Below are positions 1-64,000 of a stretch of 64,000 bases of DNA, piece by piece (within the stretch, counting starts at the first letter, position 1; each line of letters opens with the position of its first letter). A program made the translations under genes and the position numbers. Under the pieces are notes generated by a model. It saw only the letters and a program-made list of their open reading frames with translations, had not been told where the DNA came from and made no database searches. The stretch is from Terriglobus saanensis SP1PR4 (GTDB taxonomy: Bacteria; Acidobacteriota; Terriglobia; Terriglobales; Acidobacteriaceae): assembly GCF_000179915.2 (NCBI RefSeq), contig NC_014963.1, positions 1,116,001 through 1,180,000 on the forward strand, in the 5' to 3' direction.

Positions 1-78
1 CATGCCGCAGGCGGCTATAAGTAACGCCGCGAATACGTTGCGCGGGATGTTTACGGAACTTCTATCGGAAGTCTGCAT
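1..78 (-). CDS. Possible N-terminus of a divergent exported or membrane protein (partial)
   Basis: Reading leftward from an ATG at 78 there is an open frame of 26 codons to the window edge. It begins MQTSDRSSVN and continues into a hydrophobic stretch (VFAALLIAACG) that looks like a signal peptide, possibly a lipoprotein one, or a membrane anchor. It would be divergent from the VWA gene that starts near 207, leaving about 130 bases for promoters. Only the first residues are visible and the ribosome-binding site is poor, so this is tentative. Confidence 0.35.
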   Translation of the reverse strand, partial: MQTSDRSSVNIPRNVFAALLIAACGM

Positions 79-206
79 GCGAGGTGTACTCTTCGACTCT
101 GATCAGGTGGTTGCGCATGGTGCGCAAGGACTGCTGCGGATGGGTGGAGCGAGGCCGCAGCAGGCTTCTGTTTCGTTCCGTGCGGCGTCTCATGTTAAAG
201 GTCATT

Positions 207-1229
207 ATGCGGCATCGGTGTCTTTATCTCACGGTTCTAGCGCTTCCGTTCCTTGTGTTGAGATGTCCAGCAGCTCACGCCCAGGAAAATCCCCTGGGTA
301 ACGTGCAGACGGCGCAGCCTGCCCCAAAACCAGTGGTAAAACCCGAGGTAACCGAGGGGCCGGATGCCGCGCGGGACGCTACCTCGCACCCGACACGGAC
401 GATCCGCGTGGAGTCGAACCTGGTGCTGGTTCCGCTGACGGTGACGGACGATCGCAACCGCCTGGTGACCGGCCTGGAGCGCGACAACTTTTATCTTTAC
501 GAGAACAACCAGCCGCAGACGATCAAAACCTTTTCCACGGATGACGCACCCGTGAGTATAGGGATCGTCTTCGATCTGAGCGGAAGCATGATGTCGAAGT
601 TCGGACGGGCACGGAAGGCGTTGAGCGAGTTCATGCGTACCTCCAACCCGCAGGACGAGTTTTTCGTGGTGGGATTCAATGACCGGCCTGCGGTGATCGT
701 CGATTACACCTCGAATGTGGACGATGTGGATGCGCGCATGGTGATGTTGCGTCCGGAGCGGCGTACGGCCCTGATCGATGCGGCGTACCTGGGTTTGAAC
801 AAGCTGAAGGACGCCAAGTATGAGCGCAAGGCGTTGCTGATCATCTCGGACGGTGGAGACAATCGCAGCCGGTACGTGGAAAGTGAGCTGCGGCGCGCGG
901 TGCGCGAGAGCGATACGCAGATCTACTCGATCGGCATCTTCGATGTTTATGCCGCGACGCCGGAGGAGAAGAGCGGGCCTACGCTGCTGATGGATATCTG
1001 CGAAATGACGGGGGGACGAATGTTTCGCGTGACGGATGCGGACGAGCTGGGCGATATTGCGGCGCGTATCAGCGCGGAGTTGCGGAACGAATATGTCCTC
1101 GGATTCAAGCCCACGGACCTTCGTCATGACGGTAACTGGCGTAAATTGAAGGTGAAGATGAATGCGCCGGCAGGTCTGCCGCCGCTTACAGTACATAATC
1201 GCCAGGGGTACTATGCACCGTCGGAGTAG
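207..1229 (+). CDS. Secreted VWA-domain protein (acidobacterial type)
   Basis: About 340 residues: a signal peptide ending near AHAQ, a short Pro/Ala linker, an N-terminal beta segment (LVLVPLTVTDDRNRLVTGL) typical of the VWFA-related acidobacterial family, then a von Willebrand A domain. The metal-binding DLSGS motif lies near residue 122 and a SDGGDN strand near residue 214. Such proteins are exported and probably bind protein ligands through the metal site; their role is unknown. The ATG at 207 is preceded by AAAGG; 192 is an alternative start. The next gene is a paralogue that starts 17 bases before this one ends, so the two are translationally coupled. Confidence 0.88.
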   Translation: MRHRCLYLTVLALPFLVLRCPAAHAQENPLGNVQTAQPAPKPVVKPEVTEGPDAARDATSHPTRTIRVESNLVLVPLTVTDDRNRLVTGLERDNFYLYENNQPQTIKTFSTDDAPVSIGIVFDLSGSMMSKFGRARKALSEFMRTSNPQDEFFVVGFNDRPAVIVDYTSNVDDVDARMVMLRPERRTALIDAAYLGLNKLKDAKYERKALLIISDGGDNRSRYVESELRRAVRESDTQIYSIGIFDVYAATPEEKSGPTLLMDICEMTGGRMFRVTDADELGDIAARISAELRNEYVLGFKPTDLRHDGNWRKLKVKMNAPAGLPPLTVHNRQGYYAPSE

Positions 1230-2310
1230 AGGGTGGAGCTGTGCGGCGGGCGTTTTCCTGCTCGCTACAAGTGTGTGGGGGCAACAGCCCTCGTTATCGG
1301 TGGATCGCGACCCGGTGCCATCGCCGGACGGCGACGCCGTGGTCCAGACCGCACCGCCAGTTCCTGCCGCGCAGAGTGCGCGTACGGTGGAGCGCGCCGC
1401 TGGAGGACGGTACACCCTGCGTGCCGAGGTGGGAGAAGTTCGTCTGAACGCCAGCGTGCTGGAGAATGGGCGGGCGGTGCAGACGCTGACCCAGGACGCC
1501 TTCCATGTCTTCGAAGATGGCGTTCCGCAGACGATTGCCAGCTTCCGGCATGAAGACCTTCCGGTGTCGCTGGGGATTTTGATCGACAGTTCGGGCTCGA
1601 TGTATGACAAGCGCGAGGCCGTGGGCAAGGCTTCGCTGGATTTCGTCCGTCTGTCGAATCCTAAGGACGAGGCGTTTCTCGTGGACTTTTCCGATGAGGC
1701 GTTCATCGATCAGGACTTCACCAGTGATGTGAAGAAGCTGGAAGACGGCCTGGGCTATGTGAAGGCCAGTGGTGGGACGGCGATCTACGATGCAGTCGTC
1801 GCCAGCGCCGATTATCTGGCCAAAAACGCCAAGCTGCCGAAGCAGGTTCTGCTGATTGTTACGGACGGTGACGATAATGCGTCGGGATCGACGCTCGAAG
1901 ATGCGATTCGCCGCGTGCAGGAGCTGGACGGGCCGGTGATCTACTGCGTCGGTCTGCTCTTCGGGCCGGATAGCAACAAGAGCGAGAGCCGCCATGCGCG
2001 TCGCGTCCTGGAGACGCTGGCTGCGCAGACGGGTGGTCTCGCGTACTTTCCACGCAAACTGAGCGAGGTGGACAGCATCGCCACCGAGGTGGCGCAGGAT
2101 ATTCGGCAGCAGTACACGATCTCTTACCGTTCAACCAAGCCAGCTGCTCTGGGTGGATACCGGCAGGTGCATGTGGACGCGAAGGGCAAGGGATTTAATC
2201 GGCTTGAGGTTCGCACACGCAGCGGGTACTACCCGAAGGTTGGTGGCGCACCGGCCAAGGGCGACGGTACGCCCGATCCCGGTCTGGCTCCGGGTTCGAA
2301 GCATCCGTAA
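1213..2310 (+). CDS. Secreted VWA-domain protein, paralogue of the upstream gene
   Basis: About 365 residues with a signal peptide ending near SVWGQQ. The same layout as the preceding gene is visible: a linker, a segment reading VRLNASVLENGRAVQTL, then a VWA domain with IDSSGS (MIDAS) near residue 124 and VTDGDDNASG near residue 217. The C-terminus ends in a Pro/Gly-rich tail. The ATG at 1213 lies inside the end of the preceding gene and has a G-rich site just upstream, so the two are probably made together. It looks like a tandem duplication followed by divergence; ligand and function are unknown. Confidence 0.88.
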   Translation: MHRRSRGWSCAAGVFLLATSVWGQQPSLSVDRDPVPSPDGDAVVQTAPPVPAAQSARTVERAAGGRYTLRAEVGEVRLNASVLENGRAVQTLTQDAFHVFEDGVPQTIASFRHEDLPVSLGILIDSSGSMYDKREAVGKASLDFVRLSNPKDEAFLVDFSDEAFIDQDFTSDVKKLEDGLGYVKASGGTAIYDAVVASADYLAKNAKLPKQVLLIVTDGDDNASGSTLEDAIRRVQELDGPVIYCVGLLFGPDSNKSESRHARRVLETLAAQTGGLAYFPRKLSEVDSIATEVAQDIRQQYTISYRSTKPAALGGYRQVHVDAKGKGFNRLEVRTRSGYYPKVGGAPAKGDGTPDPGLAPGSKHP

Positions 2311-2336
2311 AGATCCTCGAAGACTATGATCGACGC

Positions 2337-2942
2337 ATGCGATGGATGCTTGCGGTCGATACGTGTGGCGCCGAGGGCGGGGTGGCGGTTGCGCGCGATG
2401 GAGAAGTCGTGGCGCGCCGCAGTCTTCCCGGACGTGAGACGCAGGAGCGCCTGATGACGGCTGTCCAGGAGTGTCTGGCTGAGGCTGGTATTCGGGCGAC
2501 GGAGCTGAATTTTCTAGCCGTGATGACGGGGCCGGGTTCGTTTACAGGGGTGCGCATCGGTGTGGCGGCGGTGAAGGGGCTTGCCGAAGGTCTGGGGATT
2601 CCGGTGGTGGGTGTTTCGCGTCTGAATTTGATGACGCGGCTTGCAGGAGAAGGGGCCGTGGCTTGGTTGGATGCCGGACGCGGCGATGTTTACGCTGGCG
2701 GCAGCGGTCTGCCCGAGGCGATGTTTTCTCGCGCGGAAGCCGAGGCGATGGGCGGACGTGTCGTGGTTGGGGAAGAGGTCTTGCGCGGTGCGGGAGAGTG
2801 GGTTGGTTTGCCGGATATCTCCACGCTGGTGCGGGCGGCTGAAGAGTCCGCCGCGAGGGGCGAGTTTTCCGATGTGGTGTTGCTGGATGCCAATTACCTC
2901 CGCATTCCGGACGCGGAGATTGCGTTGAGGGCAAGGTCTTGA
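2337..2942 (+). CDS. tsaB: tRNA threonylcarbamoyladenosine synthesis protein TsaB
   Basis: 201 residues of the ASKHA-fold TsaB/YeaZ family, the partner that stabilises TsaD in adding threonylcarbamoyl to A37 of ANN-decoding tRNAs. Visible family signatures are LAVDTCGAEGGVAV at the N-terminus and TGPGSFTGVRIG near residues 63-74. The C-terminal half is shorter and more variable, as is usual. It overlaps the following rimI-like gene by four bases (TTGA), the common tsaB-rimI pairing. The cytoplasmic tsaD and tsaE partners are not in this window. Confidence 0.92.
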   Translation: MRWMLAVDTCGAEGGVAVARDGEVVARRSLPGRETQERLMTAVQECLAEAGIRATELNFLAVMTGPGSFTGVRIGVAAVKGLAEGLGIPVVGVSRLNLMTRLAGEGAVAWLDAGRGDVYAGGSGLPEAMFSRAEAEAMGGRVVVGEEVLRGAGEWVGLPDISTLVRAAEESAARGEFSDVVLLDANYLRIPDAEIALRARS

Positions 2943-3373
2943 TCCGGCGGGCGGTCCTGGGCGATATAGAGGCTATGCGGGAGCTTGCCACAGAAGCAAA
3001 AGAGGCGCCGCATTGGCTGGAGGCAGACTATCGCGCCCTCGTCGAGGTGGGCGTTTCGGGCGTGGCGGAGATCGAGGGTGTTCTCGCTGGTTTTATATGC
3101 GGCCGCGTCCTTCTGCCGGGACTTGAGGCGGAGCTGGAGAGCATCGTTGTGGCCAAGAAATATCGCAGGCAGGGTGTGGGAAAGGCGCTGAGCGATTGGC
3201 TCTTGCATGCGATTGCGGCCAAGGAGGTCCGGCTGGAGGTCCGCGAGTCCAATGCAGCGGCCCGGTCGATGTATCGTGCGATGGGATTTGAAGATGTCGG
3301 TTTGCGGCGCGGGTATTACTCACAGCCTGTGGAAGACGCAATTTTGATGCTACGGACGGACGTTAGCCGGTAG
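2939..3373 (+). CDS. rimI: GNAT acetyltransferase, RimI-like
   Basis: 144 residues with a GNAT fold. The acetyl-CoA loop is [12 protein letters not shown] (about residues 73-84), followed by [19 protein letters not shown], the hallmark of RimI-type N-terminal protein acetyltransferases, which acetylate ribosomal protein S18 and other N-termini. Translation starts at a TTG that overlaps the tsaB stop codon by four bases, so it is translationally coupled. Its position after tsaB supports RimI over other GNAT enzymes, but the substrate is inferred. Confidence 0.88.
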
Positions 3374-3404
3374 CGGGCTTATACGCCTGTATCATGTCGA
3401 AGAC

Positions 3405-4031
3405 ATGGTAAAAGACGGATATTTCTACGGCCTCGGATTTTTTGCGGTGGCGGTCGCTCTTCGGGTGCTGACCGGATCGATTGGACTTGCGATTGTGCCA
3501 GTAGTGCTGGCTTGCTTCTTCCTCTGGTTCTTTCGTGATCCGAACCGCGCGATCCCCTCAGCGCCGGGACAGATCGTCTCTCCCGCCGATGGCAAGATCC
3601 ACGAGGTCGCTGTCATCGAGACGGCCCAGGGGAGCCGACTGAAGTTGAGCATCTTCCTCAACGTCTTCGATGTGCATGTAAACCGTGCGCCGAGCGAGGC
3701 GATCATCAGCGAGGTCACGTATCGCAAGGGCCTGTTTGTAAACGCCATGCGACAGGACTCTGCCGTGGTCAACGAACAGAACATGATTGTGATGGACAGC
3801 GGAACCCATGAGATTGTGATCAAACAGATCGCGGGTCTCTTGGCGCGACGGATCGTCTGTTTCGTGAAGGTTGGTGACCGTGTGAAGCGCGGAGAGCGTG
3901 TCGGCCTGATCAAGTTTGGATCGCGCGTGGATATTCTGATGCCCGCGTCCGCACAGTTGCAGGTCAAGAAGGGCGACCGTGTAAAAGGCGGAGCGACCGT
4001 TCTCGCCGTACTTCCGCAGGCTGGAGCTTGA
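3405..4031 (+). CDS. psd: Phosphatidylserine decarboxylase proenzyme
   Basis: 208 residues, the short bacterial Psd class. It decarboxylates phosphatidylserine to phosphatidylethanolamine at the membrane. Two N-terminal membrane-associated hydrophobic segments precede the catalytic region with SPADGKI (about residues 60-66), a segment reading [11 protein letters not shown], and the self-cleavage site FGSRVD near residue 175; the serine after Gly becomes the pyruvoyl group. It overlaps the next gene, pssA, by four bases, so consecutive steps of phosphatidylethanolamine synthesis are co-translated. Confidence 0.95.
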
Positions 4032-4879
4032 GCGTGGCGAACGTCGTCAGCACGAAGCCACGGCCGCGCCGGGGGATGTATGTGCTTCCGAGCCTCTTTA
4101 CCGCAGGCAATATCGCGGCAGGTTTCTACGCGATCACGCAGAGTCTGCAGGGGACTGCAAGCGATTACGGATACTTTGACCGCGCGGCCATTGCGATTGC
4201 GCTGGCCGTGCCGTTTGACGCGCTCGACGGGCGCATTGCGCGGCTGACGAATACGGAGAGCGACTTCGGCAAAGAGCTGGATTCGCTGGCCGATGTGATT
4301 ACCTTTGGCGTTGCTCCTGCCGTGCTGGCGTACGTCTGGGGCTTCCGCATGCTGCCGATGGCGGGGAACCTGGTCTTCCGCCAGAAGATGATCGAGATTG
4401 GCGTCTTTGTCTGCTTTTTGTTCCTGATCTGCGGCGCGTGCCGTTTGGCGCGGTTCAACGTGATGGTGAATCCGCAGCCGCAAAATCCCGGCAGACCGGG
4501 GCGGAAGTATTTCGTCGGCATGCCGATTCCGGCGGCGGCGGGCGTGGTTGTGAGCGTGGTGCACTGCTTCAACGGAGCGCCGATCGACAATCCCTGGATT
4601 TCTTTGGTTTGGCTGGGGCTGGTTTTGTTTGCCGGGTTTTTGATGGTGAGCCGTTGGCGGTTCTGGAGCGCGAAGGAGATTCGCGTGGAGAGCCGACAGC
4701 CGATGCGTATGTTGATCGTGCTGGTGGTGCTGTGTGTGCTGCTGGTGAAATGGTCGGAGTATGTGCTGATCATTGTCGCCCTGGCGTACATGGTGAGCGG
4801 TCTGTGGGCGCGTTTGATGTACGCTTCGCAGGCCAAGGCTCTGCGTGCGCGGCGGGTCGTAGACAATTCCGCGAACTGA
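4028..4879 (+). CDS. pssA: CDP-diacylglycerol-serine O-phosphatidyltransferase
   Basis: 283 residues, an integral membrane enzyme that makes phosphatidylserine from CDP-diacylglycerol and serine. The full CDP-alcohol phosphotransferase signature is present as DGRIAR, then eight residues, then GKELDSLAD (about residues 72-96). Several hydrophobic helices follow, ending in a basic tail. It starts at a TTG overlapping the psd stop codon; a GTG two codons downstream is an alternative. It supplies the substrate for the Psd encoded just upstream. Confidence 0.94.
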
Positions 4880-4913
4880 GATCCTTCCGCGAAACAATTG
4901 AATTGGGGACGAG

Positions 4914-5948
4914 ATGGCAAAGAAGTTAGAGCGCGTAGGGATTGCGGGAGCGTCTTCGCTCGTGGGGAAAGAGCTTGCCGAAGAGTTGCAGGAGAGCGTG
5001 CTCGCTGCCGCCACTGTGATTCTTCTGGATGAAGGTGATGCTGCGGGACAGTTGGAGACGGTCGCCGACGAGGTGACGTTTGTGCAGAAGATGGAGCCAG
5101 CGGCGTTCGAGGGCATGGACTTTGTCTTCTTTGCCGGAGACCCCGAAGCGACGAAGCGGCATTGGCGCGATGCGGGTCGCTGGGGCGCAAGTATCGTGGA
5201 CACGACCTATGCTCTTGAAGGGGAAAAGGGCGTGCTGGTGCGGTCTCCCTGGGTGCAGGACGAGGCCACAACCAAGCCGGACCTGAAGACGCCCGGTGTA
5301 GTGAGTGCGCATCCCGTGGCAGTGATGCTTGGTCTGGTGGCGAAGCAGATGCAGACTGGTTTGAAGGTACATTCTCTCGCTGCGACCGTCATGCAACCGG
5401 CGAGTGAGCACGGGCGCGCGGCGATGGATGAGTTGCATCAACAGACGGTGAACCTGTTGTCGTTCCAGCCGCTGCCTAAAGACGAGTACGATGCGCAGGT
5501 GGCATTCAACCTGCTCCCGGCATTCGGTGAAGAGGCTAAGGTGAAGCTCTCCACGACGGCGGAGCGTGTGCGGAAGCACTATGCTGCGATTGGCGGAGAT
5601 GCTTTTCCAAAGCTGGCACTCACTGTGATTCAGGTACCGGTCTTTCATGGCTACGCGATCTCTGTCATGGTCGAGCTGCAGGAACTGGCTAGCCAGGAGC
5701 AGGTCGAAACTGCGCTGGCATGCGACCAGATCGATCTGGTGATGGATGACGTGGATCCGCCAAGCAATCTGAGCGCGGCAGGACAGCGCGATGTGTTGGT
5801 GCGAGTCACGGCGGAGCCCGCTGAAGCAGCAGTGGCTACGCGTTTTTGGCTCTGGATGACGGCGGACAATCTGAAGCTCACAGCGCTGAATGCGATTGCA
5901 TGCGCGATGGAACTGCGGAAGCTGCGGCCTGTGGGATCCGTGCAGTAG
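4914..5948 (+). CDS. Aspartate-semialdehyde dehydrogenase-like protein lacking the catalytic Cys
   Basis: 344 residues with the fold of Asd/ArgC/Usg-1 dehydrogenases. The N-terminal nucleotide-binding loop is GIAGASSLVGKEL, and the C-terminal dimerisation part contains VPVFHGYAISV, matching the VPVFxGHS region of Asd. Where active enzymes carry a PNC motif with the nucleophilic cysteine, this protein reads SAHPVAVML (about residues 126-134), so no thiol is available. It is therefore unlikely to be a normal Asd and resembles Usg-1-type non-catalytic homologues. It stands alone after pssA, with its own ribosome-binding site; its role is unknown. Confidence 0.75.
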   Translation: MAKKLERVGIAGASSLVGKELAEELQESVLAAATVILLDEGDAAGQLETVADEVTFVQKMEPAAFEGMDFVFFAGDPEATKRHWRDAGRWGASIVDTTYALEGEKGVLVRSPWVQDEATTKPDLKTPGVVSAHPVAVMLGLVAKQMQTGLKVHSLAATVMQPASEHGRAAMDELHQQTVNLLSFQPLPKDEYDAQVAFNLLPAFGEEAKVKLSTTAERVRKHYAAIGGDAFPKLALTVIQVPVFHGYAISVMVELQELASQEQVETALACDQIDLVMDDVDPPSNLSAAGQRDVLVRVTAEPAEAAVATRFWLWMTADNLKLTALNAIACAMELRKLRPVGSVQ

Positions 5949-6061
5949 ACCGGTTGAGAGCAGTGCGAAACTCTCTTGAGGTACGATGATCCCGCCGACA
6001 GAGGTACCAAGAGCACGTTGTTGCATTTTCGAAAAGATAAATCTGCGACCGATAGGACCGA

Positions 6062-7438
6062 ATGCCCGTGAGGAAAAAGGAATTACTCAAAATTGCGGCT
6101 AGTGAGACAAATTTATCCCCAGTGGCCGAAACCTTGGAGTCCCACTCTCTCTTCACCCGGCGGGAAATGTTGGGAATAACAGGTATGGCGGGATTGGCGG
6201 CATTGACCGGTATCGGATCCGATGCTGTTGCGCAGACCGCGCAAAAACGGCCTCGTGTCGCCTGTCTCGTCAGCTTCTGGGGTCTCCCGACTTCCCATGC
6301 GGACTGGATCGTAAACAAGCTGTTAGACGGTTATTGGTGGCAGGGGGCCCACACTCCTTCGCGGGTGGACGTGGTGTCCGTTTACATCCATCAGTTCGAT
6401 ACCAGTTTGCTGGGCCAGAAAGTATGCAAGGCGAAGAACATCCCCATCTATAAGTCAGTAGGCGAAGCCGTCACGCTCGGCGGCAAAGACCTTGCGGTGG
6501 ATGGGGTTGTCATCGTTGCAGAACATGGGAATTATCCAACCGATCTCAAGGGCCACTGGCTCTTGCCGCGCTGGTGGATTTACCAGCAGGTTATCCGGGT
6601 TTTTGAGCAGAGCAAACGCTCGGTGCCCGTGTTTAACGACAAGCACCTCTCCTACAACTGGGACGACGCCAAGTGGATGTTCGATAAATCCCGTGAGCTG
6701 AACTTTCCCCTGACCGGCGGGTCCTCCATACCGACTTACTTCCGCAAGCCCGAGATAGAACTCGCGATCGATACGCCGATCAGGAACTCGATCCTGGTTG
6801 GAGACGCTGCGGATGAGGGAGCCATCTTCCATTGCATAGACACTCTGCAGGCCTTTGTCGATCGCCGCAAGGGCGGTGAGACAGGCGTCAAGTCGGTGCA
6901 GTCTATCCGGGGGCCTGAAACGTGGAAGTGGGTGGAACAGAATCCCTGGGCCAGCAACCTGCTTGAGGCAGTGCGGAAGAATTTCGACCTGAAGTCGGGA
7001 TACTTTCAGGAGGGCAGGCGACCAAACGTTTGTATCGTGGAGTACAACGATGGGACCAAGGCGGCGGTCATTTCGGGCGAAGGTGTGGGGTGGACCTATG
7101 CCGGCGAAATCGCAGGGCAGAAAGACCCGACGATTGTCTCGATGCTTGGCTTTCCCGGTCCCATCTCGCAGTACCACGCTGCGAACGGCCACGAGCACTG
7201 GATCACCGAGATGATGCTGACTGGAAAGGAACCGTTCAATGCGGAGCGTCTGCTTCTGTCCACCGGGATCACGAACTACTATATTGAATCAAACTGGGAG
7301 AACGGCCGCTACTCTGCCGTGGGAAGACGCATTGAGACGCCGTACATGAACATGCAATATCACTCGACACACGGACCGCTCTTTGAGACGGGGCAGCGGC
7401 CGCCAAATACCCCCTACTTACGCGGTTTCCAATCGTAG
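6062..7438 (+). CDS. Tat-exported conserved protein of unknown function
   Basis: 458 residues. A twin-arginine signal is visible near residue 35 (FTRREMLGITGMAGLAAL), preceded by an unusually long charged leader, so the mature protein is probably folded in the cytoplasm and exported. The mature part starts with RVACLVSFWG, has a Rossmann-like look, contains HGNYPTD and WDDAKWMFD, and ends with a Gly/Pro-rich tail. I recognise it only as a conserved type seen in Acidobacteria and Planctomycetes, possibly acting on sugars or cofactors. It ends one base before the convergent LolA-like gene. Confidence 0.7.
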   Translation: MPVRKKELLKIAASETNLSPVAETLESHSLFTRREMLGITGMAGLAALTGIGSDAVAQTAQKRPRVACLVSFWGLPTSHADWIVNKLLDGYWWQGAHTPSRVDVVSVYIHQFDTSLLGQKVCKAKNIPIYKSVGEAVTLGGKDLAVDGVVIVAEHGNYPTDLKGHWLLPRWWIYQQVIRVFEQSKRSVPVFNDKHLSYNWDDAKWMFDKSRELNFPLTGGSSIPTYFRKPEIELAIDTPIRNSILVGDAADEGAIFHCIDTLQAFVDRRKGGETGVKSVQSIRGPETWKWVEQNPWASNLLEAVRKNFDLKSGYFQEGRRPNVCIVEYNDGTKAAVISGEGVGWTYAGEIAGQKDPTIVSMLGFPGPISQYHAANGHEHWITEMMLTGKEPFNAERLLLSTGITNYYIESNWENGRYSAVGRRIETPYMNMQYHSTHGPLFETGQRPPNTPYLRGFQS

Positions 7439-7439
7439 G

Positions 7440-8090
7440 CTACTGCTTCGGCAGGTTATAGGGCTTGGTGTTGACCTTCTGGTTGTAGCGGATGTTCGTG
7501 TAGATATTCGTACGGGTGTCGTGCGAAGGCGTCTCTAGAATCTGCTTCAAAGAAATCCCGCGTGTGGGGTCGACCCAGATTGTGATGTGCGAGAAGTTGT
7601 TACGGGTGGCAGCATCCTTTGCGACGAGATCAAGCTTCGCGGTCTGCACGTTGTCGATGGTCTCGTATCCCTGGAAGGTGATGTCCCAGACGCGCTCCAG
7701 GTCCTTGCCACTGCCGCCGAAGCCGAGGGTCAGGAAGCTTTCATACTGCGCACGATCTTTGCCCGCGTCGAGATGCTTTGTCTGTTTGATGGAATCGTCG
7801 TAGACGTCGAGCGCACTGCCGTGGAAGCTGAGAATCTTGCGGCCAGGAGCTTTGACCACTGCTCCCATCTCCAACTGACCGCTCTTGCGCAGAATGTAAA
7901 GCTCGCCTGTCTGCGAAGTCGTATCCCGTACAACGCGCTCGTAAAAATCCCACTTGAAGTCGGCTTCGGTGGACTGGAACTTTGCGCTGGCGGCATCGAG
8001 CTGACGAAGGACTTTTTCGAGGTCAGGCGAGTTCGCCGCGTGGGCGGAGAGGGTGACACATGCGATGAGGGCGAGCAGAAGTTTTTTCAT
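7440..8090 (-). CDS. LolA-like outer-membrane lipoprotein carrier protein
   Basis: 216 residues with a signal peptide (MKKLLLALIACVTLSAHA). A beta-rich half-barrel typical of LolA/LolB-like carriers follows: DFKWDFYERVVRDTT and GELYILRKSGQLEMG resemble the family's strands. It probably binds lipids or lipoproteins in the periplasm. It is the last gene of a leftward operon after serS and a small membrane protein, with 43 bases between it and the latter. True LolA function is inferred from fold-like features only. The ATG at 8090 was chosen because the signal peptide begins there. Confidence 0.75.
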   Translation of the reverse strand: MKKLLLALIACVTLSAHAANSPDLEKVLRQLDAASAKFQSTEADFKWDFYERVVRDTTSQTGELYILRKSGQLEMGAVVKAPGRKILSFHGSALDVYDDSIKQTKHLDAGKDRAQYESFLTLGFGGSGKDLERVWDITFQGYETIDNVQTAKLDLVAKDAATRNNFSHITIWVDPTRGISLKQILETPSHDTRTNIYTNIRYNQKVNTKPYNLPKQ

Positions 8091-8133
8091 ACGTTTGGTT
8101 AGACACGGTTCCTGGCGGGATGGATGTGCTGGG

Positions 8134-8499
8134 CTAGCGATGCGCCCAGACTTTGTAGGCCACGGGATGATTGTCCGAGACTCCGGGAACCACTTCGTAG
8201 CGCTCGATACGAACATCGCCAGCGATGGGTTCGATGATGTGGCGGAGAGCGAGGTCGGTATTGCCGGTGAGGGCCGCTTCCTTCTGTACGTCCGTTGCGC
8301 GGACCTGGTAGACAAGCTCACCTGAACCGTCGTTATCCACCATAACCTGAGACGGTAGATGAAAGACGGGGCGGTCGTTGTAGTTCCAGAGATGCGGCGT
8401 GATGAAGACGAAGAGGAGGATCGCCGTGACCATGATGTCGTAGTGCAGGGAGCCGCGTTCGTAGGCCCAGAAGACGTAATTGCGCAGGGTGCGAAGCAT
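8134..8499 (-). CDS. Small conserved membrane protein of unknown function
   Basis: 121 residues. One strong transmembrane helix (IMVTAILLFVFITPHLW, about residues 22-38) follows a short cytoplasmic N-terminus. The rest is a soluble domain, probably periplasmic, with alternating beta-like segments (LVYQVRATDV, IERYEVVPGV). It lies three bases downstream of serS and upstream of a LolA-like gene, so it is expressed with them. The neighbourhood hints at envelope work, but I recognise no family. Confidence 0.7.
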   Translation of the reverse strand: MLRTLRNYVFWAYERGSLHYDIMVTAILLFVFITPHLWNYNDRPVFHLPSQVMVDNDGSGELVYQVRATDVQKEAALTGNTDLALRHIIEPIAGDVRIERYEVVPGVSDNHPVAYKVWAHR

Positions 8500-8502
8500 T
8501 CT

Positions 8503-9825
8503 TTATTTCGCCTCCGGTGTGATGACGGTGTCGCCGTGCATGTAGGGCACGAGTACCTCCGGAATGCGTACGGTGCCGTCGGCCTGCTGATAGTTTTCGA
8601 GCACAGCGAGGTAGGTACGACCGACGGCGAGGCCGGAGCCGTTGATGGTGTGGAGGTACTCGGACTTCTTGGCCGCAGGAGAGCGGAAGCGGATGTTCGC
8701 GCGACGCGCCTGGAAGTCGAGGAAGTTCGAGCAGGAGCTGATCTCGCGGTAGAGGTTCTGACCGGGCAGCCAGACTTCGAGATCGTAGGTCTTGGCCGAG
8801 GAGAAGCCCATATCGCCCGTGCAGAGCAGCATGCGGCGATAGGGAAGCTTGAGCAGTTCGAGGACGGTCTCCGCATGCCGGGTAAGCTTCTCGTGCTCGA
8901 ACTCTGAATCGGCGGGTGTAGCGAATTTGACGAGTTCCACCTTCTGAAACTGGTGCTGGCGGATCATGCCGCGCACATCTTTGCCGTAGCTTCCGGCTTC
9001 GCTGCGGAAGCAGGGCGTCCAGGCGCAGTAGCTGATGGGGAGTTTGACCTCGTCGATGGTCTCGTCGCGCAGAAGGTTGGTAACGGGCACCTCCGCCGTG
9101 GGAATCAGCCAGTGATCGTTGTCCTGCAATTCGCCGGGGACGTAGGAGCCCTTGTCGTCGGAGTGAAAGAGGTCTTCGGCGAACTTGGGAAGCTGTCCCG
9201 TGCCGTAGAGCGATTTGGAGTTGACCATGAACGGCGGCAGTACTTCGGTGTATCCGTGCAGGCGTGTGTGCAGGTCGAGCATGAAGTTTGCCAAAGCGCG
9301 CTCCAGGCGTGCGCCTGCGCCGAAGTGGACGACGAAGCGTGAGCCGGAGATCTTGGCGGCGCGGTTGAAGTCGAGGATGCCGAGGGCTTCACCGATCTCC
9401 CAGTGCGATTTGGGGGCGAAGTCGAAGGTGGGGATGGCGCCCCAGCTCTTTTCGACGATGTTGTCGTGCTCGTCCTTGCCAATGGGCACGGAGTCATGCG
9501 GCAGATTCGGAATCGCGTGCAGGATGGTCTGGAGGCGAAGATCGGCCTGGGCCGCGGCGGCTTCGAGGGACTCTGCCTCGTCCTTCAGGGCGCGGGTCTG
9601 GTCCATCAGCGCGGTGGCGTCTTCGCCGGCGCGCTTCTTCTTGCCTACCTCTTCCGCAATGCGATTGCGCTGGGCCTTCAGGCTTTCGAGGCGGGTGATG
9701 GCCTCACGGCGCTCCGTATCGATGGACGCGAAGTCACCGAGGACGGCGGCGGGATCCATATTGCGGGAGCGGAGTTTTTCTTCAACGGCGGCCAGGTTGG
9801 CCCGCACATAAGCGAGATCAAGCAT
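8503..9825 (-). CDS. serS: Seryl-tRNA synthetase
   Basis: 440 residues, the normal length for bacterial SerRS, which charges tRNA(Ser) and tRNA(Sec). The N-terminal coiled-coil arm spans about residues 30-105 ([21 protein letters not shown]). The class II catalytic core shows motif 2, reading [22 protein letters not shown], and motif 3, reading [20 protein letters not shown]. It heads a leftward operon with a small membrane protein and a LolA-like protein. The start at 9825 ([11 protein letters not shown]) matches the family N-terminus. Confidence 0.97.
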
Positions 9826-9872
9826 ACGTCTTCTATCGTAACGGGTTTCTAAGGCTCGGTTAGCATTGGAGT

Positions 9873-11552
9873 ATGCGATTCCTTCAGCGGTGGTTGGTGG
9901 TGGTGGCAGTAGCGGTGTGTTCCGTGGTGGCGCGTGCGGATGCGTATGACGGCAAACCCAAGCTTGTGGTGATCCTGGTCTTCGACCAGTTCCGAGGTGA
10001 TTTTCTGGACCGCTATCGCGCGGATTTCAAGGCGAAGAACGGCTGGAACCTGTTTTTGAAGCAGGGAGCGCACTTTACCGACTGCTACTACGACTACGCC
10101 AACCTGATCACGGCGGCGGGACATTCGACGATCGGCACCGGGGCGTACACGGACGGGCACGGTATTCCCCTGAACGAGTGGTATGAGCGGGGAGCAGATG
10201 GCAAGCTGCGGCAGGTAAGTTCGGTCCAGGATGACCGCTACACCCTGGTGGGAGCGCCTGCGGGAACGAAGGATCTGACGGGTGCCTCGGCGCATCGCGA
10301 GCTGGCGAGCACGCTGGGCGACGAACTGGTGCTGGCTACGGGTGGAAAAGCCCGTGTCTACGGCGTTTCCATGAAGGACCGTGCGGCGATCCTGACGAGT
10401 GGACATGCCTCCAAGGGCGCGTTCTGGGTGGACCACGATTCGGGACAATGGGAGACTTCGACCTACTGGATGAAGCAGCTTCCGACCTGGGCGACGGAGT
10501 TTAATGCCAGTGGAGCAGCGGATCGCGCGCGTACCGAGGGGGGAGTCGCCACAGGGCTCAGCTTTTACGAGCGCGTGGGACGCACGGCGGCCAGTGTGCG
10601 GTATCAGTTGGACTTCGCGAAGGCTCTGATTACGAATGAAAAGCTGGGGCAGAATCCTGCCGGCGTTCCAGACCTGATTGCGATCTCGGTCTCTTCGACG
10701 GACATCAACGGCCATGCCTTTGGCCCGGATGATCCTTCGCAGAAGGCTCTGGTTGTGGGTTCGGATGCGGCTCTGGATGAGTTCTTTACCTATCTGGACA
10801 AGACCGTGGGCTTGAAGAACGTGATGGTGGCGATGAGCGGCGATCACGGTGTGGCGACATCCCAGGTTTCGGCGGATGCGATGGGAATGCCCGCCCTGGA
10901 TTTCCCGGCGACAAGCTTTACCGAGCCTCTAGAGAAGGCACTGCAGAAGCGTTGGCCGCTCAAGGGGAAGGGAGCCTATGTGATCACGATGGACAACCCT
11001 TACCTGCTGCTGAACCAGGCGGCGTTTGAGGCCGCAGGCGTCCGTGAGGATGAGGCGGAGAATGCGACGCGGGAACTCCTGACGCAGATCTTCGCGGGGT
11101 TCGCTTCGACTAGCACGACGCACGATGTACGCCAGAAGGATGTCCCGGTACTGACGCATGCTTATACCAGCACCGAGATGCGCGAAGGTCGCTTGCCGGA
11201 CACGCAGTACGGACGCCTGGTGGCGCATAGCTACTCGCCTTATGTCGGATGGGCGCTGCATCTCAACTTCGGCCCGTACCAGTTCCCTTGGCATGGTTCG
11301 GGAACGACGCACTTCTCCGCGAATAGCTATGACCGGCATGTTCCTTTGGAACTCTTCGGTGCAGCATTCGTGCCGGGAACATATCACGGCGTAGTCGCTC
11401 CGGTGGATATCGCGGCGACGTTTGCTTCGTTGCTGCGGATCAACCGCCCGAGCGCGGCGGTGGGGCGCGTGTTGACCGAGGCGATCAAGCCGGAGGCGGC
11501 GGGATCGACCTGGGTGCGAGAGAGTGCGACTCCGCACACGGCGGTGAAGTAA
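9873..11552 (+). CDS. Secreted alkaline phosphatase family protein, PafA-like
   Basis: 559 residues. A signal peptide ends near VVARA, followed by the phosphodiesterase/alkaline phosphatase fold: the first metal site in [15 protein letters not shown], the nucleophile region [12 protein letters not shown] (threonine after Ser, as in PafA), the [10 protein letters not shown] signature, and the second metal site in GDHGV (about residue 322) with a late His in FPWHGSG. It is probably a periplasmic phosphate-monoester phosphatase. The stop codon TAA overlaps the ATG of pyrD by one base, an unusual pairing that suggests coupling or merely compact layout. Confidence 0.88.
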
Positions 11553-12481
11553 TGGAGAAGACGGGCGTTCCGGATATGCGTGTCACGATTGCCGGCGTGG
11601 AGTTGCAGTCGCCGGTGATCGCAGCCAGCGGTACGTTCGGCTACGGCATCGAGTTCGACGAGATTCTTTCGCTCCAGAAGATCGGCGCTTTTATTACAAA
11701 GGGGCTCTCTCTTGAGCCGATGGAAGGAAATCAGGCTCCAAGACTGATTGAGACCTCCGCTGGCATGATGAACGCGATCGGTTTGCAGAATGTTGGCGTG
11801 GAGACGTTCGTCGAAAAGAAACTGCCGGAGATTCGCAAGCTGCGCGGGGCTGTGTGTTTCGCGAATGTCTTCGGCTTCACGATTGAAGATTGTGTTGCTG
11901 TTGTCGAGAAGCTGAATGAGGCGGAAGGCATTGCCATTTATGAGTTGAATGCCTCTTGTCCCAATACTCGCCACGGAGGCATGGTCTTCGGCACTGATCC
12001 GGGATTGCTGGAAGAGTTGACACAGCGGGTGAAAGCGGTTTCGCGCAGGCCACTGATGGTCAAACTTTCGCCGAACGTGACTTCGATTGGAGGGATGGCC
12101 CTGGCGGCGGAGCGGGGCGGTGCGGATGCTGTGAGTCTAGTGAATACGTTCGTGTCTATGGCGATTGATATCGAGACACGCAAGCCACGCATCAAGAACG
12201 TCACGGCAGGTCTTAGCGGTCCAGCGATCAAGCCGATTGCGGTGCGCATGGTGTGGGAAGCAGCGCGTGCGGTGAAGATTCCCGTCGTGGGTATGGGCGG
12301 CGTTCTGCGCGCGGAGGATGCTGTGGAGTTCCTGCTGGCGGGGGCTACGGCGGTGCAGGTAGGGACGGCGAGTTACGCCGATCCGCGTGCCGTGGAAAAG
12401 ATTGCTACGGGGTTGCGCAAGTGGTGCGAAGCGCATGGCGTGGGCAAGGTGAGCGAGTTGACCGGCGGCCTGAGCTCTTAG
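11552..12481 (+). CDS. pyrD: Dihydroorotate dehydrogenase, class 1B catalytic subunit
   Basis: 309 residues. It oxidises dihydroorotate to orotate in pyrimidine synthesis. The FMN-binding and catalytic region is clear: ASGTFGYG at the N-terminus, then ELNASCPNTRHGG, where the active-site Cys marks class 1 enzymes, then LVNTFVSMAID and the phosphate-binding GMGGV and GATAVQVGT near the C-terminus. Class 1B enzymes normally need a PyrK electron-transfer partner, which is not encoded nearby. Its start overlaps the stop codon of the phosphatase gene. Confidence 0.94.
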   Translation: MEKTGVPDMRVTIAGVELQSPVIAASGTFGYGIEFDEILSLQKIGAFITKGLSLEPMEGNQAPRLIETSAGMMNAIGLQNVGVETFVEKKLPEIRKLRGAVCFANVFGFTIEDCVAVVEKLNEAEGIAIYELNASCPNTRHGGMVFGTDPGLLEELTQRVKAVSRRPLMVKLSPNVTSIGGMALAAERGGADAVSLVNTFVSMAIDIETRKPRIKNVTAGLSGPAIKPIAVRMVWEAARAVKIPVVGMGGVLRAEDAVEFLLAGATAVQVGTASYADPRAVEKIATGLRKWCEAHGVGKVSELTGGLSS

Positions 12482-12518
12482 TTGTTAGTTTTTAGTGGTT
12501 CGTATTTGCACATGAAAT

Positions 12519-12547
12519 AGCGGCCGCACTCAGTGCGGCCGCTGTTT
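12519..12547. terminator. Strong bidirectional hairpin terminator
   Basis: A 12-bp perfect stem (AGCGGCCGCACT and its complement, single C between) is followed by GTTTTCGTTT on the plus strand. It sits between the convergent pyrD and the gene at 12566-12928, so it can stop transcription from pyrD and probably from the opposite side. Confidence 0.8.
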
Positions 12548-12565
12548 TCGTTTGAATAAATCGGT

Positions 12566-12928
12566 TTAGTAGGGACGAGGTCCGCCGCCACCCATCATGT
12601 GCTGAACGCCGGTGCGATAGCCCTGAGCGAAAGCCTCGCGATAGTTGCGACGTTCGGGTCCGCGGTAGCCGCGGTATTCATCGCGGTTGTTTACGTTCGG
12701 GCGGCGATGATTTTCGAAGTCTTTACGCGCGCCTTCGATACCGTCACGAAAACCCTGCCGCTGGATGTCACGGCTAAAGTTGGAAGGAGGCGCATCCCAC
12801 CCCCCGGGGCCTCCGGGACCACGATCTCCATATCCTGGAGGCGGGGGGCCCTGTGCAAATACTGCGGCTGCTGGAGCGATCATGCCTGTTGCGAGGATTG
12901 CTATTGCGAATCGATTGATCAGTTTCAT
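12566..12928 (-). CDS. Small secreted Gly/Pro/Arg-rich protein
   Basis: 120 residues with a signal peptide ending near AVFAQ. The mature part is rich in Gly, Pro and Arg (GPPPPGYGDRGPGGPGG, then FRDGIEGARKDFENHRRP and FAQGYRTGVQHMMGGGG). Two repeats of an F-x-x-G-x-x-x-G helix pattern are visible. This resembles small exported low-complexity proteins common in Acidobacteria, with unknown role. A good hairpin terminator follows it. Confidence 0.72.
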   Translation of the reverse strand: MKLINRFAIAILATGMIAPAAAVFAQGPPPPGYGDRGPGGPGGWDAPPSNFSRDIQRQGFRDGIEGARKDFENHRRPNVNNRDEYRGYRGPERRNYREAFAQGYRTGVQHMMGGGGPRPY

Positions 12929-13044
12929 GATGGAACTCCTATTTGTCTTACGTTCCTAATGAACACGACATCAGATGAAAGGTCGCGGTCAGTTGTTGCC
13001 CAGGTTTTGCGGTATCCCACAGCAACTTCGTTAGAATCGAAGCT

Positions 13045-14637
13045 ATGAGTGATTTACGGACGGTGCGTCGGGCGTTGTTGTCGGTTACGGACAAGGCAGG
13101 TTTGGTGGAGTTTGCGAAGCGCCTGGATGCGCTGGGCGTAGAACTGGTGAGCACGGGTGGGACGTCCAAGGCGCTGCGCGAGGCGGGCCTGACGGTGCGC
13201 GACATCAGCGATCTGACGGGCTTTCCCGAGATGCTGGACGGACGCGTGAAGACGCTGCATCCGAAGGTGCACGGCGGCATTCTGCATATTCGTGGGAACA
13301 AGGAGCACGTTGCTGCCGTGGAAGAGCACGCGATTGAGCCCATCGATATGGTCGTGGTGAATCTTTATGCCTTCGCAAAGACCGCTGGGAAGCCCGGCGT
13401 GGAGTTCGGCGAAGTGATCGAGAACATCGACATCGGCGGCCCCAGCATGGTGCGTAGCGCCGCAAAGAATTTTCATGACGTCGCCATTGTGACCAGCGTT
13501 GCGGAGTATGCGTCGGTGGCGGACGAGATGGAGAGCCTCGGTGGTCTGACGCTGCAGACGCGTTGGCGTCTGGCCAAACAGGCGTTTGCGACCACGGCGG
13601 CTTACGATACCGGCATCGCGAATGCTCTGGAGAGCATGGAAGCGCCCACGGGAGACGAACATGCTCCGGCGAAGTTTGTCACCAAGGGCGAGTTCCCCAG
13701 TTCGTTGCGTGTGAACTTTCCGCTGAAGCAGACCCTGCGCTATGGCGAAAACCCGCACCAGGCAGCGGCGCTTTACACCGATGGATCGGGTACGGGCGTT
13801 GCCAATGGAAGGCAGCTGCAGGGCAAGGAACTTTCGTTCAACAATATCGTGGATCTGGATGCCTGCTGGGACCTGGTCCGCGAGTTCGATGAGACGGCGG
13901 TCGCCATCATCAAACACACGAACCCCTGCGGAGCGGCAACGGGCGATACCGTGCTGGCTGCCTACAAGAACGCTCTTGCGGCTGACCCAATCAGCGCCTT
14001 CGGCGGCGTGATCGGCATCAATCGCGAGGTAGATGGGGAAGCAGCGGAGGAGATCGCGAAGCTCTTTGTGGAAGCGATTGTCGCGCCGAAGTTTTCTCCT
14101 GAGGCCATTGAGCGATTTGCTGCAAAGAAGAACCTTCGTCTGGTGGAGATTGCCAGCGGAAGCGCGCCGCGTGTGATGAAGCACGTCTCCGGCGGCATGT
14201 TGCTGCAGGATGCGGACCACGGCATGGTGGCTTCGGCGGATTGGAAGGTTGTGACGGAGCGTACCCCAACTGAAGCGGAGCGTACCGCCCTGAAGTTCGC
14301 TTGGATCGTCTGCAAGTACGTGAAGTCGAACGCGATCGTCTATGCCCGTACGCACGAAGGCCACGGACAGACGGTCGGTGTGGGAGCGGGGCAGATGAGC
14401 CGTGTGGACGCTGCCCGTTTTGGCGCGATGAAGGCGACGCTCCCGATGGAGGGCTGTGTTGCGGCCTCGGACGCCTTTTTCCCGTTCGCGGACGGTCTGG
14501 AGACGGTCGCTGCGGCGGGTGCAACGGCGATTATCCAGCCGGGGGGCAGTGTTCGGGACGCGGAAGTCATTGCTGCAGCCGATAAACTCGGTCTGGCGAT
14601 GGTATTTACGGGCATGCGGCACTTCCGTCACGGGTGA
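13045..14637 (+). CDS. purH: Bifunctional AICAR transformylase / IMP cyclohydrolase
   Basis: 530 residues, full length for PurH, which performs the last two steps of IMP synthesis. The N-terminal cyclohydrolase (MGS-like) domain has [17 protein letters not shown] and [11 protein letters not shown]. The C-terminal transformylase domain shows [27 protein letters not shown] (the Lys-His catalytic pair) and [10 protein letters not shown] near the end. It is monocistronic here, with divergent or convergent neighbours on both sides. Confidence 0.97.
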
Positions 14638-14742
14638 TTTCAGCGACCCAGCATCCGTAGGCTCCCGTTCCCCGTCTAAAGTCTGTAGGCTTTAGTGTGA
14701 GAGCGAGTACTGCTGATGATTTTTGCGGGGCGGGAGTTTTCA

Positions 14743-16806
14743 ATGCGTTGGTCCAAATCTTTGACTGTAGGCCGTAACTTAGCGGCAGGTGTGGTGAGCG
14801 GAACGTTGATGCTGGCGTCCGCCGCCATGGCTCAAGCCACCGCACCCACCGTAGTTAAGCCAGCGACCGACCGGTCCGGGTCTTATTACCATTACGGTCT
14901 GGCCAAGATCTATGAAGATCTGGCCACCAGCCAGGGCCGCTCCGACTATGCGACGCAGGCTATCGAAGAGTACAAGCTGGCTCTGACGGCGGATCCGGAC
15001 TCCACCTATCTGCAGGACGGGATGGCGGAGCTCTACTTCAAAGTAGGCCGCATCCGCGAGGCCGTGCAGGTCTCGCAGGATCAGATCAAGAAGAACCCGA
15101 ACGATATCGAAGCGCACACGCTGTTGGCACGGATCTACTATCGTTCGCTCGGTAACCTGCAAAACAGCGCACAGACGCAGATGGTGCAGCTGGCCACGGC
15201 GGAGTACGAGACGCTGGTTCGCCTGCAGCCTGACAACGTAGAAAACCATCTTTTGCTCGGCCAGCTGTACGAGATTGCGCATGATTCGGTGAAGGCCGAG
15301 GTGCAGTTCAAGGCGGCACAGGGCCTGGATTCTAACTCGGAAGAAGCTCTGCTGAATATGGCTCGTCTATACAGCGAGCAGGGCGACATTCAGCGTGTTG
15401 TGACGACGCTGACCTCGTTGCCGGCAACAGATCGCACGGCGCGTATCGAGTTTGCGCTTGGCGCGAGTTACGACCAATTGAAGCAGCCAAAGAATGCGGC
15501 AGAGGCTTACCGTCGCGCTCTGGATATCGAAAACGACAATCTTGACGCTCAGCGTGGCCTGGCAAACGCCCTTTTGGCCGACGGCCAGATGGATAAGGCC
15601 CTGAAGCAGTTCGAGGAGATCGTCGCCGCAGAGCCACAGGATGCACAAAGTTACGTGCGCATCGCCGAGATTCAGCGGAGAGAGGGGCACTATGACGAAG
15701 CCCTTGTAACGCTGAAAAAAGCGAAGGCCCTGGTTCCGGACTCCGAAGAGTTGACCTTCAATGAAGCTCTGACCCTGGATGCTCTGGGTCGCTACGACGA
15801 GGCGGAGAAGGCCCTGACGGACCGTCTCACCGCCGCCGCTAAGACCGACAACAGCTACACGGACGCGGAGCGCAGCAATCGCGCCATCTTCCTCGACCGC
15901 CTGGGCATGTTGTACCGCGAACAGAACAAGACGCAGCAGGCCATCGAGATCTACACGCAGATGATTGCGCTGGGCGGAGAGTTTGCGCCGCGCGGTTATC
16001 AGGGAGAGGTAGATTCCTATCGCGATGCGCACGATATGGCGAAGGCAACAGCCGCTGCGGACGCTGCTTACAAGGCTCTGCCGACCGACCGTGACATTCA
16101 GCGGATGTATGCCGGACAGCTCGCGGACACAGGCCAGGGCGACCGCGGCGTTGCGATGATCAAGGCGCTTTTGAACGGCAAAGACGATCGCGATACGTAT
16201 CTCACGCTGGCGCAGATTGATGTTCGCCTGAAGCGCTGGGCCGATGCCTCTGCTGCTCTGGACAAAGCGGAGGCGATCACGCTGAAGCCCGAGGACAAGC
16301 TCTATATCTACTTCCTGCGCGGCACGCTGGCCGACCGTCAGAAGCAGTATGACGCGGCCGAGGCGCAGTTCCGCAAGGTGCTCGCTCTGGACGCAAACAA
16401 CGCTCAGGCACTGAACTATCTCGGGTATATGCTGGCCGACCACAACTTGAAGCTGCAGGAGTCCGTCTCCCTTTTGAAGAAGGCGGTTGAGCTCGATCCC
16501 CAGAACGGGTCGTATCTCGACTCTCTGGGTTGGGCGTACTTCAAGACCAGCCAGTACGCGCAGGCGGAGGACCTTCTGCTGAAGGCGCAGAGCCGCCTTC
16601 CCACGGAGGCCGCGATCCATGACCATCTGGGCGAGGTCTACGAGAAGCAGGGCAAACTCAAGATGGCGGCTACCCAGTGGGAGCGTGCCGTGGCTGAGTA
16701 TGCTCGGACGCCGGCGGCCGACGTTGATGCTGAGGATGTAGCACGCGTGCATCGCAAACTGGACACGGTCAGAGTACGCATGGCCAAGGTGCGGACGACT
16801 CCTTAA
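14743..16806 (+). CDS. Large exported TPR-repeat protein
   Basis: About 687 residues. A signal peptide ends near SAAMAQA, and a GGGAG site sits seven bases before the ATG at 14743, which is why the upstream ATG at 14716 was not used. The rest is a solenoid of tetratricopeptide repeats; clear units read NAAEAYRRALDIENDNLDAQRGLANALLAD in type, with further copies near residues 540-640 (AEAQFRKVLALDANNAQALNYLGY). It resembles periplasmic TPR scaffolds or BamD/NlpI-like assembly factors; the partner is unknown. A dGTPase-like gene follows 31 bases downstream. Confidence 0.85.
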   Translation: MRWSKSLTVGRNLAAGVVSGTLMLASAAMAQATAPTVVKPATDRSGSYYHYGLAKIYEDLATSQGRSDYATQAIEEYKLALTADPDSTYLQDGMAELYFKVGRIREAVQVSQDQIKKNPNDIEAHTLLARIYYRSLGNLQNSAQTQMVQLATAEYETLVRLQPDNVENHLLLGQLYEIAHDSVKAEVQFKAAQGLDSNSEEALLNMARLYSEQGDIQRVVTTLTSLPATDRTARIEFALGASYDQLKQPKNAAEAYRRALDIENDNLDAQRGLANALLADGQMDKALKQFEEIVAAEPQDAQSYVRIAEIQRREGHYDEALVTLKKAKALVPDSEELTFNEALTLDALGRYDEAEKALTDRLTAAAKTDNSYTDAERSNRAIFLDRLGMLYREQNKTQQAIEIYTQMIALGGEFAPRGYQGEVDSYRDAHDMAKATAAADAAYKALPTDRDIQRMYAGQLADTGQGDRGVAMIKALLNGKDDRDTYLTLAQIDVRLKRWADASAALDKAEAITLKPEDKLYIYFLRGTLADRQKQYDAAEAQFRKVLALDANNAQALNYLGYMLADHNLKLQESVSLLKKAVELDPQNGSYLDSLGWAYFKTSQYAQAEDLLLKAQSRLPTEAAIHDHLGEVYEKQGKLKMAATQWERAVAEYARTPAADVDAEDVARVHRKLDTVRVRMAKVRTTP

Positions 16807-16837
16807 CTGTGGGGTCGTCGCGATAAACTGAGCCTTG

Positions 16838-17983
16838 ATGCGTGAATCTCTCCAATCTCTTCGTGTGCGTGGTGGAAGTTCCGATCCGCTGACCGTGCGC
16901 GCCTTTGAGGACCCCGAGCGATTGGGTGGGATGCGCTCGTTCGAGTTCGATCGCGAGCGCATCGTTCAGTCGCGCGCCTTCCGCCGTCTGGCTGGAAAGA
17001 CGCAGGTTTTCACGAGTCGGGAGTCGGACCACTTCCGCTCGCGCCTGACACACACCATCGAGGTCGCCCAGATTGCGCGGCAGGTAGCGTGCGCGCTCGA
17101 TCTGAATGAGGTTCTAGCAGAGGCCCTTGCGCTCGTGCATGACATCGGCCATCCTCCCTTTGGCCACGCGGGCGAGCGGGCTCTGGACGCCTGCCTGCGC
17201 GAGTACGGACGCACCTTCGATCACAACCTGCATGCGCTTCGTATTGTGGAGCACTTCGAGGACCGCTACGCGGGACATCGCGGTCTGAACCTGACGCTCG
17301 GCGTGCGCGAAGGCATCATTAAGCACTCACGGGATTATGCCGCCAGCGATTATCCCGCCCTGGCCGAGTATTTCCTCGGAGAGCGGCCACCCATCGAGGC
17401 GCAGATCATCGATCTGGCGGATGAGATTGCGTATCTCACCGCCGACCTGGATGACGGCGTGGAGAGCGGCCTGCTCGAAATCGGCTCCATCTGCGACCAT
17501 ATTGCGATCATGCGCAGAAGCTATGACGCCGTGGCTGAAGAACATCCCGGGATTGAAGAGAAGTTCCTGTTCCACGAGGCTCTGCAGAGGATGCAGAAAG
17601 AGCTGACGGAAGATCTGATTGCCACCACGCTTAGGAACGTGCGCGAAGCCGGTCTGAAAACTCTGGAAGACGTCCGTCACCACAAGCATCGCGTCGCCGT
17701 CTTTTCCGATGCGATCGAGGAGCAGCGTCTTGAAGAGAAGCGCTATTTGTACGACAAGCTCTACACCTGCGACACGCTGGAGGCGGAGCACGACAAGGCT
17801 GCACAGGTGGTTTCCACGCTCTTCGCCTGGTACATGGAATCGCCGCAGCGGATGCCCGCCGGCTATGTCGAAGAGGCGCAAGAGCAGGGCTTGGCACGCG
17901 TGGTTGCGGATTACATTGCAGGCATGACGGACAGCTTTATCCTGCAGCAGTTCTGGGCTGCAAAGAGTCGCTCGCGCCGTTAG
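16838..17983 (+). CDS. dgt: dGTP triphosphohydrolase-like HD-domain protein
   Basis: About 381 residues. Deoxyguanosinetriphosphatase-like family: the HD metal site appears as FRSRLTHTIEVAQI (about residues 66-79), ALVHDIGHPPFGHAGE (about 100-115) and IIDLADEIAYLTADLDDG (about 189-206). It hydrolyses dNTPs to nucleosides and tripolyphosphate, probably to trim nucleotide pools. The length and the short form fit the dGTPase-like group rather than E. coli Dgt. The ATG at 16838 is preferred to a TTG just before it. Confidence 0.9.
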   Translation: MRESLQSLRVRGGSSDPLTVRAFEDPERLGGMRSFEFDRERIVQSRAFRRLAGKTQVFTSRESDHFRSRLTHTIEVAQIARQVACALDLNEVLAEALALVHDIGHPPFGHAGERALDACLREYGRTFDHNLHALRIVEHFEDRYAGHRGLNLTLGVREGIIKHSRDYAASDYPALAEYFLGERPPIEAQIIDLADEIAYLTADLDDGVESGLLEIGSICDHIAIMRRSYDAVAEEHPGIEEKFLFHEALQRMQKELTEDLIATTLRNVREAGLKTLEDVRHHKHRVAVFSDAIEEQRLEEKRYLYDKLYTCDTLEAEHDKAAQVVSTLFAWYMESPQRMPAGYVEEAQEQGLARVVADYIAGMTDSFILQQFWAAKSRSRR

Positions 17984-18306
17984 GCCGAAAACTGGTCCAG
18001 CGGTTCCAGCGAGATCTCGCCATCGTGCAGTTGGACTACACGTGCCTCACCCTCCACCCATGCCTTCGCCACGCGCTGATCTTCCGGCTGCGGCGTGTAT
18101 CCCGGCTTCACGCTACATCCCGTGACTGCGGGGACGTTGTTCATGTGAATGCAGGTGCACTTTACCTCGTGCGCCGGATCTCCGTCGTCGATGGACCAGA
18201 CGAGCGGAGCCTCGCGCAGGGAGTTGAGGTATAGGCGGAAATGTCCAACCCAGAGAAGGCGTTGAACCAGAACGGGTGTGATGGATGGGAGGGCCTGCGT
18301 TGACAC
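17980..18306 (-). CDS. Small conserved protein of unknown function
   Basis: About 108 residues on the minus strand, beginning with a GTG at 18306 that has a TGGAG site eight bases upstream. It contains a Cys-rich middle (EVKCTCIHMNNVPAVTGCSVKPG) and a C-terminus ending in VQLHDGEISLEPLDQFSA. It overlaps the end of the convergent dGTPase-like gene by four bases and follows the glycosyltransferase gene after about 75 bases. I do not recognise the family; the C-x-C could bind metal. Confidence 0.6.
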   Translation of the reverse strand: MSTQALPSITPVLVQRLLWVGHFRLYLNSLREAPLVWSIDDGDPAHEVKCTCIHMNNVPAVTGCSVKPGYTPQPEDQRVAKAWVEGEARVVQLHDGEISLEPLDQFSA

Positions 18307-18380
18307 TAGAGTTTCTCCAGCCAAATGAGATGCCCGTTTTGGCAACCCAAGTTCCGCAGAGAACTCGTTTCTTTCTGTCT

Positions 18381-19913
18381 TTATTGCGACACGGCAGGTT
18401 CGCGATGTTCTGGACGCACCCGAAGAAGAAGCAGAGGAATGAGCAGGAAAAACAGGGGATAGAACTCCATGGTGTAGCGCTGTTCCGCGTTGTCCAGCGT
18501 CAACAGTAGGCAGCATCGCAGGAGGAAGAAGGCGAGTACGGCCCATGCCAGCGGAGGCGAAAGCGCGCGCAGGCGTGGCCAGGCGTAAACGGCGGCCACG
18601 ATGTAGGCAAGATTCAGCAAGGCGAACGCCCAGGAGATCAGGGTCTGCTGATGATGCCAGCGGTAGCGCCACCAGATGAGGTCGTAGGGAAGCAGCTCTG
18701 TGCGGGGATGAAAGAGCATGTTTCCCAGTCGCGCGACGGGCAGCAGAACGTAGTAGCGGAGAGGGTTGGCCGCAATCCGCTCTTGCGCAAGCTGGTTGAA
18801 GCGCGCGTCGATGTCACGGTGGAAGTGCACGGCGTTATTCGAGTCTGCAATCAGGTCTGCCGTTTGGTCATACTGCGCTTCGCTGTCGAAGGCGCGGTCA
18901 GGCAACTGGGCGATATCGATGGGCTCATCAGGGTACTTCCAGTAGAAGTACTCGGTCGAAGCGAAGTCGATGGCCCAGGACCGATACCACCGTTGGAATC
19001 CCAGGTCGATGGGTTCTCCCGGATCGGTGGCGTAGTGCGGTGCGATGGGCTGGAAGACGTGGAAGGTCCGCTCATTGCGAATAGTCCATGGCACTAGCGG
19101 CAGAAGGGTGAGGAGCAGCACCACAATGGCCGGGGCGAAGACGCTTCTTGTAGGCAACTTGAGGGGCGTGCTGTAGAGGCGGCGACGCAGGCGACTCTCC
19201 AGGGCATCGGCAAGAACCACCGGCGGGGCGACTGCATTCTCCTTCGTCTGGGGATACAGATTCATCCACAAGAGAGCCGGGAGGAGTGCAGCTGCCAGCA
19301 GCGCCTGGTCTGGGCGCAGCAGGAGGCTCGATGCAAGCGAGGCAGCCAGAAGGTAGAGGTAGCGGTTGAAGGATTTGCCGGTTGAGCGAAAGACGCTGTT
19401 CCAGCGTTCCAGACTGTAGATCGCCGCCGAGATGGTGAAGAGGACGAGTGGTTCGGCCAGAGGTGTCGCCGTGTAGTTGGCCGTGAAAGGGCAGAGGCAA
19501 CTGATGGCGAGCACCAGGAGGAAGCCGCGCCGGGCGATCCGCTCCTCCATACGGCTCTGTAGGAGGCTGCGCACCGTGCAGGCGATCAGAACGCAAGAGG
19601 CGAGGTCGAGGAAAACCTGCAGGAGCATTGCGGGGACGAAGCTATCCGGCCCCACCCAGTGCGAGAAGAGCGCACGACAGAAGACCAGGAAGATCGGGTA
19701 ACCGGGCAAGCGGATCAGTGTGGGCCGGATATAGTCCGTGTCCGTGGAGAAGCCGTATGTGTGCGCCTGAACCCAGTTCTGGGCGATTTCGGAATAAAGA
19801 TTGGAATCACCCTGAATCACGGAGTGCCGCAGCACGAACCAAAGACGCAGCGCCGCTCCCAGCAGAAGCAGTGCTGCAGGGAGGATCATAGGTTGTAGGC
19901 GATTGCGACGCAT
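18381..19913 (-). CDS. Membrane glycosyltransferase, PMT/ArnT-like
   Basis: 510 residues with roughly ten transmembrane helices. The first periplasmic loop carries the acidic motif GDSNLYSEIAQNW and then YIRPTLIRLPGYPIFL, the pattern of GT39/GT83-like enzymes that transfer sugars from polyprenyl phosphate. A long soluble loop (about residues 265-395) precedes the last helices. Acceptor and donor are unknown. It is divergent from the GH18/NodB/GT2 gene at 19993, which also works on polysaccharides, so the two may act in the same envelope or exopolysaccharide pathway. Confidence 0.8.
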   Translation of the reverse strand: MRRNRLQPMILPAALLLLGAALRLWFVLRHSVIQGDSNLYSEIAQNWVQAHTYGFSTDTDYIRPTLIRLPGYPIFLVFCRALFSHWVGPDSFVPAMLLQVFLDLASCVLIACTVRSLLQSRMEERIARRGFLLVLAISCLCPFTANYTATPLAEPLVLFTISAAIYSLERWNSVFRSTGKSFNRYLYLLAASLASSLLLRPDQALLAAALLPALLWMNLYPQTKENAVAPPVVLADALESRLRRRLYSTPLKLPTRSVFAPAIVVLLLTLLPLVPWTIRNERTFHVFQPIAPHYATDPGEPIDLGFQRWYRSWAIDFASTEYFYWKYPDEPIDIAQLPDRAFDSEAQYDQTADLIADSNNAVHFHRDIDARFNQLAQERIAANPLRYYVLLPVARLGNMLFHPRTELLPYDLIWWRYRWHHQQTLISWAFALLNLAYIVAAVYAWPRLRALSPPLAWAVLAFFLLRCCLLLTLDNAEQRYTMEFYPLFFLLIPLLLLRVRPEHREPAVSQ

Positions 19914-19992
19914 GCCTTTGCATCATAACCGTCAAGACAACGTATGACGCACGTGTTTCCAGCAGGCGCTGGCTGGTAGGATTCGGAAGAGC

Positions 19993-22900
19993 ATGTCAAC
20001 GAACAAACAGATCTTTTACGATCCGCAGAAGAAACGCTGGAAGCGTCTGCGACGCATCTTCGATATCAGCGCCGCCGTTGGCGCAGTGCTTTTGATTCTG
20101 TTCGTCATCGGTGTGATCCGTATGAAGCCCCTGCCGGAGCTGCTTCTGGAGCTGCCGAAGCGGAACTACCGCGCCTTGAATACACCCCAGGTGCCCTCCG
20201 GTGCAGACAAGAATAAGAAGCGAACGCTCCATCGCAAGACCGATAAGGCCCCCAGCGATGTTCCCCTGAACCAGGGCGAAGGTCTGCGCGCCGCCTATTA
20301 CGTGGAGTGGGACCCCTCCAGCTACTCCAGCTTAAAGCAGCACATTGCCCAGATCGACCTCCTCTTCCCTGAGTGGCTGCACGTGATCAATCCGGCTGGC
20401 GGACTCACCTCCTACACGACGGACCAGCGGCCTTATGCCGTGGTGGACCGGCAAGGGGTGCATAACGTTGACCTGGAGAACAAGGTCGCGCGAACGATCA
20501 GCGACTCGAAGCAGGACACGGAAATTTTTCCGCTGGTGAACAACTTTGACCCAATCAAGGGGAAGTTTTTACCGGAGGTCGGCGACTTCCTCAAGAGTGT
20601 GGATTCTCAAAAGAACTTCATGACCCAGGTCGGCCAGTTTCTTGGGGCGAATCCACACTATCGCGGCCTGTCTCTTGATTTTGAAGAGATCCCAAGCGAT
20701 GCGCAGGATGCGTATCGCAACATGATCTCGGTCTTGTACACCCAGCTGCATGCACGCGGTCTGAAGCTCTATATCAACACGCCCGTCGGCGACGATGACT
20801 GGGACCTCAAGTTCATGGCGGACCACTCCGACGGTCTGCTCCTGATGAACTACGACGAGCACGAGACGGAAAGCCAGCCCGGACCAATCGCATCGCAGGA
20901 CTGGTTTGTTGCGAACCTGAAGAGAATTCTGCTGAAGGTGCCGAAAGAGAAGCTTATCTGCGCTCTGGGCAGCTATGGCTATGACTGGACCATGTCACTG
21001 CCGCCCGTTGGTGGGGCAGCTCCACCGAAGGACAAACACGGTAGGCGCAAGACGCAGAATGAGTCCACCTTCGTTTCAAAGGTACTGAACTCGGACAACA
21101 AGACGACGCAGGAGGCTTGGCAGGCCGCGGCCGACTCCGGCAGTGAAGTCGATCTCGACGATGCATCGCGCAATCCGCACTATGCCTACGACGATGAAGA
21201 CGCGCACGTCCGCCACCAGGTGTGGTTTCTGGATGCCGTCACCGTCTACAACGAGATGCGCGCGGCGCGGGAGCTAGGTCTGCAGACCTTCGCGCTCTGG
21301 CGTCTCGGAAGCGAGGATGCCTCTCTTTGGAGGATCTGGGACAACCCGGGAAAGGCGAGCCCCATCAAGGATCTCGCTTCGGTGGCCCCTGGATTCAGCG
21401 TCGATATCGAGGGCCAGGGAGACATCATGAAGGTCTCCGGTGCGCCCCGTGAGGGACACCGCACCTTGACGATTGACGATGACTCCAAACAGATCGACAG
21501 CGAGGTAATGAGCAGCTATCCGCTGAGCTACGAGGTGAACTACTTCGGCTACAACGCGAAGAAGCTGGCGATCACTTTTGACGATGGTCCCGATCCCGAG
21601 TGGACGCCGAAGATCCTCGACGTTCTGAAGAAATATGACGTGAAGGGCACCTTCTTCATGATCGGCGCGGAAGCCGAAAACAATGTCGGGATCATGAAGC
21701 GGGCATACGCCGAAGGGCATGAACTTGGCAACCATACCTTCACGCATCCGGACATCAGCGAAATTTCATCCCGACAGGCCGACCTGCAACTCAATCTGAC
21801 GGAGCGTCTGTTTGCCTCCAAGGTGGGTGTGCAGCCGCTTTACTTCCGTCCTCCGTACTCCATCGATCAGGAACCCGACACCAACGATCAGGCCGCGCCG
21901 ATTCAGCGGATTCAGCGCATGGGTTACGTCGTTGTAGGGAACAAGATCGATACGAACGACTGGGACGAGCATCCGCAGAAATCGCCACAGGAGATCACGC
22001 AGTCCGTCCTGGACCAGATCGAAATCATGAAGGTGAAGCCCTGGTTCCGCGGGTCGATCATTCTGATGCACGATGGTGGAGGAAACCGCGCACCCACTGT
22101 TGCGGCGCTTCCGATGCTCATCGAAACGCTGCGCGCGCGTGGTTATGAGTTCGTCCCTGTAAGTGAACTGCTGGGTAAGACCCGCAGTCAGGTAATGCCT
22201 GAACTCACCCGGAGACAGCGGTGGCAGGCACGTGTGGATTCACTGGCCTTCTTTGGGATTGGTGCCTTCAACCATATCGTGGTCGCTGTCTTCTTTGTCG
22301 GCGACATTCTGATGAGTGGACGCCTGATCATCATCGGTCTCTTCGCACTGATCGATCGCTTCCGCAAACGCAAAAACTTTGCGACAGAGGACTATCTGCC
22401 GCGCGTAGCCGTTCTGATCCCGGCATACAACGAAGAGAAGGTCATCGTTCGTACGATCCGTTCCGTCATGATGTCGACATACAAGAACCTGCACATCATC
22501 GTGATCGACGACGGATCCAGCGACCGCACGGCGGAGATCGCGCGCGAAGCGTATCCAAACGACATTGAGAGTGGTCGTCTTCGCGTGCTCAAGAAAGAAA
22601 ACGGCGGCAAGGCAGAGGCTCTCAACTACGGCCTTCAATTTGTCGAAGAAGAGATCTACGTTGGCATCGACGCGGATACCGTTATCGCGCACGACGCCAT
22701 CGCCCGTCTGGTGCCACACTTCGCGAATCCGGAGATCGGTGCGGTCGCGGGCAATGCCAAGGTCGGCAATCGCGTGAACCTCTGGACGCGCTGGCAGGCA
22801 CTGGAGTACATCACCAGCCAGAACTTCGAACGCCGCGCGTTGGATCTCTTCGATGTGGTCGTGGTGGTTCCTGGAGCGATCGGTGCATGGCGCACCGTGG

Positions 22901-23547
22901 CGGTGAAGACCGGCGGTTGCTACCACTCCAATACGGTGGCCGAGGATGCGGATCTCACGATGATCCTCCTGGAGCAGGGACTCGCCGTGATCTACGAGGA
23001 CCAGGCCCTGGCGTTCACGGAAGCTCCCATCAATGCCAATGGCTTGATGCGGCAGCGTTTTCGCTGGTCGTTTGGCATCATGCAGGCCGTCTTCAAGCAC
23101 ATCGGAGCGATCAAGCGGCGTAAGGCGATGGGGCTCTTCGCCCTGCCGAACATCATCGTCTTTCAGATTATGCTGCCGCTCGTCTCTCCTCTGATCGACC
23201 TGATGTTTGTCGCCAGCGCGGTGAAGTTCCTCTACGACTTGCACTTCCATCCGGACTCTGCCAGCTCTGCCAGCTTCCTCTTATTGGTGAAGTACTTCAT
23301 GGCGTTCCTCGTCATCGATTTCTCGGCATCGGCGCTCGCGTTTGCGTTGGAGCGAAAGCATCCCGCCAGCAAGGGCGATGCTTGGCTGCTCTTCCATATC
23401 TGGATTCAACGCTTTACGTATCGCCAGGTCTTCTCGGTCGTTCTCTTCAAGACAGTGAAGCGCGTGATCGATGGGCGTCCCTTTAGCTGGGACAAGCTCG
23501 AACGCACGGCTACGATGAGTAAAGCCACGGACAAATTGACGGAGTAG
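19993..23547 (+). CDS. Three-domain GH18-like / polysaccharide deacetylase / GT2 glycosyltransferase
   Basis: 1184 residues. One N-terminal transmembrane helix (about 28-45) is followed by a GH18-like domain with GLSLDFEEI (about 225-233, the DxE-like catalytic pattern). A NodB deacetylase domain has LAITFDDGPDPEW (about 525), GNHTFTHPD and FRPPYS. A processive GT2 domain has VAVLIPAYNEEK (about 804), IDDGSSDRT, the DxD-like GIDADTVI (about 892), EDADLTM and QRFRW (about 1021). Membrane helices follow. It probably synthesises or exports a beta-linked N-acetylglucosamine-type polymer while trimming and deacetylating it outside the membrane. This architecture is known in bacteria; the product here is not. 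Confidence 0.9.
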   Translation: MSTNKQIFYDPQKKRWKRLRRIFDISAAVGAVLLILFVIGVIRMKPLPELLLELPKRNYRALNTPQVPSGADKNKKRTLHRKTDKAPSDVPLNQGEGLRAAYYVEWDPSSYSSLKQHIAQIDLLFPEWLHVINPAGGLTSYTTDQRPYAVVDRQGVHNVDLENKVARTISDSKQDTEIFPLVNNFDPIKGKFLPEVGDFLKSVDSQKNFMTQVGQFLGANPHYRGLSLDFEEIPSDAQDAYRNMISVLYTQLHARGLKLYINTPVGDDDWDLKFMADHSDGLLLMNYDEHETESQPGPIASQDWFVANLKRILLKVPKEKLICALGSYGYDWTMSLPPVGGAAPPKDKHGRRKTQNESTFVSKVLNSDNKTTQEAWQAAADSGSEVDLDDASRNPHYAYDDEDAHVRHQVWFLDAVTVYNEMRAARELGLQTFALWRLGSEDASLWRIWDNPGKASPIKDLASVAPGFSVDIEGQGDIMKVSGAPREGHRTLTIDDDSKQIDSEVMSSYPLSYEVNYFGYNAKKLAITFDDGPDPEWTPKILDVLKKYDVKGTFFMIGAEAENNVGIMKRAYAEGHELGNHTFTHPDISEISSRQADLQLNLTERLFASKVGVQPLYFRPPYSIDQEPDTNDQAAPIQRIQRMGYVVVGNKIDTNDWDEHPQKSPQEITQSVLDQIEIMKVKPWFRGSIILMHDGGGNRAPTVAALPMLIETLRARGYEFVPVSELLGKTRSQVMPELTRRQRWQARVDSLAFFGIGAFNHIVVAVFFVGDILMSGRLIIIGLFALIDRFRKRKNFATEDYLPRVAVLIPAYNEEKVIVRTIRSVMMSTYKNLHIIVIDDGSSDRTAEIAREAYPNDIESGRLRVLKKENGGKAEALNYGLQFVEEEIYVGIDADTVIAHDAIARLVPHFANPEIGAVAGNAKVGNRVNLWTRWQALEYITSQNFERRALDLFDVVVVVPGAIGAWRTVAVKTGGCYHSNTVAEDADLTMILLEQGLAVIYEDQALAFTEAPINANGLMRQRFRWSFGIMQAVFKHIGAIKRRKAMGLFALPNIIVFQIMLPLVSPLIDLMFVASAVKFLYDLHFHPDSASSASFLLLVKYFMAFLVIDFSASALAFALERKHPASKGDAWLLFHIWIQRFTYRQVFSVVLFKTVKRVIDGRPFSWDKLERTATMSKATDKLTE

Positions 23548-23617
23548 GGGAAGATTTCCAAAAAAGGAGAAATTGCCGCGCAGAAGCGGTGATATTCTTC
23601 CGGCGAGGTTTGTCGCC

Positions 23618-24415
23618 ATGCGGAATCTTCCCGTGTTCTTTGGATGCGCTCTCGCAGCAAGTGCTTTGGCCCAAGTGGGTGTCACTACCCCGGCGGCCTA
23701 TCGCGGTGTGATGACCGTTGTGGACGGCGTGTACGTCACACCCATTCCAAATATCCCAATGACGGCGACTGTGGACATTAGTTCCATGCGCATTCTTCCC
23801 GACGGGACGCAGGAGTTGCGAAAGACCCTGAACGAGATCGCCCGCGACTCGCGTGGAAGAATCTATAACGAACGACGGGCGATGGTGCCGGTGACCTTTG
23901 AGGGAAAATCTTCCCTGCAGTCGGCACATATCTTCGATCCACAGACTCGGCAGAGCGTTTTTCTCAACCCCCATACACATCTTGCGCGCGAGATGACCCT
24001 GCCCGATGCCGGGAACCGGCCCGTCTCTGAAAGCGGGATCCCACCTGCTCCGCACGGTGCTGCGGTAGAAGATCTTGGGCAATCGAACCTGGCTGGAGTC
24101 AATGTTCACGGTGTTCGCTACACGATCCAAATTGCCGGCATAGCGAGTGGCACAGGGAAGCCTTTGCAGATCAAGGATGAGTACTGGTATTCCGATCAGC
24201 TACGCCTGAACATGATGGTGGTTCACGATGATCCGAGGACGGGGCAGCAGATCGTGATGATCAAGCAGGTCAGCCAGCGTGAGCCAGATTCCAAGTTGTT
24301 TCAGGTGCCCGAGGGGTATCGCGTAGTGGATGAGACTCCAGTGCAAACGGCGCCGCCATCGAGAGAGGCTGCGCCGCGTGGTTCAGTGGCACCGGTCGGC
24401 ACCACTCCGTTTTAG
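23618..24415 (+). CDS. Exported hypothetical protein
   Basis: About 265 residues with a signal peptide (MRNLPVFFGCALAASALAQ). The body alternates short beta segments: VTFEGKSSLQSAHIFDPQT, LAGVNVHGVRYTIQI and KDEYWYSDQLRLNMMVVHDDPRTGQQIV, ending in a Pro/Thr-rich tail. A GAGG site lies nine bases before the ATG at 23618. I recognise a common acidobacterial exported type but no function. It follows the large polysaccharide gene by 70 bases and may be cotranscribed. Confidence 0.72.
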   Translation: MRNLPVFFGCALAASALAQVGVTTPAAYRGVMTVVDGVYVTPIPNIPMTATVDISSMRILPDGTQELRKTLNEIARDSRGRIYNERRAMVPVTFEGKSSLQSAHIFDPQTRQSVFLNPHTHLAREMTLPDAGNRPVSESGIPPAPHGAAVEDLGQSNLAGVNVHGVRYTIQIAGIASGTGKPLQIKDEYWYSDQLRLNMMVVHDDPRTGQQIVMIKQVSQREPDSKLFQVPEGYRVVDETPVQTAPPSREAAPRGSVAPVGTTPF

Positions 24416-24423
24416 AGTGGGTT

Positions 24424-25083
24424 CTAGGCGGTAGAGCGAAGCTGGATCACCTGGCCTGCGCGCGACGCCGCTTCAGCCAGAACCCGATGATGGATGGTGA
24501 AGAGGGCAAGCTCCAGGCGATCGGAGACTCCGGTCTTGTCGTAGATCGAGCGCAGGTAGTTCTTCACAACTTGCTCTTTGGTGCCGATTTGCAGGGCGAT
24601 TTCCTTGTTCTTGCACCCTTGCACAATGAATCCAACGATCTGCAGTTCGCGCGGGGTTAAGCGTTCCCGAACGCGCGTTCCTACCGAGTCCGCCACATTT
24701 GCGGAAGGCGTGGGGAACTGGGCAACAGAACGGTATCCGCGGCTGACTTTACGGACGCACTCCACCATTTCAATGCCTGTAGCGCTGCGATTGAGCAGAC
24801 CTTCCACGCGCTGGAGCACCATGGGGGAGGTGTTTTCGCCGTTCTCGGCCAGAAGCACGATTCGGCTGGCTGCTGCCGTAGCTTCGGAAAAAAGGCGTTC
24901 GAAGTCAGGGGGAAGAGTAGAGGCTACGATGATGATGGAAGACCGAAGTGTAGACACGGCTTGCATCAGCCGCTCAGCGTCTCCGCATTGTGCCACGATG
25001 CGCATGTCGTCTTCCATCGCGAGCACCCGCGCCGCGCCCGCGCGGAAGATGGCCTGATTGTCCGCCAGAATAATCCGGTTCAT
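24424..25083 (-). CDS. LuxR/NarL-type regulator with a degenerate receiver domain
   Basis: 219 residues. The C-terminal HTH is clear: LTPRELQIVGFIVQGCKNKEIALQIGTKEQVVKNYLRSIYDKTG (about 152-195). The N-terminal domain starts like a receiver (IILADNQAIFRAG), but at the phospho-acceptor position it reads IIIVASTLPPDFE, with no aspartate, and the conserved Lys and Thr are also not evident. It probably responds to something other than phosphorylation. It is divergent from the receiver-TrxR fusion across 308 bases. Confidence 0.82.
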   Translation of the reverse strand: MNRIILADNQAIFRAGAARVLAMEDDMRIVAQCGDAERLMQAVSTLRSSIIIVASTLPPDFERLFSEATAAASRIVLLAENGENTSPMVLQRVEGLLNRSATGIEMVECVRKVSRGYRSVAQFPTPSANVADSVGTRVRERLTPRELQIVGFIVQGCKNKEIALQIGTKEQVVKNYLRSIYDKTGVSDRLELALFTIHHRVLAEAASRAGQVIQLRSTA

Positions 25084-25391
25084 TAATCTCACTCTCTCAT
25101 GTGCCACGTCTAGGTGGTCGACGCTAGGTATCGTCCCAGATTCCCTGATTTTCCGATGCCAGGCTTAAAACTATGAAAAACAAGCCCTTTAGAGAGAGTC
25201 AAGTCGAACTGAGAACAGCTCTAACCTTAAAGACGTGCATACGTGAGTGCTATTCCACGTTCGGGTCATGGGCATACCACTCCGAGATGGGACAGGAATA
25301 CCCAAAGATTGCGACTTTTGGAAGTCTACTGTGATCGAACATTTAGCGGCGGTGTTCGCCTGAAGTGGGATCGCGGAATAAACTGGGGCCT
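25084..25391. other. Divergent intergenic region with shared promoters expected
   Basis: 308 bases between the leftward LuxR-type gene and the rightward receiver-TrxR fusion. The sequence is A+T richer than its flanks and holds no convincing small gene. I see short imperfect palindromes (around GACGTGCATACGT near 25231) but no clean promoter hexamers on either strand. Confidence 0.4.
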
Positions 25392-27026
25392 ATGCCAAAG
25401 CCAATTCTTTTTGCCATCGACGATGATGTGAGCGTTCTGGAAGCGGTTGTAGGGGATTTGCGCCGGAAATATGGGGAACATTACCGTATTCTCCGCGCCG
25501 CCAGCGGCCAAGCTGCGCTCGATACGATGATCCAATTGAAAGACCGTAAGGAATCGGTTGCGCTTCTGCTGAGCGATCAACGCATGCCGGGCATGACCGG
25601 TGTGGAGATGCTGCAGCGTGCGATTGGAATTTATCCCGACGCGAAGCGAATTCTGCTCACCGCCTATGCGGATACGGAAGCGGCGATCCGTGCGATCAAC
25701 TCTGCCAAAATTCATTACTACCTGAACAAGCCCTGGGATCCGCCTGAGGAAAAGCTTTATCCGGTGCTCGATGATCTTCTCGAAAACTGGAACGAGGGGT
25801 ATCAGCCCCCCTATCGCGGTGTTCAGGTGATCGGAACCCGGTGGGGCGCATTGGACCACGGCGTCCGTGACTTCCTCTCCCGCAACCGCGTGCAATATCG
25901 CTGGATCAGCCCTGAAGTCGGCGATGAAGCGGAAGTTCTTCTTGAGCAACACCATCTGGATGGGGCAAGGCTTCCAGCCGTGATCTTCGGAGACGGAACC
26001 GTGATGGTCCGGCCATCGCAGATGGAACTGGCGGAAAAGCTGGGTATGCGCACGCGCGCTACCGAGGAGTTCTACGACCTGATCGTCATTGGAGCGGGGC
26101 CTGCCGGGCTTGCATCGGCTGTGTACGGGGCCAGCGAGGGTCTCCGCACCCTGATCCTCGAATCGGATGCTCCGGGCGGCCAGGCGGGCTCTAGTTCCAA
26201 AATCGAGAACTATCTCGGTTTCCCCGGTGGCATCAGTGGCGAGGAGCTGGGCAAGCGTGCCTTTCTCCAAGCCGCACGTCTTGGCGCGGAGATCGTCACG
26301 CAGCGCGCGGAGTGTCTCCGTTGCGAAGGCCAGTATCGCGTCATCAAGCTCGGAGACGGCAGAGAGGTAAGTTCTTCGGCTGTCGTGATTGCGACCGGTG
26401 TGAGCTGGGTCCGGCTTCCGGTGAAGGGCGCGGACAGGCTGCTTGGTGCGGGCGTTTACTATGGTGCGGCCCTGGCCGAGGCGATGTCCTGCAAGGACGA
26501 GGACGTTTATGTCGTGGGCGGCGCGAACTCTGCGGGCCAGGCTGCGATGTACTTTGCCAAGTACGCACGCAGCGTCCGCATGATTCTGCGCGGTGATGGT
26601 CTGGCGAAGAGCATGTCTCGCTACCTCATCGATCAGATCGAAGCGACCGACACGATTCAGGTAGAAACAAACGCTGAGATTATCGAGATGATGGGTGATA
26701 CCCACCTTGAACAGGTGCGCATTCAAACGGCAACCGGGGAAGAAATTCGACCGGCGTCGAGCGTCTTCATCTTTATCGGCGCCGCGCCCAAAACCGCATG
26801 GCTGCCGGACGATGTGGAGCGGGATGATCGCGGCTTTGTGCTCGCAGGTCCTGACGTACGAGATCGCAAAGCCTTTACTCGGGAACCGTATCTGCTGGAG
26901 ACCAGCGTTCCCGGGATCTTTGTCGCGGGTGACGTGCGGCATGGCTCTGTGAAACGAGTGGCCTCCGCCGTTGGCGAAGGATCCATAGCGATTCAGTTTG
27001 TACATCAATATCTGGCAGGATTTTAG
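25392..27026 (+). CDS. Response-regulator receiver fused to a thioredoxin-reductase-like flavoprotein
   Basis: About 544 residues. A complete receiver domain occupies the first 120: AIDDD, LLSDQRMPGMTG with the phospho-acceptor Asp, LLTAYAD and LNKPWDP. A linker leads to a FAD/NAD(P) oxidoreductase: IVIGAGPAGLASAVYG (about 235) and YVVGGANSAGQAAMYF (about 374), and a C-terminal FVAGDVR. The CxxC disulfide of thioredoxin reductase is missing; that region reads YYGAALAEA. So it is probably a sensor or electron-transfer flavoprotein rather than a reductase. The kinase gene follows after 29 bases. Confidence 0.88.
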   Translation: MPKPILFAIDDDVSVLEAVVGDLRRKYGEHYRILRAASGQAALDTMIQLKDRKESVALLLSDQRMPGMTGVEMLQRAIGIYPDAKRILLTAYADTEAAIRAINSAKIHYYLNKPWDPPEEKLYPVLDDLLENWNEGYQPPYRGVQVIGTRWGALDHGVRDFLSRNRVQYRWISPEVGDEAEVLLEQHHLDGARLPAVIFGDGTVMVRPSQMELAEKLGMRTRATEEFYDLIVIGAGPAGLASAVYGASEGLRTLILESDAPGGQAGSSSKIENYLGFPGGISGEELGKRAFLQAARLGAEIVTQRAECLRCEGQYRVIKLGDGREVSSSAVVIATGVSWVRLPVKGADRLLGAGVYYGAALAEAMSCKDEDVYVVGGANSAGQAAMYFAKYARSVRMILRGDGLAKSMSRYLIDQIEATDTIQVETNAEIIEMMGDTHLEQVRIQTATGEEIRPASSVFIFIGAAPKTAWLPDDVERDDRGFVLAGPDVRDRKAFTREPYLLETSVPGIFVAGDVRHGSVKRVASAVGEGSIAIQFVHQYLAGF

Positions 27027-27055
27027 CCGTGGAGACGCGAGTTGAGGGCGAAGCA

Positions 27056-28480
27056 ATGAACGATGTTGGTTGGGACCGGGACGAGAAGTTCTCGAAGATT
27101 CGGTCCATGGATGTCTTCGCGGAAGTTCCTGATACAGAACTATCGCGACTGGCAGAATTTCCATACCGCAGGTATCCCGTGGGCTCTGCGATCCTCCGCG
27201 AAGGCGATTATTCTCACGAATTTGTCATTGCTCTGAGCGGTTCCGTTCGTGTCTATCGAAGCAACGGAGACAAAACCGAACTCACCCACGTGCGCACTTC
27301 GGCCCCGAGCATCGTGGGAGATGTCGGTCTCCTCTCTGGTCTTATCTGCCCTGTGACGATCGAAGCCACCGAAGATGTGCATGCTGTCATTGTGGATGAA
27401 GAGAGTTTCTGGCAGATCATGACGGATTGCCACGCCATCCGAAAAGCGGTGTTGCGCTCCAGTTCGACGCGCGCCACGATGCGCGAGGGTATGAATCTTC
27501 GTGCGGAAAAACTTGCCAGCCTGGGCACGCTTACCGCCGGGCTGATGCATGAGTTGAATAATCCCGGCGCGGCCGCAGGAAGGGCAGCAGCGCAACTCCG
27601 CGAGAATCTGAATCGCATGCACGCACTCGCCCGGAACTTCGCCGAAAAGGAACATACCCTGGAGCAGGGAAGGTGCATCTGGGAGATGCAGGAGATGGCG
27701 CTCTCCAAAAAGCGTGTGGCTTACATGAGCACGCTGGACCAGTCCGATGCCGAAGAGCAGCTATCGCAATGGATGGAGGACAATCACGTAAAAGAAGGTT
27801 GGCGGATGGCTCCCACGCTCGCCATCAGCGGCGTAACGGAGGCCGACCTTGAGTGCCTAAAGGCCCAGTTCGGCGCCTCCAACATGAGCGAGCCACTTGC
27901 CTGGATGGAAGCGATGGTGAGCAGCATGCAAATGGTGGATACAATCGAAGAGAGTGTTGGACGCGTTTCTGCTCTGGTGGGTGCGGTGAAGACCTATACC
28001 CACGAAGGACAGGGCCAGTCTGAGATCGTGGACATCAATCGCAGCGTCTTTTCCACGGTCGTCATCATGAAACATAAGATCCGCGAACGGAATATCTCAC
28101 TCACGAAGGAGTTTGGTGACGAGATTCCTGGAATCAACTCCGCCGGTTCCAGTCTGAATCAGGTGTGGACGAACCTTCTGGACAATGCGATCGATGCCGC
28201 GGGCGAAGGTGGTGAGGTCGGGGTGAAGACATGGCACGAAGAGGGAGAGATCTTCGTCAGCATCCGAGACAACGGGACCGGCATTCCCGTCGAAAAGCAG
28301 GCGCGCATCTTCGATCCTTTTTTCACCACAAAGCCGTCGGGTGTAGGTACGGGACTTGGTCTCGGCATTGCGCACCAGATCGTGACGGAGTACGGTGGAG
28401 AGCTTCATTTTGCAACGGGACCGGAAGGAACCGAGTTTGTTGTGCATCTGCCGTCGACTCCCCAACCCTCCAAGGCCTGA
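27056..28480 (+). CDS. Cyclic-nucleotide-binding-domain sensor histidine kinase
   Basis: About 474 residues. An N-terminal cNMP/Crp-like domain (about 15-125: VGSAILREGDYSHEF and GDVGLLSG) is joined to a kinase core: LASLGTLTAGLMHELNNPGA gives the phospho-accepting His (about 165), with NLLDNAIDAAG as N box, DNGTGIP and TGLGLGIAHQI as ATP-binding boxes. No membrane helix is seen, so it is cytoplasmic. It likely phosphorylates the receiver of the preceding fusion gene. GAGGG seven bases before the ATG at 27056 supports that start; a GTG at 27029 is an alternative. Confidence 0.9.
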   Translation: MNDVGWDRDEKFSKIRSMDVFAEVPDTELSRLAEFPYRRYPVGSAILREGDYSHEFVIALSGSVRVYRSNGDKTELTHVRTSAPSIVGDVGLLSGLICPVTIEATEDVHAVIVDEESFWQIMTDCHAIRKAVLRSSSTRATMREGMNLRAEKLASLGTLTAGLMHELNNPGAAAGRAAAQLRENLNRMHALARNFAEKEHTLEQGRCIWEMQEMALSKKRVAYMSTLDQSDAEEQLSQWMEDNHVKEGWRMAPTLAISGVTEADLECLKAQFGASNMSEPLAWMEAMVSSMQMVDTIEESVGRVSALVGAVKTYTHEGQGQSEIVDINRSVFSTVVIMKHKIRERNISLTKEFGDEIPGINSAGSSLNQVWTNLLDNAIDAAGEGGEVGVKTWHEEGEIFVSIRDNGTGIPVEKQARIFDPFFTTKPSGVGTGLGLGIAHQIVTEYGGELHFATGPEGTEFVVHLPSTPQPSKA

Positions 28481-28482
28481 GT

Positions 28483-29586
28483 TCAATACCTCGAAGCAGA
28501 TCCCTTCGCTGCGCTGCGGGATGACAAAGTTGGTATTTCGGCGTGTTGCGCAGGGCCACATCGCGGCGAAAGTTTTGCGGTCCAGCGAAAGACGGTGCAT
28601 GTGGGATTCGAGCTATCACCAGAGACGATGATCGCTCTCGACTGAGGTGCACTCCGCGCCAGGACTTTCAGGCTTTCGCCGGGACGCTTTACGAATACGA
28701 CGTTCGAGAGAGCGTCACTTGCTGTCGCGTTGGGATGGATGACACTCACGCGCAGCATGCCTTCGACCGGGCGTAGTGTCGAAGGATCCATGATGTGGCA
28801 ATAGAGATGGCCGTTGAGTATAAAGTTCTTCTCCGTGCAGTTCGCGCTGGAGACGGATTCATCCCGTAGAAAGATCACCGAAAGCGGCGGATTCCCCTGT
28901 ACCGGATCGGGCACCACGACGCGCCAGCCCGTGCGATGGGGAGGCGCTCCAATCGCATACAGAGTGCTGCTTCCAGCCGAGAGCAGGGCGGACCGCACAC
29001 CCTCTCGTCGCAGAATCGCGGCCGCTGCGTTCACCGCGAAACCTTTGCCTATCCCGCCAGGATCCAGTTCGAGTCCGGGTGAAAGGAAGCGGACCGAACG
29101 ATTTTCGGGCTCGAGACGCATCTTCTCCCATCCTGTCTCCTGCCGCACCGTCGCCAGTTCCGCATCGCTCGGAATGTGGCCGCTGCTGCGGAAAAAACCC
29201 CACGCGCGCATCAACTTTCCAACGGTGATATCGAAGGCGCCGTTGCTCGTGCTGCTCCAGTGCTGCGCTTCGGAGAGAAAGCGAAAGGTCTCAGGATCGG
29301 TCGTTATCGGCGCGTCCGCTGCGAGGTGGTTAATGCGGGAAAGCTCGCTGGTTTCGCGATAGTTGCTGAGCAGATCTTCGATCCGATCGATCTCGTCCCA
29401 GACGTCGTCGGAGAGCTGCTTCGCGCGCCGCGCGTCCGACGTATAGACGAAGAGCGAATAGGTGGTTCCCATGGCGGGGTGCGTACTTGTGAAGAGATGC
29501 TGGTGAGTGGAGGCGGCCCGTGTGGATGGGCTCGCCGAAAGAAAACAGAGGCAGACCAGGAGGGAGAAGTATCCTAGACGCATCAT
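28483..29586 (-). CDS. apbE: FAD:protein FMN transferase (ApbE family)
   Basis: About 367 residues with a signal peptide (MRLGYFSLLVCLCFLSASP). ApbE attaches FMN to Thr/Ser of exported proteins. Family motifs visible are HPAMGTTYSLFVYT, GAFDITVGKL, ELDPGGIGKGFAVNAAA (about 193-209) and CHIMDPST. The last 16 residues (from PTLSS) are encoded by an interspersed repeat at 28494-28528, so the C-terminus looks altered compared with a normal ApbE. The stop lies two bases from the convergent kinase gene. No flavin-accepting partner protein is nearby. Confidence 0.85.
   Translation of the reverse strand: MMRLGYFSLLVCLCFLSASPSTRAASTHQHLFTSTHPAMGTTYSLFVYTSDARRAKQLSDDVWDEIDRIEDLLSNYRETSELSRINHLAADAPITTDPETFRFLSEAQHWSSTSNGAFDITVGKLMRAWGFFRSSGHIPSDAELATVRQETGWEKMRLEPENRSVRFLSPGLELDPGGIGKGFAVNAAAAILRREGVRSALLSAGSSTLYAIGAPPHRTGWRVVVPDPVQGNPPLSVIFLRDESVSSANCTEKNFILNGHLYCHIMDPSTLRPVEGMLRVSVIHPNATASDALSNVVFVKRPGESLKVLARSAPQSRAIIVSGDSSNPTCTVFRWTAKLSPRCGPAQHAEIPTLSSRSAAKGSASRY
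28494..28528 (+). repeat. Interspersed repeat, copy A
   Basis: 35 bases starting AAGCAGATCCCTTCGCTGCG and ending GGGATGACAAA. The opposite-strand copy at 37750-37784 differs only at a few central positions. ATCCC and GGGAT at the two ends can pair. This copy forms the 3' end of apbE. Confidence 0.75.
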
Positions 29587-30413
29587 TGCCACCGCGTGAG
29601 GCATTCAAGTTCGCTGAGCCCGTGCGGGAGGAGTTCCATGGCTGTCTCCAAACTAAATGAGAGCTGTATTTGACGATTCTCGAAGGCGATCCTCCACCGA
29701 AATAGCCAGGGATGAGTTTCAGCCGCGACAAGTTCGTGACAATTTAATGACGAATGGCTGATACATTCTGCTCATAGGCCAAATAATGTCTTTATGAGGA
29801 CATGTAGGGCTTTTAGAGATTTTGATGTTCTGTAGCTTCCTTGGAAAATCGGCCCAGAAAAAAAATAGATCGATTGGCAAAACAGCTTTCCTTGCCTGCT
29901 GAGGTGCCATAACATTTTTGAACCGGTGTATCGCTTGAACGAGCGACGCGATGAAAGTGGGATAGATAAAGCTACCCTGATTCAGCTTATTTCGCCACCG
30001 GCTAGAGAGTGCCTGTTGAACTTGGATGACCTGTTTCTGGCTTGTGCATGCGAACGACGGAGTGCTGTAAAGAATGTGCCGGCATGATGCCTGACTTCCT
30101 TTGAGTGCCCACCACCACAATTGACTCGATTCAGTCGTCCTACGGACGCAGGACTTGTGCCGGATGCGCTGTACCGATGGGTACACTCTCCTTCCTTCTT
30201 CTGCTCCCAGGCTTAACGGGTTGTTACGGGCGTCCGTGCAACCGATTTCAAGCGATACCAAACCGAAGAACGTTCGACCTTCTTCGCCATAAAAAGCTTT
30301 TTCATAACTGAGGCTCTACCCGTGCGATTTTTGCGCGAGCAGAGACCTCCTGTGTTTCCGATCTATCCGGTGACGTTCGACGCAGCCGGATGGGTTGATG
30401 AAGGAGAGTGGCA
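29587..30413. other. Long gene-poor stretch between apbE and the AraC array
   Basis: About 827 bases with lower G+C than the neighbours and no convincing gene. A 180-codon minus-strand frame (29719-30261) has odd composition and no recognisable motif. A small hairpin TCGCT...AGCGA lies at 29931-29946. This may be remnant or leader DNA; the end supplies the Shine-Dalgarno site for the first AraC gene. Confidence 0.45.
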
Positions 30414-31148
30414 ATGAATGTATTCCAGAATGAAGCGGGCCGGGAGATGGGTCTGCTACGAGTAGAGCCCGCTTCCTCCACGCGCCCTTCGCGACCGGTC
30501 ATCATGTTTTCTCAAGATACTGCTGCGACGTTCGTTGAACGAGAGCGATTCGACGAAATGCAGGTTGTATCCCAATCAAACGTTGTGAACCCTATAGAAG
30601 AAGATGACAGCCATCCGGAGTTTAAAGACGCCGCTACGATTGAACTGACCCATCTTTTGAGTTCCAGGGAGCCCCAAGGTCCGGCGGGAGGGCTGTATGC
30701 GGATCATCTTACAAGTGCGGTCACCGTTTGGCTCTTTTTTCCTTGCAGAAGTAAAAAGGAGAAGTTAGAACGCGCTCCATCCATTCTGCCGCGTCACCGG
30801 TTGCAACGGGTCCTGGAACGCATGCGTGATCTTCGGGGCGATTTGGATCTGGAAACACTGGCCACAGAGAGTGGATACAGCCGAAGTCATTTTCTGCGCA
30901 TGTTCCGTGCGTCGACCGGTTGCACACCGCATCGCTATCTTTTGCAGCTGCGTCTTGAGCGTGCAAAGGAGCTGATGCGTCAAAAGAGCGTGTCCCTGAT
31001 TGACATTGCCGCCCTGTGCGGATTTTCCAGTCATGCGCACCTCTCCAAAATGTTTCGCCAGATCGTCGGCATGCCGCCCAGTGAGTATCGACGTAACATC
31101 GCGAGTTTGACCCCCCCGACACGGACCTACCTGGAAGGGAGTCGGTAG
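30414..31148 (+). CDS. AraC-family regulator 1, lacking the conserved N-terminal sensor region
   Basis: About 244 residues. The last 110 form a double-HTH AraC domain: LETLATESGYSRSHFLRMFRAS and LIDIAALCGFSSHAHLSKMFRQ, ending PSEYRRN. Unlike the four following paralogues, its N-terminal half does not carry the GLNWNGYVTERH / ICEY / DFILCALEPEFV pattern but a short unrelated region. A GGLYADHL segment just before the HTH is shared. AAGGAG seven bases before the ATG at 30414 sets the start. First of five tandem genes, 77 bases before the next; possibly a truncated, ligand-blind member. Confidence 0.85.
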   Translation: MNVFQNEAGREMGLLRVEPASSTRPSRPVIMFSQDTAATFVERERFDEMQVVSQSNVVNPIEEDDSHPEFKDAATIELTHLLSSREPQGPAGGLYADHLTSAVTVWLFFPCRSKKEKLERAPSILPRHRLQRVLERMRDLRGDLDLETLATESGYSRSHFLRMFRASTGCTPHRYLLQLRLERAKELMRQKSVSLIDIAALCGFSSHAHLSKMFRQIVGMPPSEYRRNIASLTPPTRTYLEGSR

Positions 31149-31225
31149 TATCGGCGCTCTATGTAGGGATTGGCAACCGATCGAACATAAGGATGTCTTA
31201 AGGCCCTGAAGCATGGAGGGAAGAG

Positions 31226-32113
31226 ATGAACACGGTTCCACTCAACACAGGCACAGAATTCGATGCCGTTCTGCGCGGACCTTCTACGTCAAGTTTATCC
31301 AGCCGCAGATTGAACTGGAGAGGCTATTTGACGGAAAGACATCTCGCAGGACCTGGCGAGCGGCCAGAGACGATTTCGGATCACCACGTCGTTTGTCTTT
31401 GGCTGGAAGATGTGCCGATTTGTGAGTACAGCGGGGGAGATGGAGAGTCTGTTACGTACTTCAGGCAGCGCAACTCCATGACGATTGTTCCGCAGGGCAT
31501 CGTCCCGGCGGTGCACCCGCAGGGGCAGGTCGATTTCATTTTGTGCGCATTGGAACCGGACTTTGTAAAAAATGTCGAAATGGAGCTGGATCAGAAGCCC
31601 ATAGTGGCACCCTTCTACCGAAGAGTTCATCTAGATCCGGCCATGTCGGGATTGACAAAACTTCTTAGCCACGAGGCGGCTAAAGGGGGGCTATCGGGAC
31701 GGTTGTATGCGGACCAGCTGGCGACCGCTTTGGCCATCCGGCTTCTTTTCCTTGAAAGGCAGGAAGGTCGGCGGGAGTTTTGCAAGGCGTCGGCTTTACC
31801 ACGACATCGTCTCAGGCGGGTCATTGAACGGATGCGGGAACTTCAGTCCGATCTGGACCTAAAAACTCTGGCTACGGAGAGCGGGTACAGCCGAACCCAT
31901 TTTCTGCGTATGTTTCGGGAGTCGATGGGATGCACGCCTCACCAGTATCTTCTGCGTCTGCGCTTGGAACGTGCGCGGGAACTTCTGCGTCAGAAGAGGA
32001 TGTCGCTGATTGATATCGCGGCGCTGTGCGGATTTTCCAGCCACGCTCATCTTTCGAGAATGTTTCGGCAGGTGGTTGGCGTACCGCCCAGCGAGTATCG
32101 GCGCTCTCTGTAA
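31226..32113 (+). CDS. AraC-family regulator 2
   Basis: 295 residues. A cupin-like N-terminal sensor region (about 15-165: LNWRGYLTERH, VPICEYSGGDG, DFILCALEPDFV) is followed by a linker (LSGRLYADQL) and an AraC double HTH: LKTLATESGYSRTHFLRMFRES and LIDIAALCGFSSHAHLSRMFRQ. Probably a ligand-responsive DNA-binding activator; ligand and targets are unknown. A GGAGG-type site precedes the ATG. It is more divergent than copies 3-5 and lacks the conserved leader in front of them. Confidence 0.9.
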   Translation: MNTVPLNTGTEFDAVLRGPSTSSLSSRRLNWRGYLTERHLAGPGERPETISDHHVVCLWLEDVPICEYSGGDGESVTYFRQRNSMTIVPQGIVPAVHPQGQVDFILCALEPDFVKNVEMELDQKPIVAPFYRRVHLDPAMSGLTKLLSHEAAKGGLSGRLYADQLATALAIRLLFLERQEGRREFCKASALPRHRLRRVIERMRELQSDLDLKTLATESGYSRTHFLRMFRESMGCTPHQYLLRLRLERARELLRQKRMSLIDIAALCGFSSHAHLSRMFRQVVGVPPSEYRRSL

Positions 32114-32217
32114 TTCTTCACACATTTCTCCATGTATGAGAAAAGAGAAGATGACAAGACAAATCGGTAATTCCGCCGGATATGCGGATTTCAAGGTACT
32201 GGAATAGCGGAGGAGAA
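32114..32217 (+). repeat. Conserved leader before AraC 3
   Basis: Spacer sharing with those at 33106-33213 and 34102-34207 a CACATTT stretch, a GAAGATGACAAGACA block, and an inverted repeat TCCGC-N7-GCGGA (32172-32188), then GGAATAGCGGAGGA leading to the start codon. Candidate operator or RNA element duplicated with the gene. Confidence 0.65.
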
Positions 32218-33105
32218 ATGCAGACAGCACAATTCAAGACGAACGGCGTTTTCGATGCGCTCCTTCGCGGGCCCTCTATTTCAAGCGCATCCAGTCGCGG
32301 ATTAAATTGGAACGGCTATGTGACCGAGAGACACCGTGCGGAAGGGTTTGAACGGCCTGAGGCGGTTTCCGATCGATACATTGTCGCGCTCTGGACCATG
32401 CTCCCGCCAATTTGCGAGTATGCCGATGTGCCTGGACAATTTGTGAAGCACCGCAAGCCACCGAGGGCTATTGTGTTAGCTCCACCCGGGATCATACCCG
32501 CCATACGTCCTCATGGCCAGGGCGACTTTATCTTATGTGCTCTCGAACCGGAGTTTGTAAACAGTGTCGAAGTAGAACTGGACCAACGGCCGAATGCCGA
32601 AATTTTGTACCGAAGAGATTTCGTTCATCCAGCCTTCGCTCGATTGATGGAACTGCTCAGCGCCGAGGCGAATCAAGGGGGACCGTTAGGACGACTGTAT
32701 GCGGATCATCTGGCGAATGCCCTGGCCATGCAGCTTCTCCATCTGGGGAGTCAGGCAAGAAAAAATAAGACGGACAAGGTATCCGTTTTGCCGAGTCATC
32801 GCCTGCGTCGGGTTATAGAACGCATGCAGGATCTTCAGGTCGATCTCGATCTCCAAACTTTGGCAGTCGAGAGTGGATATAGCCGCAGCCATTTTCTCCG
32901 CATGTTCAAAGGGTCCATGGGATGCACCCCGCACCGTTACCTGCTGCAACTGAGACTGGAACGAGCAAAAGAAATGCTGCGACAACGAAAATGGTTGTTG
33001 AGCGATATTGCTGTCATCTGCGGATTTTCCAGCCACGCGCACCTCACCAAGGTGTTTCGCGACGTTGTGGGAGTGTCGCCCAGCGAGTATCGTCGCCTTC
33101 TATAA
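32218..33105 (+). CDS. AraC-family regulator 3
   Basis: 295 residues with the same layout as copy 2: sensor region with GLNWNGYVTERH, PPICEYADV, APPGIIPAIRPHGQ and DFILCALEPEFV, then LGRLYADHLANALA, then an AraC double HTH (LQTLAVESGYSRSHFLRMFKGS and LSDIAVICGFSSHAHLTKVFRD). It starts MQTAQFKT, nearly the same as copies 4 and 5, to which it is closest. A GGAGGAG site precedes the ATG. Probably a product of recent tandem duplication; the ligand and targets are unknown. Confidence 0.9.
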   Translation: MQTAQFKTNGVFDALLRGPSISSASSRGLNWNGYVTERHRAEGFERPEAVSDRYIVALWTMLPPICEYADVPGQFVKHRKPPRAIVLAPPGIIPAIRPHGQGDFILCALEPEFVNSVEVELDQRPNAEILYRRDFVHPAFARLMELLSAEANQGGPLGRLYADHLANALAMQLLHLGSQARKNKTDKVSVLPSHRLRRVIERMQDLQVDLDLQTLAVESGYSRSHFLRMFKGSMGCTPHRYLLQLRLERAKEMLRQRKWLLSDIAVICGFSSHAHLTKVFRDVVGVSPSEYRRLL

Positions 33106-33213
33106 TTTTTGGCACATTTCTCTTTGTATGAGAAATCGAGAAGATGACGAGACAGAACCGGTAATTCCGCAGGATATGCGAATTCCTCAAGGTCTTGGAA
33201 TAGCGGAGGATAA
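33106..33213 (+). repeat. Conserved leader before AraC 4
   Basis: Second copy of the spacer repeat. The inverted repeat is TCCGC at 33166-33170 with GCGAA at 33178-33182, slightly decayed. The block GGAATAGCGGAGGA again ends at the start codon. Confidence 0.65.
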
Positions 33214-34101
33214 ATGCAGACAGCACAACCTAACACAAACGAAGTGTTCGATTCGATCCTTCGCGGGCCCTCGACCTTAAGCGCATCAAGCCGCGGACTA
33301 AATTGGAACGGCTATGTGACCGAGAGGCACAGTGCAGAAGGATTTGAAAGGCCGGAGACGATCTTAGATCGATATATCATTGGGCTCTGGGACAAAAAAC
33401 CGCCGGTTTGCGACTACGCCGATGAACCCGGAGAATTTTTGACATACCGCAAACCACCGAAGGCTATGGTGATTGCGCCGCCAGGGATCTTGCCCGCCGT
33501 GCGTCCCCATGGTAGGTGCGACATGATTTTGTGTGCCCTCGAGCCAGAGTTTGTAAACGGTGTCGAAGTTGAATTAGACCAACGACCGAAAACGAAAATT
33601 CGGTATCAAAGAGATTTCGCTGATTCAGCCTTTGCTCGATTGATGGAGATGCTCAGTGCTGAGGCGAATCAAGGGGGACCGTTAGGAAGACTGTATGCGG
33701 ACCATCTGGCGAATGCCATGGCCATTCGGCTTCTCCATGTGGGAAGCCAGACAAAACAGAATAAGAGAAAAAAGGCATACGTATTGCCGCTTCCTCGCCT
33801 GCACCGAGTCATCGAGCGCATGCGGGAACTTCAGGCAGACCTTGATCTACAGACTCTTGCTGCGGAGAGTGGGTATAGTCGAAGTCATTTTCTGCGCATG
33901 TTTCGGGCATCGACGGGATGCACTCCGCACAGATACCTTATGGGCCTGCGGTTGGAACGCGCGAAGGAGCTGATGCGTCAGAAGAATAGGTCGCTGATTG
34001 ATATTGCAGCCACCTGCGGATTTTCCAGTCACGCTCATCTTTCGAGAATGTTCCACCAGGTGGTGGGCGTACCACCCAGTGAGTATCGGCGCTTTCTGTA
34101 A
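33214..34101 (+). CDS. AraC-family regulator 4
   Basis: 295 residues, starting MQTAQPNT. It has the conserved sensor region (GLNWNGYVTERH, PPVCDYADEPGE, APPGILPAVRPHGR, ILCALEPEFV), the linker LGRLYADHLANAMA and the AraC double HTH (LQTLAAESGYSRSHFLRMFRAS, LIDIAATCGFSSHAHLSRMFHQ). Differences from copy 3 concentrate in the sensor half, which is where ligand specificity should lie; this suggests that the copies may respond to different signals. Sensed compound and operators are unknown. Confidence 0.9.
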   Translation: MQTAQPNTNEVFDSILRGPSTLSASSRGLNWNGYVTERHSAEGFERPETILDRYIIGLWDKKPPVCDYADEPGEFLTYRKPPKAMVIAPPGILPAVRPHGRCDMILCALEPEFVNGVEVELDQRPKTKIRYQRDFADSAFARLMEMLSAEANQGGPLGRLYADHLANAMAIRLLHVGSQTKQNKRKKAYVLPLPRLHRVIERMRELQADLDLQTLAAESGYSRSHFLRMFRASTGCTPHRYLMGLRLERAKELMRQKNRSLIDIAATCGFSSHAHLSRMFHQVVGVPPSEYRRFL

Positions 34102-34207
34102 TTTTTTACACATTTGTTTACGTGCGAAAAATAGAAGATGACAAGACAAAATCGGCATATCCGCCAGATATGCGGATTTGCCAAGGGACAGGAGTAGCAG
34201 AGAGGAA
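34102..34207 (+). repeat. Conserved leader before AraC 5
   Basis: Third copy of the spacer repeat, with the inverted repeat TCCGC-N7-GCGGA at 34160-34176 intact and the GAAGATGACAAGACA block. The ribosome-binding end is AGAGGAA here rather than GGAGGA. Confidence 0.65.
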
Positions 34208-35095
34208 ATGCAGACAGCACAAGTGAACACACAAGGAGAGTTCGATGCGATCCTTCGCGGACCCTCTATCTCAAGCGCATCAAGCCGCGGGTTAAATTGG
34301 AACGGCTACGTGACCGAGAGACACTGTGTAGAGCCGCTTGAACGGCCGGAGACGGTTTCGGGTCGATACATCGTCGCACTCTGGGATAAACATCCGCCAA
34401 TTTGCGAGTATGCCAACGAGCGAGGACAAATTGTGAAGCACCGCAAGCGATCGAGGGCTATGGTGATTGCGCCACCAGGTACGATTCCGGCTTCACGTTC
34501 CATAGACCCGGGCGACTTTATCTTGTGTGCTCTCGAAGCGGAATTTGTAAACGGTATCAAAGTAGAACTGGACCAGTGGCCGAATGCACAAATTTCGTAT
34601 CAAAGAGATTTTGTCGATCCAACCTTCGCTCGATTGATGGAACTGCTTAGCACCGAGGCGAATCAAGGGGGACCGTTAGGACGACTGTATGCGGACCATC
34701 TGGCGAATGCTATGGTCATTCAGCTTCTCCACCTCGGAAGCCGGAAAAGAAAAAATGGGGTAAACAAGGTATCCGCCTTGCCAAGCCATCGTCTACGTCG
34801 GGTCATAGAGTGCATGCAGGAGCTTCAATCCGATGTGGACCTGAAGACTCTGGCTATGGAGAGCGGATATAGCAGAACTCATTTTCTGCGCATGTTTCGG
34901 GTGTCGACGGGATGCACGCCGCACCGATACCTGCTGCGACTGCGTCTGGAACGCGCGAAAGAAATGATGCGTCAGAAGAATATGTCGCTGATCGATATTG
35001 CGGCCATGTGCGGCTTTTCCAGCCACGCGCACCTCACCAAGGTGTTTCGTGAGTTCGTGGGAATGCCGCCCAGCGAGTACCGACGCAATCTGTAA
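34208..35095 (+). CDS. AraC-family regulator 5
   Basis: 295 residues, starting MQTAQVNT. Same two-part layout: sensor region with GLNWNGYVTERH, PPICEYANERGQ, APPGTIPASRS and ILCALEAEFV, linker LGRLYADHLANAMV, then the AraC double HTH (LKTLAMESGYSRTHFLRMFRVS and LIDIAAMCGFSSHAHLTKVFRE). The last of the array; it ends six bases before the convergent thioredoxin-like gene, with no terminator between. Function beyond transcription regulation is unknown. Confidence 0.9.
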   Translation: MQTAQVNTQGEFDAILRGPSISSASSRGLNWNGYVTERHCVEPLERPETVSGRYIVALWDKHPPICEYANERGQIVKHRKRSRAMVIAPPGTIPASRSIDPGDFILCALEAEFVNGIKVELDQWPNAQISYQRDFVDPTFARLMELLSTEANQGGPLGRLYADHLANAMVIQLLHLGSRKRKNGVNKVSALPSHRLRRVIECMQELQSDVDLKTLAMESGYSRTHFLRMFRVSTGCTPHRYLLRLRLERAKEMMRQKNMSLIDIAAMCGFSSHAHLTKVFREFVGMPPSEYRRNL

Positions 35096-35101
35096 AGCAA
35101 G

Positions 35102-35695
35102 CTAGGAAATTTCGCTGTTCTTGAGCGCTGCGGCATACTCCGGTCCCAGATTTTTCACGGCTTCGACCAAAGCCTTCGAGAGCGCTGGTGTGGATCCTTC
35201 GGAGTAGTAACGGATGATTCCATTCTTATCGATCAGGATGGTCGTCGGAAGGATCTGTGCAAACAGTCTCGGACCTTCCGCGACTTCTCCGAAGTTGTCC
35301 CAGTTATAGCCATTTTGATCGAGCCACTTTGTTCCGTCTTTCAGGTTCTTGTCCCAGTCGATTCCAATGATGACCAGCTTGGTCTTTTGCGTGGCTTCGT
35401 CGATCATGCCGATGACGGGAAGCTCCTGCATGCAGGGTTCGCACCACGTGGCCCAGAAGTCGATTAGCACAGGGTGCCCGCGAAAGGCCGACATCGCCGT
35501 CTCTGCGCCCTTGGTGTCGTGCAGGACTGCGTTGGGAACCATGGTCCCCACCAAGGCCTGGAGCTGCTGGGCATGCGCTTCCTGTTTCGACTGCGTGGCT
35601 GTTTCGGTCTGTGGGACGCACCAGCGGCTGGAAAGGGCAAGCAGAACCGCGAGACAAGTAGGAGCTCTCCTCGCGTTCTTTAGCTTTGGGATCAT
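35102..35695 (-). CDS. Exported TlpA/ResA-like thioredoxin
   Basis: About 197 residues. An N-terminal signal or anchor (MIPKLKNARRAPTCLAVLLAL) is followed by a thioredoxin fold with the redox motif WCEPC in FWATWCEPCMQELP (about 102-115) and ILPTTILIDKNG with the cis-Pro. It is probably a periplasmic thiol-disulfide oxidoreductase, perhaps serving cytochrome c or metal-protein maturation. The start at 35695 fits the signal peptide. A tiny zinc-ribbon gene lies 32 bases upstream on the same strand, probably cotranscribed. Confidence 0.85.
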   Translation of the reverse strand: MIPKLKNARRAPTCLAVLLALSSRWCVPQTETATQSKQEAHAQQLQALVGTMVPNAVLHDTKGAETAMSAFRGHPVLIDFWATWCEPCMQELPVIGMIDEATQKTKLVIIGIDWDKNLKDGTKWLDQNGYNWDNFGEVAEGPRLFAQILPTTILIDKNGIIRYYSEGSTPALSKALVEAVKNLGPEYAAALKNSEIS

Positions 35696-35727
35696 GTTCC
35701 AGCCAGCGTACCACCGCCTCGACCGGA

Positions 35728-35892
35728 TCAGTCGACCGACCCCACTTCGGTGTTCGGTGGGACGAGGTAGGGAAAGCCTTCCGGACCGGATGCGGCGGCG
35801 CATTGCGGGCAGGTTGCGGCACGGTCGGCCAGAATGTCCGGGACGGGCCAAACATGGTTGCACCACATGCATTTAAAGAGAATGGTTTGCAT
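35728..35892 (-). CDS. 54-residue zinc-ribbon-like protein
   Basis: A 165-base gene coding for 54 residues. Two cysteine pairs, CMWC (residues 8-11) and CPQC (28-31), form a classical C-x2-C ... C-x2-C zinc-ribbon layout, with aromatic residues FKCMWCNHVW around the first. A CGGGAG site lies five bases before the ATG at 35892. Stop to start distance to the thioredoxin gene is 32 bases, suggesting an operon. No function can be assigned beyond likely metal binding. Confidence 0.75.
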   Translation of the reverse strand: MQTILFKCMWCNHVWPVPDILADRAATCPQCAAASGPEGFPYLVPPNTEVGSVD

Positions 35893-36101
35893 AGCAACTC
35901 CCGTGGAGAAAGATTCACTGCGGAACCTGCTTGAAATAGCGTGGGGTTGCTGGTGGAGTGGCCTTCGGGTCGATACCTGCAGCTCACATCCAAACTTGTT
36001 TATCTTGACACGACTTTTCGTGGGGTGATGCTTGTCATTCTACGCCGCTCAAAAATCAAGCCGATTTGTTGCCTCCACCCAATTTGAGCGGAGCGATTAC
36101 G

Positions 36102-37730
36102 ATGGAGGTTGCGCGGATTCGTCCGCGCGCGAAAGAGGCGGGCGTGGCGTACAGGGACCTTCGTGAGTGGATCAAGGCGCTTGAAAAAGCGGGCGAACTG
36201 AAGCGCATTCGCGCGGAAGTGGATCCGAACCTGGAGATGGCGGAGATTGCCGATCGCGCCGCCAAAATGGGGCGGGGAACTCCGCGCGCTGGCGGCCCGG
36301 CGCTGCTCTTCGAGAACGTGAAGGGATATCCCGGCGCAACCGTCCTGATGAACCAGTTTGGCAGCGAGCGCCGCATGAAGATGGCCCTGGAGGCGGATTC
36401 ACTTGACGCGATTGCGGAGCGCATCGAAGTCCTGCTGAAGCCCGAGATGCCGGCGACGCTGATGGACAAGCTGAAGATGCTGCCCATGCTGGCCGAGATT
36501 GGACGTTTCTTTCCCAAGGTCATCGCGCGCAAAGACGCTTCCTGCAAGGCAGTAATTCATACCGGAGAAGCCGTGAACCTGCATGCGCTTCCTGTGCTGA
36601 AGACCTGGCCGGGCGATGGTGGTCCGTTCATCACGCTTCCGCTGGTGATGACGCGCGATCCGAAGTCGGGCAAGCGCAATACCGGCATGTACCGGATGCA
36701 GGTCTACGACCGCAACACGACCGGCATGCACTGGCAGCGTCAGAAGAACGCGGCGGAGCATCTGCGCGAAAGATTACGCGGCGCAGCGACGACGGATGCG
36801 GAGCGCGTCAACATCATGGCGTTGACCTCCGGCGGAACGACGGCTGCAGGCGATAGCAGCAGTATTCCCGGCGTGACGCTGAGCAGGATCCGCAACGAAC
36901 GGATGGAGGTCGCTGTGGCAATCGGAACCGATCCGGCGATGACCTTCAGCGCGATTGTGCCTGCTCCTCCCGAAATTGAAGAGTTCCTGATCGCTGGTTT
37001 CCTGCGCCAGGCGCCAGTAGAGCTGGTGAAGTGCGAGACGGTGGATCTTGAAGTTCCAGCAAACGCGGAGATCGTTCTGGAGGGCTACGTCGAACTGGGC
37101 GAACTCCGGAGCGAAGGACCCTTTGGCGATCACACCGGTTTTTACACGATGCCGGACGACTATCCCGTCTTTCACGTCACCTGTATTACGCACCGCAAAA
37201 ATCCTGTGTACGCGGCGACCATCGTCGGCAAGCCTCCGATGGAGGACGCCTGGATGGGCAAGGCGGTGGAGCGGATCTTCTTGCCGCTGATGAGGCTGAC
37301 CATGCCGGAGATCGTCGATGTGAATCTGCCTGCGGAGGGCGTCTTTCATAACCTGATGATCGTGTCGATCCGGAAGAGCTACGCCGGACACGCCCGCAAG
37401 GTAATGTCTGGCATCTGGGCTATGGGACAGGCGATGTTCACCAAGTGCATCGTCGTAGTGGACGAAGACTGCGACGTGCAGGATGTGGCGGAGGTGGTTT
37501 TGCGTACGGCGAACAATATCGATCCGGAACGGGACATTCAGTTCACGCTGGGGCCGGTGGATTCGCTGGACCACGCCTCGCGCCTGCCGAACTTCGGCTC
37601 GAAGATGGGGATTGATGCAACGCGGAAGTGGGCTGCAGAGGGATTCACACGGCCCTGGCCGGAGATGCTGGAGATGCCCGGCGAGGTGAAGGCACGGGTG
37701 GATGCGATGTGGAGCAAGTTGGGGATCTAG
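36102..37730 (+). CDS. UbiD-family decarboxylase (prenylated-FMN dependent)
   Basis: About 542 residues, in the range of UbiD-type (de)carboxylases that use prenylated FMN. Motifs seen: YRDLREWIKALEKAGEL and GGPALLFENVKGYPG at the N-terminus, GMYRMQVYDRNTTGMHW, EGPFGDHTGFYTMPDDYP and KCIVVVDEDCDV. It could act on 4-hydroxy-3-polyprenylbenzoate in quinone synthesis or on another aromatic acid; the substrate is unknown. No UbiX partner is visible here. GGAG about eight bases before the ATG at 36102 supports that start over the upstream TTG codons. Confidence 0.9.
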   Translation: MEVARIRPRAKEAGVAYRDLREWIKALEKAGELKRIRAEVDPNLEMAEIADRAAKMGRGTPRAGGPALLFENVKGYPGATVLMNQFGSERRMKMALEADSLDAIAERIEVLLKPEMPATLMDKLKMLPMLAEIGRFFPKVIARKDASCKAVIHTGEAVNLHALPVLKTWPGDGGPFITLPLVMTRDPKSGKRNTGMYRMQVYDRNTTGMHWQRQKNAAEHLRERLRGAATTDAERVNIMALTSGGTTAAGDSSSIPGVTLSRIRNERMEVAVAIGTDPAMTFSAIVPAPPEIEEFLIAGFLRQAPVELVKCETVDLEVPANAEIVLEGYVELGELRSEGPFGDHTGFYTMPDDYPVFHVTCITHRKNPVYAATIVGKPPMEDAWMGKAVERIFLPLMRLTMPEIVDVNLPAEGVFHNLMIVSIRKSYAGHARKVMSGIWAMGQAMFTKCIVVVDEDCDVQDVAEVVLRTANNIDPERDIQFTLGPVDSLDHASRLPNFGSKMGIDATRKWAAEGFTRPWPEMLEMPGEVKARVDAMWSKLGI

Positions 37731-37749
37731 TTACTTCCACGAGGTCCAG

Positions 37750-37784
37750 TTTGTCATCCCGTAGTGGAGCGAAGGGATCTGCTT
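37750..37784 (-). repeat. Interspersed repeat, copy B
   Basis: Reverse-strand copy of the 35-base element at 28494-28528. Outer parts are identical; three central bases differ. Here it lies in an intergenic gap just after the ubiD stop. Confidence 0.75.
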
Positions 37785-37826
37785 TTTTACCTAGCCTCCG
37801 AGATCTGGTTTGTGCGCTCCGCGCGA

Positions 37827-37862
37827 CCCCACCCTTTCGCAAGAAGCCGCGAAAGAATGGGG
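37827..37862. repeat. Intergenic inverted repeat (CTTTCGC/GCGAAAG)
   Basis: CCCCA-CC-CTTTCGC, eight-base loop, GCGAAAG-AA-TGGGG. A stem of 7 plus 5 base pairs with a two-base internal mismatch. It follows the repeat at 37750 and precedes the end of the convergent molybdopterin-like gene; it may work as a terminator or belong to a dispersed family. Confidence 0.5.
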
Positions 37863-37875
37863 CACAGAATGTCGC

Positions 37876-38424
37876 TTAGTCGATGGCTTTGAGGGTGATG
37901 CTGTTGAGATTGCGGACCCAGCGCTGGGGCTTCTTGTCTTCCGTCACGATGAGCTTTAAGGCACCGTCGGTTCCGATGCTCTTACCGTCCTGCTGGTCTG
38001 CGATGATCACCATGCCGTTATGGCAGGAGGGGTCTACGTCGCACATGGTCAGCACGACATGGTAATTGTCCGTGCCGCCAAAGACGAGCGCCAGCATGAG
38101 GGGCTTGATTTTGGCCTTGTCGCCGGTGACGAGTGTTGGTTCTGCACGTTTGGCCAATTCGCTTACAGGGACGCCCGCGTAGGTCTCATCCGCATTGGAG
38201 TGCATGTTGTGCACTTTTACGGTGAGATGTGCCATGCTGCGCAGGTCTTCGAAGCTGTAGGTCTGTGTCTTTCCGTCCAGGCCGGTGACCGTCAGGGAGG
38301 TCGAGGCGACCGGAGCGGCGTGATGCATCGCTTCCATGCCGCTGGCTGGGGTGGCGTCGTGTTTCATCTGGGCAGGCAGACAGGCAGGAAGAAGGAACAA
38401 AATGGCTTTACAGAAGATCTTCAT
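37876..38424 (-). CDS. Exported oxidoreductase molybdopterin-binding-like protein
   Basis: 182 residues with a signal peptide (MKIFCKAILFLLPACLPAQ). The mature region, after a His/Met-rich linker, resembles the small molybdopterin-binding fold of sulfite-oxidase-like proteins: LTVTGLDGKTQTYSFEDLRSM, VHNMHSNADETYAGVPVSELAKRA and MVIIADQQDGKSIG. It is short for an intact enzyme and may not bind the cofactor; the heme or cofactor Cys is uncertain. Role unknown, exported. Confidence 0.7.
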   Translation of the reverse strand: MKIFCKAILFLLPACLPAQMKHDATPASGMEAMHHAAPVASTSLTVTGLDGKTQTYSFEDLRSMAHLTVKVHNMHSNADETYAGVPVSELAKRAEPTLVTGDKAKIKPLMLALVFGGTDNYHVVLTMCDVDPSCHNGMVIIADQQDGKSIGTDGALKLIVTEDKKPQRWVRNLNSITLKAID

Positions 38425-38462
38425 GGCTTCAGCGTAGACCGCCCCCGTCGTATACTCAAGCT

Positions 38463-38966
38463 ATGTCGATCGTAAAAAATATTGCGGGCATCGCTAAGGG
38501 CATGAGCATCACCTTCAAGGAGATGTTGCAGCCGACCGAGGTGGAAAACTACCCTGACGGTCCGGGGCCCATGCGTGGGGCGAAGTTTCAGGAGCGGTTC
38601 CGCGGCAAGCACCAGCTGCAGCGCGACGAAAACGGCCTGGAAAAATGCGTGGCATGCTTTTTGTGCGCCGCCGCCTGCCCGTCGAACTGTATTTACATCG
38701 AAGCTGCCGAGAACACGGAAGAAGTCCGCATCTCTTCCGCAGAACGCTACGCAAAGGTCTACAACATCGACTACAACCGGTGCATCTTCTGTGGCTATTG
38801 TGTAGAAGCCTGCCCGACCGACGCGATTACGCATGGCCACGGCTTTGAGCTTGCGAGCCTGAACGCGACAAACCTTGTGATGCGCAAAGAAGACATGCTG
38901 GTGAAGCCGATGCATATCCCGGATCATCCGCTGTCCAATGAAGACGAGGCGGAAGTCCTCGCGTAA
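38463..38966 (+). CDS. nuoI: NADH-quinone oxidoreductase subunit I
   Basis: 167 residues. Two [4Fe-4S] motifs are complete: CVACFLCAAACPSNCI (about 61-76) and CIFCGYCVEACPTDAI (about 103-118), the pair that passes electrons between the peripheral arm and N2 of complex I. The N-terminus, with GMSITFKEMLQPTEVENYPDGP, is typical of NuoI. It is away from any other complex I gene in this window; nuoB lies alone 22 kb downstream, suggesting the complex is encoded in several places. A hairpin terminator follows. Confidence 0.93.
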   Translation: MSIVKNIAGIAKGMSITFKEMLQPTEVENYPDGPGPMRGAKFQERFRGKHQLQRDENGLEKCVACFLCAAACPSNCIYIEAAENTEEVRISSAERYAKVYNIDYNRCIFCGYCVEACPTDAITHGHGFELASLNATNLVMRKEDMLVKPMHIPDHPLSNEDEAEVLA

Positions 38967-38983
38967 AGGATTTTGGAACCCCG

Positions 38984-39020
38984 AGAGGTGCGGTGGAACC
39001 TGCCGCACCTCTTTGCTTTT
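38984..39020 (+). terminator. Rho-independent terminator after nuoI
   Basis: Stem AGAGGTGCGG (38984-38993) with CCGCACCTCT (39003-39012), nine-base loop, followed by TTGCTTTT. It lies 17 bases after the nuoI stop. Confidence 0.75.
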
Positions 39021-39171
39021 AAGGCGGATACTAAGCCTGAATTCAGGCGTAGCTTCCCGTATCCGGATCGGATAAAATTAGAGGTATTCCGAAAGAGTTC
39101 GGACGCGCACGAGGCTTCCTGGCAGGCCAAAAACGCATGTGTCCGTCCAGCGGACATGGATTGAGAGCGAC

Positions 39172-39552
39172 ATGAGTACTGGGCCCCATAATGGTAAACC
39201 GAAGATGATCCTGCACATCTGCAGCCGGGAGATGCTTCGGCCCCTCCGTGATCAGATTCTGCGCATCTCCGGATTTGAGGTCGACTCGACTCTAAGGGCC
39301 AAGGACGCCCTGGATCTCTTCTGGGGCAAGCAGTACGATCTCGTCCTTGTGGATGTTGAGGGAGAACAGGCCATCCACGATGCAGAGCATCTTTGCCAGG
39401 AGATCAAGACCGCACAGCCCGAGCAGAAGGTGGCCTTCGTCTGCAACTGGCGGGTGGCGATGCAGACGGATTGTCCGGACGAGATCCTCAGGACAGAGTT
39501 TGATCCGTCGCGATTTGTTGCCGGCGTGAAGGACATGATCTCGCCTGCCTAG
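39172..39552 (+). CDS. Pseudo-receiver (CheY-like) single-domain protein
   Basis: 126 residues with a CheY-like fold. A central LVLVDVEG carries an Asp at the phospho-acceptor position (about 60), but the N-terminal acidic pair is replaced by HICSRE and no conserved Lys is obvious near the end. It probably does not work as an ordinary receiver, though a phosphorylation role cannot be excluded. It stands alone between the nuoI terminator and the riboswitch; the ATG at 39172 was chosen because it begins a compact domain. Confidence 0.65.
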   Translation: MSTGPHNGKPKMILHICSREMLRPLRDQILRISGFEVDSTLRAKDALDLFWGKQYDLVLVDVEGEQAIHDAEHLCQEIKTAQPEQKVAFVCNWRVAMQTDCPDEILRTEFDPSRFVAGVKDMISPA

Positions 39553-39642
39553 AGCTTCCCTAAGACTTGTATCGCAGGGTGCAAGGTGATAAAACTAACT
39601 CATTCCAGTCTGACCTTGGATTCGTTCAAGAGCAGGCCCGGA

Positions 39643-39741
39643 GTTTCATGAAGAGTGGCTGAGGGACGAGCCCTTTGACGCCACGACAACCGGCCCTCGG
39701 GACCGGTGTCACCTCTCTCCTGGTAACAGGGAACATGAGAT
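39643..39741 (+). ncRNA. SAM-I (S-box) riboswitch
   Basis: The sequence shows S-box hallmarks: closing stem TCATG (39646-39650) with CATGA (39734-39738), AAGAGTGGCTGAGGGACGAG, the ACAACC core near 39686 and the GGTGTCACCTC junction. It lies about 140 bases upstream of the threonine-synthase homologue, so SAM controls that gene and the sulfur-carrier gene behind it. The regulated step is discussed in the findings. Confidence 0.88.
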
Positions 39742-39884
39742 TCGGGATACATGGCGTCCTTTGTAGCTCTGTACCTCCGAATAATCCTGACTTCCTCCAC
39801 CACGCCGCCGGCGTTTGCCGCCTTCGTGGATCCCAGAAAAGAGTACGTCAAAGGCACGCTTCTCTCCATTCGGAGAAGGATTGC
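39742..39884 (+). promoter_or_regulatory. Riboswitch expression platform and hairpin over the ribosome-binding site
   Basis: Leader between the SAM aptamer and the ATG at 39885. The Shine-Dalgarno GGAGAAGGA (39872-39880) can pair with TCTCC at 39863-39867 around an ATTC loop, which would hide the site. A second stem CCACG/CGTGG flanks a CG-rich loop upstream. No run of T's is seen, so control of translation is more likely than termination. Confidence 0.5.
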
Positions 39885-41165
39885 ATGTCTGCCTGTACGC
39901 CGTACGAGCTTCGGAATATGGATGGAAAGAGCTTCGGCAACCAGCCGCTCTCTATCTGCGATGAGACCTTCACGCCGCTTGAGGTGCACTATGATCTTGA
40001 AGCCGCGAAGAGCCTCTTTACCCGCAAATCGATCGAAGCCGGACCGGCGAATATCTGGCGGTATCGTGCCCTGCTTCCGATTCCCGAGGGCTTCGAGCCC
40101 GATCTTCCCGTAGGCTTCACGCCGCTCGTTCGTGCGAAGAACCTGGGCAAGCGCATCGGTGCCAATAATCTTTATGTGAAGAACGACGCCGTCTGCTTCC
40201 CGACGCTGTCGTTCAAGGACCGTGTTGTCAGTGTCGCCCTGGCGAATGCGCAGGCCTTTGGATTTACAACGGTCGGCTGCTCGTCCACGGGCAATCTGGC
40301 GAACTCGGTAGCGGCACAGGCCGCGCGCCTGGGGATCAAGGCCTGCATCCTCGTTCCGGCGGACCTGGAGCCAGCAAAGATTCTCAATACGCTCGTCTAT
40401 GGAGCACAGCTCGTCCGTATCGACGGCAACTACGATCACGTCAACCGTCTCTGCTCGCTGATCGCCGACCAGTACAACTGGGGCTTCGTGAACGTCAATC
40501 TGCGGCCTTACTATGCCGAGGGTTCGAAGACTGTCGGCTACGAGATCGCGGAGCAGCTTGGATGGCGGCTACCGGATAACGTTGTGGTTCCCATGGCGGG
40601 CGGTTCGCTGATCCGCAAGATCCGCAAGGCCTTCAAGGAGCTTGTTTACCTCGGCCTGGTCGAAGACAAGCCGGTCCGCTTCTTCGGTGCGCAGGCTACG
40701 GGTTGCTCTCCCATCTCGCACGCCGTGAAGAACAATCTGGATCACATCGAGCCGCAGCGTCCGAACACGATTGCGCGTTCGCTGGCGATCGGCAATCCCG
40801 CCGACGGTCCGCAGGCAGCGAAGATGATCCGCGAGAGCGGCGGTTGGGCTGAAGATGTCTCCGATGTAGAGATCGTCAGCGGCATGCAGGAGCTTGCTGA
40901 GACCGAAGGCATCTTTACGGAGACTGCAGGCGGTGTGACTACAGCTGTGACGGCGCGGCTGTATGCGCATGGACGCATCCATCCCGACGATCTCACTGTG
41001 AGCTGCATCACGGGCAATGGTCTCAAAACGACCGATGCCCTGGCAGGAAAGTATGAAGCGCAGCGCGCAGTGCGCCCGCGTCTTTCCGACTTTGAAGAAT
41101 ATCTGCGCGAGATGAACTACGCCGCAGAAGCAAAACCCGAGCTCGTGCTCGCAGGAGGAAAATAA
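39885..41165 (+). CDS. thrC: Threonine synthase-like PLP enzyme under SAM-riboswitch control
   Basis: About 426 residues, fold type II PLP enzyme. The PLP lysine is in TLSFKDRVVS (about 108-117), the phosphate loop is CSSTGNLANSVAAQ (about 131-144), and the N-terminus VGFTPLVRAKNLG is typical of threonine synthase. By annotation it converts O-phosphohomoserine to threonine. A SAM riboswitch upstream and a MoaD/ThiS-like gene directly behind argue that it may instead make homocysteine. The start at 39885 is set by GGAGAAGGA four bases before the ATG. Stop and next start are adjacent. Confidence 0.9.
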   Translation: MSACTPYELRNMDGKSFGNQPLSICDETFTPLEVHYDLEAAKSLFTRKSIEAGPANIWRYRALLPIPEGFEPDLPVGFTPLVRAKNLGKRIGANNLYVKNDAVCFPTLSFKDRVVSVALANAQAFGFTTVGCSSTGNLANSVAAQAARLGIKACILVPADLEPAKILNTLVYGAQLVRIDGNYDHVNRLCSLIADQYNWGFVNVNLRPYYAEGSKTVGYEIAEQLGWRLPDNVVVPMAGGSLIRKIRKAFKELVYLGLVEDKPVRFFGAQATGCSPISHAVKNNLDHIEPQRPNTIARSLAIGNPADGPQAAKMIRESGGWAEDVSDVEIVSGMQELAETEGIFTETAGGVTTAVTARLYAHGRIHPDDLTVSCITGNGLKTTDALAGKYEAQRAVRPRLSDFEEYLREMNYAAEAKPELVLAGGK

Positions 41166-41447
41166 GTGTCTATTCGTGTGATGTTGCCCGCCGCGTTTCA
41201 GCGGCATACCGACGGTGTCAAGCAGGTCGATTCAAGCGCAATCAATCTCGCGGCGCTCGTGGAGGACTTGAAGTTCAAGTTCCCCGTTCTCGGCGAACAT
41301 ATCAAGGATGCAGACGGCAAGCTGCGGAAGTTCATCAATGTCTATGTCAACGACGAAGACATCCGCTTTCTTGGAGGAGAGAGCTATGCCTTCCAGGACA
41401 AGGATGAAGTCATGTTTATCCCGTCGATCGCTGGCGGGGCTCGCTAG
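41166..41447 (+). CDS. MoaD/ThiS-family sulfur carrier protein
   Basis: 93 residues with a ubiquitin-like beta-grasp pattern: INLAALVEDLKFKFPVLGEHI, then RKFINVYVNDEDIRFLGGE and KDEVMFIPSIAGG. The chain ends GGAR, i.e. the diglycine that is activated to a thiocarboxylate is followed by two extra residues, which would have to be removed first, as in HcyS- or CysO-type carriers. The GTG start abuts the thrC stop and has AGGAGG seven bases upstream, so the two are made together. Partner hydrolase and E1-like enzyme are not in the window. Confidence 0.85.
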   Translation: MSIRVMLPAAFQRHTDGVKQVDSSAINLAALVEDLKFKFPVLGEHIKDADGKLRKFINVYVNDEDIRFLGGESYAFQDKDEVMFIPSIAGGAR

Positions 41448-41463
41448 GTCATCATGGCTCTGC

Positions 41464-41493
41464 AACGGCAGCCCGCGCGGCTGCCGTTTTCTT
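41464..41493 (+). terminator. Terminator after the sulfur carrier gene
   Basis: Stem AACGGCAGCC (41464-41473) with GGCTGCCGTT (41479-41488), loop CGCGC, then TTCTT. It follows the thrC operon and faces a convergent small gene. Confidence 0.75.
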
Positions 41494-41501
41494 GCGCCCA
41501 A

Positions 41502-41660
41502 CTAGAAGTGCAGACCGCCATTCATTAGAAGCACGACGAGTAGGACCAAAACGATCAGGCCCAGACCGCCGCTCGGGTAATATCCCCAGTCGCGGCTATA
41601 GGGCATGATGGGGGAAGATCCAAACATCAAAACGACCAGGATGATAAGCAGAATGAGCAT
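41502..41660 (-). CDS. Small DUF3309-like membrane protein
   Basis: 52 residues with two hydrophobic segments, MLILLIILVVLMFG and GLGLIVLVLLVVLLMNG, separated by a polar PYSRDWGYYPSGG hinge. This is the pattern of DUF3309, a family of tiny membrane proteins found in many bacteria, often induced by stress. The start at 41660 has AAGGAG seven bases upstream; the longer frame reaching 41756 is charged and looks like leader DNA. Function unknown. Confidence 0.75.
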   Translation of the reverse strand: MLILLIILVVLMFGSSPIMPYSRDWGYYPSGGLGLIVLVLLVVLLMNGGLHF

Positions 41661-41835
41661 CTGTTTTCTCCTTCGCGACAAATAGATGCGTTCTGCCGAA
41701 GTGAGTTTGCCACGGTCAATACGCCTGACGTTTTTTTTGATTGCTCGGCAAAGCAACGTCCGTACGGGAGCGACCCTCTTACTATTTCGTGCGGCGTGGC
41801 GGAATGGATTGGCGCGTACGCCCTGGAGGATCTAA

Positions 41836-41982
41836 ATGTTTCTGATCATTGCTTTGGTTCTTGTAGTGCTTTGGCTTGGTGGTTTTGTCATGTTTAAGAG
41901 CGCAGGTATTCTCATTCACCTGCTGCTGATCTTCGCGGTCATCTCAGTCATCGCACATTTTCTTACTGGAAGACGCGCCTGA
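41836..41982 (+). CDS. 48-residue membrane protein, Lmo0937-like
   Basis: 48 residues encoded by 147 bases with GGAGGA six bases before the ATG. Two transmembrane segments, LIIALVLVVLWLGGFVMF and ILIHLLLIFAVISVIAHFL, with a short FKSAG turn and an RRA tail. This is the pattern of the DUF5670/Lmo0937 family of small bacterial membrane proteins. Its role is unknown, possibly envelope stress. It is followed by a bidirectional terminator. Confidence 0.75.
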   Translation: MFLIIALVLVVLWLGGFVMFKSAGILIHLLLIFAVISVIAHFLTGRRA

Positions 41983-41996
41983 GTTCGACGCGCACG

Positions 41997-42030
41997 AAAA
42001 AGGCGGCCCCGTCATCGGGCCGCCTTTTTT
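41997..42030. terminator. Bidirectional terminator between the small membrane gene and lon
   Basis: Thirteen-base-pair stem AAAAAGGCGGCCC (41997-42009) with GGGCCGCCTTTTT (42017-42029), seven-base loop. A-tract and T-tract lie on the two sides, so it works in both directions. Confidence 0.85.
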
Positions 42031-42043
42031 AGTTTCAAGATTG

Positions 42044-44473
42044 TTACTGGTGAGCGTGAGGAACGATGGCTGAAACGATCGGAGGCGGAACCGCTCCGGC
42101 CAAAGCCTGCGGTACTTCCTCTGTTAGTTCGGGCAGCTTTCCTTCAAGAGCGATCTTCAGCACTTCATCCATCTGCTCCACAAAGTGCAGCTTCATCTCC
42201 GACTTGATCAACTCAGGAAGCTCAGCGAAGTCCTTGCGGTTGTCCCCGGGCAGGATCGCTTCGCGGATGCCTGCACGATGGGCCGCAAGCAGCTTCTCCT
42301 TCAATCCACCGATCGGAAGCACCTTGCCACGCAGCGTGATCTCGCCGGTCATGGCGACGTCACGACGGACGGGGATCTTGGTGAGGGCACTCGCGAGGGC
42401 GGTTGCCAGCGTAATGCCTGCGGACGGGCCGTCTTTGGGAATCGCGCCTTCCGGTACATGTACGTGGATGTCGATGTTGCGGTAGAACTCGCGTGGAAGC
42501 CCAAGGTGCTGCGCGCGGGAGCGGATGTAGCTCAGGGCTGCCTGGGCCGACTCCTGCATCACATCGCCCAGCTGGCCGGTCGTTGTGAGCTTGCCTTTGC
42601 CGTCCAGCACCTGCACTTCGGTCTGCAGAATGGATCCGCCTACCTCTGTCCATGCAAGGCCCGTGACGAGGCCGATCTCGCTCTTCTCCTGCACCTGCGA
42701 ATCGCGGAAGCGCTGCGTTCCGAGGAAGTCCGGCATGTTCTCCGCCGTGACCTCTTCCTTCTTGTGTTTGGTGCCCGACTTCACGACGCGACGTACGACC
42801 TTGCGGCAGACATTGCCGATCTCGCGTTCAAGGTTACGAACGCCGGCTTCGCGCGTGTAGCCGCGGATGATCTCTTTCAAAGCGCCGTCGGTGAACTCGA
42901 TGTTCTCTTCCGTCAGGCCGGTGGCTTCACGCTGCTTCTTCAGCAGATACTGCTTGGCGATCTCGAGTTTTTCAATCTCGGTATAGCCGTGCAGCTGCAG
43001 AATCTCCATGCGATCCCGTAGCGGGCCGGGGATGGTGTGGAGAACGTTCGCCGTAGCAACGAAGAGGACCTGCGAGAGATCGTATTCGACGTCGAGGTAA
43101 TGGTCCTGGAAGGTGCTGTTCTGTTCAGGATCGAGGACTTCGAGCATCGCGCTGGCAGGATCGCCGCGGAAGTCCGAAGCCATCTTGTCGATCTCGTCGA
43201 GCATGATGACGGGATTCTTGGTTCCAGCCTTTTTCATCGACTGGATGATCTGACCGGGAAGGGAGCCGATGTAGGTGCGACGATGTCCGCGGATCTCGGC
43301 CTCGTCACGCACACCGCCCAGAGAGAAGCGGACGAACTTGCGGCCTGTGGCCTTGGCGATGGACATGCCGAGCGAGGTCTTACCAACGCCCGGAGGTCCG
43401 ACGAAGCAGAGGATCGAACCCTTCGGGTTCTTTACCAGCTGACGGACGGCGAGGAACTCAAGGATACGGTCCTTGATCTTCTCCAAGCCGTAGTGATCTT
43501 CGTTGAGGATCTTTTCCGCGTGGTCGATAGAGCGAATTTCCTTGCTCTTCTTCTTCCACGGCACAGCGAGCAGCCAATCGAGGTAGTTGCGCGAGACAGT
43601 CGACTCAGCAGACATCGGCGGCATGGCTTCGAGCTTCTTGAGCTCCTGATGCGCCTTGTCTGCGACGTCCTTCGGCATGCCTGCAGCTTCAATTTTTTTC
43701 TTGAGCTCGTCCCATTCGCTCTTCTCGCCGCGACCGAGTTCTTTCTGGATCGCTTTGATCTTTTCGTTGAGGTAATACTCTTTCTGCGCGCGCTCCATCT
43801 GCCGCTTCACACGCGACTGAACAGTGCGATCCACGTTCAGCTTCTCGATGGCGATGTCCAGAACATCCGCAATGTGCGCGAGACGGGCTTCGACGTCGAA
43901 GAGGTCGAGGATCTGCTGTTTCTCATCGATGGTGAGCTGCAGGTTTGCCGCGATGGTGTCGGCAAGTTTGCCGGGCTCGTCTCCGCGTACGGAGGCGACC
44001 ATTGTTTCGTAGTTCAGGCTCTGCTGTAGCTTCACGTACTGCTCAAAGAGTGTCTGTACGCGCTGCATGGCCTGCTCGATGGCAGGTGACATCTCGGAAG
44101 AGAGGCCGCCTGTGCGCACGGTGGCCACAAAGAATCCGTCTTCATCGTTCAGGTCGAGAGCCCGTGCGCGCTCCACGCCTTCGACGAGGACTTTGATATT
44201 TCCGTCCGGCCCCTTCACACTCTGCACAATGGTGCCGATGGTGCCGGTGGTATAGATGTCGTCTGCGTTGGGTTCGTCCACCGAAGCGTCATGCTGTGTG
44301 GCGAGAAAGATCTTGCGGTCGCCGCTGAGCGCTTCTTCCAGCGCACGTACGCTGGATTCTCGTCCCACCACGAAGGGTGTCATCATGTGCGGGAAGATCA
44401 CCATGTCGCGGATAGGCATCATGGGGAGCTTGCGCTTTTCGCCTTGTAGGAGCTTTTCGTCTGGCTTAGTCAT
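42044..44473 (-). CDS. lon: ATP-dependent protease Lon
   Basis: About 809 residues. N-terminal LAN domain ([19 protein letters not shown]), AAA+ module with GPPGVGKT (Walker A, about 355) and a C-terminal serine-lysine protease domain: PKDGPSAG (catalytic Ser about 684) and [14 protein letters not shown] (catalytic Lys about 727). It degrades misfolded and regulatory proteins in the cytoplasm. The ATG at 44473 (MTKPDEK) has GGGGAGA just upstream and was preferred to one 11 codons earlier. It is separated from clpX by a terminator, so it has its own promoter. Confidence 0.97.
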
Positions 44474-44650
44474 AGTCTCCCCATTAGACGCTCCCACCCA
44501 GTGCATGGTCGCAGAGTGCGATAAGACGGGTGGGGAGCTTGCAGTTGATTGTAAATGCGTTTCCCTGGGACCGTGCGGAACAGTACTTTTGTCACTTCAG
44601 GTTGGACAGGGGAGAGCAAGTCTGTTGACACAGCGCAATTTGCCGCTTAA

Positions 44651-44684
44651 ACAAAAGTGCAACCCTGCAGGGTTGCACTTTTGT
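44651..44684 (-). terminator. Perfect 34-base palindrome, terminator after clpX
   Basis: ACAAAAGTGCAACCCTG followed directly by its complement. On the minus strand it is followed by TTTAAG, ending the clpX transcript before the lon promoter. Confidence 0.8.
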
Positions 44685-44701
44685 TTTCCGTTTGCAAAGT
44701 T

Positions 44702-45991
44702 TTATCCGGCTTTTTCAAGCGGCTGCAAGGGGATGACCACATTGCGAGACTTCACCATCTCCGCCGTAATCTCCAGTTCCTTCAGCTTCTTGTTCGTCGG
44801 AACGGTGTACATCAGGTCGAGCATGAGCTCTTCCAGAATCATGCGAAGACCACGAGCGCCTACCTTGCGATTCAGGGCCTCGTGTGCGATGGCCTGGGCC
44901 GCCTCAGAAGAGAAGGTCACCTTTACGCCTTCGAACTCGAAGAGCTTGGCGTACTGCTTCAGAATCGCATTGCGCGGACGCGTGAGAATGTCGATCAGAG
45001 CAGCTTCATCCAGTTCATCGAGGATTCCCAAAACAGGAAGACGTCCAACGAACTCAGGGATCAGGCCGTACTTCAACAGATCCTGTGGTTCCGCCTGTCT
45101 AAGCAGTTCGCTATCGCGCTGGGCGCGAATCGGCGTTGCTCCTTCGATGACGTCCGGATCACCCTGCGTCTTGAAGCCGAGTGCTTTTTTGCCAATACGA
45201 CGAGCAATTACCTTCTCCAGGCCGACGAACGCTCCACCGCAGATGAAGAGAATGTTCGTCGTATCAACGACGGTGAACTCCTGATGCGGATGCTTCCGTC
45301 CACCCTGGGGCGGAACGTTGGCGACGGTGCCTTCGAGGATCTTCAGAAGAGCTTGCTGCACGCCTTCGCCGCTCACGTCGCGGGTGATGGAAGGGTTCTC
45401 GTCCTTGCGGCCAATCTTGTCGATCTCGTCGATGTAGATAATGCCGGTTTGCGCGCGGGCGACATCGCCTTCGGCAGCCTGCAGAAGCTTAAGGATGATG
45501 TTCTCCACATCTTCGCCAACGTAGCCTGCTTCCGTGAGCGTGGTCGCGTCGACGATGGCAAACGGAACGTCCAGCATCTTCGCCAGCGTGTGCGCGAGCA
45601 GTGTTTTTCCGCTGCCGGTCGGGCCGACGAGAAGAATATTCGACTTCGCCAGTTCCACGTCGTTGCCGCGCGTGCGATTCATCTGAATCCGCTTGTAGTG
45701 GTTGTAGACGGCCACGGCGAGCTTCTTCTTGGTCATCTCCTGGCCGATGACGTACTCGTCCAGAAATGCCTTCACTTCGTGGGGTTTGGGCAGATGGGCA
45801 GGCGGTGCGCCTGCCTGCGTCTCACCGCCGCGGTCGTCTTCGAGGATGGAGTTACAGACAGCTACGCACTCATCGCAGATGTACGCCCGTGGATAATCCG
45901 ACGGCGACGAAATCAATTTCGCTACGGCGTCCTGCGACTTGTGGCAGAACGAGCACCGCAGTGATTCGTCTGTACCCTTCGAAGTCTTCAT
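44702..45991 (-). CDS. clpX: ATP-dependent Clp protease ATP-binding subunit ClpX
   Basis: About 429 residues. The N-terminal zinc-binding domain has CSFC (about 12-15) and CDECVAVC (about 38-45). The AAA+ core has [15 protein letters not shown] (Walker A, about 121-135), IIYIDEIDK (Walker B), and a GYVGEDVE pore-region motif. ClpX unfolds tagged substrates and feeds them to ClpP, encoded just upstream. The start at 45991 (MKTSKGTD) fits the family N-terminus; another ATG at 46036 would add 15 residues. Confidence 0.97.
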
Positions 45992-46137
45992 AAGAAGTGG
46001 AACTCCTGACCTGACCCTGAACTGAAGCGCGGGCATCGTTGCCTGCGCAAATAGAGTTTAAGTCTACACCCGCAGGACTAGTGAAATTGTCCGGTAGGGT
46101 GCTCTAAAAGCACTTCCGGAAGGATGTGCCGAAACGG

Positions 46138-46163
46138 AAAAAGCGGCCCAAATACTGGGCCGC
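46138..46163 (-). terminator. Terminator after clpP
   Basis: Stem GCGGCCCA (46143-46150) with TGGGCCGC (46156-46163), loop AATAC. On the minus strand it is followed by TTTTTCC. It separates clpP from clpX, implying a separate clpX promoter or read-through. Confidence 0.75.
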
Positions 46164-46183
46164 CTCTCCTTAAAATGCTGGAA

Positions 46184-46780
46184 TTAGACTCGTGGACGCG
46201 TAATGATATCGTCGATGAGCCCATATTCCTTTGCCTGGGCCGAATTCATAATGAAATCGCGATCGGTATCGCGCTCAATCTGCTCCAGCGTCTGACCGGT
46301 ATGCTCTGCCTGGATCTTGTTCATTAACTCCCGGATGCGAAGAATTTCCCGAGCGTGGATATCAATTTCCGTAGCTTGTCCGCTGATACCGCCGCCCATG
46401 ATGAGCGGCTGGTGAATCAGGATGCGCGAGTTCGGAAGGGCAAAGCGCTTGCCCTTCTTGCCCGCCATCAGAAGGAAGGCACCCATGCTGGCTGCCTGAC
46501 CGATGCAGAGCGTGGAGACGTCATTCTTGATGTACTGCATCGTGTCGTAGATCGCCATACCCGCCGTGATGCTGCCACCCGGCGAGTTGATGTAGAGCTG
46601 AATGTCCTTCTCTGGGTCTTCGCCGGACAGAAACAGCAACTGCGCGATGATTACGTTCGCGATGTTGTCATCGATCGGCGTTCCAAGGAAGATGATGTTG
46701 TCGCGGAGCAGACGGCTGTAAATGTCGTAAGCGCGTTCGCCACGACTCGTCTGCTCGATCACCATTGGTACAAGTCCCAT
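46184..46780 (-). CDS. clpP: ATP-dependent Clp protease proteolytic subunit ClpP
   Basis: 198 residues. The catalytic triad is visible: Ser98 in GQAASMGAF, His123 in LIHQPL and Asp175 in [25 protein letters not shown] is the usual oxyanion-loop region. It forms the barrel used by ClpX, encoded next, and probably by the ClpC at 50740-53220. A GGGAG site four bases before the ATG at 46780 sets the start. It lies 58 bases after the tig stop on the same strand, the conserved tig-clpP-clpX order. Confidence 0.97.
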
Positions 46781-46838
46781 CGGTCTCCCTCTTTCTGATG
46801 TGTAGCTTTGCAATTGCCGCAGTAATTGGATTCGCTTC

Positions 46839-48278
46839 CTACGCGGAAAGCTTCTCGTAGAGTGCCGTGCCGGTTTTTTCGCGGAGCATCTGTTCGCGAA
46901 TGCGGGCGAGATTGCCTTCCTTCGTGAGACGTTCGCGCAACTGCTCGACCGGCTCACGCGACTGGATGGAGAGAATGAAGAGTTCGCGATCGAGATCGGC
47001 ATCGGAGACGGTAATGTTCTCCTTCTCCGCGATCTTGTCGAGAACCATCGAGGCCTTGACCTCGTTCACGGCTTCGTCACGCTGAGCAGCGCGCAGACGT
47101 CCGAAGTCGAGCTTACGCATTTCCTCCGGCGGCATGCCCTGCTGAGCCAGAGCGCGGAGGCCACGGTCCAGGCGCGCATCGATCTGCTGCTGCACAAAGC
47201 TCTCGGGAACAGGGAACTGGAACTTTGCGACGAGTTGGTCGACCAGCTTTTCCTTGGAGGCATTCTCGAGCGAAGTGCGCTTGCGCCCTTCGACGTTCTC
47301 GCGGAACTTGGTGGTGAAGTCTTCCCAGCTCTCGTAGTTGCCGAGCTGCGAAACGAACTCCGCATCCTGTGCAGGCGGCGTCTTCTTCTTGATGGCCTTC
47401 ACCGTGACGTCGTACTCCACGGTCTTGCCTGCAAGGCGAGCTTCGCCGAAGTCTGCGGGATACTCAACCTCAGCGCTTAGTTCCTGTCCCACCTTGGAGC
47501 CACGAAGAGCTTCGGTGAATGCCGGAAGGGTGTTCTTTCCGCCAATCTCCACGAGCACGTCGTCGCCGGTGATGGGCGGCTCTGCGGAGGTGGAGGCAAG
47601 GCCCTCTTCCGTAACGGTCTGGGCAAGGTCTTTCACCGTGCCCTTGAATTCGATCTCTGCCCAGTCGCCGTCGTGCAGCTCGCGCTCTTCTTCCACGGTC
47701 TCAACCGTCGAATGCTGATCGAGAAGATAATCCAGCTCGGCCTGATACTCCTCGTCCGTGACGGTTACATCGGCCTTTTCGGCTTTGATGCTCTCGTAGC
47801 CGGTGACATCGAACTCGGGCAGCACTTCGAAGGAGGCGCGGAAACGCAGCGGCTGACCATCTACAAGCATCAGTTCGGTGATTTGGGGCTGAGAAATCGG
47901 ATTCAGCTTCTGTGCTTCCAACTCAGTGCGGAAGCGCTCGGAAACCAGGCTCTCCATCACTTCCTGCCGAAGTTCTTTGCCGAACCTGGAACGGATCATC
48001 GACGGCGGAACCTTGCCGGCGCGGAAGCCAGGAATGCGTGCTTGCTTCTGGTAGGTCTTGAGCACCTTCGCAAAGGCGGCCGTAACGTCTTCGGCGGGCG
48101 CTTCCACGACGATCTCTCGCGTCAACTCAGGATTGAGCGCGGGAGCATCATGGTGATGATGATGGTGCTCATGATCGTGATCGTGGGTGTGCTCGCCCTC
48201 GGTTTCGTTCTGCACGGCTACTTCAGTCTGCTCAATCTCCGTTGCCGGAGTCATTTCATTGGTCTCGTTAGGGGTCAA
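46839..48278 (-). CDS. tig: Trigger factor with a His-rich N-terminal extension
   Basis: About 479 residues. Ribosome-binding core [14 protein letters not shown] and [12 protein letters not shown] (the FRKG-type loop), the PPIase/substrate domain with [10 protein letters not shown] and [15 protein letters not shown], then the long helical C-terminal arms. Ahead of the ribosome-binding domain sits an unusual acidic/histidine-rich tail, [15 protein letters not shown]. The start is uncertain: a TTG at 48278 has GGAAGG seven bases upstream, an ATG lies at 48254. It heads the tig-clpP-clpX set. Confidence 0.92.
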
Positions 48279-48377
48279 AACTGTGCCTTCCAGGTTAGTT
48301 CCATCAACACTTTTTGCGTGTGATCGCTTGTCTTCAATGGTACGGACGGTAGGCCGCAGGGTCAAACAGAAGGGGGC

Positions 48378-49490
48378 TTACTTTATGGATGTCGCCAGCG
48401 GGACAATCTGCAGTCGGATCCGGAATTGCAGGCTCTCCCCAGGAGCCAGAAGCGGGATGTCGCCTCGATCGCGTTCCCCTTCGGCTAGATCGGCCTCGGG
48501 CTCTGCAATAGGCGCAATGACCACCCAGGGCCCATTCGCAGGAGCCAGCACCCTCAGCGAACGAATGGACGAACTGATTGCCGTGATACGTAGCGCATAG
48601 CCGGACGCTGGATCTTCGAGCTCAATCTCTGGCCCATCGCCCATGAACGCCCTGCGCAGATGAGTAAATGTCGCATCCAGGGTCGAACTTTTCAACGGTC
48701 TCCCACCCGGCATGCTGAAATCTTCGGCCGCAGCGCCGCTGCTTTTGTCCGTAGACGGAATGAGCAGCCGCGCCTGGTCCCGCTGCCCGCTTGGGATGGC
48801 GAGATGAGGAAAACAGCCCAGTCGCAGTGGTACAGCCTGCTTGCCCTTATTGTTCGCGGTGATCGACATGTCGATGGAACGCCCACTCATCACGATCGAC
48901 GTGCGCAGCTCGATGCCCGCCGGAAGTCCGCCGGGCAAGCTCTGGGCGGGAGCGTTGAAGACGGTGGTCATGTTGGCACCATCAAGAGTTCCGTGATTTT
49001 CGGACGAATCGGCTGCCTGCAGCGTAAGGGCGTCCGCTGCTGACGGCGATGGATGGCCGCTGTCTGCGAGGTAGACCAGAAAGGCAGCGCCGATGCGTCC
49101 ATGACTCTTGGCGTCCTCCGCCACCTCTTCCAGGCTGGAGGAGTTCAGCAGGTCGATCTCACCCCTTGAGGGAAAGGCCGCTGTGATCTGGAGGATCTGC
49201 ATGCCGAGACCAGGCATGATGGTGGTTGAGAGAAATTCTGGGGAAACGCCGTTCCGCGTTGGGGCGCGCACAAGACTCACCGCAGCTTGGCCGCCCGGTC
49301 TGGGCGCCACTGCTTCCGACGGCTGTGTCTTTTTGTTGAACTTATGGAAAGATTCGTAGCGGACGGTCCGGTAGCCTAGAAAAAATGCGGCCAGAAGGCA
49401 AGCCGCCACGAGAGCGGCGAGAAGTTTCGATCCAATCCGATCCGGTTGTTCCGCGCTCGACTGCGGGTCGCTTTTACCTTCTGCGCGCAT
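48378..49490 (-). CDS. Membrane-anchored mutarotase-like protein of unknown function
   Basis: 370 residues. A short cytoplasmic N-terminus precedes a transmembrane anchor (KLLAALVAACLLAAFFLGY, about 22-40), a Ser/Pro linker, then a beta-rich domain that resembles galactose-mutarotase-like folds: GCFPHLAIPSGQ (about 225) and LAPGESLQFRIRLQI at the end. The catalytic His/Glu of epimerases are not certain. It may bind carbohydrate in the periplasm. It is divergent from the uracil-DNA glycosylase gene and ends 99 bases before the tig start, on the same strand. Confidence 0.6.
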   Translation of the reverse strand: MRAEGKSDPQSSAEQPDRIGSKLLAALVAACLLAAFFLGYRTVRYESFHKFNKKTQPSEAVAPRPGGQAAVSLVRAPTRNGVSPEFLSTTIMPGLGMQILQITAAFPSRGEIDLLNSSSLEEVAEDAKSHGRIGAAFLVYLADSGHPSPSAADALTLQAADSSENHGTLDGANMTTVFNAPAQSLPGGLPAGIELRTSIVMSGRSIDMSITANNKGKQAVPLRLGCFPHLAIPSGQRDQARLLIPSTDKSSGAAAEDFSMPGGRPLKSSTLDATFTHLRRAFMGDGPEIELEDPASGYALRITAISSSIRSLRVLAPANGPWVVIAPIAEPEADLAEGERDRGDIPLLAPGESLQFRIRLQIVPLATSIK

Positions 49491-49557
49491 TTTCAGGGTG
49501 CTCGTTTCTATCCGCCGTACGCGACCTTGGTGCTTCAGATGGCGTTACTATGGGATT

Positions 49558-50271
49558 GTGTGTCCCGCTCCGCTTGCCCAGGCCAAATCTCAACTTGAAA
49601 CCGCCCGCCAGAACATCGTCAGCTGCGAACTTTGTCCCCGGCTTCGGTCGTACTGCATCGGCATAGGAGAGACGAAACGGCGGGCTTATCTGGATTGGGA
49701 TTACTGGGCTCGCCCCGTGCCCGGTTTCGGCGATCCTACCGCTCGCGTCCTGATTGTGGGCCTCGCCCCTGGAGCTCACGGAGCCAACCGTACCGGACGC
49801 CCTTTCACCGGGGACGGCGCTGGTTATTTCATGTATCCCGTCCTCTACAATCTCGGGTTTGCCACTAAGCCCCTTGCGACGTCGCGCGACGATGGCTTGA
49901 AGCTCCGAGGTGCGTGGATCGCCTCCGTAGTTCGTTGCGCACCCCCGGCAGACAAACCTATGCCGCAGGAGGTTCGGAACTGCGCCGTGCATTTCCGCGC
50001 GGAACTCGCCGCATTGCGGCGTCTCCGTGTCGTGGTTTGCCTGGGAAAGATTGCGTGGGACGGGTATCTTGCTTACCTGCTCGGCGAAGGCGTCATCAAG
50101 CGTCGCAGCGCGTACACCTTTACCCATGGAGCGGATTACCTCATGCCGAATGGTCTGCGCCTGATAGGGAGTTATCATCCATCGCTGCGCAATACCAATA
50201 CGGGACGATTAAACGAAGCGATGTTCACACGCGTCTTTGTGAAGGCGCGCGAAGCGGCCGGGCTCGGTTGA
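49558..50271 (+). CDS. Type 5 uracil-DNA glycosylase (UdgB-like, Fe-S)
   Basis: About 237 residues. The iron-sulfur cysteines start in CELCPRLRSYC. Motif A is GLAPGAHGANRTGRPFTGDGAG (about 63-84), typical of the family 5 thermostable-type enzymes, and motif B is SYHPSLRNTNTGRL with the HPS core. It removes uracil (and other deaminated bases) from DNA. The GTG at 49558 is taken as start; upstream in-frame codons cannot be excluded. Divergent from the gene at 48378-49490. Confidence 0.88.
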   Translation: MCPAPLAQAKSQLETARQNIVSCELCPRLRSYCIGIGETKRRAYLDWDYWARPVPGFGDPTARVLIVGLAPGAHGANRTGRPFTGDGAGYFMYPVLYNLGFATKPLATSRDDGLKLRGAWIASVVRCAPPADKPMPQEVRNCAVHFRAELAALRRLRVVVCLGKIAWDGYLAYLLGEGVIKRRSAYTFTHGADYLMPNGLRLIGSYHPSLRNTNTGRLNEAMFTRVFVKAREAAGLG

Positions 50272-50354
50272 TCGGATCAATATTTCGCACAACCTCTGCC
50301 ATCGTGATGGAATCAGAAGTAAAGACAGGCGCGATTTGTCGCACGGAGGGAAGT

Positions 50355-50672
50355 ATGTCCGCAAAAGGATATGGATTTGCAATTGGGATTGGGGCACTTT
50401 TGGGAGCTTCAGTTGCTCTTCTCTTTGCTCCTCAGAGCGGAGCCAAAACCCGCAAGCGCATCAAGAGAAATATCGACGATGCCGGAGATTATCTGCAGGA
50501 TGCGAGCGACTACCTGAAGGATCAGGCAGAACGTCTCTCGCGTGAAGCGCAGAGCGTGTACAAGCGCGGCGTGCATCAGGCAGCTGACGCCACCGATGCA
50601 GCGAAAGAATATGTCGGCAAAGTGGAGGGTTACGCCCAGGGCGTAGTCAAAACCGCAAAGTCGATGTTGTAG
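50355..50672 (+). CDS. YtxH-domain general-stress-like protein
   Basis: 105 residues. One N-terminal transmembrane helix (FAIGIGALLGASVALLFAP) with the YtxH signature APQSGAKTRKRIK following it, then an amphipathic helix (DDAGDYLQDASDYLKDQAERLSREAQSVY). This family of membrane-linked stress proteins is widespread. GGAGGG four bases before the ATG at 50355 sets the start. It is followed by a bidirectional terminator, which is shared with clpC. It lies 83 bases after the glycosylase gene and may have its own promoter. Confidence 0.85.
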   Translation: MSAKGYGFAIGIGALLGASVALLFAPQSGAKTRKRIKRNIDDAGDYLQDASDYLKDQAERLSREAQSVYKRGVHQAADATDAAKEYVGKVEGYAQGVVKTAKSML

Positions 50673-50690
50673 CTTTACACATCCGCAAAC

Positions 50691-50724
50691 AAAGAAGGGA
50701 GCCGCTCGCGGCTCCCTTCTTTTG
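50691..50724. terminator. Bidirectional terminator between ytxH-like gene and clpC
   Basis: Fifteen-base-pair stem AAAGAAGGGAGCCGC (50691-50705) with GCGGCTCCCTTCTTT (50708-50722), then TT. It serves the convergent genes on both sides. Confidence 0.85.
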
Positions 50725-50739
50725 GTTTCAATGGCAGCA

Positions 50740-53220
50740 TCAGACGATCTGCAGTGCCGCGCCTTCGGTTTTTTCTACCGTGCCTTCTCCAACGATGGGG
50801 CGATAGAAAAGCTTGTCGACATCCAGGTAGACCTCGAGGAAAGCAGGCCGTTCCTTGATGCCACCTCCGATGAGCGCCTCTGACAGAGGATCCTCTACAT
50901 ACTTCTGCAGGGCCCTGCGCAGCGGACGTGCACCGTAGGTACGGTCGACCAGCGTCTTCTCCAGAATCCACTTCTTGGCCTCGTCGGTCACGGAGATCGT
51001 GATCGCTTTATGCACAAGGTTCTGATTCAACTGCTGGACGAGCAGTTCGAGGATCTGGATCAGATCTCCATCCGACAGCGAGGTGAAGATAATCGTCTCG
51101 TCGATACGGTTGAGGAACTCCGGATTGAACGTACGCTTCACTTCGCCCTTCACGAGCTCTTCCATCTTCTCGAGGATCAGGTCTTCCTTGCTGCTCTGGA
51201 AGCCCAGTCCCTCGCGCTTCTGGAGGTGCTTGGCACCGATATTCGAGGTCATGATGATGATCGTGTTCTTGAAGTCGACCTGGTTGCCGAGGCCGTCTGT
51301 CAGATGACCATCTTCAAAGACCTGCAGCAGAATGTTGAAGACATCCGGATGCGCCTTTTCGATCTCGTCGAGCAGAACGATCGAGTACGGCGAACGCTTC
51401 ACGCGCTCCGTCAACTGACCGCCTTCCTCGTAGCCGACGTAGCCCGGAGGCGAACCGATCAGCTTGGAGACCGAGTGCTTCTCCATGAACTCCGACATAT
51501 CGAACCGGATCAGGCTCTTCTCGCTGCCAAAGAGGAACTGGGCGAGCGTACGTGCCATCTCCGTCTTGCCGACGCCCGTAGGCCCGAGGAACAGGAAGCT
51601 GCCAATCGGACGCGCCGGATTCTTGAGACCTGCACGCGAGCGGCGGATCGCACGGGCGAGAGCGCTGATGGCCTTCTCCTGAGAGATCACACGCTTATGC
51701 AGTTCTTCTTCCACACGCATGAGCTTGGCGGTCTCTTCTTCCTTGATCGCCGTAATCGGTACGCCAGTCCAGCGCGAGACGACATCTTCGATGTCTTCTT
51801 TCGTCACGATGCCCGCGCTCGAATCGTCGAGGTGGTACTTGTCGCGAAGGGCGCGCAAATTTTCACGCTCTTTACGCTCCTCATCCGAGTAGAAACGCGC
51901 CTTTTCGAACTCGTGATTCGCAATGGCGTTTTCCATGCGGTGCACGATGAACTTGATACGCTTCTGGACCTCGGTCAACTCCTCGGGAAGGGAAGACTGC
52001 CGCAACTTGACGCGAGCGCCAGCCTCGTCGATCAGATCGATGGCTTTGTCCGGCAGGAAGCGGTCGGGAATGTAGCGGTTCGAGTGCGAGACGGAGAAGA
52101 GAATGGCTTCATCCGTGTAACTCACGGCATGAAACTTCTCGTACTTCTCCTTGATGCCCATGATGATTTTGATGGCATCTTCCTCGTTGGGAGGCGGCAC
52201 CTTGACGGCCTGGAAGCGCCGTTCCAGCGAGCGGTCTTTCTCAATCGATTTGCGATACTCTGCAGGGGTCGTCGCTCCAACGCATTGGATCTCTCCACGC
52301 GAAAGCGCAGGCTTCAGGATGTTCGCCGCATCGAGCGAACCCTCCGCCGATCCAGCACCTACCAGCGTATGCAGCTCGTCAATGAAGACGATGCAGTTCT
52401 GGTTTTCCATCAACTCTTTCATGATGGTCTTCAGGCGCTCTTCAAACTGGCCGCGATACTTCGTTCCCGCCACGATGAGCGAGAGGTCCAAAGAGAGCAC
52501 GCGCTTGTCGGCGAGAAAGCTGGGAACATCGCCGTCGGCGATCTTCTGTGCGAGGCCCTCGACGATGGCCGTTTTGCCGACGCCGGGTTCGCCGATCAGG
52601 ACGGGGTTGTTCTTCGTCCGGCGGCAGAGGATCTGGATGACGCGCTCCAGCTCAGGATCGCGCCCGACGAGGGGATCGAGCTGCTGATCCGCTGCGGCCT
52701 GCGTCAGATCGCGGGAAAACTCCGCCAGCATGCTTTGTTCGCCGCCGCTTCCGGCGTTGCGCGCCTGCTTCTGATTGGGGGCGGGCTTCTCCTGCGTTGT
52801 GCGCTGCAACTCCTCGCGAATGGCGGGGAGGCGCAAGCCACGTTCCTGCAGAATCTCGGCAGCGAAGCACTTTTCTTCGCGCAACAGGCCCAGCAGGAGG
52901 TGTTCCGTGCCGATGTGTTTATGGGAAAGTCGTTCAGCTTCTTCCGCCGCATACGCCAGAACGCGCTTGCACTCGTTCGAAAGCGGCAGATCGACCGAAG
53001 TCGACACCTTCTCCCGAATCGTCGTGTGGCCCTCGATCTGTTTCCGGATCGACTCTACCGATGCGTGGGAGCGCAGGAAGCGGTTGGTGAGTGCCTTGTC
53101 TTCGCGAAGCAGGCCCAAAAGCAGGTGCTCGGTCTCGATGTAGGGCGACCCAAACTGGCTGGCCTCGTAACGCGCAAAGAAAATTACGCGTCGCGCTTTT
53201 TCTGTATAGCGTTCGAACAT
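50740..53220 (-). CDS. clpC: ATP-dependent Clp protease ATP-binding subunit ClpC
   Basis: About 826 residues. Two N-terminal Clp-N repeats ([35 protein letters not shown]), AAA-1 with [15 protein letters not shown] (about 225), a UVR/coiled-coil M region ([18 protein letters not shown]), and AAA-2 with [15 protein letters not shown]. It unfolds proteins for degradation by ClpP, encoded 4 kb downstream. The start at 53220 has GAGGGGGAA just upstream; an in-frame extension to 53346 lacks a family match. Upstream is a 292-base region with no gene. Confidence 0.96.
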
Positions 53221-53512
53221 GTTCCCCCTCAGTCTGCCGCGCGGCGAGTATGTCGCGTGCCAGCCGTTGGTTCCTTGCTCTTTCCTGCACCGCTTGCAAA
53301 AAACAGCCAGCAGATGCAGGAACATTAAGGCCGGGTACTTTGCCACATTAGCGGCGCGGTGCCCCTTCCCACATCTTTAGATCTATTTTACAACCTGCAT
53401 CGTGTTGTGTGCAGATCGCCCGATTTCGCGTTTGCGATACGGTATCAGTCTCTAGATGCTTCTGAATAGTCTTTCGACGCTTGCCTGTTGAAATCGGTAG
53501 CTAAACTCTCTT

Positions 53513-54202
53513 TTACCCGACCAACAAACCGGACGAAAGTCGTAGTTGCCGGTCGCATCGGGCGGCAAAGGTCTGGTTGTGCGTCACTAAAACGCTGGTC
53601 AAACCATGCTCCCGATGCAGCCGCTCGATCAGCGAAAAGACGACTTCACCGGTTCGTCCGTCCAGATCGCCGGTTGGCTCGTCCGCCAGCAACAGCTTCG
53701 GCTCCGTTACCAGAGCTCGCGCCAGCGAAGCCCGCTGCTGTTCGCCGCCGCTCAGCTCGCCGCTACGGTGATCCGCCCGGTCAGCCAGCTCCACCTCGGC
53801 CAGCCAGCGGCGGGCACGGGACAGGGCCTCGCTCCGTCCTATGCCGCGCGCCAGCAGAGGCATCGCCACGTTCTCTTCCGCCGTAAACTCCGGCAATAGG
53901 TAATGGAACTGCCAGACGTATCCGATCTGGCGGTTGCGAAACTCTGACTGCGCCCGTCCGCTGAGTGCTCCCAGGGAAATTCCGCTCACCGTAACGTCGC
54001 CCGAAGTGGGCGTATCCAGGGCCGCCATCATGTGCAGCAGCGTGCTCTTGCCCGCGCCGCTCTCGCCCACGATTGCGACCAGCTCACCAGTCCGCACCGT
54101 GAAATTCAGGTCGCGAAAGAGTTCCAACGTCCCACGGCCGGTGGTATAAGTCTTGGTCAGACCACGTACTTGTAATAAAGCGTCTTGATCTGTTTCGGCC
54201 AC
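53513..54202 (-). CDS. ABC transporter ATPase, LolD/MacB-like
   Basis: 229 residues. Walker A GESGAGKST (about 45-53), signature LSGGEQQRASLARAL (about 148), Walker B LLLADEPTGDLDG and the H-loop VTHNQ. The arrangement and the linker DLNFTVRTGELVAI match the LolD/MacB group, which extract lipoproteins or export substrates with a FtsX-like permease. No permease gene is adjacent, so its partner lies elsewhere. The start is a GTG at 54202; the ribosome-binding site is poor. Divergent from the gene at 54258. Confidence 0.85.
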   Translation of the reverse strand: MAETDQDALLQVRGLTKTYTTGRGTLELFRDLNFTVRTGELVAIVGESGAGKSTLLHMMAALDTPTSGDVTVSGISLGALSGRAQSEFRNRQIGYVWQFHYLLPEFTAEENVAMPLLARGIGRSEALSRARRWLAEVELADRADHRSGELSGGEQQRASLARALVTEPKLLLADEPTGDLDGRTGEVVFSLIERLHREHGLTSVLVTHNQTFAARCDRQLRLSSGLLVG

Positions 54203-54257
54203 ATGGACATCTTACTCACTGAGCACGTCTTGACGGCACGAAGGAGCCGCTTCTTCT

Positions 54258-54572
54258 ATGACCAGCGAAGAGTTCCGTAACCTGAACCGCCAGGAAGCCT
54301 CCGCGTACAGCCTGTTGTTGCAGGCGCTCTGGCAGGATGTGCACAGCGACTGGCAGAGCGCACACGAACTGGCGCAGGACATCGAAACGCCAGACGGCGC
54401 ATGGGTTCACGCCTACCTGCATCGCAAGGAAGGCGATGAGTTCAACGCCACGTATTGGTATCGCCGAGCCGACAGGCCGGTCAGCACAGCCACTCTCGAG
54501 GACGAATGGGGTTCTATCGTGACAGAGCTTCTACAAAAACAGCCGGCGATTCTAAGCGGCGGAGTTGGCTAA
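54258..54572 (+). CDS. Small conserved protein of unknown function
   Basis: 104 residues, helical and acidic, with no signal peptide or membrane segment. It contains LLLQALWQDVHSDWQSAHELAQ and NATYWYRRADRP, which look like two antiparallel helical pairs of TPR-like type. I recognise it only as a conserved small cytoplasmic protein seen in Acidobacteria. Its final 21 bases overlap the end of the convergent glnD gene on the opposite strand. Confidence 0.65.
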   Translation: MTSEEFRNLNRQEASAYSLLLQALWQDVHSDWQSAHELAQDIETPDGAWVHAYLHRKEGDEFNATYWYRRADRPVSTATLEDEWGSIVTELLQKQPAILSGGVG

Positions 54573-57245
54573 AATCGCTGCCTTCACGCGCTCGCAGATC
54601 TCTTCCAGGTCTCCATCGGGTAACGGCTGACCCTCGCGCGTGAGGTAGAAGACGTCGATCGCGGTCTCGCCCTCGGTGTCGATCACGGCGACTTCGATGT
54701 TGCATCGAGCTTCGCCAAGTGTGACAGCCAGCGCATGCAACAGGCCGGGTGTGTCCTGTGCGATCACCTGTAATAACGTGCTGTGTGTCGACGATTTCGT
54801 ATCAAACTCGACTTTGGTATCGACCGTGACCAGAGGAGCATTCTTGCGCGTTCGCTTGCGACTGGCCAGCATTCGATCAGCTGCGCCTTCGGCCAACATG
54901 GCGTCATGCACACTCTTCACAAAACGCGCATGCTCCTGCGGATTCATCTCCAGCGTGCGATAGCTGTCCGTAAACCGGAAGGTGTCTACAACAATGCCCT
55001 GTGCGTTCGAAAATGCGTCGGCGGTCACGATATTCATGCCCCATCCCGCGAGCGCTCCAGCCACCCGCGCAAACAGCATCGCCTGGTCGCGTGTGACCAG
55101 AGTCACGTCGCTGCGCTCGGGCGAATAGTGGAAGTCAAGCTGGACAGCGTCGTCTTCCAGGCGGCTCGCCATGTCGAAGTGCGTCCGAATCTGCTCGGGA
55201 GAACGCGTCCTCAAATAGCGTTGTGGAAAGCCCTCCAGAAAGGCCAGTACTTCCTTCGTTTTTCCGGGAAGCAGACCTGTGACGCGGTGCACAAGTTCGC
55301 TAGAAACGCGCGAATCCACGCGCTCATCGTCGATATTGCGATCTAGATGGTTCGACGTCGCAATGTACAGCCGCCAGAGATTTTCGGCTTTCCAAGGCGT
55401 CAACGCATCCGGGTGCACCGCGTTGATGTCGGCATAGGTAAAGAGCGTGAGCATGCGCAGCTCTTCTGGCGTCTGCACCTTGGACGCAAAGGCGCGCACC
55501 GTCTCCGCGTCAAAGATGTCGCGCCGCAGCGCCGCAGACATCTCCAGGTGGTTTTCGATCAGGCCGAGGACCAGCGGGCGTTCATACGCGTCCAACTCCA
55601 GACGACTGAGAACACTCAACGCCATCCGCGCGCTCTCGATCGTATGCTCCCCCGTGCTGCGACCCTTGCCTGTGTCGTGCAGCAGGGCAGCGAGGTAGAG
55701 CAGTTCGGGATGCTCCAGGTCTTTCTGGATGGCATAGAACGGCGCGCGCCACGCCTCCATCGCGGTAGGTGCTGTGGGCGTGCTTTCCAGCCCATGCAGT
55801 GTATCGATGAGGACGAAGGTATGTTCATCCACCGTGTAGCGGTGATACGCATCGCGAATCACCAAGGCATCGATGGCGTGAAACTCGGGTACCATTAGCT
55901 CCAGAATGCCCATGGCATGCATGGAGCGCAACGCCGCTCCGGCATGCCGACCGCACAGGATCGTTCGCAGATGGTTCCAGAGCCCCGGCCCCTCTTCGAG
56001 GTGCGCCGAGAGGATAGGAAGCGCGCCCTCCAGCCGGTTCTCCGTATCCGCAGCAATGCGCACCCCAGTCTTCGCCATTGCCTCGAAGACCTGCAGAACG
56101 ATGTCCGGATCACGCGCGGGGTCTTCGCCGTTCACTGCGGCATCCAGCACCAGACGGCCACGGTCCACACGAAAGCCCTCACCGCTCAAAACCGATTTGC
56201 GGCGAAACGCCTGCGGCAGCTTGTCCAAAAGCGAGCTCTCCTGCGGCAGTTCATCCATCCTCTGCAGAAGCATTCGTTCGATTGTGCGCGCATGGCGAAA
56301 GTAGATCTGCATCCAGTAGGCTGCGTCCGCTTGTCCAGCTCCACGGTCGATGCCGACACCCGCAGCAGCGGCTGCGTCCTGGCTCTTCCAGTCCAGCGTG
56401 TTCGTGTCGCGGCCATTACGCAGATGCAGGAAACACCGTACCGAAGCCAGAAAATCAAACGCGGCGGTAAACTCGCGCGTCTCTTCCGCGGGTATGGGAG
56501 CCTCGGCGACGGCGGTCGCTCCACGAAACACCTTGGGGAGTGCCTGCTCCCTGCTGGCATCGGTGACGAAGCTCTCCGTCAGAATCCGGATCCAGCCGCA
56601 GACGTTGGCATCGCGCAAGCCGCCGGGGCAGTCCTTGATATTTGGTTCCAGGTGGAAGAGTGTGTTGCCGTAGCGCGCGTGGCGTTCGCGGGTCAACGCC
56701 GCCAGCCCTGTAAAAAGCGCACGCCGCTCCTGTTCGATGAGGCGAGGCAGCATCTCCCGACGGAGCTTGTAGGTCATGGCTTCGTCCCCTGTGAGGGGGC
56801 GAAGGTTCAAGAGAGAAAGGGTGAATTCGAGGTTGTCCGGATCGAAGCGGTCGCACTCGGCGAGCGCCCGCGTTACCGGGGAAACGCGCACACCCGCGTC
56901 CCACAGCTGCTGGCAGACCTTGCGGATCGCAGGCTTGGCGAGCTTTTCCTGTCCGCCGTCGCGCAAAACAAAGAGGAGATCCAAATCGGAGAGAGGGAAG
57001 AGTTCCTTGCGTCCGTAGCCGCCGGTGGCGAAGAGGGCAATCGACTCCGTGGCCTGGCGATTTTCCTTCTGCGCGGCGGCCCACAGGGCGAGAACGAGAG
57101 TATCTGCCGCAGCCGTCCGTGCAGCAATGGCGTTACGGCCGGACTTTCCGTGCTCAAACTCCGCACGGATGTCGTCTGTGGCCCGCTGATACGTCAATCC
57201 TGCAGCGGAAGCCGTTCCGGCTTCCTTGGAGGCATCTCGATCCAT
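54552..57245 (-). CDS. glnD: PII uridylyltransferase / uridylyl-removing enzyme
   Basis: 897 residues. Nucleotidyltransferase signature ATGGYGRKELFPLSDLDLLFV (about 69-89), an HD domain with LLYLAALLHDTGKGRSTGEH for deuridylylation, and two C-terminal ACT domains (TLVTRDQAMLFARVAGALAGW and LQVIAQDTPGLLHALAVTL) that sense glutamine. It modifies Tyr51 of the PII protein encoded just upstream. It is the last gene of a leftward amt-glnK-glnD group, 86 bases after glnK; its end overlaps the gene at 54258-54572. Confidence 0.95.
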   Translation of the reverse strand: MDRDASKEAGTASAAGLTYQRATDDIRAEFEHGKSGRNAIAARTAAADTLVLALWAAAQKENRQATESIALFATGGYGRKELFPLSDLDLLFVLRDGGQEKLAKPAIRKVCQQLWDAGVRVSPVTRALAECDRFDPDNLEFTLSLLNLRPLTGDEAMTYKLRREMLPRLIEQERRALFTGLAALTRERHARYGNTLFHLEPNIKDCPGGLRDANVCGWIRILTESFVTDASREQALPKVFRGATAVAEAPIPAEETREFTAAFDFLASVRCFLHLRNGRDTNTLDWKSQDAAAAAGVGIDRGAGQADAAYWMQIYFRHARTIERMLLQRMDELPQESSLLDKLPQAFRRKSVLSGEGFRVDRGRLVLDAAVNGEDPARDPDIVLQVFEAMAKTGVRIAADTENRLEGALPILSAHLEEGPGLWNHLRTILCGRHAGAALRSMHAMGILELMVPEFHAIDALVIRDAYHRYTVDEHTFVLIDTLHGLESTPTAPTAMEAWRAPFYAIQKDLEHPELLYLAALLHDTGKGRSTGEHTIESARMALSVLSRLELDAYERPLVLGLIENHLEMSAALRRDIFDAETVRAFASKVQTPEELRMLTLFTYADINAVHPDALTPWKAENLWRLYIATSNHLDRNIDDERVDSRVSSELVHRVTGLLPGKTKEVLAFLEGFPQRYLRTRSPEQIRTHFDMASRLEDDAVQLDFHYSPERSDVTLVTRDQAMLFARVAGALAGWGMNIVTADAFSNAQGIVVDTFRFTDSYRTLEMNPQEHARFVKSVHDAMLAEGAADRMLASRKRTRKNAPLVTVDTKVEFDTKSSTHSTLLQVIAQDTPGLLHALAVTLGEARCNIEVAVIDTEGETAIDVFYLTREGQPLPDGDLEEICERVKAAILANSAA

Positions 57246-57331
57246 CGTCGCTCACCGTCCATTCATCTGCGAAACATCCGGTGAAATTGACTGCTCTCCG
57301 GACCAGGGTGTCCGGCAACAGGAGAAGCAGC

Positions 57332-57718
<387 letters not shown>

Positions 57719-57769
57719 TCAAACCCATTGTGCATTGCCCCGAACACATCTGTCCGCAGGCGATGAAGT

Positions 57770-59257
57770 TTAGTGCGACGACATTTCGGCGTGGTATCCC
57801 TCTTCGCCGTGCTGGGACAAGTCGAGGCCTTCGCGTTCGTCTTCTTCTGAGACGCGCAAACCGATCAACTTATCTACGAGGAACAGAAGAATCAGCGTTC
57901 CAACAATTGAGATGCCCCAGGCCAGCGCAATGCCGACAAACTGGTTCAGTACTTGCTTGCCGTTGCCTTCCAAGAGGCCCGTCGCCTTGCCAGCACCGAA
58001 GATCGGGTTGATGGCGCTATTTGCAAAAATACCCGTCAGAATCGCACCGATTGTTCCACCCGCTCCATGGACGCCAAACGCATCCAGGGAGTCGTCATAG
58101 CCAAACTTCATCTTCACGATGAAGACCATGAAGAAGCAGAAGGCTCCCGTGATCAGACCGATGGCAATTGCGGACATTGGAGTGACAAATCCCGCCGCCG
58201 GGGTGATGCCGACCAGTCCGGCCACCGCGCCAGAGATAGCTCCCAGTGCCGTGGGCTTGCCGTTCTTCATCCACTCCGCCGCGCTCCAGCTAATAGCCGC
58301 CGCCGCTGCTGCAAAGTGCGTGGCCACGAACGCCGAGGTGGCAAGGCCGTTGGCCGCCAGCGCGCTGCCTGCGTTGAAGCCGAACCAGCCAACCCACAGA
58401 AGGCAGGCGCCCACAAAGCTCAACACCACCGAATGTGGAGGCATGGGCTCTTTGGGATAGCCGACTCGCTTGCCCAGATAAAGGCAAGTCACCAGCGCCG
58501 AAACGCCGCTCGTGACATGGACTACGGTGCCGCCGGCGAAGTCAAGCGTGGGGAACTTACCGCCCAACGCTGCGTTGAGCAGACCATGCTGGCCCCAGAC
58601 CATATGCGCCATCGGGCTGTACACAAAGATCGCCCACAGGGTCAGGAACAGGAGCATCGCCGAAAACTTCATGCGTTCGGCAAACGCACCCGTGATCAAT
58701 GCCGGGGTGATGATGGCGAACATCAACTGATAGACCATGAAGGTCTGCAGAGGAATGGTGGTGACGTAGACGCCGTCCGGCACCAGGCCTACGCCGTGCA
58801 GAAGCGCGTTACTGAATCCACCGATGAAACTTCCCGACACGCCATTGTTCACGCCAAAGGCAAGGGAGTATCCAATTAACGCCCACAGGACGGTGATGAT
58901 GGCCATCATGGCGAAGGTCTGCATCATCGTGCCCAGGATGTTCTTCTTCCGTACCAGACCGCCGTAGAACAACGCCAGGCCGGGTCCGCTCATCATGAGA
59001 ACCAGAGCCGCAGAGACCAGCATCCACGCGTTGTCGCCCGCGCTCTGTGCCGATACAACCGCAGTTTTGGCGTCTGCCACCTGCTTTTCGAGCGCAGCAA
59101 TACGATCACCCTGTGTCTGCGCCAGTACTGTGCCGGACACGGCAAGGCCCAGGCAAAGAACGAACAGAAGACGCGCAATCCGCGATCTGAAACCACGGGA
59201 AGGCGAATGCGAAGAGAAGGGGAAAGAAGACGAAAGTCTGCGAGAGCGAAGGTCCAT
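57770..59257 (-). CDS. amt: Ammonium transporter
   Basis: 495 residues. A signal peptide or first segment ending near VLAQTQ is followed by an eleven-helix Amt channel: LALFYGGLVRKKN, DFAGGTVVHVTSGVSALVT (about 240-258) and the conserved DSLDAFGVHGAGGTIG (about 388-403) that contains the pore histidine. It moves ammonium into the cell and is gated by the GlnK encoded next. Upstream is a 185-base divergent spacer with a GTTGC-N8-GCAAC inverted repeat at 59351-59368; this may be a regulator site. Confidence 0.94.
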   Translation of the reverse strand: MDLRSRRLSSSFPFSSHSPSRGFRSRIARLLFVLCLGLAVSGTVLAQTQGDRIAALEKQVADAKTAVVSAQSAGDNAWMLVSAALVLMMSGPGLALFYGGLVRKKNILGTMMQTFAMMAIITVLWALIGYSLAFGVNNGVSGSFIGGFSNALLHGVGLVPDGVYVTTIPLQTFMVYQLMFAIITPALITGAFAERMKFSAMLLFLTLWAIFVYSPMAHMVWGQHGLLNAALGGKFPTLDFAGGTVVHVTSGVSALVTCLYLGKRVGYPKEPMPPHSVVLSFVGACLLWVGWFGFNAGSALAANGLATSAFVATHFAAAAAAISWSAAEWMKNGKPTALGAISGAVAGLVGITPAAGFVTPMSAIAIGLITGAFCFFMVFIVKMKFGYDDSLDAFGVHGAGGTIGAILTGIFANSAINPIFGAGKATGLLEGNGKQVLNQFVGIALAWGISIVGTLILLFLVDKLIGLRVSEEDEREGLDLSQHGEEGYHAEMSSH

Positions 59258-59350
59258 AGTGTCAGTTCACCGGTTCGAAAAGTGCTGGTAGAAAAGTCAG
59301 AAAAATGGAAGATTTACGACGGAGCGAGCAGAGCGCGGGGGAGCGCATTT

Positions 59351-59368
59351 GTTGCAGAATGGCGCAAC
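59351..59368. promoter_or_regulatory. Inverted repeat GTTGC-N8-GCAAC upstream of amt
   Basis: A symmetrical 18-base site in the divergent spacer between amt and the hypothetical gene at 59443. Its length and position fit a dimeric regulator; no consensus is recognised. Confidence 0.35.
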
Positions 59369-59442
59369 TTATTCGTTTTACTGTACAACACAACAGAACG
59401 TCCCAGGCAAGAGTCAATCGATTGCAATGTCCATCGTCCAAA

Positions 59443-60156
59443 ATGAATATAAAAATAGTCGCATTCTTGTTGCTCTTCGCGACTTCTTTTAGGGCGTCTG
59501 TCCTATCTCGTAAGGCGTCGGGCCTATCCTCGGCTCCGGCGTGCGGCCTCAGCTTTGAAGGAGAGGTGAGCGAGGGGCAAAGCTTTTCTCACCCGGGCCC
59601 AGGGCAACTTGATTTTCTGTTGGAGAATATTCCTTCGGGCTGGATCATCCGTGTCCTTCCCCGGGACCTTCCGCGTTCTGCCTATGATTTCGCGGGCCTA
59701 GCCACACCGCCCTACGATTCGCCCAATCCGATTCTTATCTCCACGGACTTTGCCTTCCGTGCGCAAGACGCGATTGGCTGGAATCCGCGTCGATTTCAAT
59801 ACTTCGATTCGGCGGAGAAGATGCGTCAGGCCGTGGCGGATTACAACCTCATCAAGGCCTCAGGCGCAAAACCGACTGCAGAGCAATCCGCGGCGATGGC
59901 CCGCCTCATCGCACTCAGTGCAGCGGCATCGCCCGCGATCTTCACGATCCTGGACGCTCATCTGATTGGGGGAACCGGGGATCAGTTCGTAATGGCTGCT
60001 GCTGTGGCCTCACACTTCAGCACAACGGCCCACGTCGTCGAGCAGCCATCTGGCCCTCATAGCTCGCCTCTCGGAAAGATTACGTGGATGCGCTTTCGCC
60101 TGGAGTTCCCCGCAGTGGATACCGGAAGTCATCGTTCTTGTATAAAAGCGCCCTAA
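59443..60156 (+). CDS. Exported hypothetical protein
   Basis: About 237 residues with a signal peptide (MNIKIVAFLLLFATSFRAS). The mature protein begins with CGLSFEGEVSEGQSF and includes GPGQLDFLLENIPSGWIIRV and DAIGWNPRRFQYFDSAEKM, ending in a region predicted as mixed strands. I do not recognise a family. Composition is ordinary for the window. It is divergent from amt, with a weak ribosome-binding site. Confidence 0.65.
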   Translation: MNIKIVAFLLLFATSFRASVLSRKASGLSSAPACGLSFEGEVSEGQSFSHPGPGQLDFLLENIPSGWIIRVLPRDLPRSAYDFAGLATPPYDSPNPILISTDFAFRAQDAIGWNPRRFQYFDSAEKMRQAVADYNLIKASGAKPTAEQSAAMARLIALSAAASPAIFTILDAHLIGGTGDQFVMAAAVASHFSTTAHVVEQPSGPHSSPLGKITWMRFRLEFPAVDTGSHRSCIKAP

Positions 60157-60206
60157 TGAAAATGCACTTCGCGTGTTCCGATATCTGTTGAGGAGCCTGT
60201 AACGAA

Positions 60207-60302
60207 AATCGTTTGCTCTTGAGCAACGATTGCACTTTGGTGTGCGTCCGAAGCTAAGTAGAGGAAAATATATGCGCCGTTCAAAAGACACTCGCATATA
60301 TT
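60207..60302 (+). promoter_or_regulatory. Two hairpins in front of nuoB
   Basis: AATCGTT(T)GCTC with GAGCAACGATT at 60207-60231, and a perfect ten-base-pair stem AATATATGCG / CGCATATATT (60267-60276 and 60293-60302) with a 16-base loop ending 12 bases before the nuoB ATG. The second could regulate access to nuoB; the first may end the upstream transcript. Confidence 0.45.
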
Positions 60303-60314
60303 GAAGTGACAAGC

Positions 60315-60932
60315 ATGAATTCACCAACTTCAGAGACATCGAGCAACGGACGCCCCACAGCGGTGCCGCAGCAGCATGACCGCTATATTTTTGGCACCTT
60401 GGACAGCTTCGGCAAAAATCAGGAAAAGCTACGCGAAGTGACCTGGGGTTATGACCAGCCCGAGGGGATCGTCCTCGCATCCATGGATGCGGCCATCAAC
60501 TGGGTGCGTAAGAACTCGGTGTGGCCTATGACCTTCGGTCTCGCCTGTTGCGCGATCGAGATGATGAGCATGGGGGGGTCGCGTTACGACATTGCACGCT
60601 TCGGCGCCGAGGTGTTTCGTCCCTCGCCCCGGCAGAGCGATCTGATGATCATCGCCGGACGCGTCTCGCAGAAGATGGCGCCGGTCATTCGGCGTCTCTA
60701 CGAGCAGATGCCTGAACCGAAGTGGGTCATTTCCATGGGTGCTTGTGCTACTTCAGGCGGTGTCTTCAACAACTACGCGCTTTTGCAGGGTGTCAATCAG
60801 ATTATTCCGGTTGACTTGTACGTCCCGGGCTGCCCTCCCCGACCCGAACAACTGCTTTATGCCATCACACTTCTGCAGGAAAAGATCCAACAGGATCGTG
60901 GCAGCATGAAGCGGACTCTCAATCTTGGGTGA
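60315..60932 (+). CDS. nuoB: NADH-quinone oxidoreductase subunit B
   Basis: About 205 residues. Cluster N2 cysteines are visible: the adjacent pair in [10 protein letters not shown] (about 75-84), the third in [10 protein letters not shown] and the fourth in VPGCPPRPE. NuoB carries the last iron-sulfur cluster before quinone in complex I. A longer N-terminal region (about 30 residues) than usual precedes the conserved core. It stands alone here; nuoI lies 22 kb upstream, so complex I genes are dispersed in this genome, or these are extra copies. Confidence 0.93.
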
Positions 60933-61024
60933 TGCACCTTTCGAGATAACCCCCTCGTTTGAAGCATTGTCACAACTTTAACGGACCACAACGCATCGAA
61001 GTCTTTGAAACTCAACATTTCTTG

Positions 61025-61057
61025 CGCAATTTTAGCCGATCCTGGCGCGAAATTGCG
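61025..61057 (+). promoter_or_regulatory. Inverted repeat CGCAATTT / AAATTGCG before the OmpA-like gene
   Basis: Eight-base arms separated by 17 bases, about 90 bases before the start codon at 61150. A TTGAAA hexamer lies at 61005-61010 with AATTTT 17 bases away, a weak promoter candidate. The arms could be an operator or RNA structure. Confidence 0.35.
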
Positions 61058-61149
61058 TTACACTTCAGACGCATTGGGATACCAAACCCCGGGCTCCTCT
61101 ACGAGAGTCCGATCAGATAAGTAACAATTTTCCGCGGAGGATAAGTCGA

Positions 61150-62772
61150 ATGTTTTCACGCCCGTTTCGCAAGCTAGGCCGGTCAGTATTGGCTGCAAGC
61201 GTCATCAGTCTTGGTGTCATGAGTCTGGGAGCGCAGACCACCGCAGCCACGCCCGCCCCGCCCGCAGGCCCAAATCCTTCGCGGGTGGATGTTTTCCTGG
61301 GATATTCCTACTTCGGTGCTCACGGCACTGTTAAGCCAGCGAATATCGCTTACTCTTCCATCGATATCGGTGCAATCGGCAGCGGCGCCTACTACTTCAA
61401 CAAGTATGTCGGCGGCGAAGTCTCCTTTGCAGCTCATCCAGATGGTAAGAATGACGGTCTCTTCATCGCCGCTGCGGGTCCTATCTTCCGTGCTCCGATG
61501 CAGAACTTCACTCTCTTCGCTCACGGCCTCGTAGGCGCGGCGAAACTGGGCGGACCGAACAACGAAGGTGTTTTCCTGTACCACGAGCCCTATCGCTGGG
61601 GACCGTCCTTGACGGCCGGCGGCGGTATGGACTACGACCTCCCGTTCTTCAATCACCGCTTCGGTCTTCGCCTCTTCCAGGCTGACTATGTATATGTCCA
61701 CGAGTCGTACGGTCCTTACACCCCTCCCCCAACGGGCGGAGTTATGGGCGGCCGCACCAACCTCGGTGGCGCACAGCTCTCCACCGGTCTTCTGGTTCAT
61801 TTCGGCCACATCGTCCCGCCGCCTCCAGTCCTTTATGCCTGCACAGCGAGCCCGATGACCGCCTATCCTGGCGACCCGATCACCATCACCGGTACCGCAA
61901 CCAACCTGAACCCCAAGAAGGATGCGACCTACACCTGGACCACCGACGGTGGAACGATTGCAGGTACGTCTTCGACGGCCAATGTCGACACCAAGACACT
62001 CTCCGCTGGCAGCTACAACGCCAAGGGTCATGTCTCGCAGGGTATCAAGGTCGGCCAGTTCGCCGATTGCGTCGCGCCGTTCACGGTCAAGGCCTTCGAG
62101 CCGCCCACTGTCACCTGCTCGGCTAGCCCGTCTTCGGTTCGCCCTGGCGATTCCTCCACCATCACTGCATCTGGCGTAAGCCCGCAGAACCGCCCCCTGA
62201 CGTATAGCTACAGCGCGACGTCTGGTTCGGTCTCTGGCTCTGATGCCACTGCAACCCTCTCCACCGCCGGTGCTGGCCCAGGTACGATCACTGTCACCTG
62301 CAACGTCGTAGACGATAAGGGGCAGACCGCTTCGGCCACTACTTCGGTCGACGTCTCTGCTCCTCCGGCTCCTCCTGCACCCACGACCTCGGCTCTTTGC
62401 TCGATCAACTTCGGTCGTGACAAGCGTCGTCCGGCTCGTGTGGACAACGAAGCGAAGGCCTGCCTTGATGATGTGGCTCTCAACCTCCAGCGCACCTCTG
62501 ATGCCAAGGTCATTCTGACCGGCAACAAGGCTGGTAACGAAAAGGGCGGCAAGCTTGCTGCTGAGCGTGCCATCAACACCAAGGCCTACCTGGTTACGGA
62601 AAAGGGCATCGACCCGTCGCGCATCTCGGTCTACACCGGATCCGCTGATGACACGACGGTCACCACCACCCTCGTCCCAGCTGGTGCCACCGCGAGCGAT
62701 GCAGGAACCCCGGTCGACGAAAGCGCGATCAAGGTTCAGCCCCGCACCGCGAGAAAGCACCACAAGAAGTAG
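61150..62772 (+). CDS. OmpA-family outer-membrane protein with N-terminal barrel and Ig-like repeats
   Basis: 540 residues. A signal peptide ends near LGAQTT. Residues about 45-225 form a beta-barrel-like region (VDVFLGYSYFGAHGT). Then come two Ig-like/PKD-type segments (CTASPMTAYPGDPITITGTA and CSASPSSVRPGDSSTITAS), a Pro-rich hinge, and an OmpA C-terminal domain with KLAAERAINTKAYLVTEKGIDPSRI that anchors to peptidoglycan. The chain ends in a Lys/His-rich tail. Probably an abundant structural outer-membrane protein. A GGAGG site precedes the ATG. Confidence 0.85.
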   Translation: MFSRPFRKLGRSVLAASVISLGVMSLGAQTTAATPAPPAGPNPSRVDVFLGYSYFGAHGTVKPANIAYSSIDIGAIGSGAYYFNKYVGGEVSFAAHPDGKNDGLFIAAAGPIFRAPMQNFTLFAHGLVGAAKLGGPNNEGVFLYHEPYRWGPSLTAGGGMDYDLPFFNHRFGLRLFQADYVYVHESYGPYTPPPTGGVMGGRTNLGGAQLSTGLLVHFGHIVPPPPVLYACTASPMTAYPGDPITITGTATNLNPKKDATYTWTTDGGTIAGTSSTANVDTKTLSAGSYNAKGHVSQGIKVGQFADCVAPFTVKAFEPPTVTCSASPSSVRPGDSSTITASGVSPQNRPLTYSYSATSGSVSGSDATATLSTAGAGPGTITVTCNVVDDKGQTASATTSVDVSAPPAPPAPTTSALCSINFGRDKRRPARVDNEAKACLDDVALNLQRTSDAKVILTGNKAGNEKGGKLAAERAINTKAYLVTEKGIDPSRISVYTGSADDTTVTTTLVPAGATASDAGTPVDESAIKVQPRTARKHHKK

Positions 62773-62792
62773 TCACACACGTACCAAGCCTG

Positions 62793-62821
62793 AGGCTGAC
62801 TGGGATTTCCCGGTCAGCCTT
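62793..62821 (+). terminator. Terminator after the OmpA-like gene
   Basis: Thirteen-base-pair stem AGGCTGACTGGGA (62793-62805) with TCCCGGTCAGCCT (62808-62820), one G-T pair, followed by TTGTGCTGTT. Confidence 0.75.
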
Positions 62822-62874
62822 TGTGCTGTTAAGGAATAAACTTGTTTTAGTCGCACCACCCAAAGGAATTGAGT

Positions 62875-64000
62875 ATGGCCCCGCAGTACCCTAGATTTCC
62901 CTTGTTGTCTTCTACTGTCCTTGCGTTCACTTTAGCCTTGTCCAGCTACGCTTCCGCGGCTCCCTGGCTTCCCACCGGTCCTGAAGGCGGAGACGCCCGC
63001 GCCTTTGCTGGCGATCCGACAGACCACCTCCATATCTATCTCGGCACCTTGACGGGCTGGATCTATGACACACACGATGGTGGCAAGCAGTGGACGCGCC
63101 TTGCCCGTGTCGGTCAGCGCGACGATCTCGTGCTCGACAACATCGTTGTCGACCCCTCCAACTCCAAGCACCTCGTCATCGGCGCTCACGTCATCGATCG
63201 TCCTGATGGCGGTATCTACTCCAGCATGGACTCCGGAAAGAGCTGGACGAGCTCAAAGCAGATGCAGGGACACTCGGTCCTTGCCCTGAGCTTCGCTCCG
63301 TCGGACCCCAAAATTCTGATCGCGGGCGCGCTGGACGGCGTTTATCGCTCAACCGACGGCGGCAACGACTGGAAGCTCATCACACCAGCTGGAAGCATGG
63401 AACTGCACGAGATTGAGTCCATCGCGATCGATCCGAAGGATCCTTCGACCATTTATGCCGGTACCTGGCATCTTCCCTGGAAGACCTCCGACGGCGGCGC
63501 TAACTGGCACAACATCAAAGAAGGCATCATCGACGACTCCGATGTCTTCTCGATCATCGTCGACCCGAAGAATCCCCAGGTCGTCTACGCCAGTGCCTGC
63601 TCCGGTATCTACAAGAGCGACTCCGCCGGAGTCCAGTTCAAGAAGGTGCAGGGAATTCCCTCGACCGCTCGCCGTACGCGCGTCTTAATGCAGGACCCGA
63701 CGCGCAGCGATGTCGTCTTTGCGGGAACTACCGAAGGCCTCTTCCGTACCGCGGACTCCGGTAAGACCTGGGTCCGGAACACCGCCAACGAAGTCATCGT
63801 CAACGACGTCTTCGTCGACCCGAAGCAGCCGGACCACGTTCTGCTCGCGACTGATCGTGGTGGCATCGTCATCGCGGAGGATGGTGGTTTCAGCTTCCAC
63901 GCTTCGAATAATGGCTTCTCCGCCCGGCAGATTACGGCCTTTGCAGCTGGCCACACCAATCCCTCCGAACTCGCCGTTGGCGTCGTCAACGACAAGACCT
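62875..64000 (+). CDS. Secreted BNR/beta-propeller repeat protein (partial, runs off the window)
   Basis: The first 375 or so codons of a gene that continues past the end. The signal peptide runs to about ASYASA. The rest is a set of Asp-box type repeats: YDTHDGGKQWTRL, YSSMDSGKSWTSS, YRSTDGGNDWKLI, TSDGGANWHNI, RTADSGKTWVRN and EDGGFSFHAS. This resembles sortilin/photosystem-assembly-factor or glycosidase-type propellers that are exported by Acidobacteria. AAGGA lies eight bases before the ATG at 62875. Function unknown; no stop codon is reached. Confidence 0.82.
   Translation, partial: MAPQYPRFPLLSSTVLAFTLALSSYASAAPWLPTGPEGGDARAFAGDPTDHLHIYLGTLTGWIYDTHDGGKQWTRLARVGQRDDLVLDNIVVDPSNSKHLVIGAHVIDRPDGGIYSSMDSGKSWTSSKQMQGHSVLALSFAPSDPKILIAGALDGVYRSTDGGNDWKLITPAGSMELHEIESIAIDPKDPSTIYAGTWHLPWKTSDGGANWHNIKEGIIDDSDVFSIIVDPKNPQVVYASACSGIYKSDSAGVQFKKVQGIPSTARRTRVLMQDPTRSDVVFAGTTEGLFRTADSGKTWVRNTANEVIVNDVFVDPKQPDHVLLATDRGGIVIAEDGGFSFHASNNGFSARQITAFAAGHTNPSELAVGVVNDKT

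Follow-up and report, generated by a model that had tools for sequence, protein, structure and literature searches.

In Mycobacterium, CysM, CysO and Mec+ constitute a route to cysteine. With regard to methionine, Krishnamoorthy and Begley are said to have described in 2011 that in Wolinella a protein thiocarboxylate leads to homocysteine with the help of a capped carrier and a JAB peptidase, and the enzyme of this route reportedly uses O-acetylhomoserine and belongs to fold type I. For MetO, action as a thiocarboxylate has reportedly been described by Hasebe in 2024. The Wolinella methionine route is named HcyS/HcyD/HcyF in the accessible part of PMC5764234. MetM from Streptomyces is a homocysteine synthase that converts O-phosphohomoserine (Hasebe 2024, doi 10.1128/aem.01247-24, via the accessible part of PMC12172450). 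According to the same text, metO is the adjoining sulfur carrier gene in S. albulus, a SAM riboswitch is located upstream, and MetM homologues occur among cyanobacteria, e.g., a Microcystis protein that is 51.6% identical to MetM and has a metO-like neighbor without a SAM riboswitch. The Microcystis relative exhibits threonine synthase as well as threonine deaminase activity, and no rise in methionine was seen in threonine-treated Microcystis cells (PMC12172450, accessible part). These threonine activities call for caution when function is read from clade membership alone.

The locus studied here stems from Terriglobus saanensis, whose genome is present as a single contig of 5.1 Mb (99.99% complete); bases 1116001-1180000, i.e., 64,000 nucleotides, were analyzed and are termed the window. 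Based on its sequence features, the locus very probably is a MetM/MetO locus that makes homocysteine for methionine. As in S. albulus, to the extent that the accessible text of PMC12172450 describes it, a ThrC-type enzyme is encoded together with a carrier downstream of a SAM riboswitch; unlike S. albulus, the source organism belongs to another phylum and the carrier is extended by Ala-Arg. The preliminary description had claimed a SAM-I riboswitch ahead of a threonine synthase homologue that is followed without a gap by a MoaD/ThiS-like carrier ending in GGAR, and this arrangement was confirmed in all its parts, which are located on the forward strand. The SAM-I (S-box) aptamer (39643-39741) aligns over the full length of the Rfam model SAM (RF00162, 70.4 bits with a gathering score of 44.4, E 2e-14). 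It is followed by a metM-like gene (39885-41165) for a putative fold-type II, pyridoxal phosphate-dependent homocysteine synthase of 426 residues that scores 281.8 bits with TIGR00260 thrC (cut-off 167.1) and, with zero gap, by a metO-like gene (41166-41447) with a GTG start, encoding a ThiS/CysO-type carrier of 93 residues that matches the ThiS family PF02597 with 47.9 bits. The proposal that homocysteine is formed from O-phosphohomoserine and the thiocarboxylated carrier agrees with the described reaction of Streptomyces MetM, a putative member of the same clade (PMC12172450, accessible part). The idea of a variant methionine route is thereby supported, but the route itself was already described for Streptomyces in 2024, so far as that text goes, and the T. 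saanensis locus is a new occurrence of it with a capped carrier.

In the window-wide Rfam scan, the aptamer was the sole match at gathering score, and it was also the one match of a genome scan with RF00162 that scored 150 out of 362 first-look candidates. A fluoride riboswitch is located elsewhere in the T. saanensis genome (L058:9862-9935, 50.1 bits). Between the end of the aptamer and the ATG of the enzyme gene at position 39885 lie 143 bases. Upstream of this ATG, the enzyme reading frame continues without a stop codon to position 39675 or beyond; the start was set at ATG 39885 because both the relatives and the Shine-Dalgarno sequence GGAGAAGG (39872-39879) point there. In the minimum free energy fold, this sequence is paired within a hairpin (39853-39889, forward strand) that overlaps the start codon and is a putative expression platform. 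As the leader fold as a whole is not significantly stable (z -1.44, 14 of 200 shuffles equally good), translational switching is an inference; control in this locus is probably translational. By eye, a similar C/U-rich arm faces the Shine-Dalgarno sequence in six related loci (L024-L029), and terminator-like hairpins followed by U-rich stretches are present in six others (L032, L033, L040, L042, L049, and L051). A promoter and terminator scan yielded one candidate each with shuffle means of 0.9 and 2.4, i.e., no excess.

The enzyme contains a PF00291 match and stays below the cut-offs of the other five listed NCBIfam threonine synthase equivalogs. It aligns throughout with ThrC from Thermus, including the lysine of the SFKDR motif, is 35% identical to the ThrC of its own genome, and a PDB sequence search alone is unable to tell MetM from ThrC. 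The canonical motifs STGNT and NSxNPxRxEGQKT are both absent: STGNT is replaced by STGNL, and NSVNPYRLEGQKT by NVNLRPYYAEGSKT. In the alignment, Thermus T88 corresponds to leucine and R160 to tyrosine. Presumably, T88 and R160 and the two canonical motifs line the substrate-phosphate pocket; if they hold the phosphate, MetM must hold O-phosphohomoserine differently, and the conserved arginine of the NLR stretch is perhaps the residue that does so instead.

Phylogenetic analysis comprised 61 sequences, i.e., 30 orthologues from the phylum of T. saanensis (its own enzyme and 29 others), 14 actinomycete enzymes and 17 other ThrC-type proteins; L166, a 189-residue frame without the motifs, as well as L083 and L126, in which the start motif failed, were left out. 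The first two groups (44 sequences) fall on one side of a branch with a support of 100/100 and the 17 other ThrC-type proteins on the other; the tree program warned of long branches meeting between other sequences and the rest. Actinomycete enzymes are placed inside the diversity of the T. saanensis phylum. The T. saanensis enzyme shares this clade with those from Streptomyces loci of MetM/MetO architecture, after which we termed it MetM, S. albulus MetM itself not being among the sequences. All 44 members feature STGNL together with N[VI]NLR[PAS][FY]Y[AGT]EG[SA]K[TS], while seven canonical ThrC proteins (from T. saanensis itself, Thermus, Aquifex and four others) exhibit STGNT and NS[VI]NP[YH]R[LI]EGQKT; the remaining ten ThrC-type proteins contain neither motif set. 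Unlike actinomycete MetM, the window enzyme has lost the N-terminal CxxC..CxxC. This zinc-ribbon-like element is present in 43 of the 44 clade members examined and missing solely in the window protein (39885-39990).

Among solved structures, the carrier has two matches: 3dwg/3dwm through the CysO chain (E 2.4e-19), and 4n6e (E 9.5e-15). In either case, the aligned part of the carrier runs from residue 1 to 91 and stops at GG, so that Ala-Arg is an extra on the window carrier. A CysO-like carrier, a PLP enzyme of fold type II and a JAB peptidase are features in common with the CysM/CysO/Mec+ system of Mycobacterium; unlike the latter, the enzyme is of the ThrC rather than the CysK/CysM type, the riboswitch points to methionine, and the replacement would occur at the gamma- rather than the beta-carbon. 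The proposed protein thiocarboxylate as sulfur donor, the capped carrier and the JAB peptidase resemble what is reported for HcyS/HcyD/HcyF of Wolinella, unlike which T. saanensis lacks a metX match (E <= 1e-30) for the provision of O-acetylhomoserine.

Among actinomycetes, tblastn of plasmid records (E 1e-60) retrieved one record, from Nonomuraea gerenzanensis, encoding an enzyme 55.8% identical to that of T. saanensis. The order of SAM-I riboswitch (68.7 bits), enzyme and carrier (ending in AVAGG) is the same as in the window. When named genomes were scanned with an alignment whose first sequence was the Nonomuraea protein, 584 stretches were confirmed, the best 80 of which all stem from Actinomycetota, 54 of them with Streptomyces in the title; as the query was headed by an actinomycete protein, the scan says nothing on other phyla. 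Within these best 80 of 584, a SAM-I riboswitch lies upstream in all 15 loci scanned and a carrier follows the enzyme in 78 cases, the other two contigs ending less than 90 bases past the match. The 78 carriers end in GG (54), GGC (21) and GGQ, GGAR or GGAV (one each). The GGC tail constitutes a one-residue cysteine extension, as in L087, L088, L104, L114, and L141, among others. Two actinomycete carriers are 34-35% identical to that of the window.

Within the phylum of T. saanensis, orthologues of the enzyme were present in 35 of 149 sampled genomes, 34 at no less than 47% identity and E <= 2e-122, and one (G112, 79% identity) cut by a contig end; the next best match, not counted as an orthologue, had 37% identity (E 8.5e-70). 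Thirty of these loci, including that of the window, were fetched with about 1500 bases of flank, and a SAM-I riboswitch lies upstream in 18 of them, i.e., in all 11 from the family of T. saanensis and in 7 of 19 from elsewhere in the phylum. Carriers were sought with an HMM built from 18 carriers in a six-frame reading of the available flanks. In the family, the carrier is located beside the enzyme in 11 of 12 genomes, the exception being G023 with about 900 bases after the gene; elsewhere in the phylum it was found, in limited flanks, in 7 of 23 genomes, leaving 17 of all 35 in which the HMM detected no carrier there. All 11 family carriers are extended past GG, nine of them by exactly two residues (AR, CC, AI, SF, IA, SF, CI, TI, and CC) and the other two by 20 and 28, while all seven carriers found in other families of the phylum end at GG. 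Masking of the diglycine by Ala-Arg, as suggested in the preliminary description, thus holds true for the presence of an extension but not for its letters: judged by the carriers found, extension past GG is conserved in the family, whereas Ala-Arg is not.

The same family exhibits a clear pattern with regard to metX. None of its 12 genomes with the enzyme contains a metX match above 200 bits (a line drawn after seeing a gap from 215.9 to 175.1 bits), and all three genomes without the enzyme (G007, G073, and G121) contain metX with 381-397 bits; three genomes that possess the enzyme, G061, G094, and G103, contain weaker matches (111-140 bits). By gene content, MetM alternates with metX in this family. 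Throughout the phylum sample, metX above 200 bits was found in 2 of 35 genomes with the enzyme and in 31 of 114 without it (p 0.0055), metX above 200 bits or metA in 2 of 35 vs. 39 of 114 (p 0.0005), and any metX match at E <= 1e-30 in 6 of 35 vs. 42 of 114 (p 0.038), Fisher p values that overstate the association because the genomes are related. G125 and G077, the latter with a partial match, hold both metX above 200 bits and the enzyme. Half of the sample (75 of 149 genomes) contains neither metM nor metX above 200 bits nor metA, which would call for further homocysteine routes or losses. JAB proteins are encoded in 32 of 35 genomes with the enzyme vs. 37 of 114 without; at E 1e-6, JAB was not detected in G019 and G128, the carriers of which end in GG, nor in a third orthologue-containing genome, G140, in which no carrier was found.

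Ten PALP-fold matches are present in the T. saanensis genome. A canonical thrC with the classical motifs (at 1420547) adjoins thrB (at 1421713, 225.8 bits), so that threonine synthesis has its own gene pair; another ThrC-like protein, L005, scores 525 bits with PRK08197 (cut-off 303). Neither metX (E <= 1e-30) nor metA (E <= 1e-10) nor HcyBio (E <= 0.001) was matched in the genome. Of the methionine genes whose absence the preliminary description had envisaged (metA, metB and metZ), metA was thus not matched at this threshold, but metB- and metC-like genes are present: two PLP enzymes of the Cys/Met metabolism family, L011 and L012, match over nearly the full model. For L011 the best NCBIfam model is the cystathionine gamma-synthase PRK07811 (412 bits, below the cut-off of 513), with sulfhydrylase and gamma-lyase models scoring nearly equal; L012 reaches 459 bits with the cystathionine beta-lyase PRK07050 (cut-off 500) and 331 bits with TIGR01324 (cut-off 366). 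A SAM-I riboswitch was matched near neither gene, be it in their flanks (L054 and L055) or in the genome scan. Since metB- and metC-like genes are present, a second route to homocysteine may operate. Judged by family membership, two PF02574 proteins could methylate homocysteine.

A JAB peptidase and an E1-like enzyme, which had been predicted to accompany the carrier, are both encoded. One protein exceeds the Prok-JAB cut-off (84.7 bits), a second match being far below it (15.5 bits). The former carries the JAMM-like stretch HSHPDHPAHWSKTD, and its gene begins immediately downstream of the stop codon for a CysM-type protein (at 4188701; TIGR01138, 323 bits, cut-off 394) that has its own carrier fusion nearby. 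The protein encoded after JAB consists of three parts: a CysO-like domain ending in GGAT, an E1 domain (487 bits with MoeB model PRK08762, cut-off 449) and, at its end, a rhodanese-like region. Both JAB and this fusion thus belong to an apparent cysteine operon, and further ThiF proteins are encoded at 1081304 (strong) and 4521945 (weak). The cysM-JAB-cysO::E1 run occupies L053:6690-9596 (genome 4188.7-4191.6 kb), with the carrier fused to its own MoeZ-type E1, GGAT being followed by a linker.

For the pathway as a whole we propose the following sequence of events. In the T. saanensis family, the residues after GG would be clipped first, most simply by the JAB protein of the cysM-JAB-cysO::E1 run, and an E1-like enzyme, either the MoeZ-type fusion or a second ThiF protein, would adenylate the C-terminal glycine of the carrier on the way to the thiocarboxylate. 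MetM would then eliminate phosphate from the O-phosphohomoserine supplied by ThrB and attach sulfur from the thiocarboxylate at C-gamma; homocysteine would be set free when the adduct is hydrolyzed, for which the same JAB may be responsible, and would then be methylated by a methionine synthase. With SAM bound, the riboswitch would be closed, probably because the Shine-Dalgarno sequence stays hidden. That O-phosphohomoserine is the substrate is suggested by clade membership and by the reaction described for MetM. The CysO-like nature of the carrier, together with what Hasebe reportedly described in 2024, points to a thiocarboxylate as donor, and trimming and adduct release by JAB are suggested by co-occurrence and by the CysO and Wolinella systems. 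A more specific possibility, which we put forward tentatively and hold slightly less probable than its opposite, is that MetO in this family is an inactive precursor that the single JAB of the cysteine operon uncaps, perhaps also cutting the adduct, such that one JAB and the fused E1 would serve both routes and thereby tie cysteine and methionine synthesis together.

Other readings of the locus have to be weighed against homocysteine synthesis by MetM/MetO. That MetM and its carrier only supplement transsulfuration, in which the cystathionine gamma-synthase-like L011 would condense O-phosphohomoserine with cysteine as in plants and the beta-lyase-like L012 would cleave the cystathionine, is in line with the presence of both genes, yet both score below the curated cut-offs, L011 is nearly as close to sulfhydrylases and gamma-lyases, neither gene has a SAM-I match, metX and metA are not matched in the genome, and MetM exchanges with metX in the family; we regard transsulfuration as main route as unlikely, a catabolic role for L011 and L012 being possible. 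Somewhat less probable still appears the use of free sulfide by MetM, with the carrier as an accessory or engaged in tRNA thiolation or molybdopterin synthesis. It would accommodate the 17 of 35 phylum genomes for which limited flanks yielded no carrier beside the enzyme, whereas adjacency in 11 of 12 family genomes and in 78 of the best 80 of 584 actinomycete loci, as well as CysO proteins as nearest solved relatives, argue against it.

The lowest probability is assigned to an ordinary threonine synthase, or threonine synthase/deaminase, under SAM control next to a carrier for another pathway. The TIGR00260 score above cut-off, in vitro threonine formation by the Microcystis relative (PMC12172450, accessible part) and, by eye, aspartokinase- or homoserine-kinase-like genes adjoining some of the deep clade enzymes would fit such a role. 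On the other hand, canonical thrC beside thrB already exists in the genome, the pocket positions differ consistently from those of the seven canonical ThrC proteins, no SAM-I match other than that of the window was found in the genome, and the carrier neighbor is common to actinomycete loci, so that this reading is very improbable.

If MetM and MetO act as proposed, the locus would account for homocysteine synthesis in bacteria without metX or metA and show that the route known from Streptomyces occurs in another phylum as well. In annotation, such genomes readily pass for methionine auxotrophs or seem to contain a superfluous threonine synthase, assignments that could be corrected by the marks STGNL, NLRxYYxEG[SA]K, a SAM-I riboswitch and a neighboring carrier. 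Our literature search, which reached few subscription papers, found no report of MetM/MetO in Acidobacteria; nor did we come across an account of the system alternating with metX within this phylum, of a family with extended carriers, or of a JAB/E1 set that is probably shared with the cysteine operon.

A deep branch of the MetM clade (L045 and L047-L052, also L169 and L170) comprises enzymes with no carrier found nearby. In G125 and G140, the gene after that of the enzyme is, by eye, aspartokinase-like; in G028, the one before it resembles a homoserine kinase gene. This branch may consist of threonine synthases or of enzymes with two functions.
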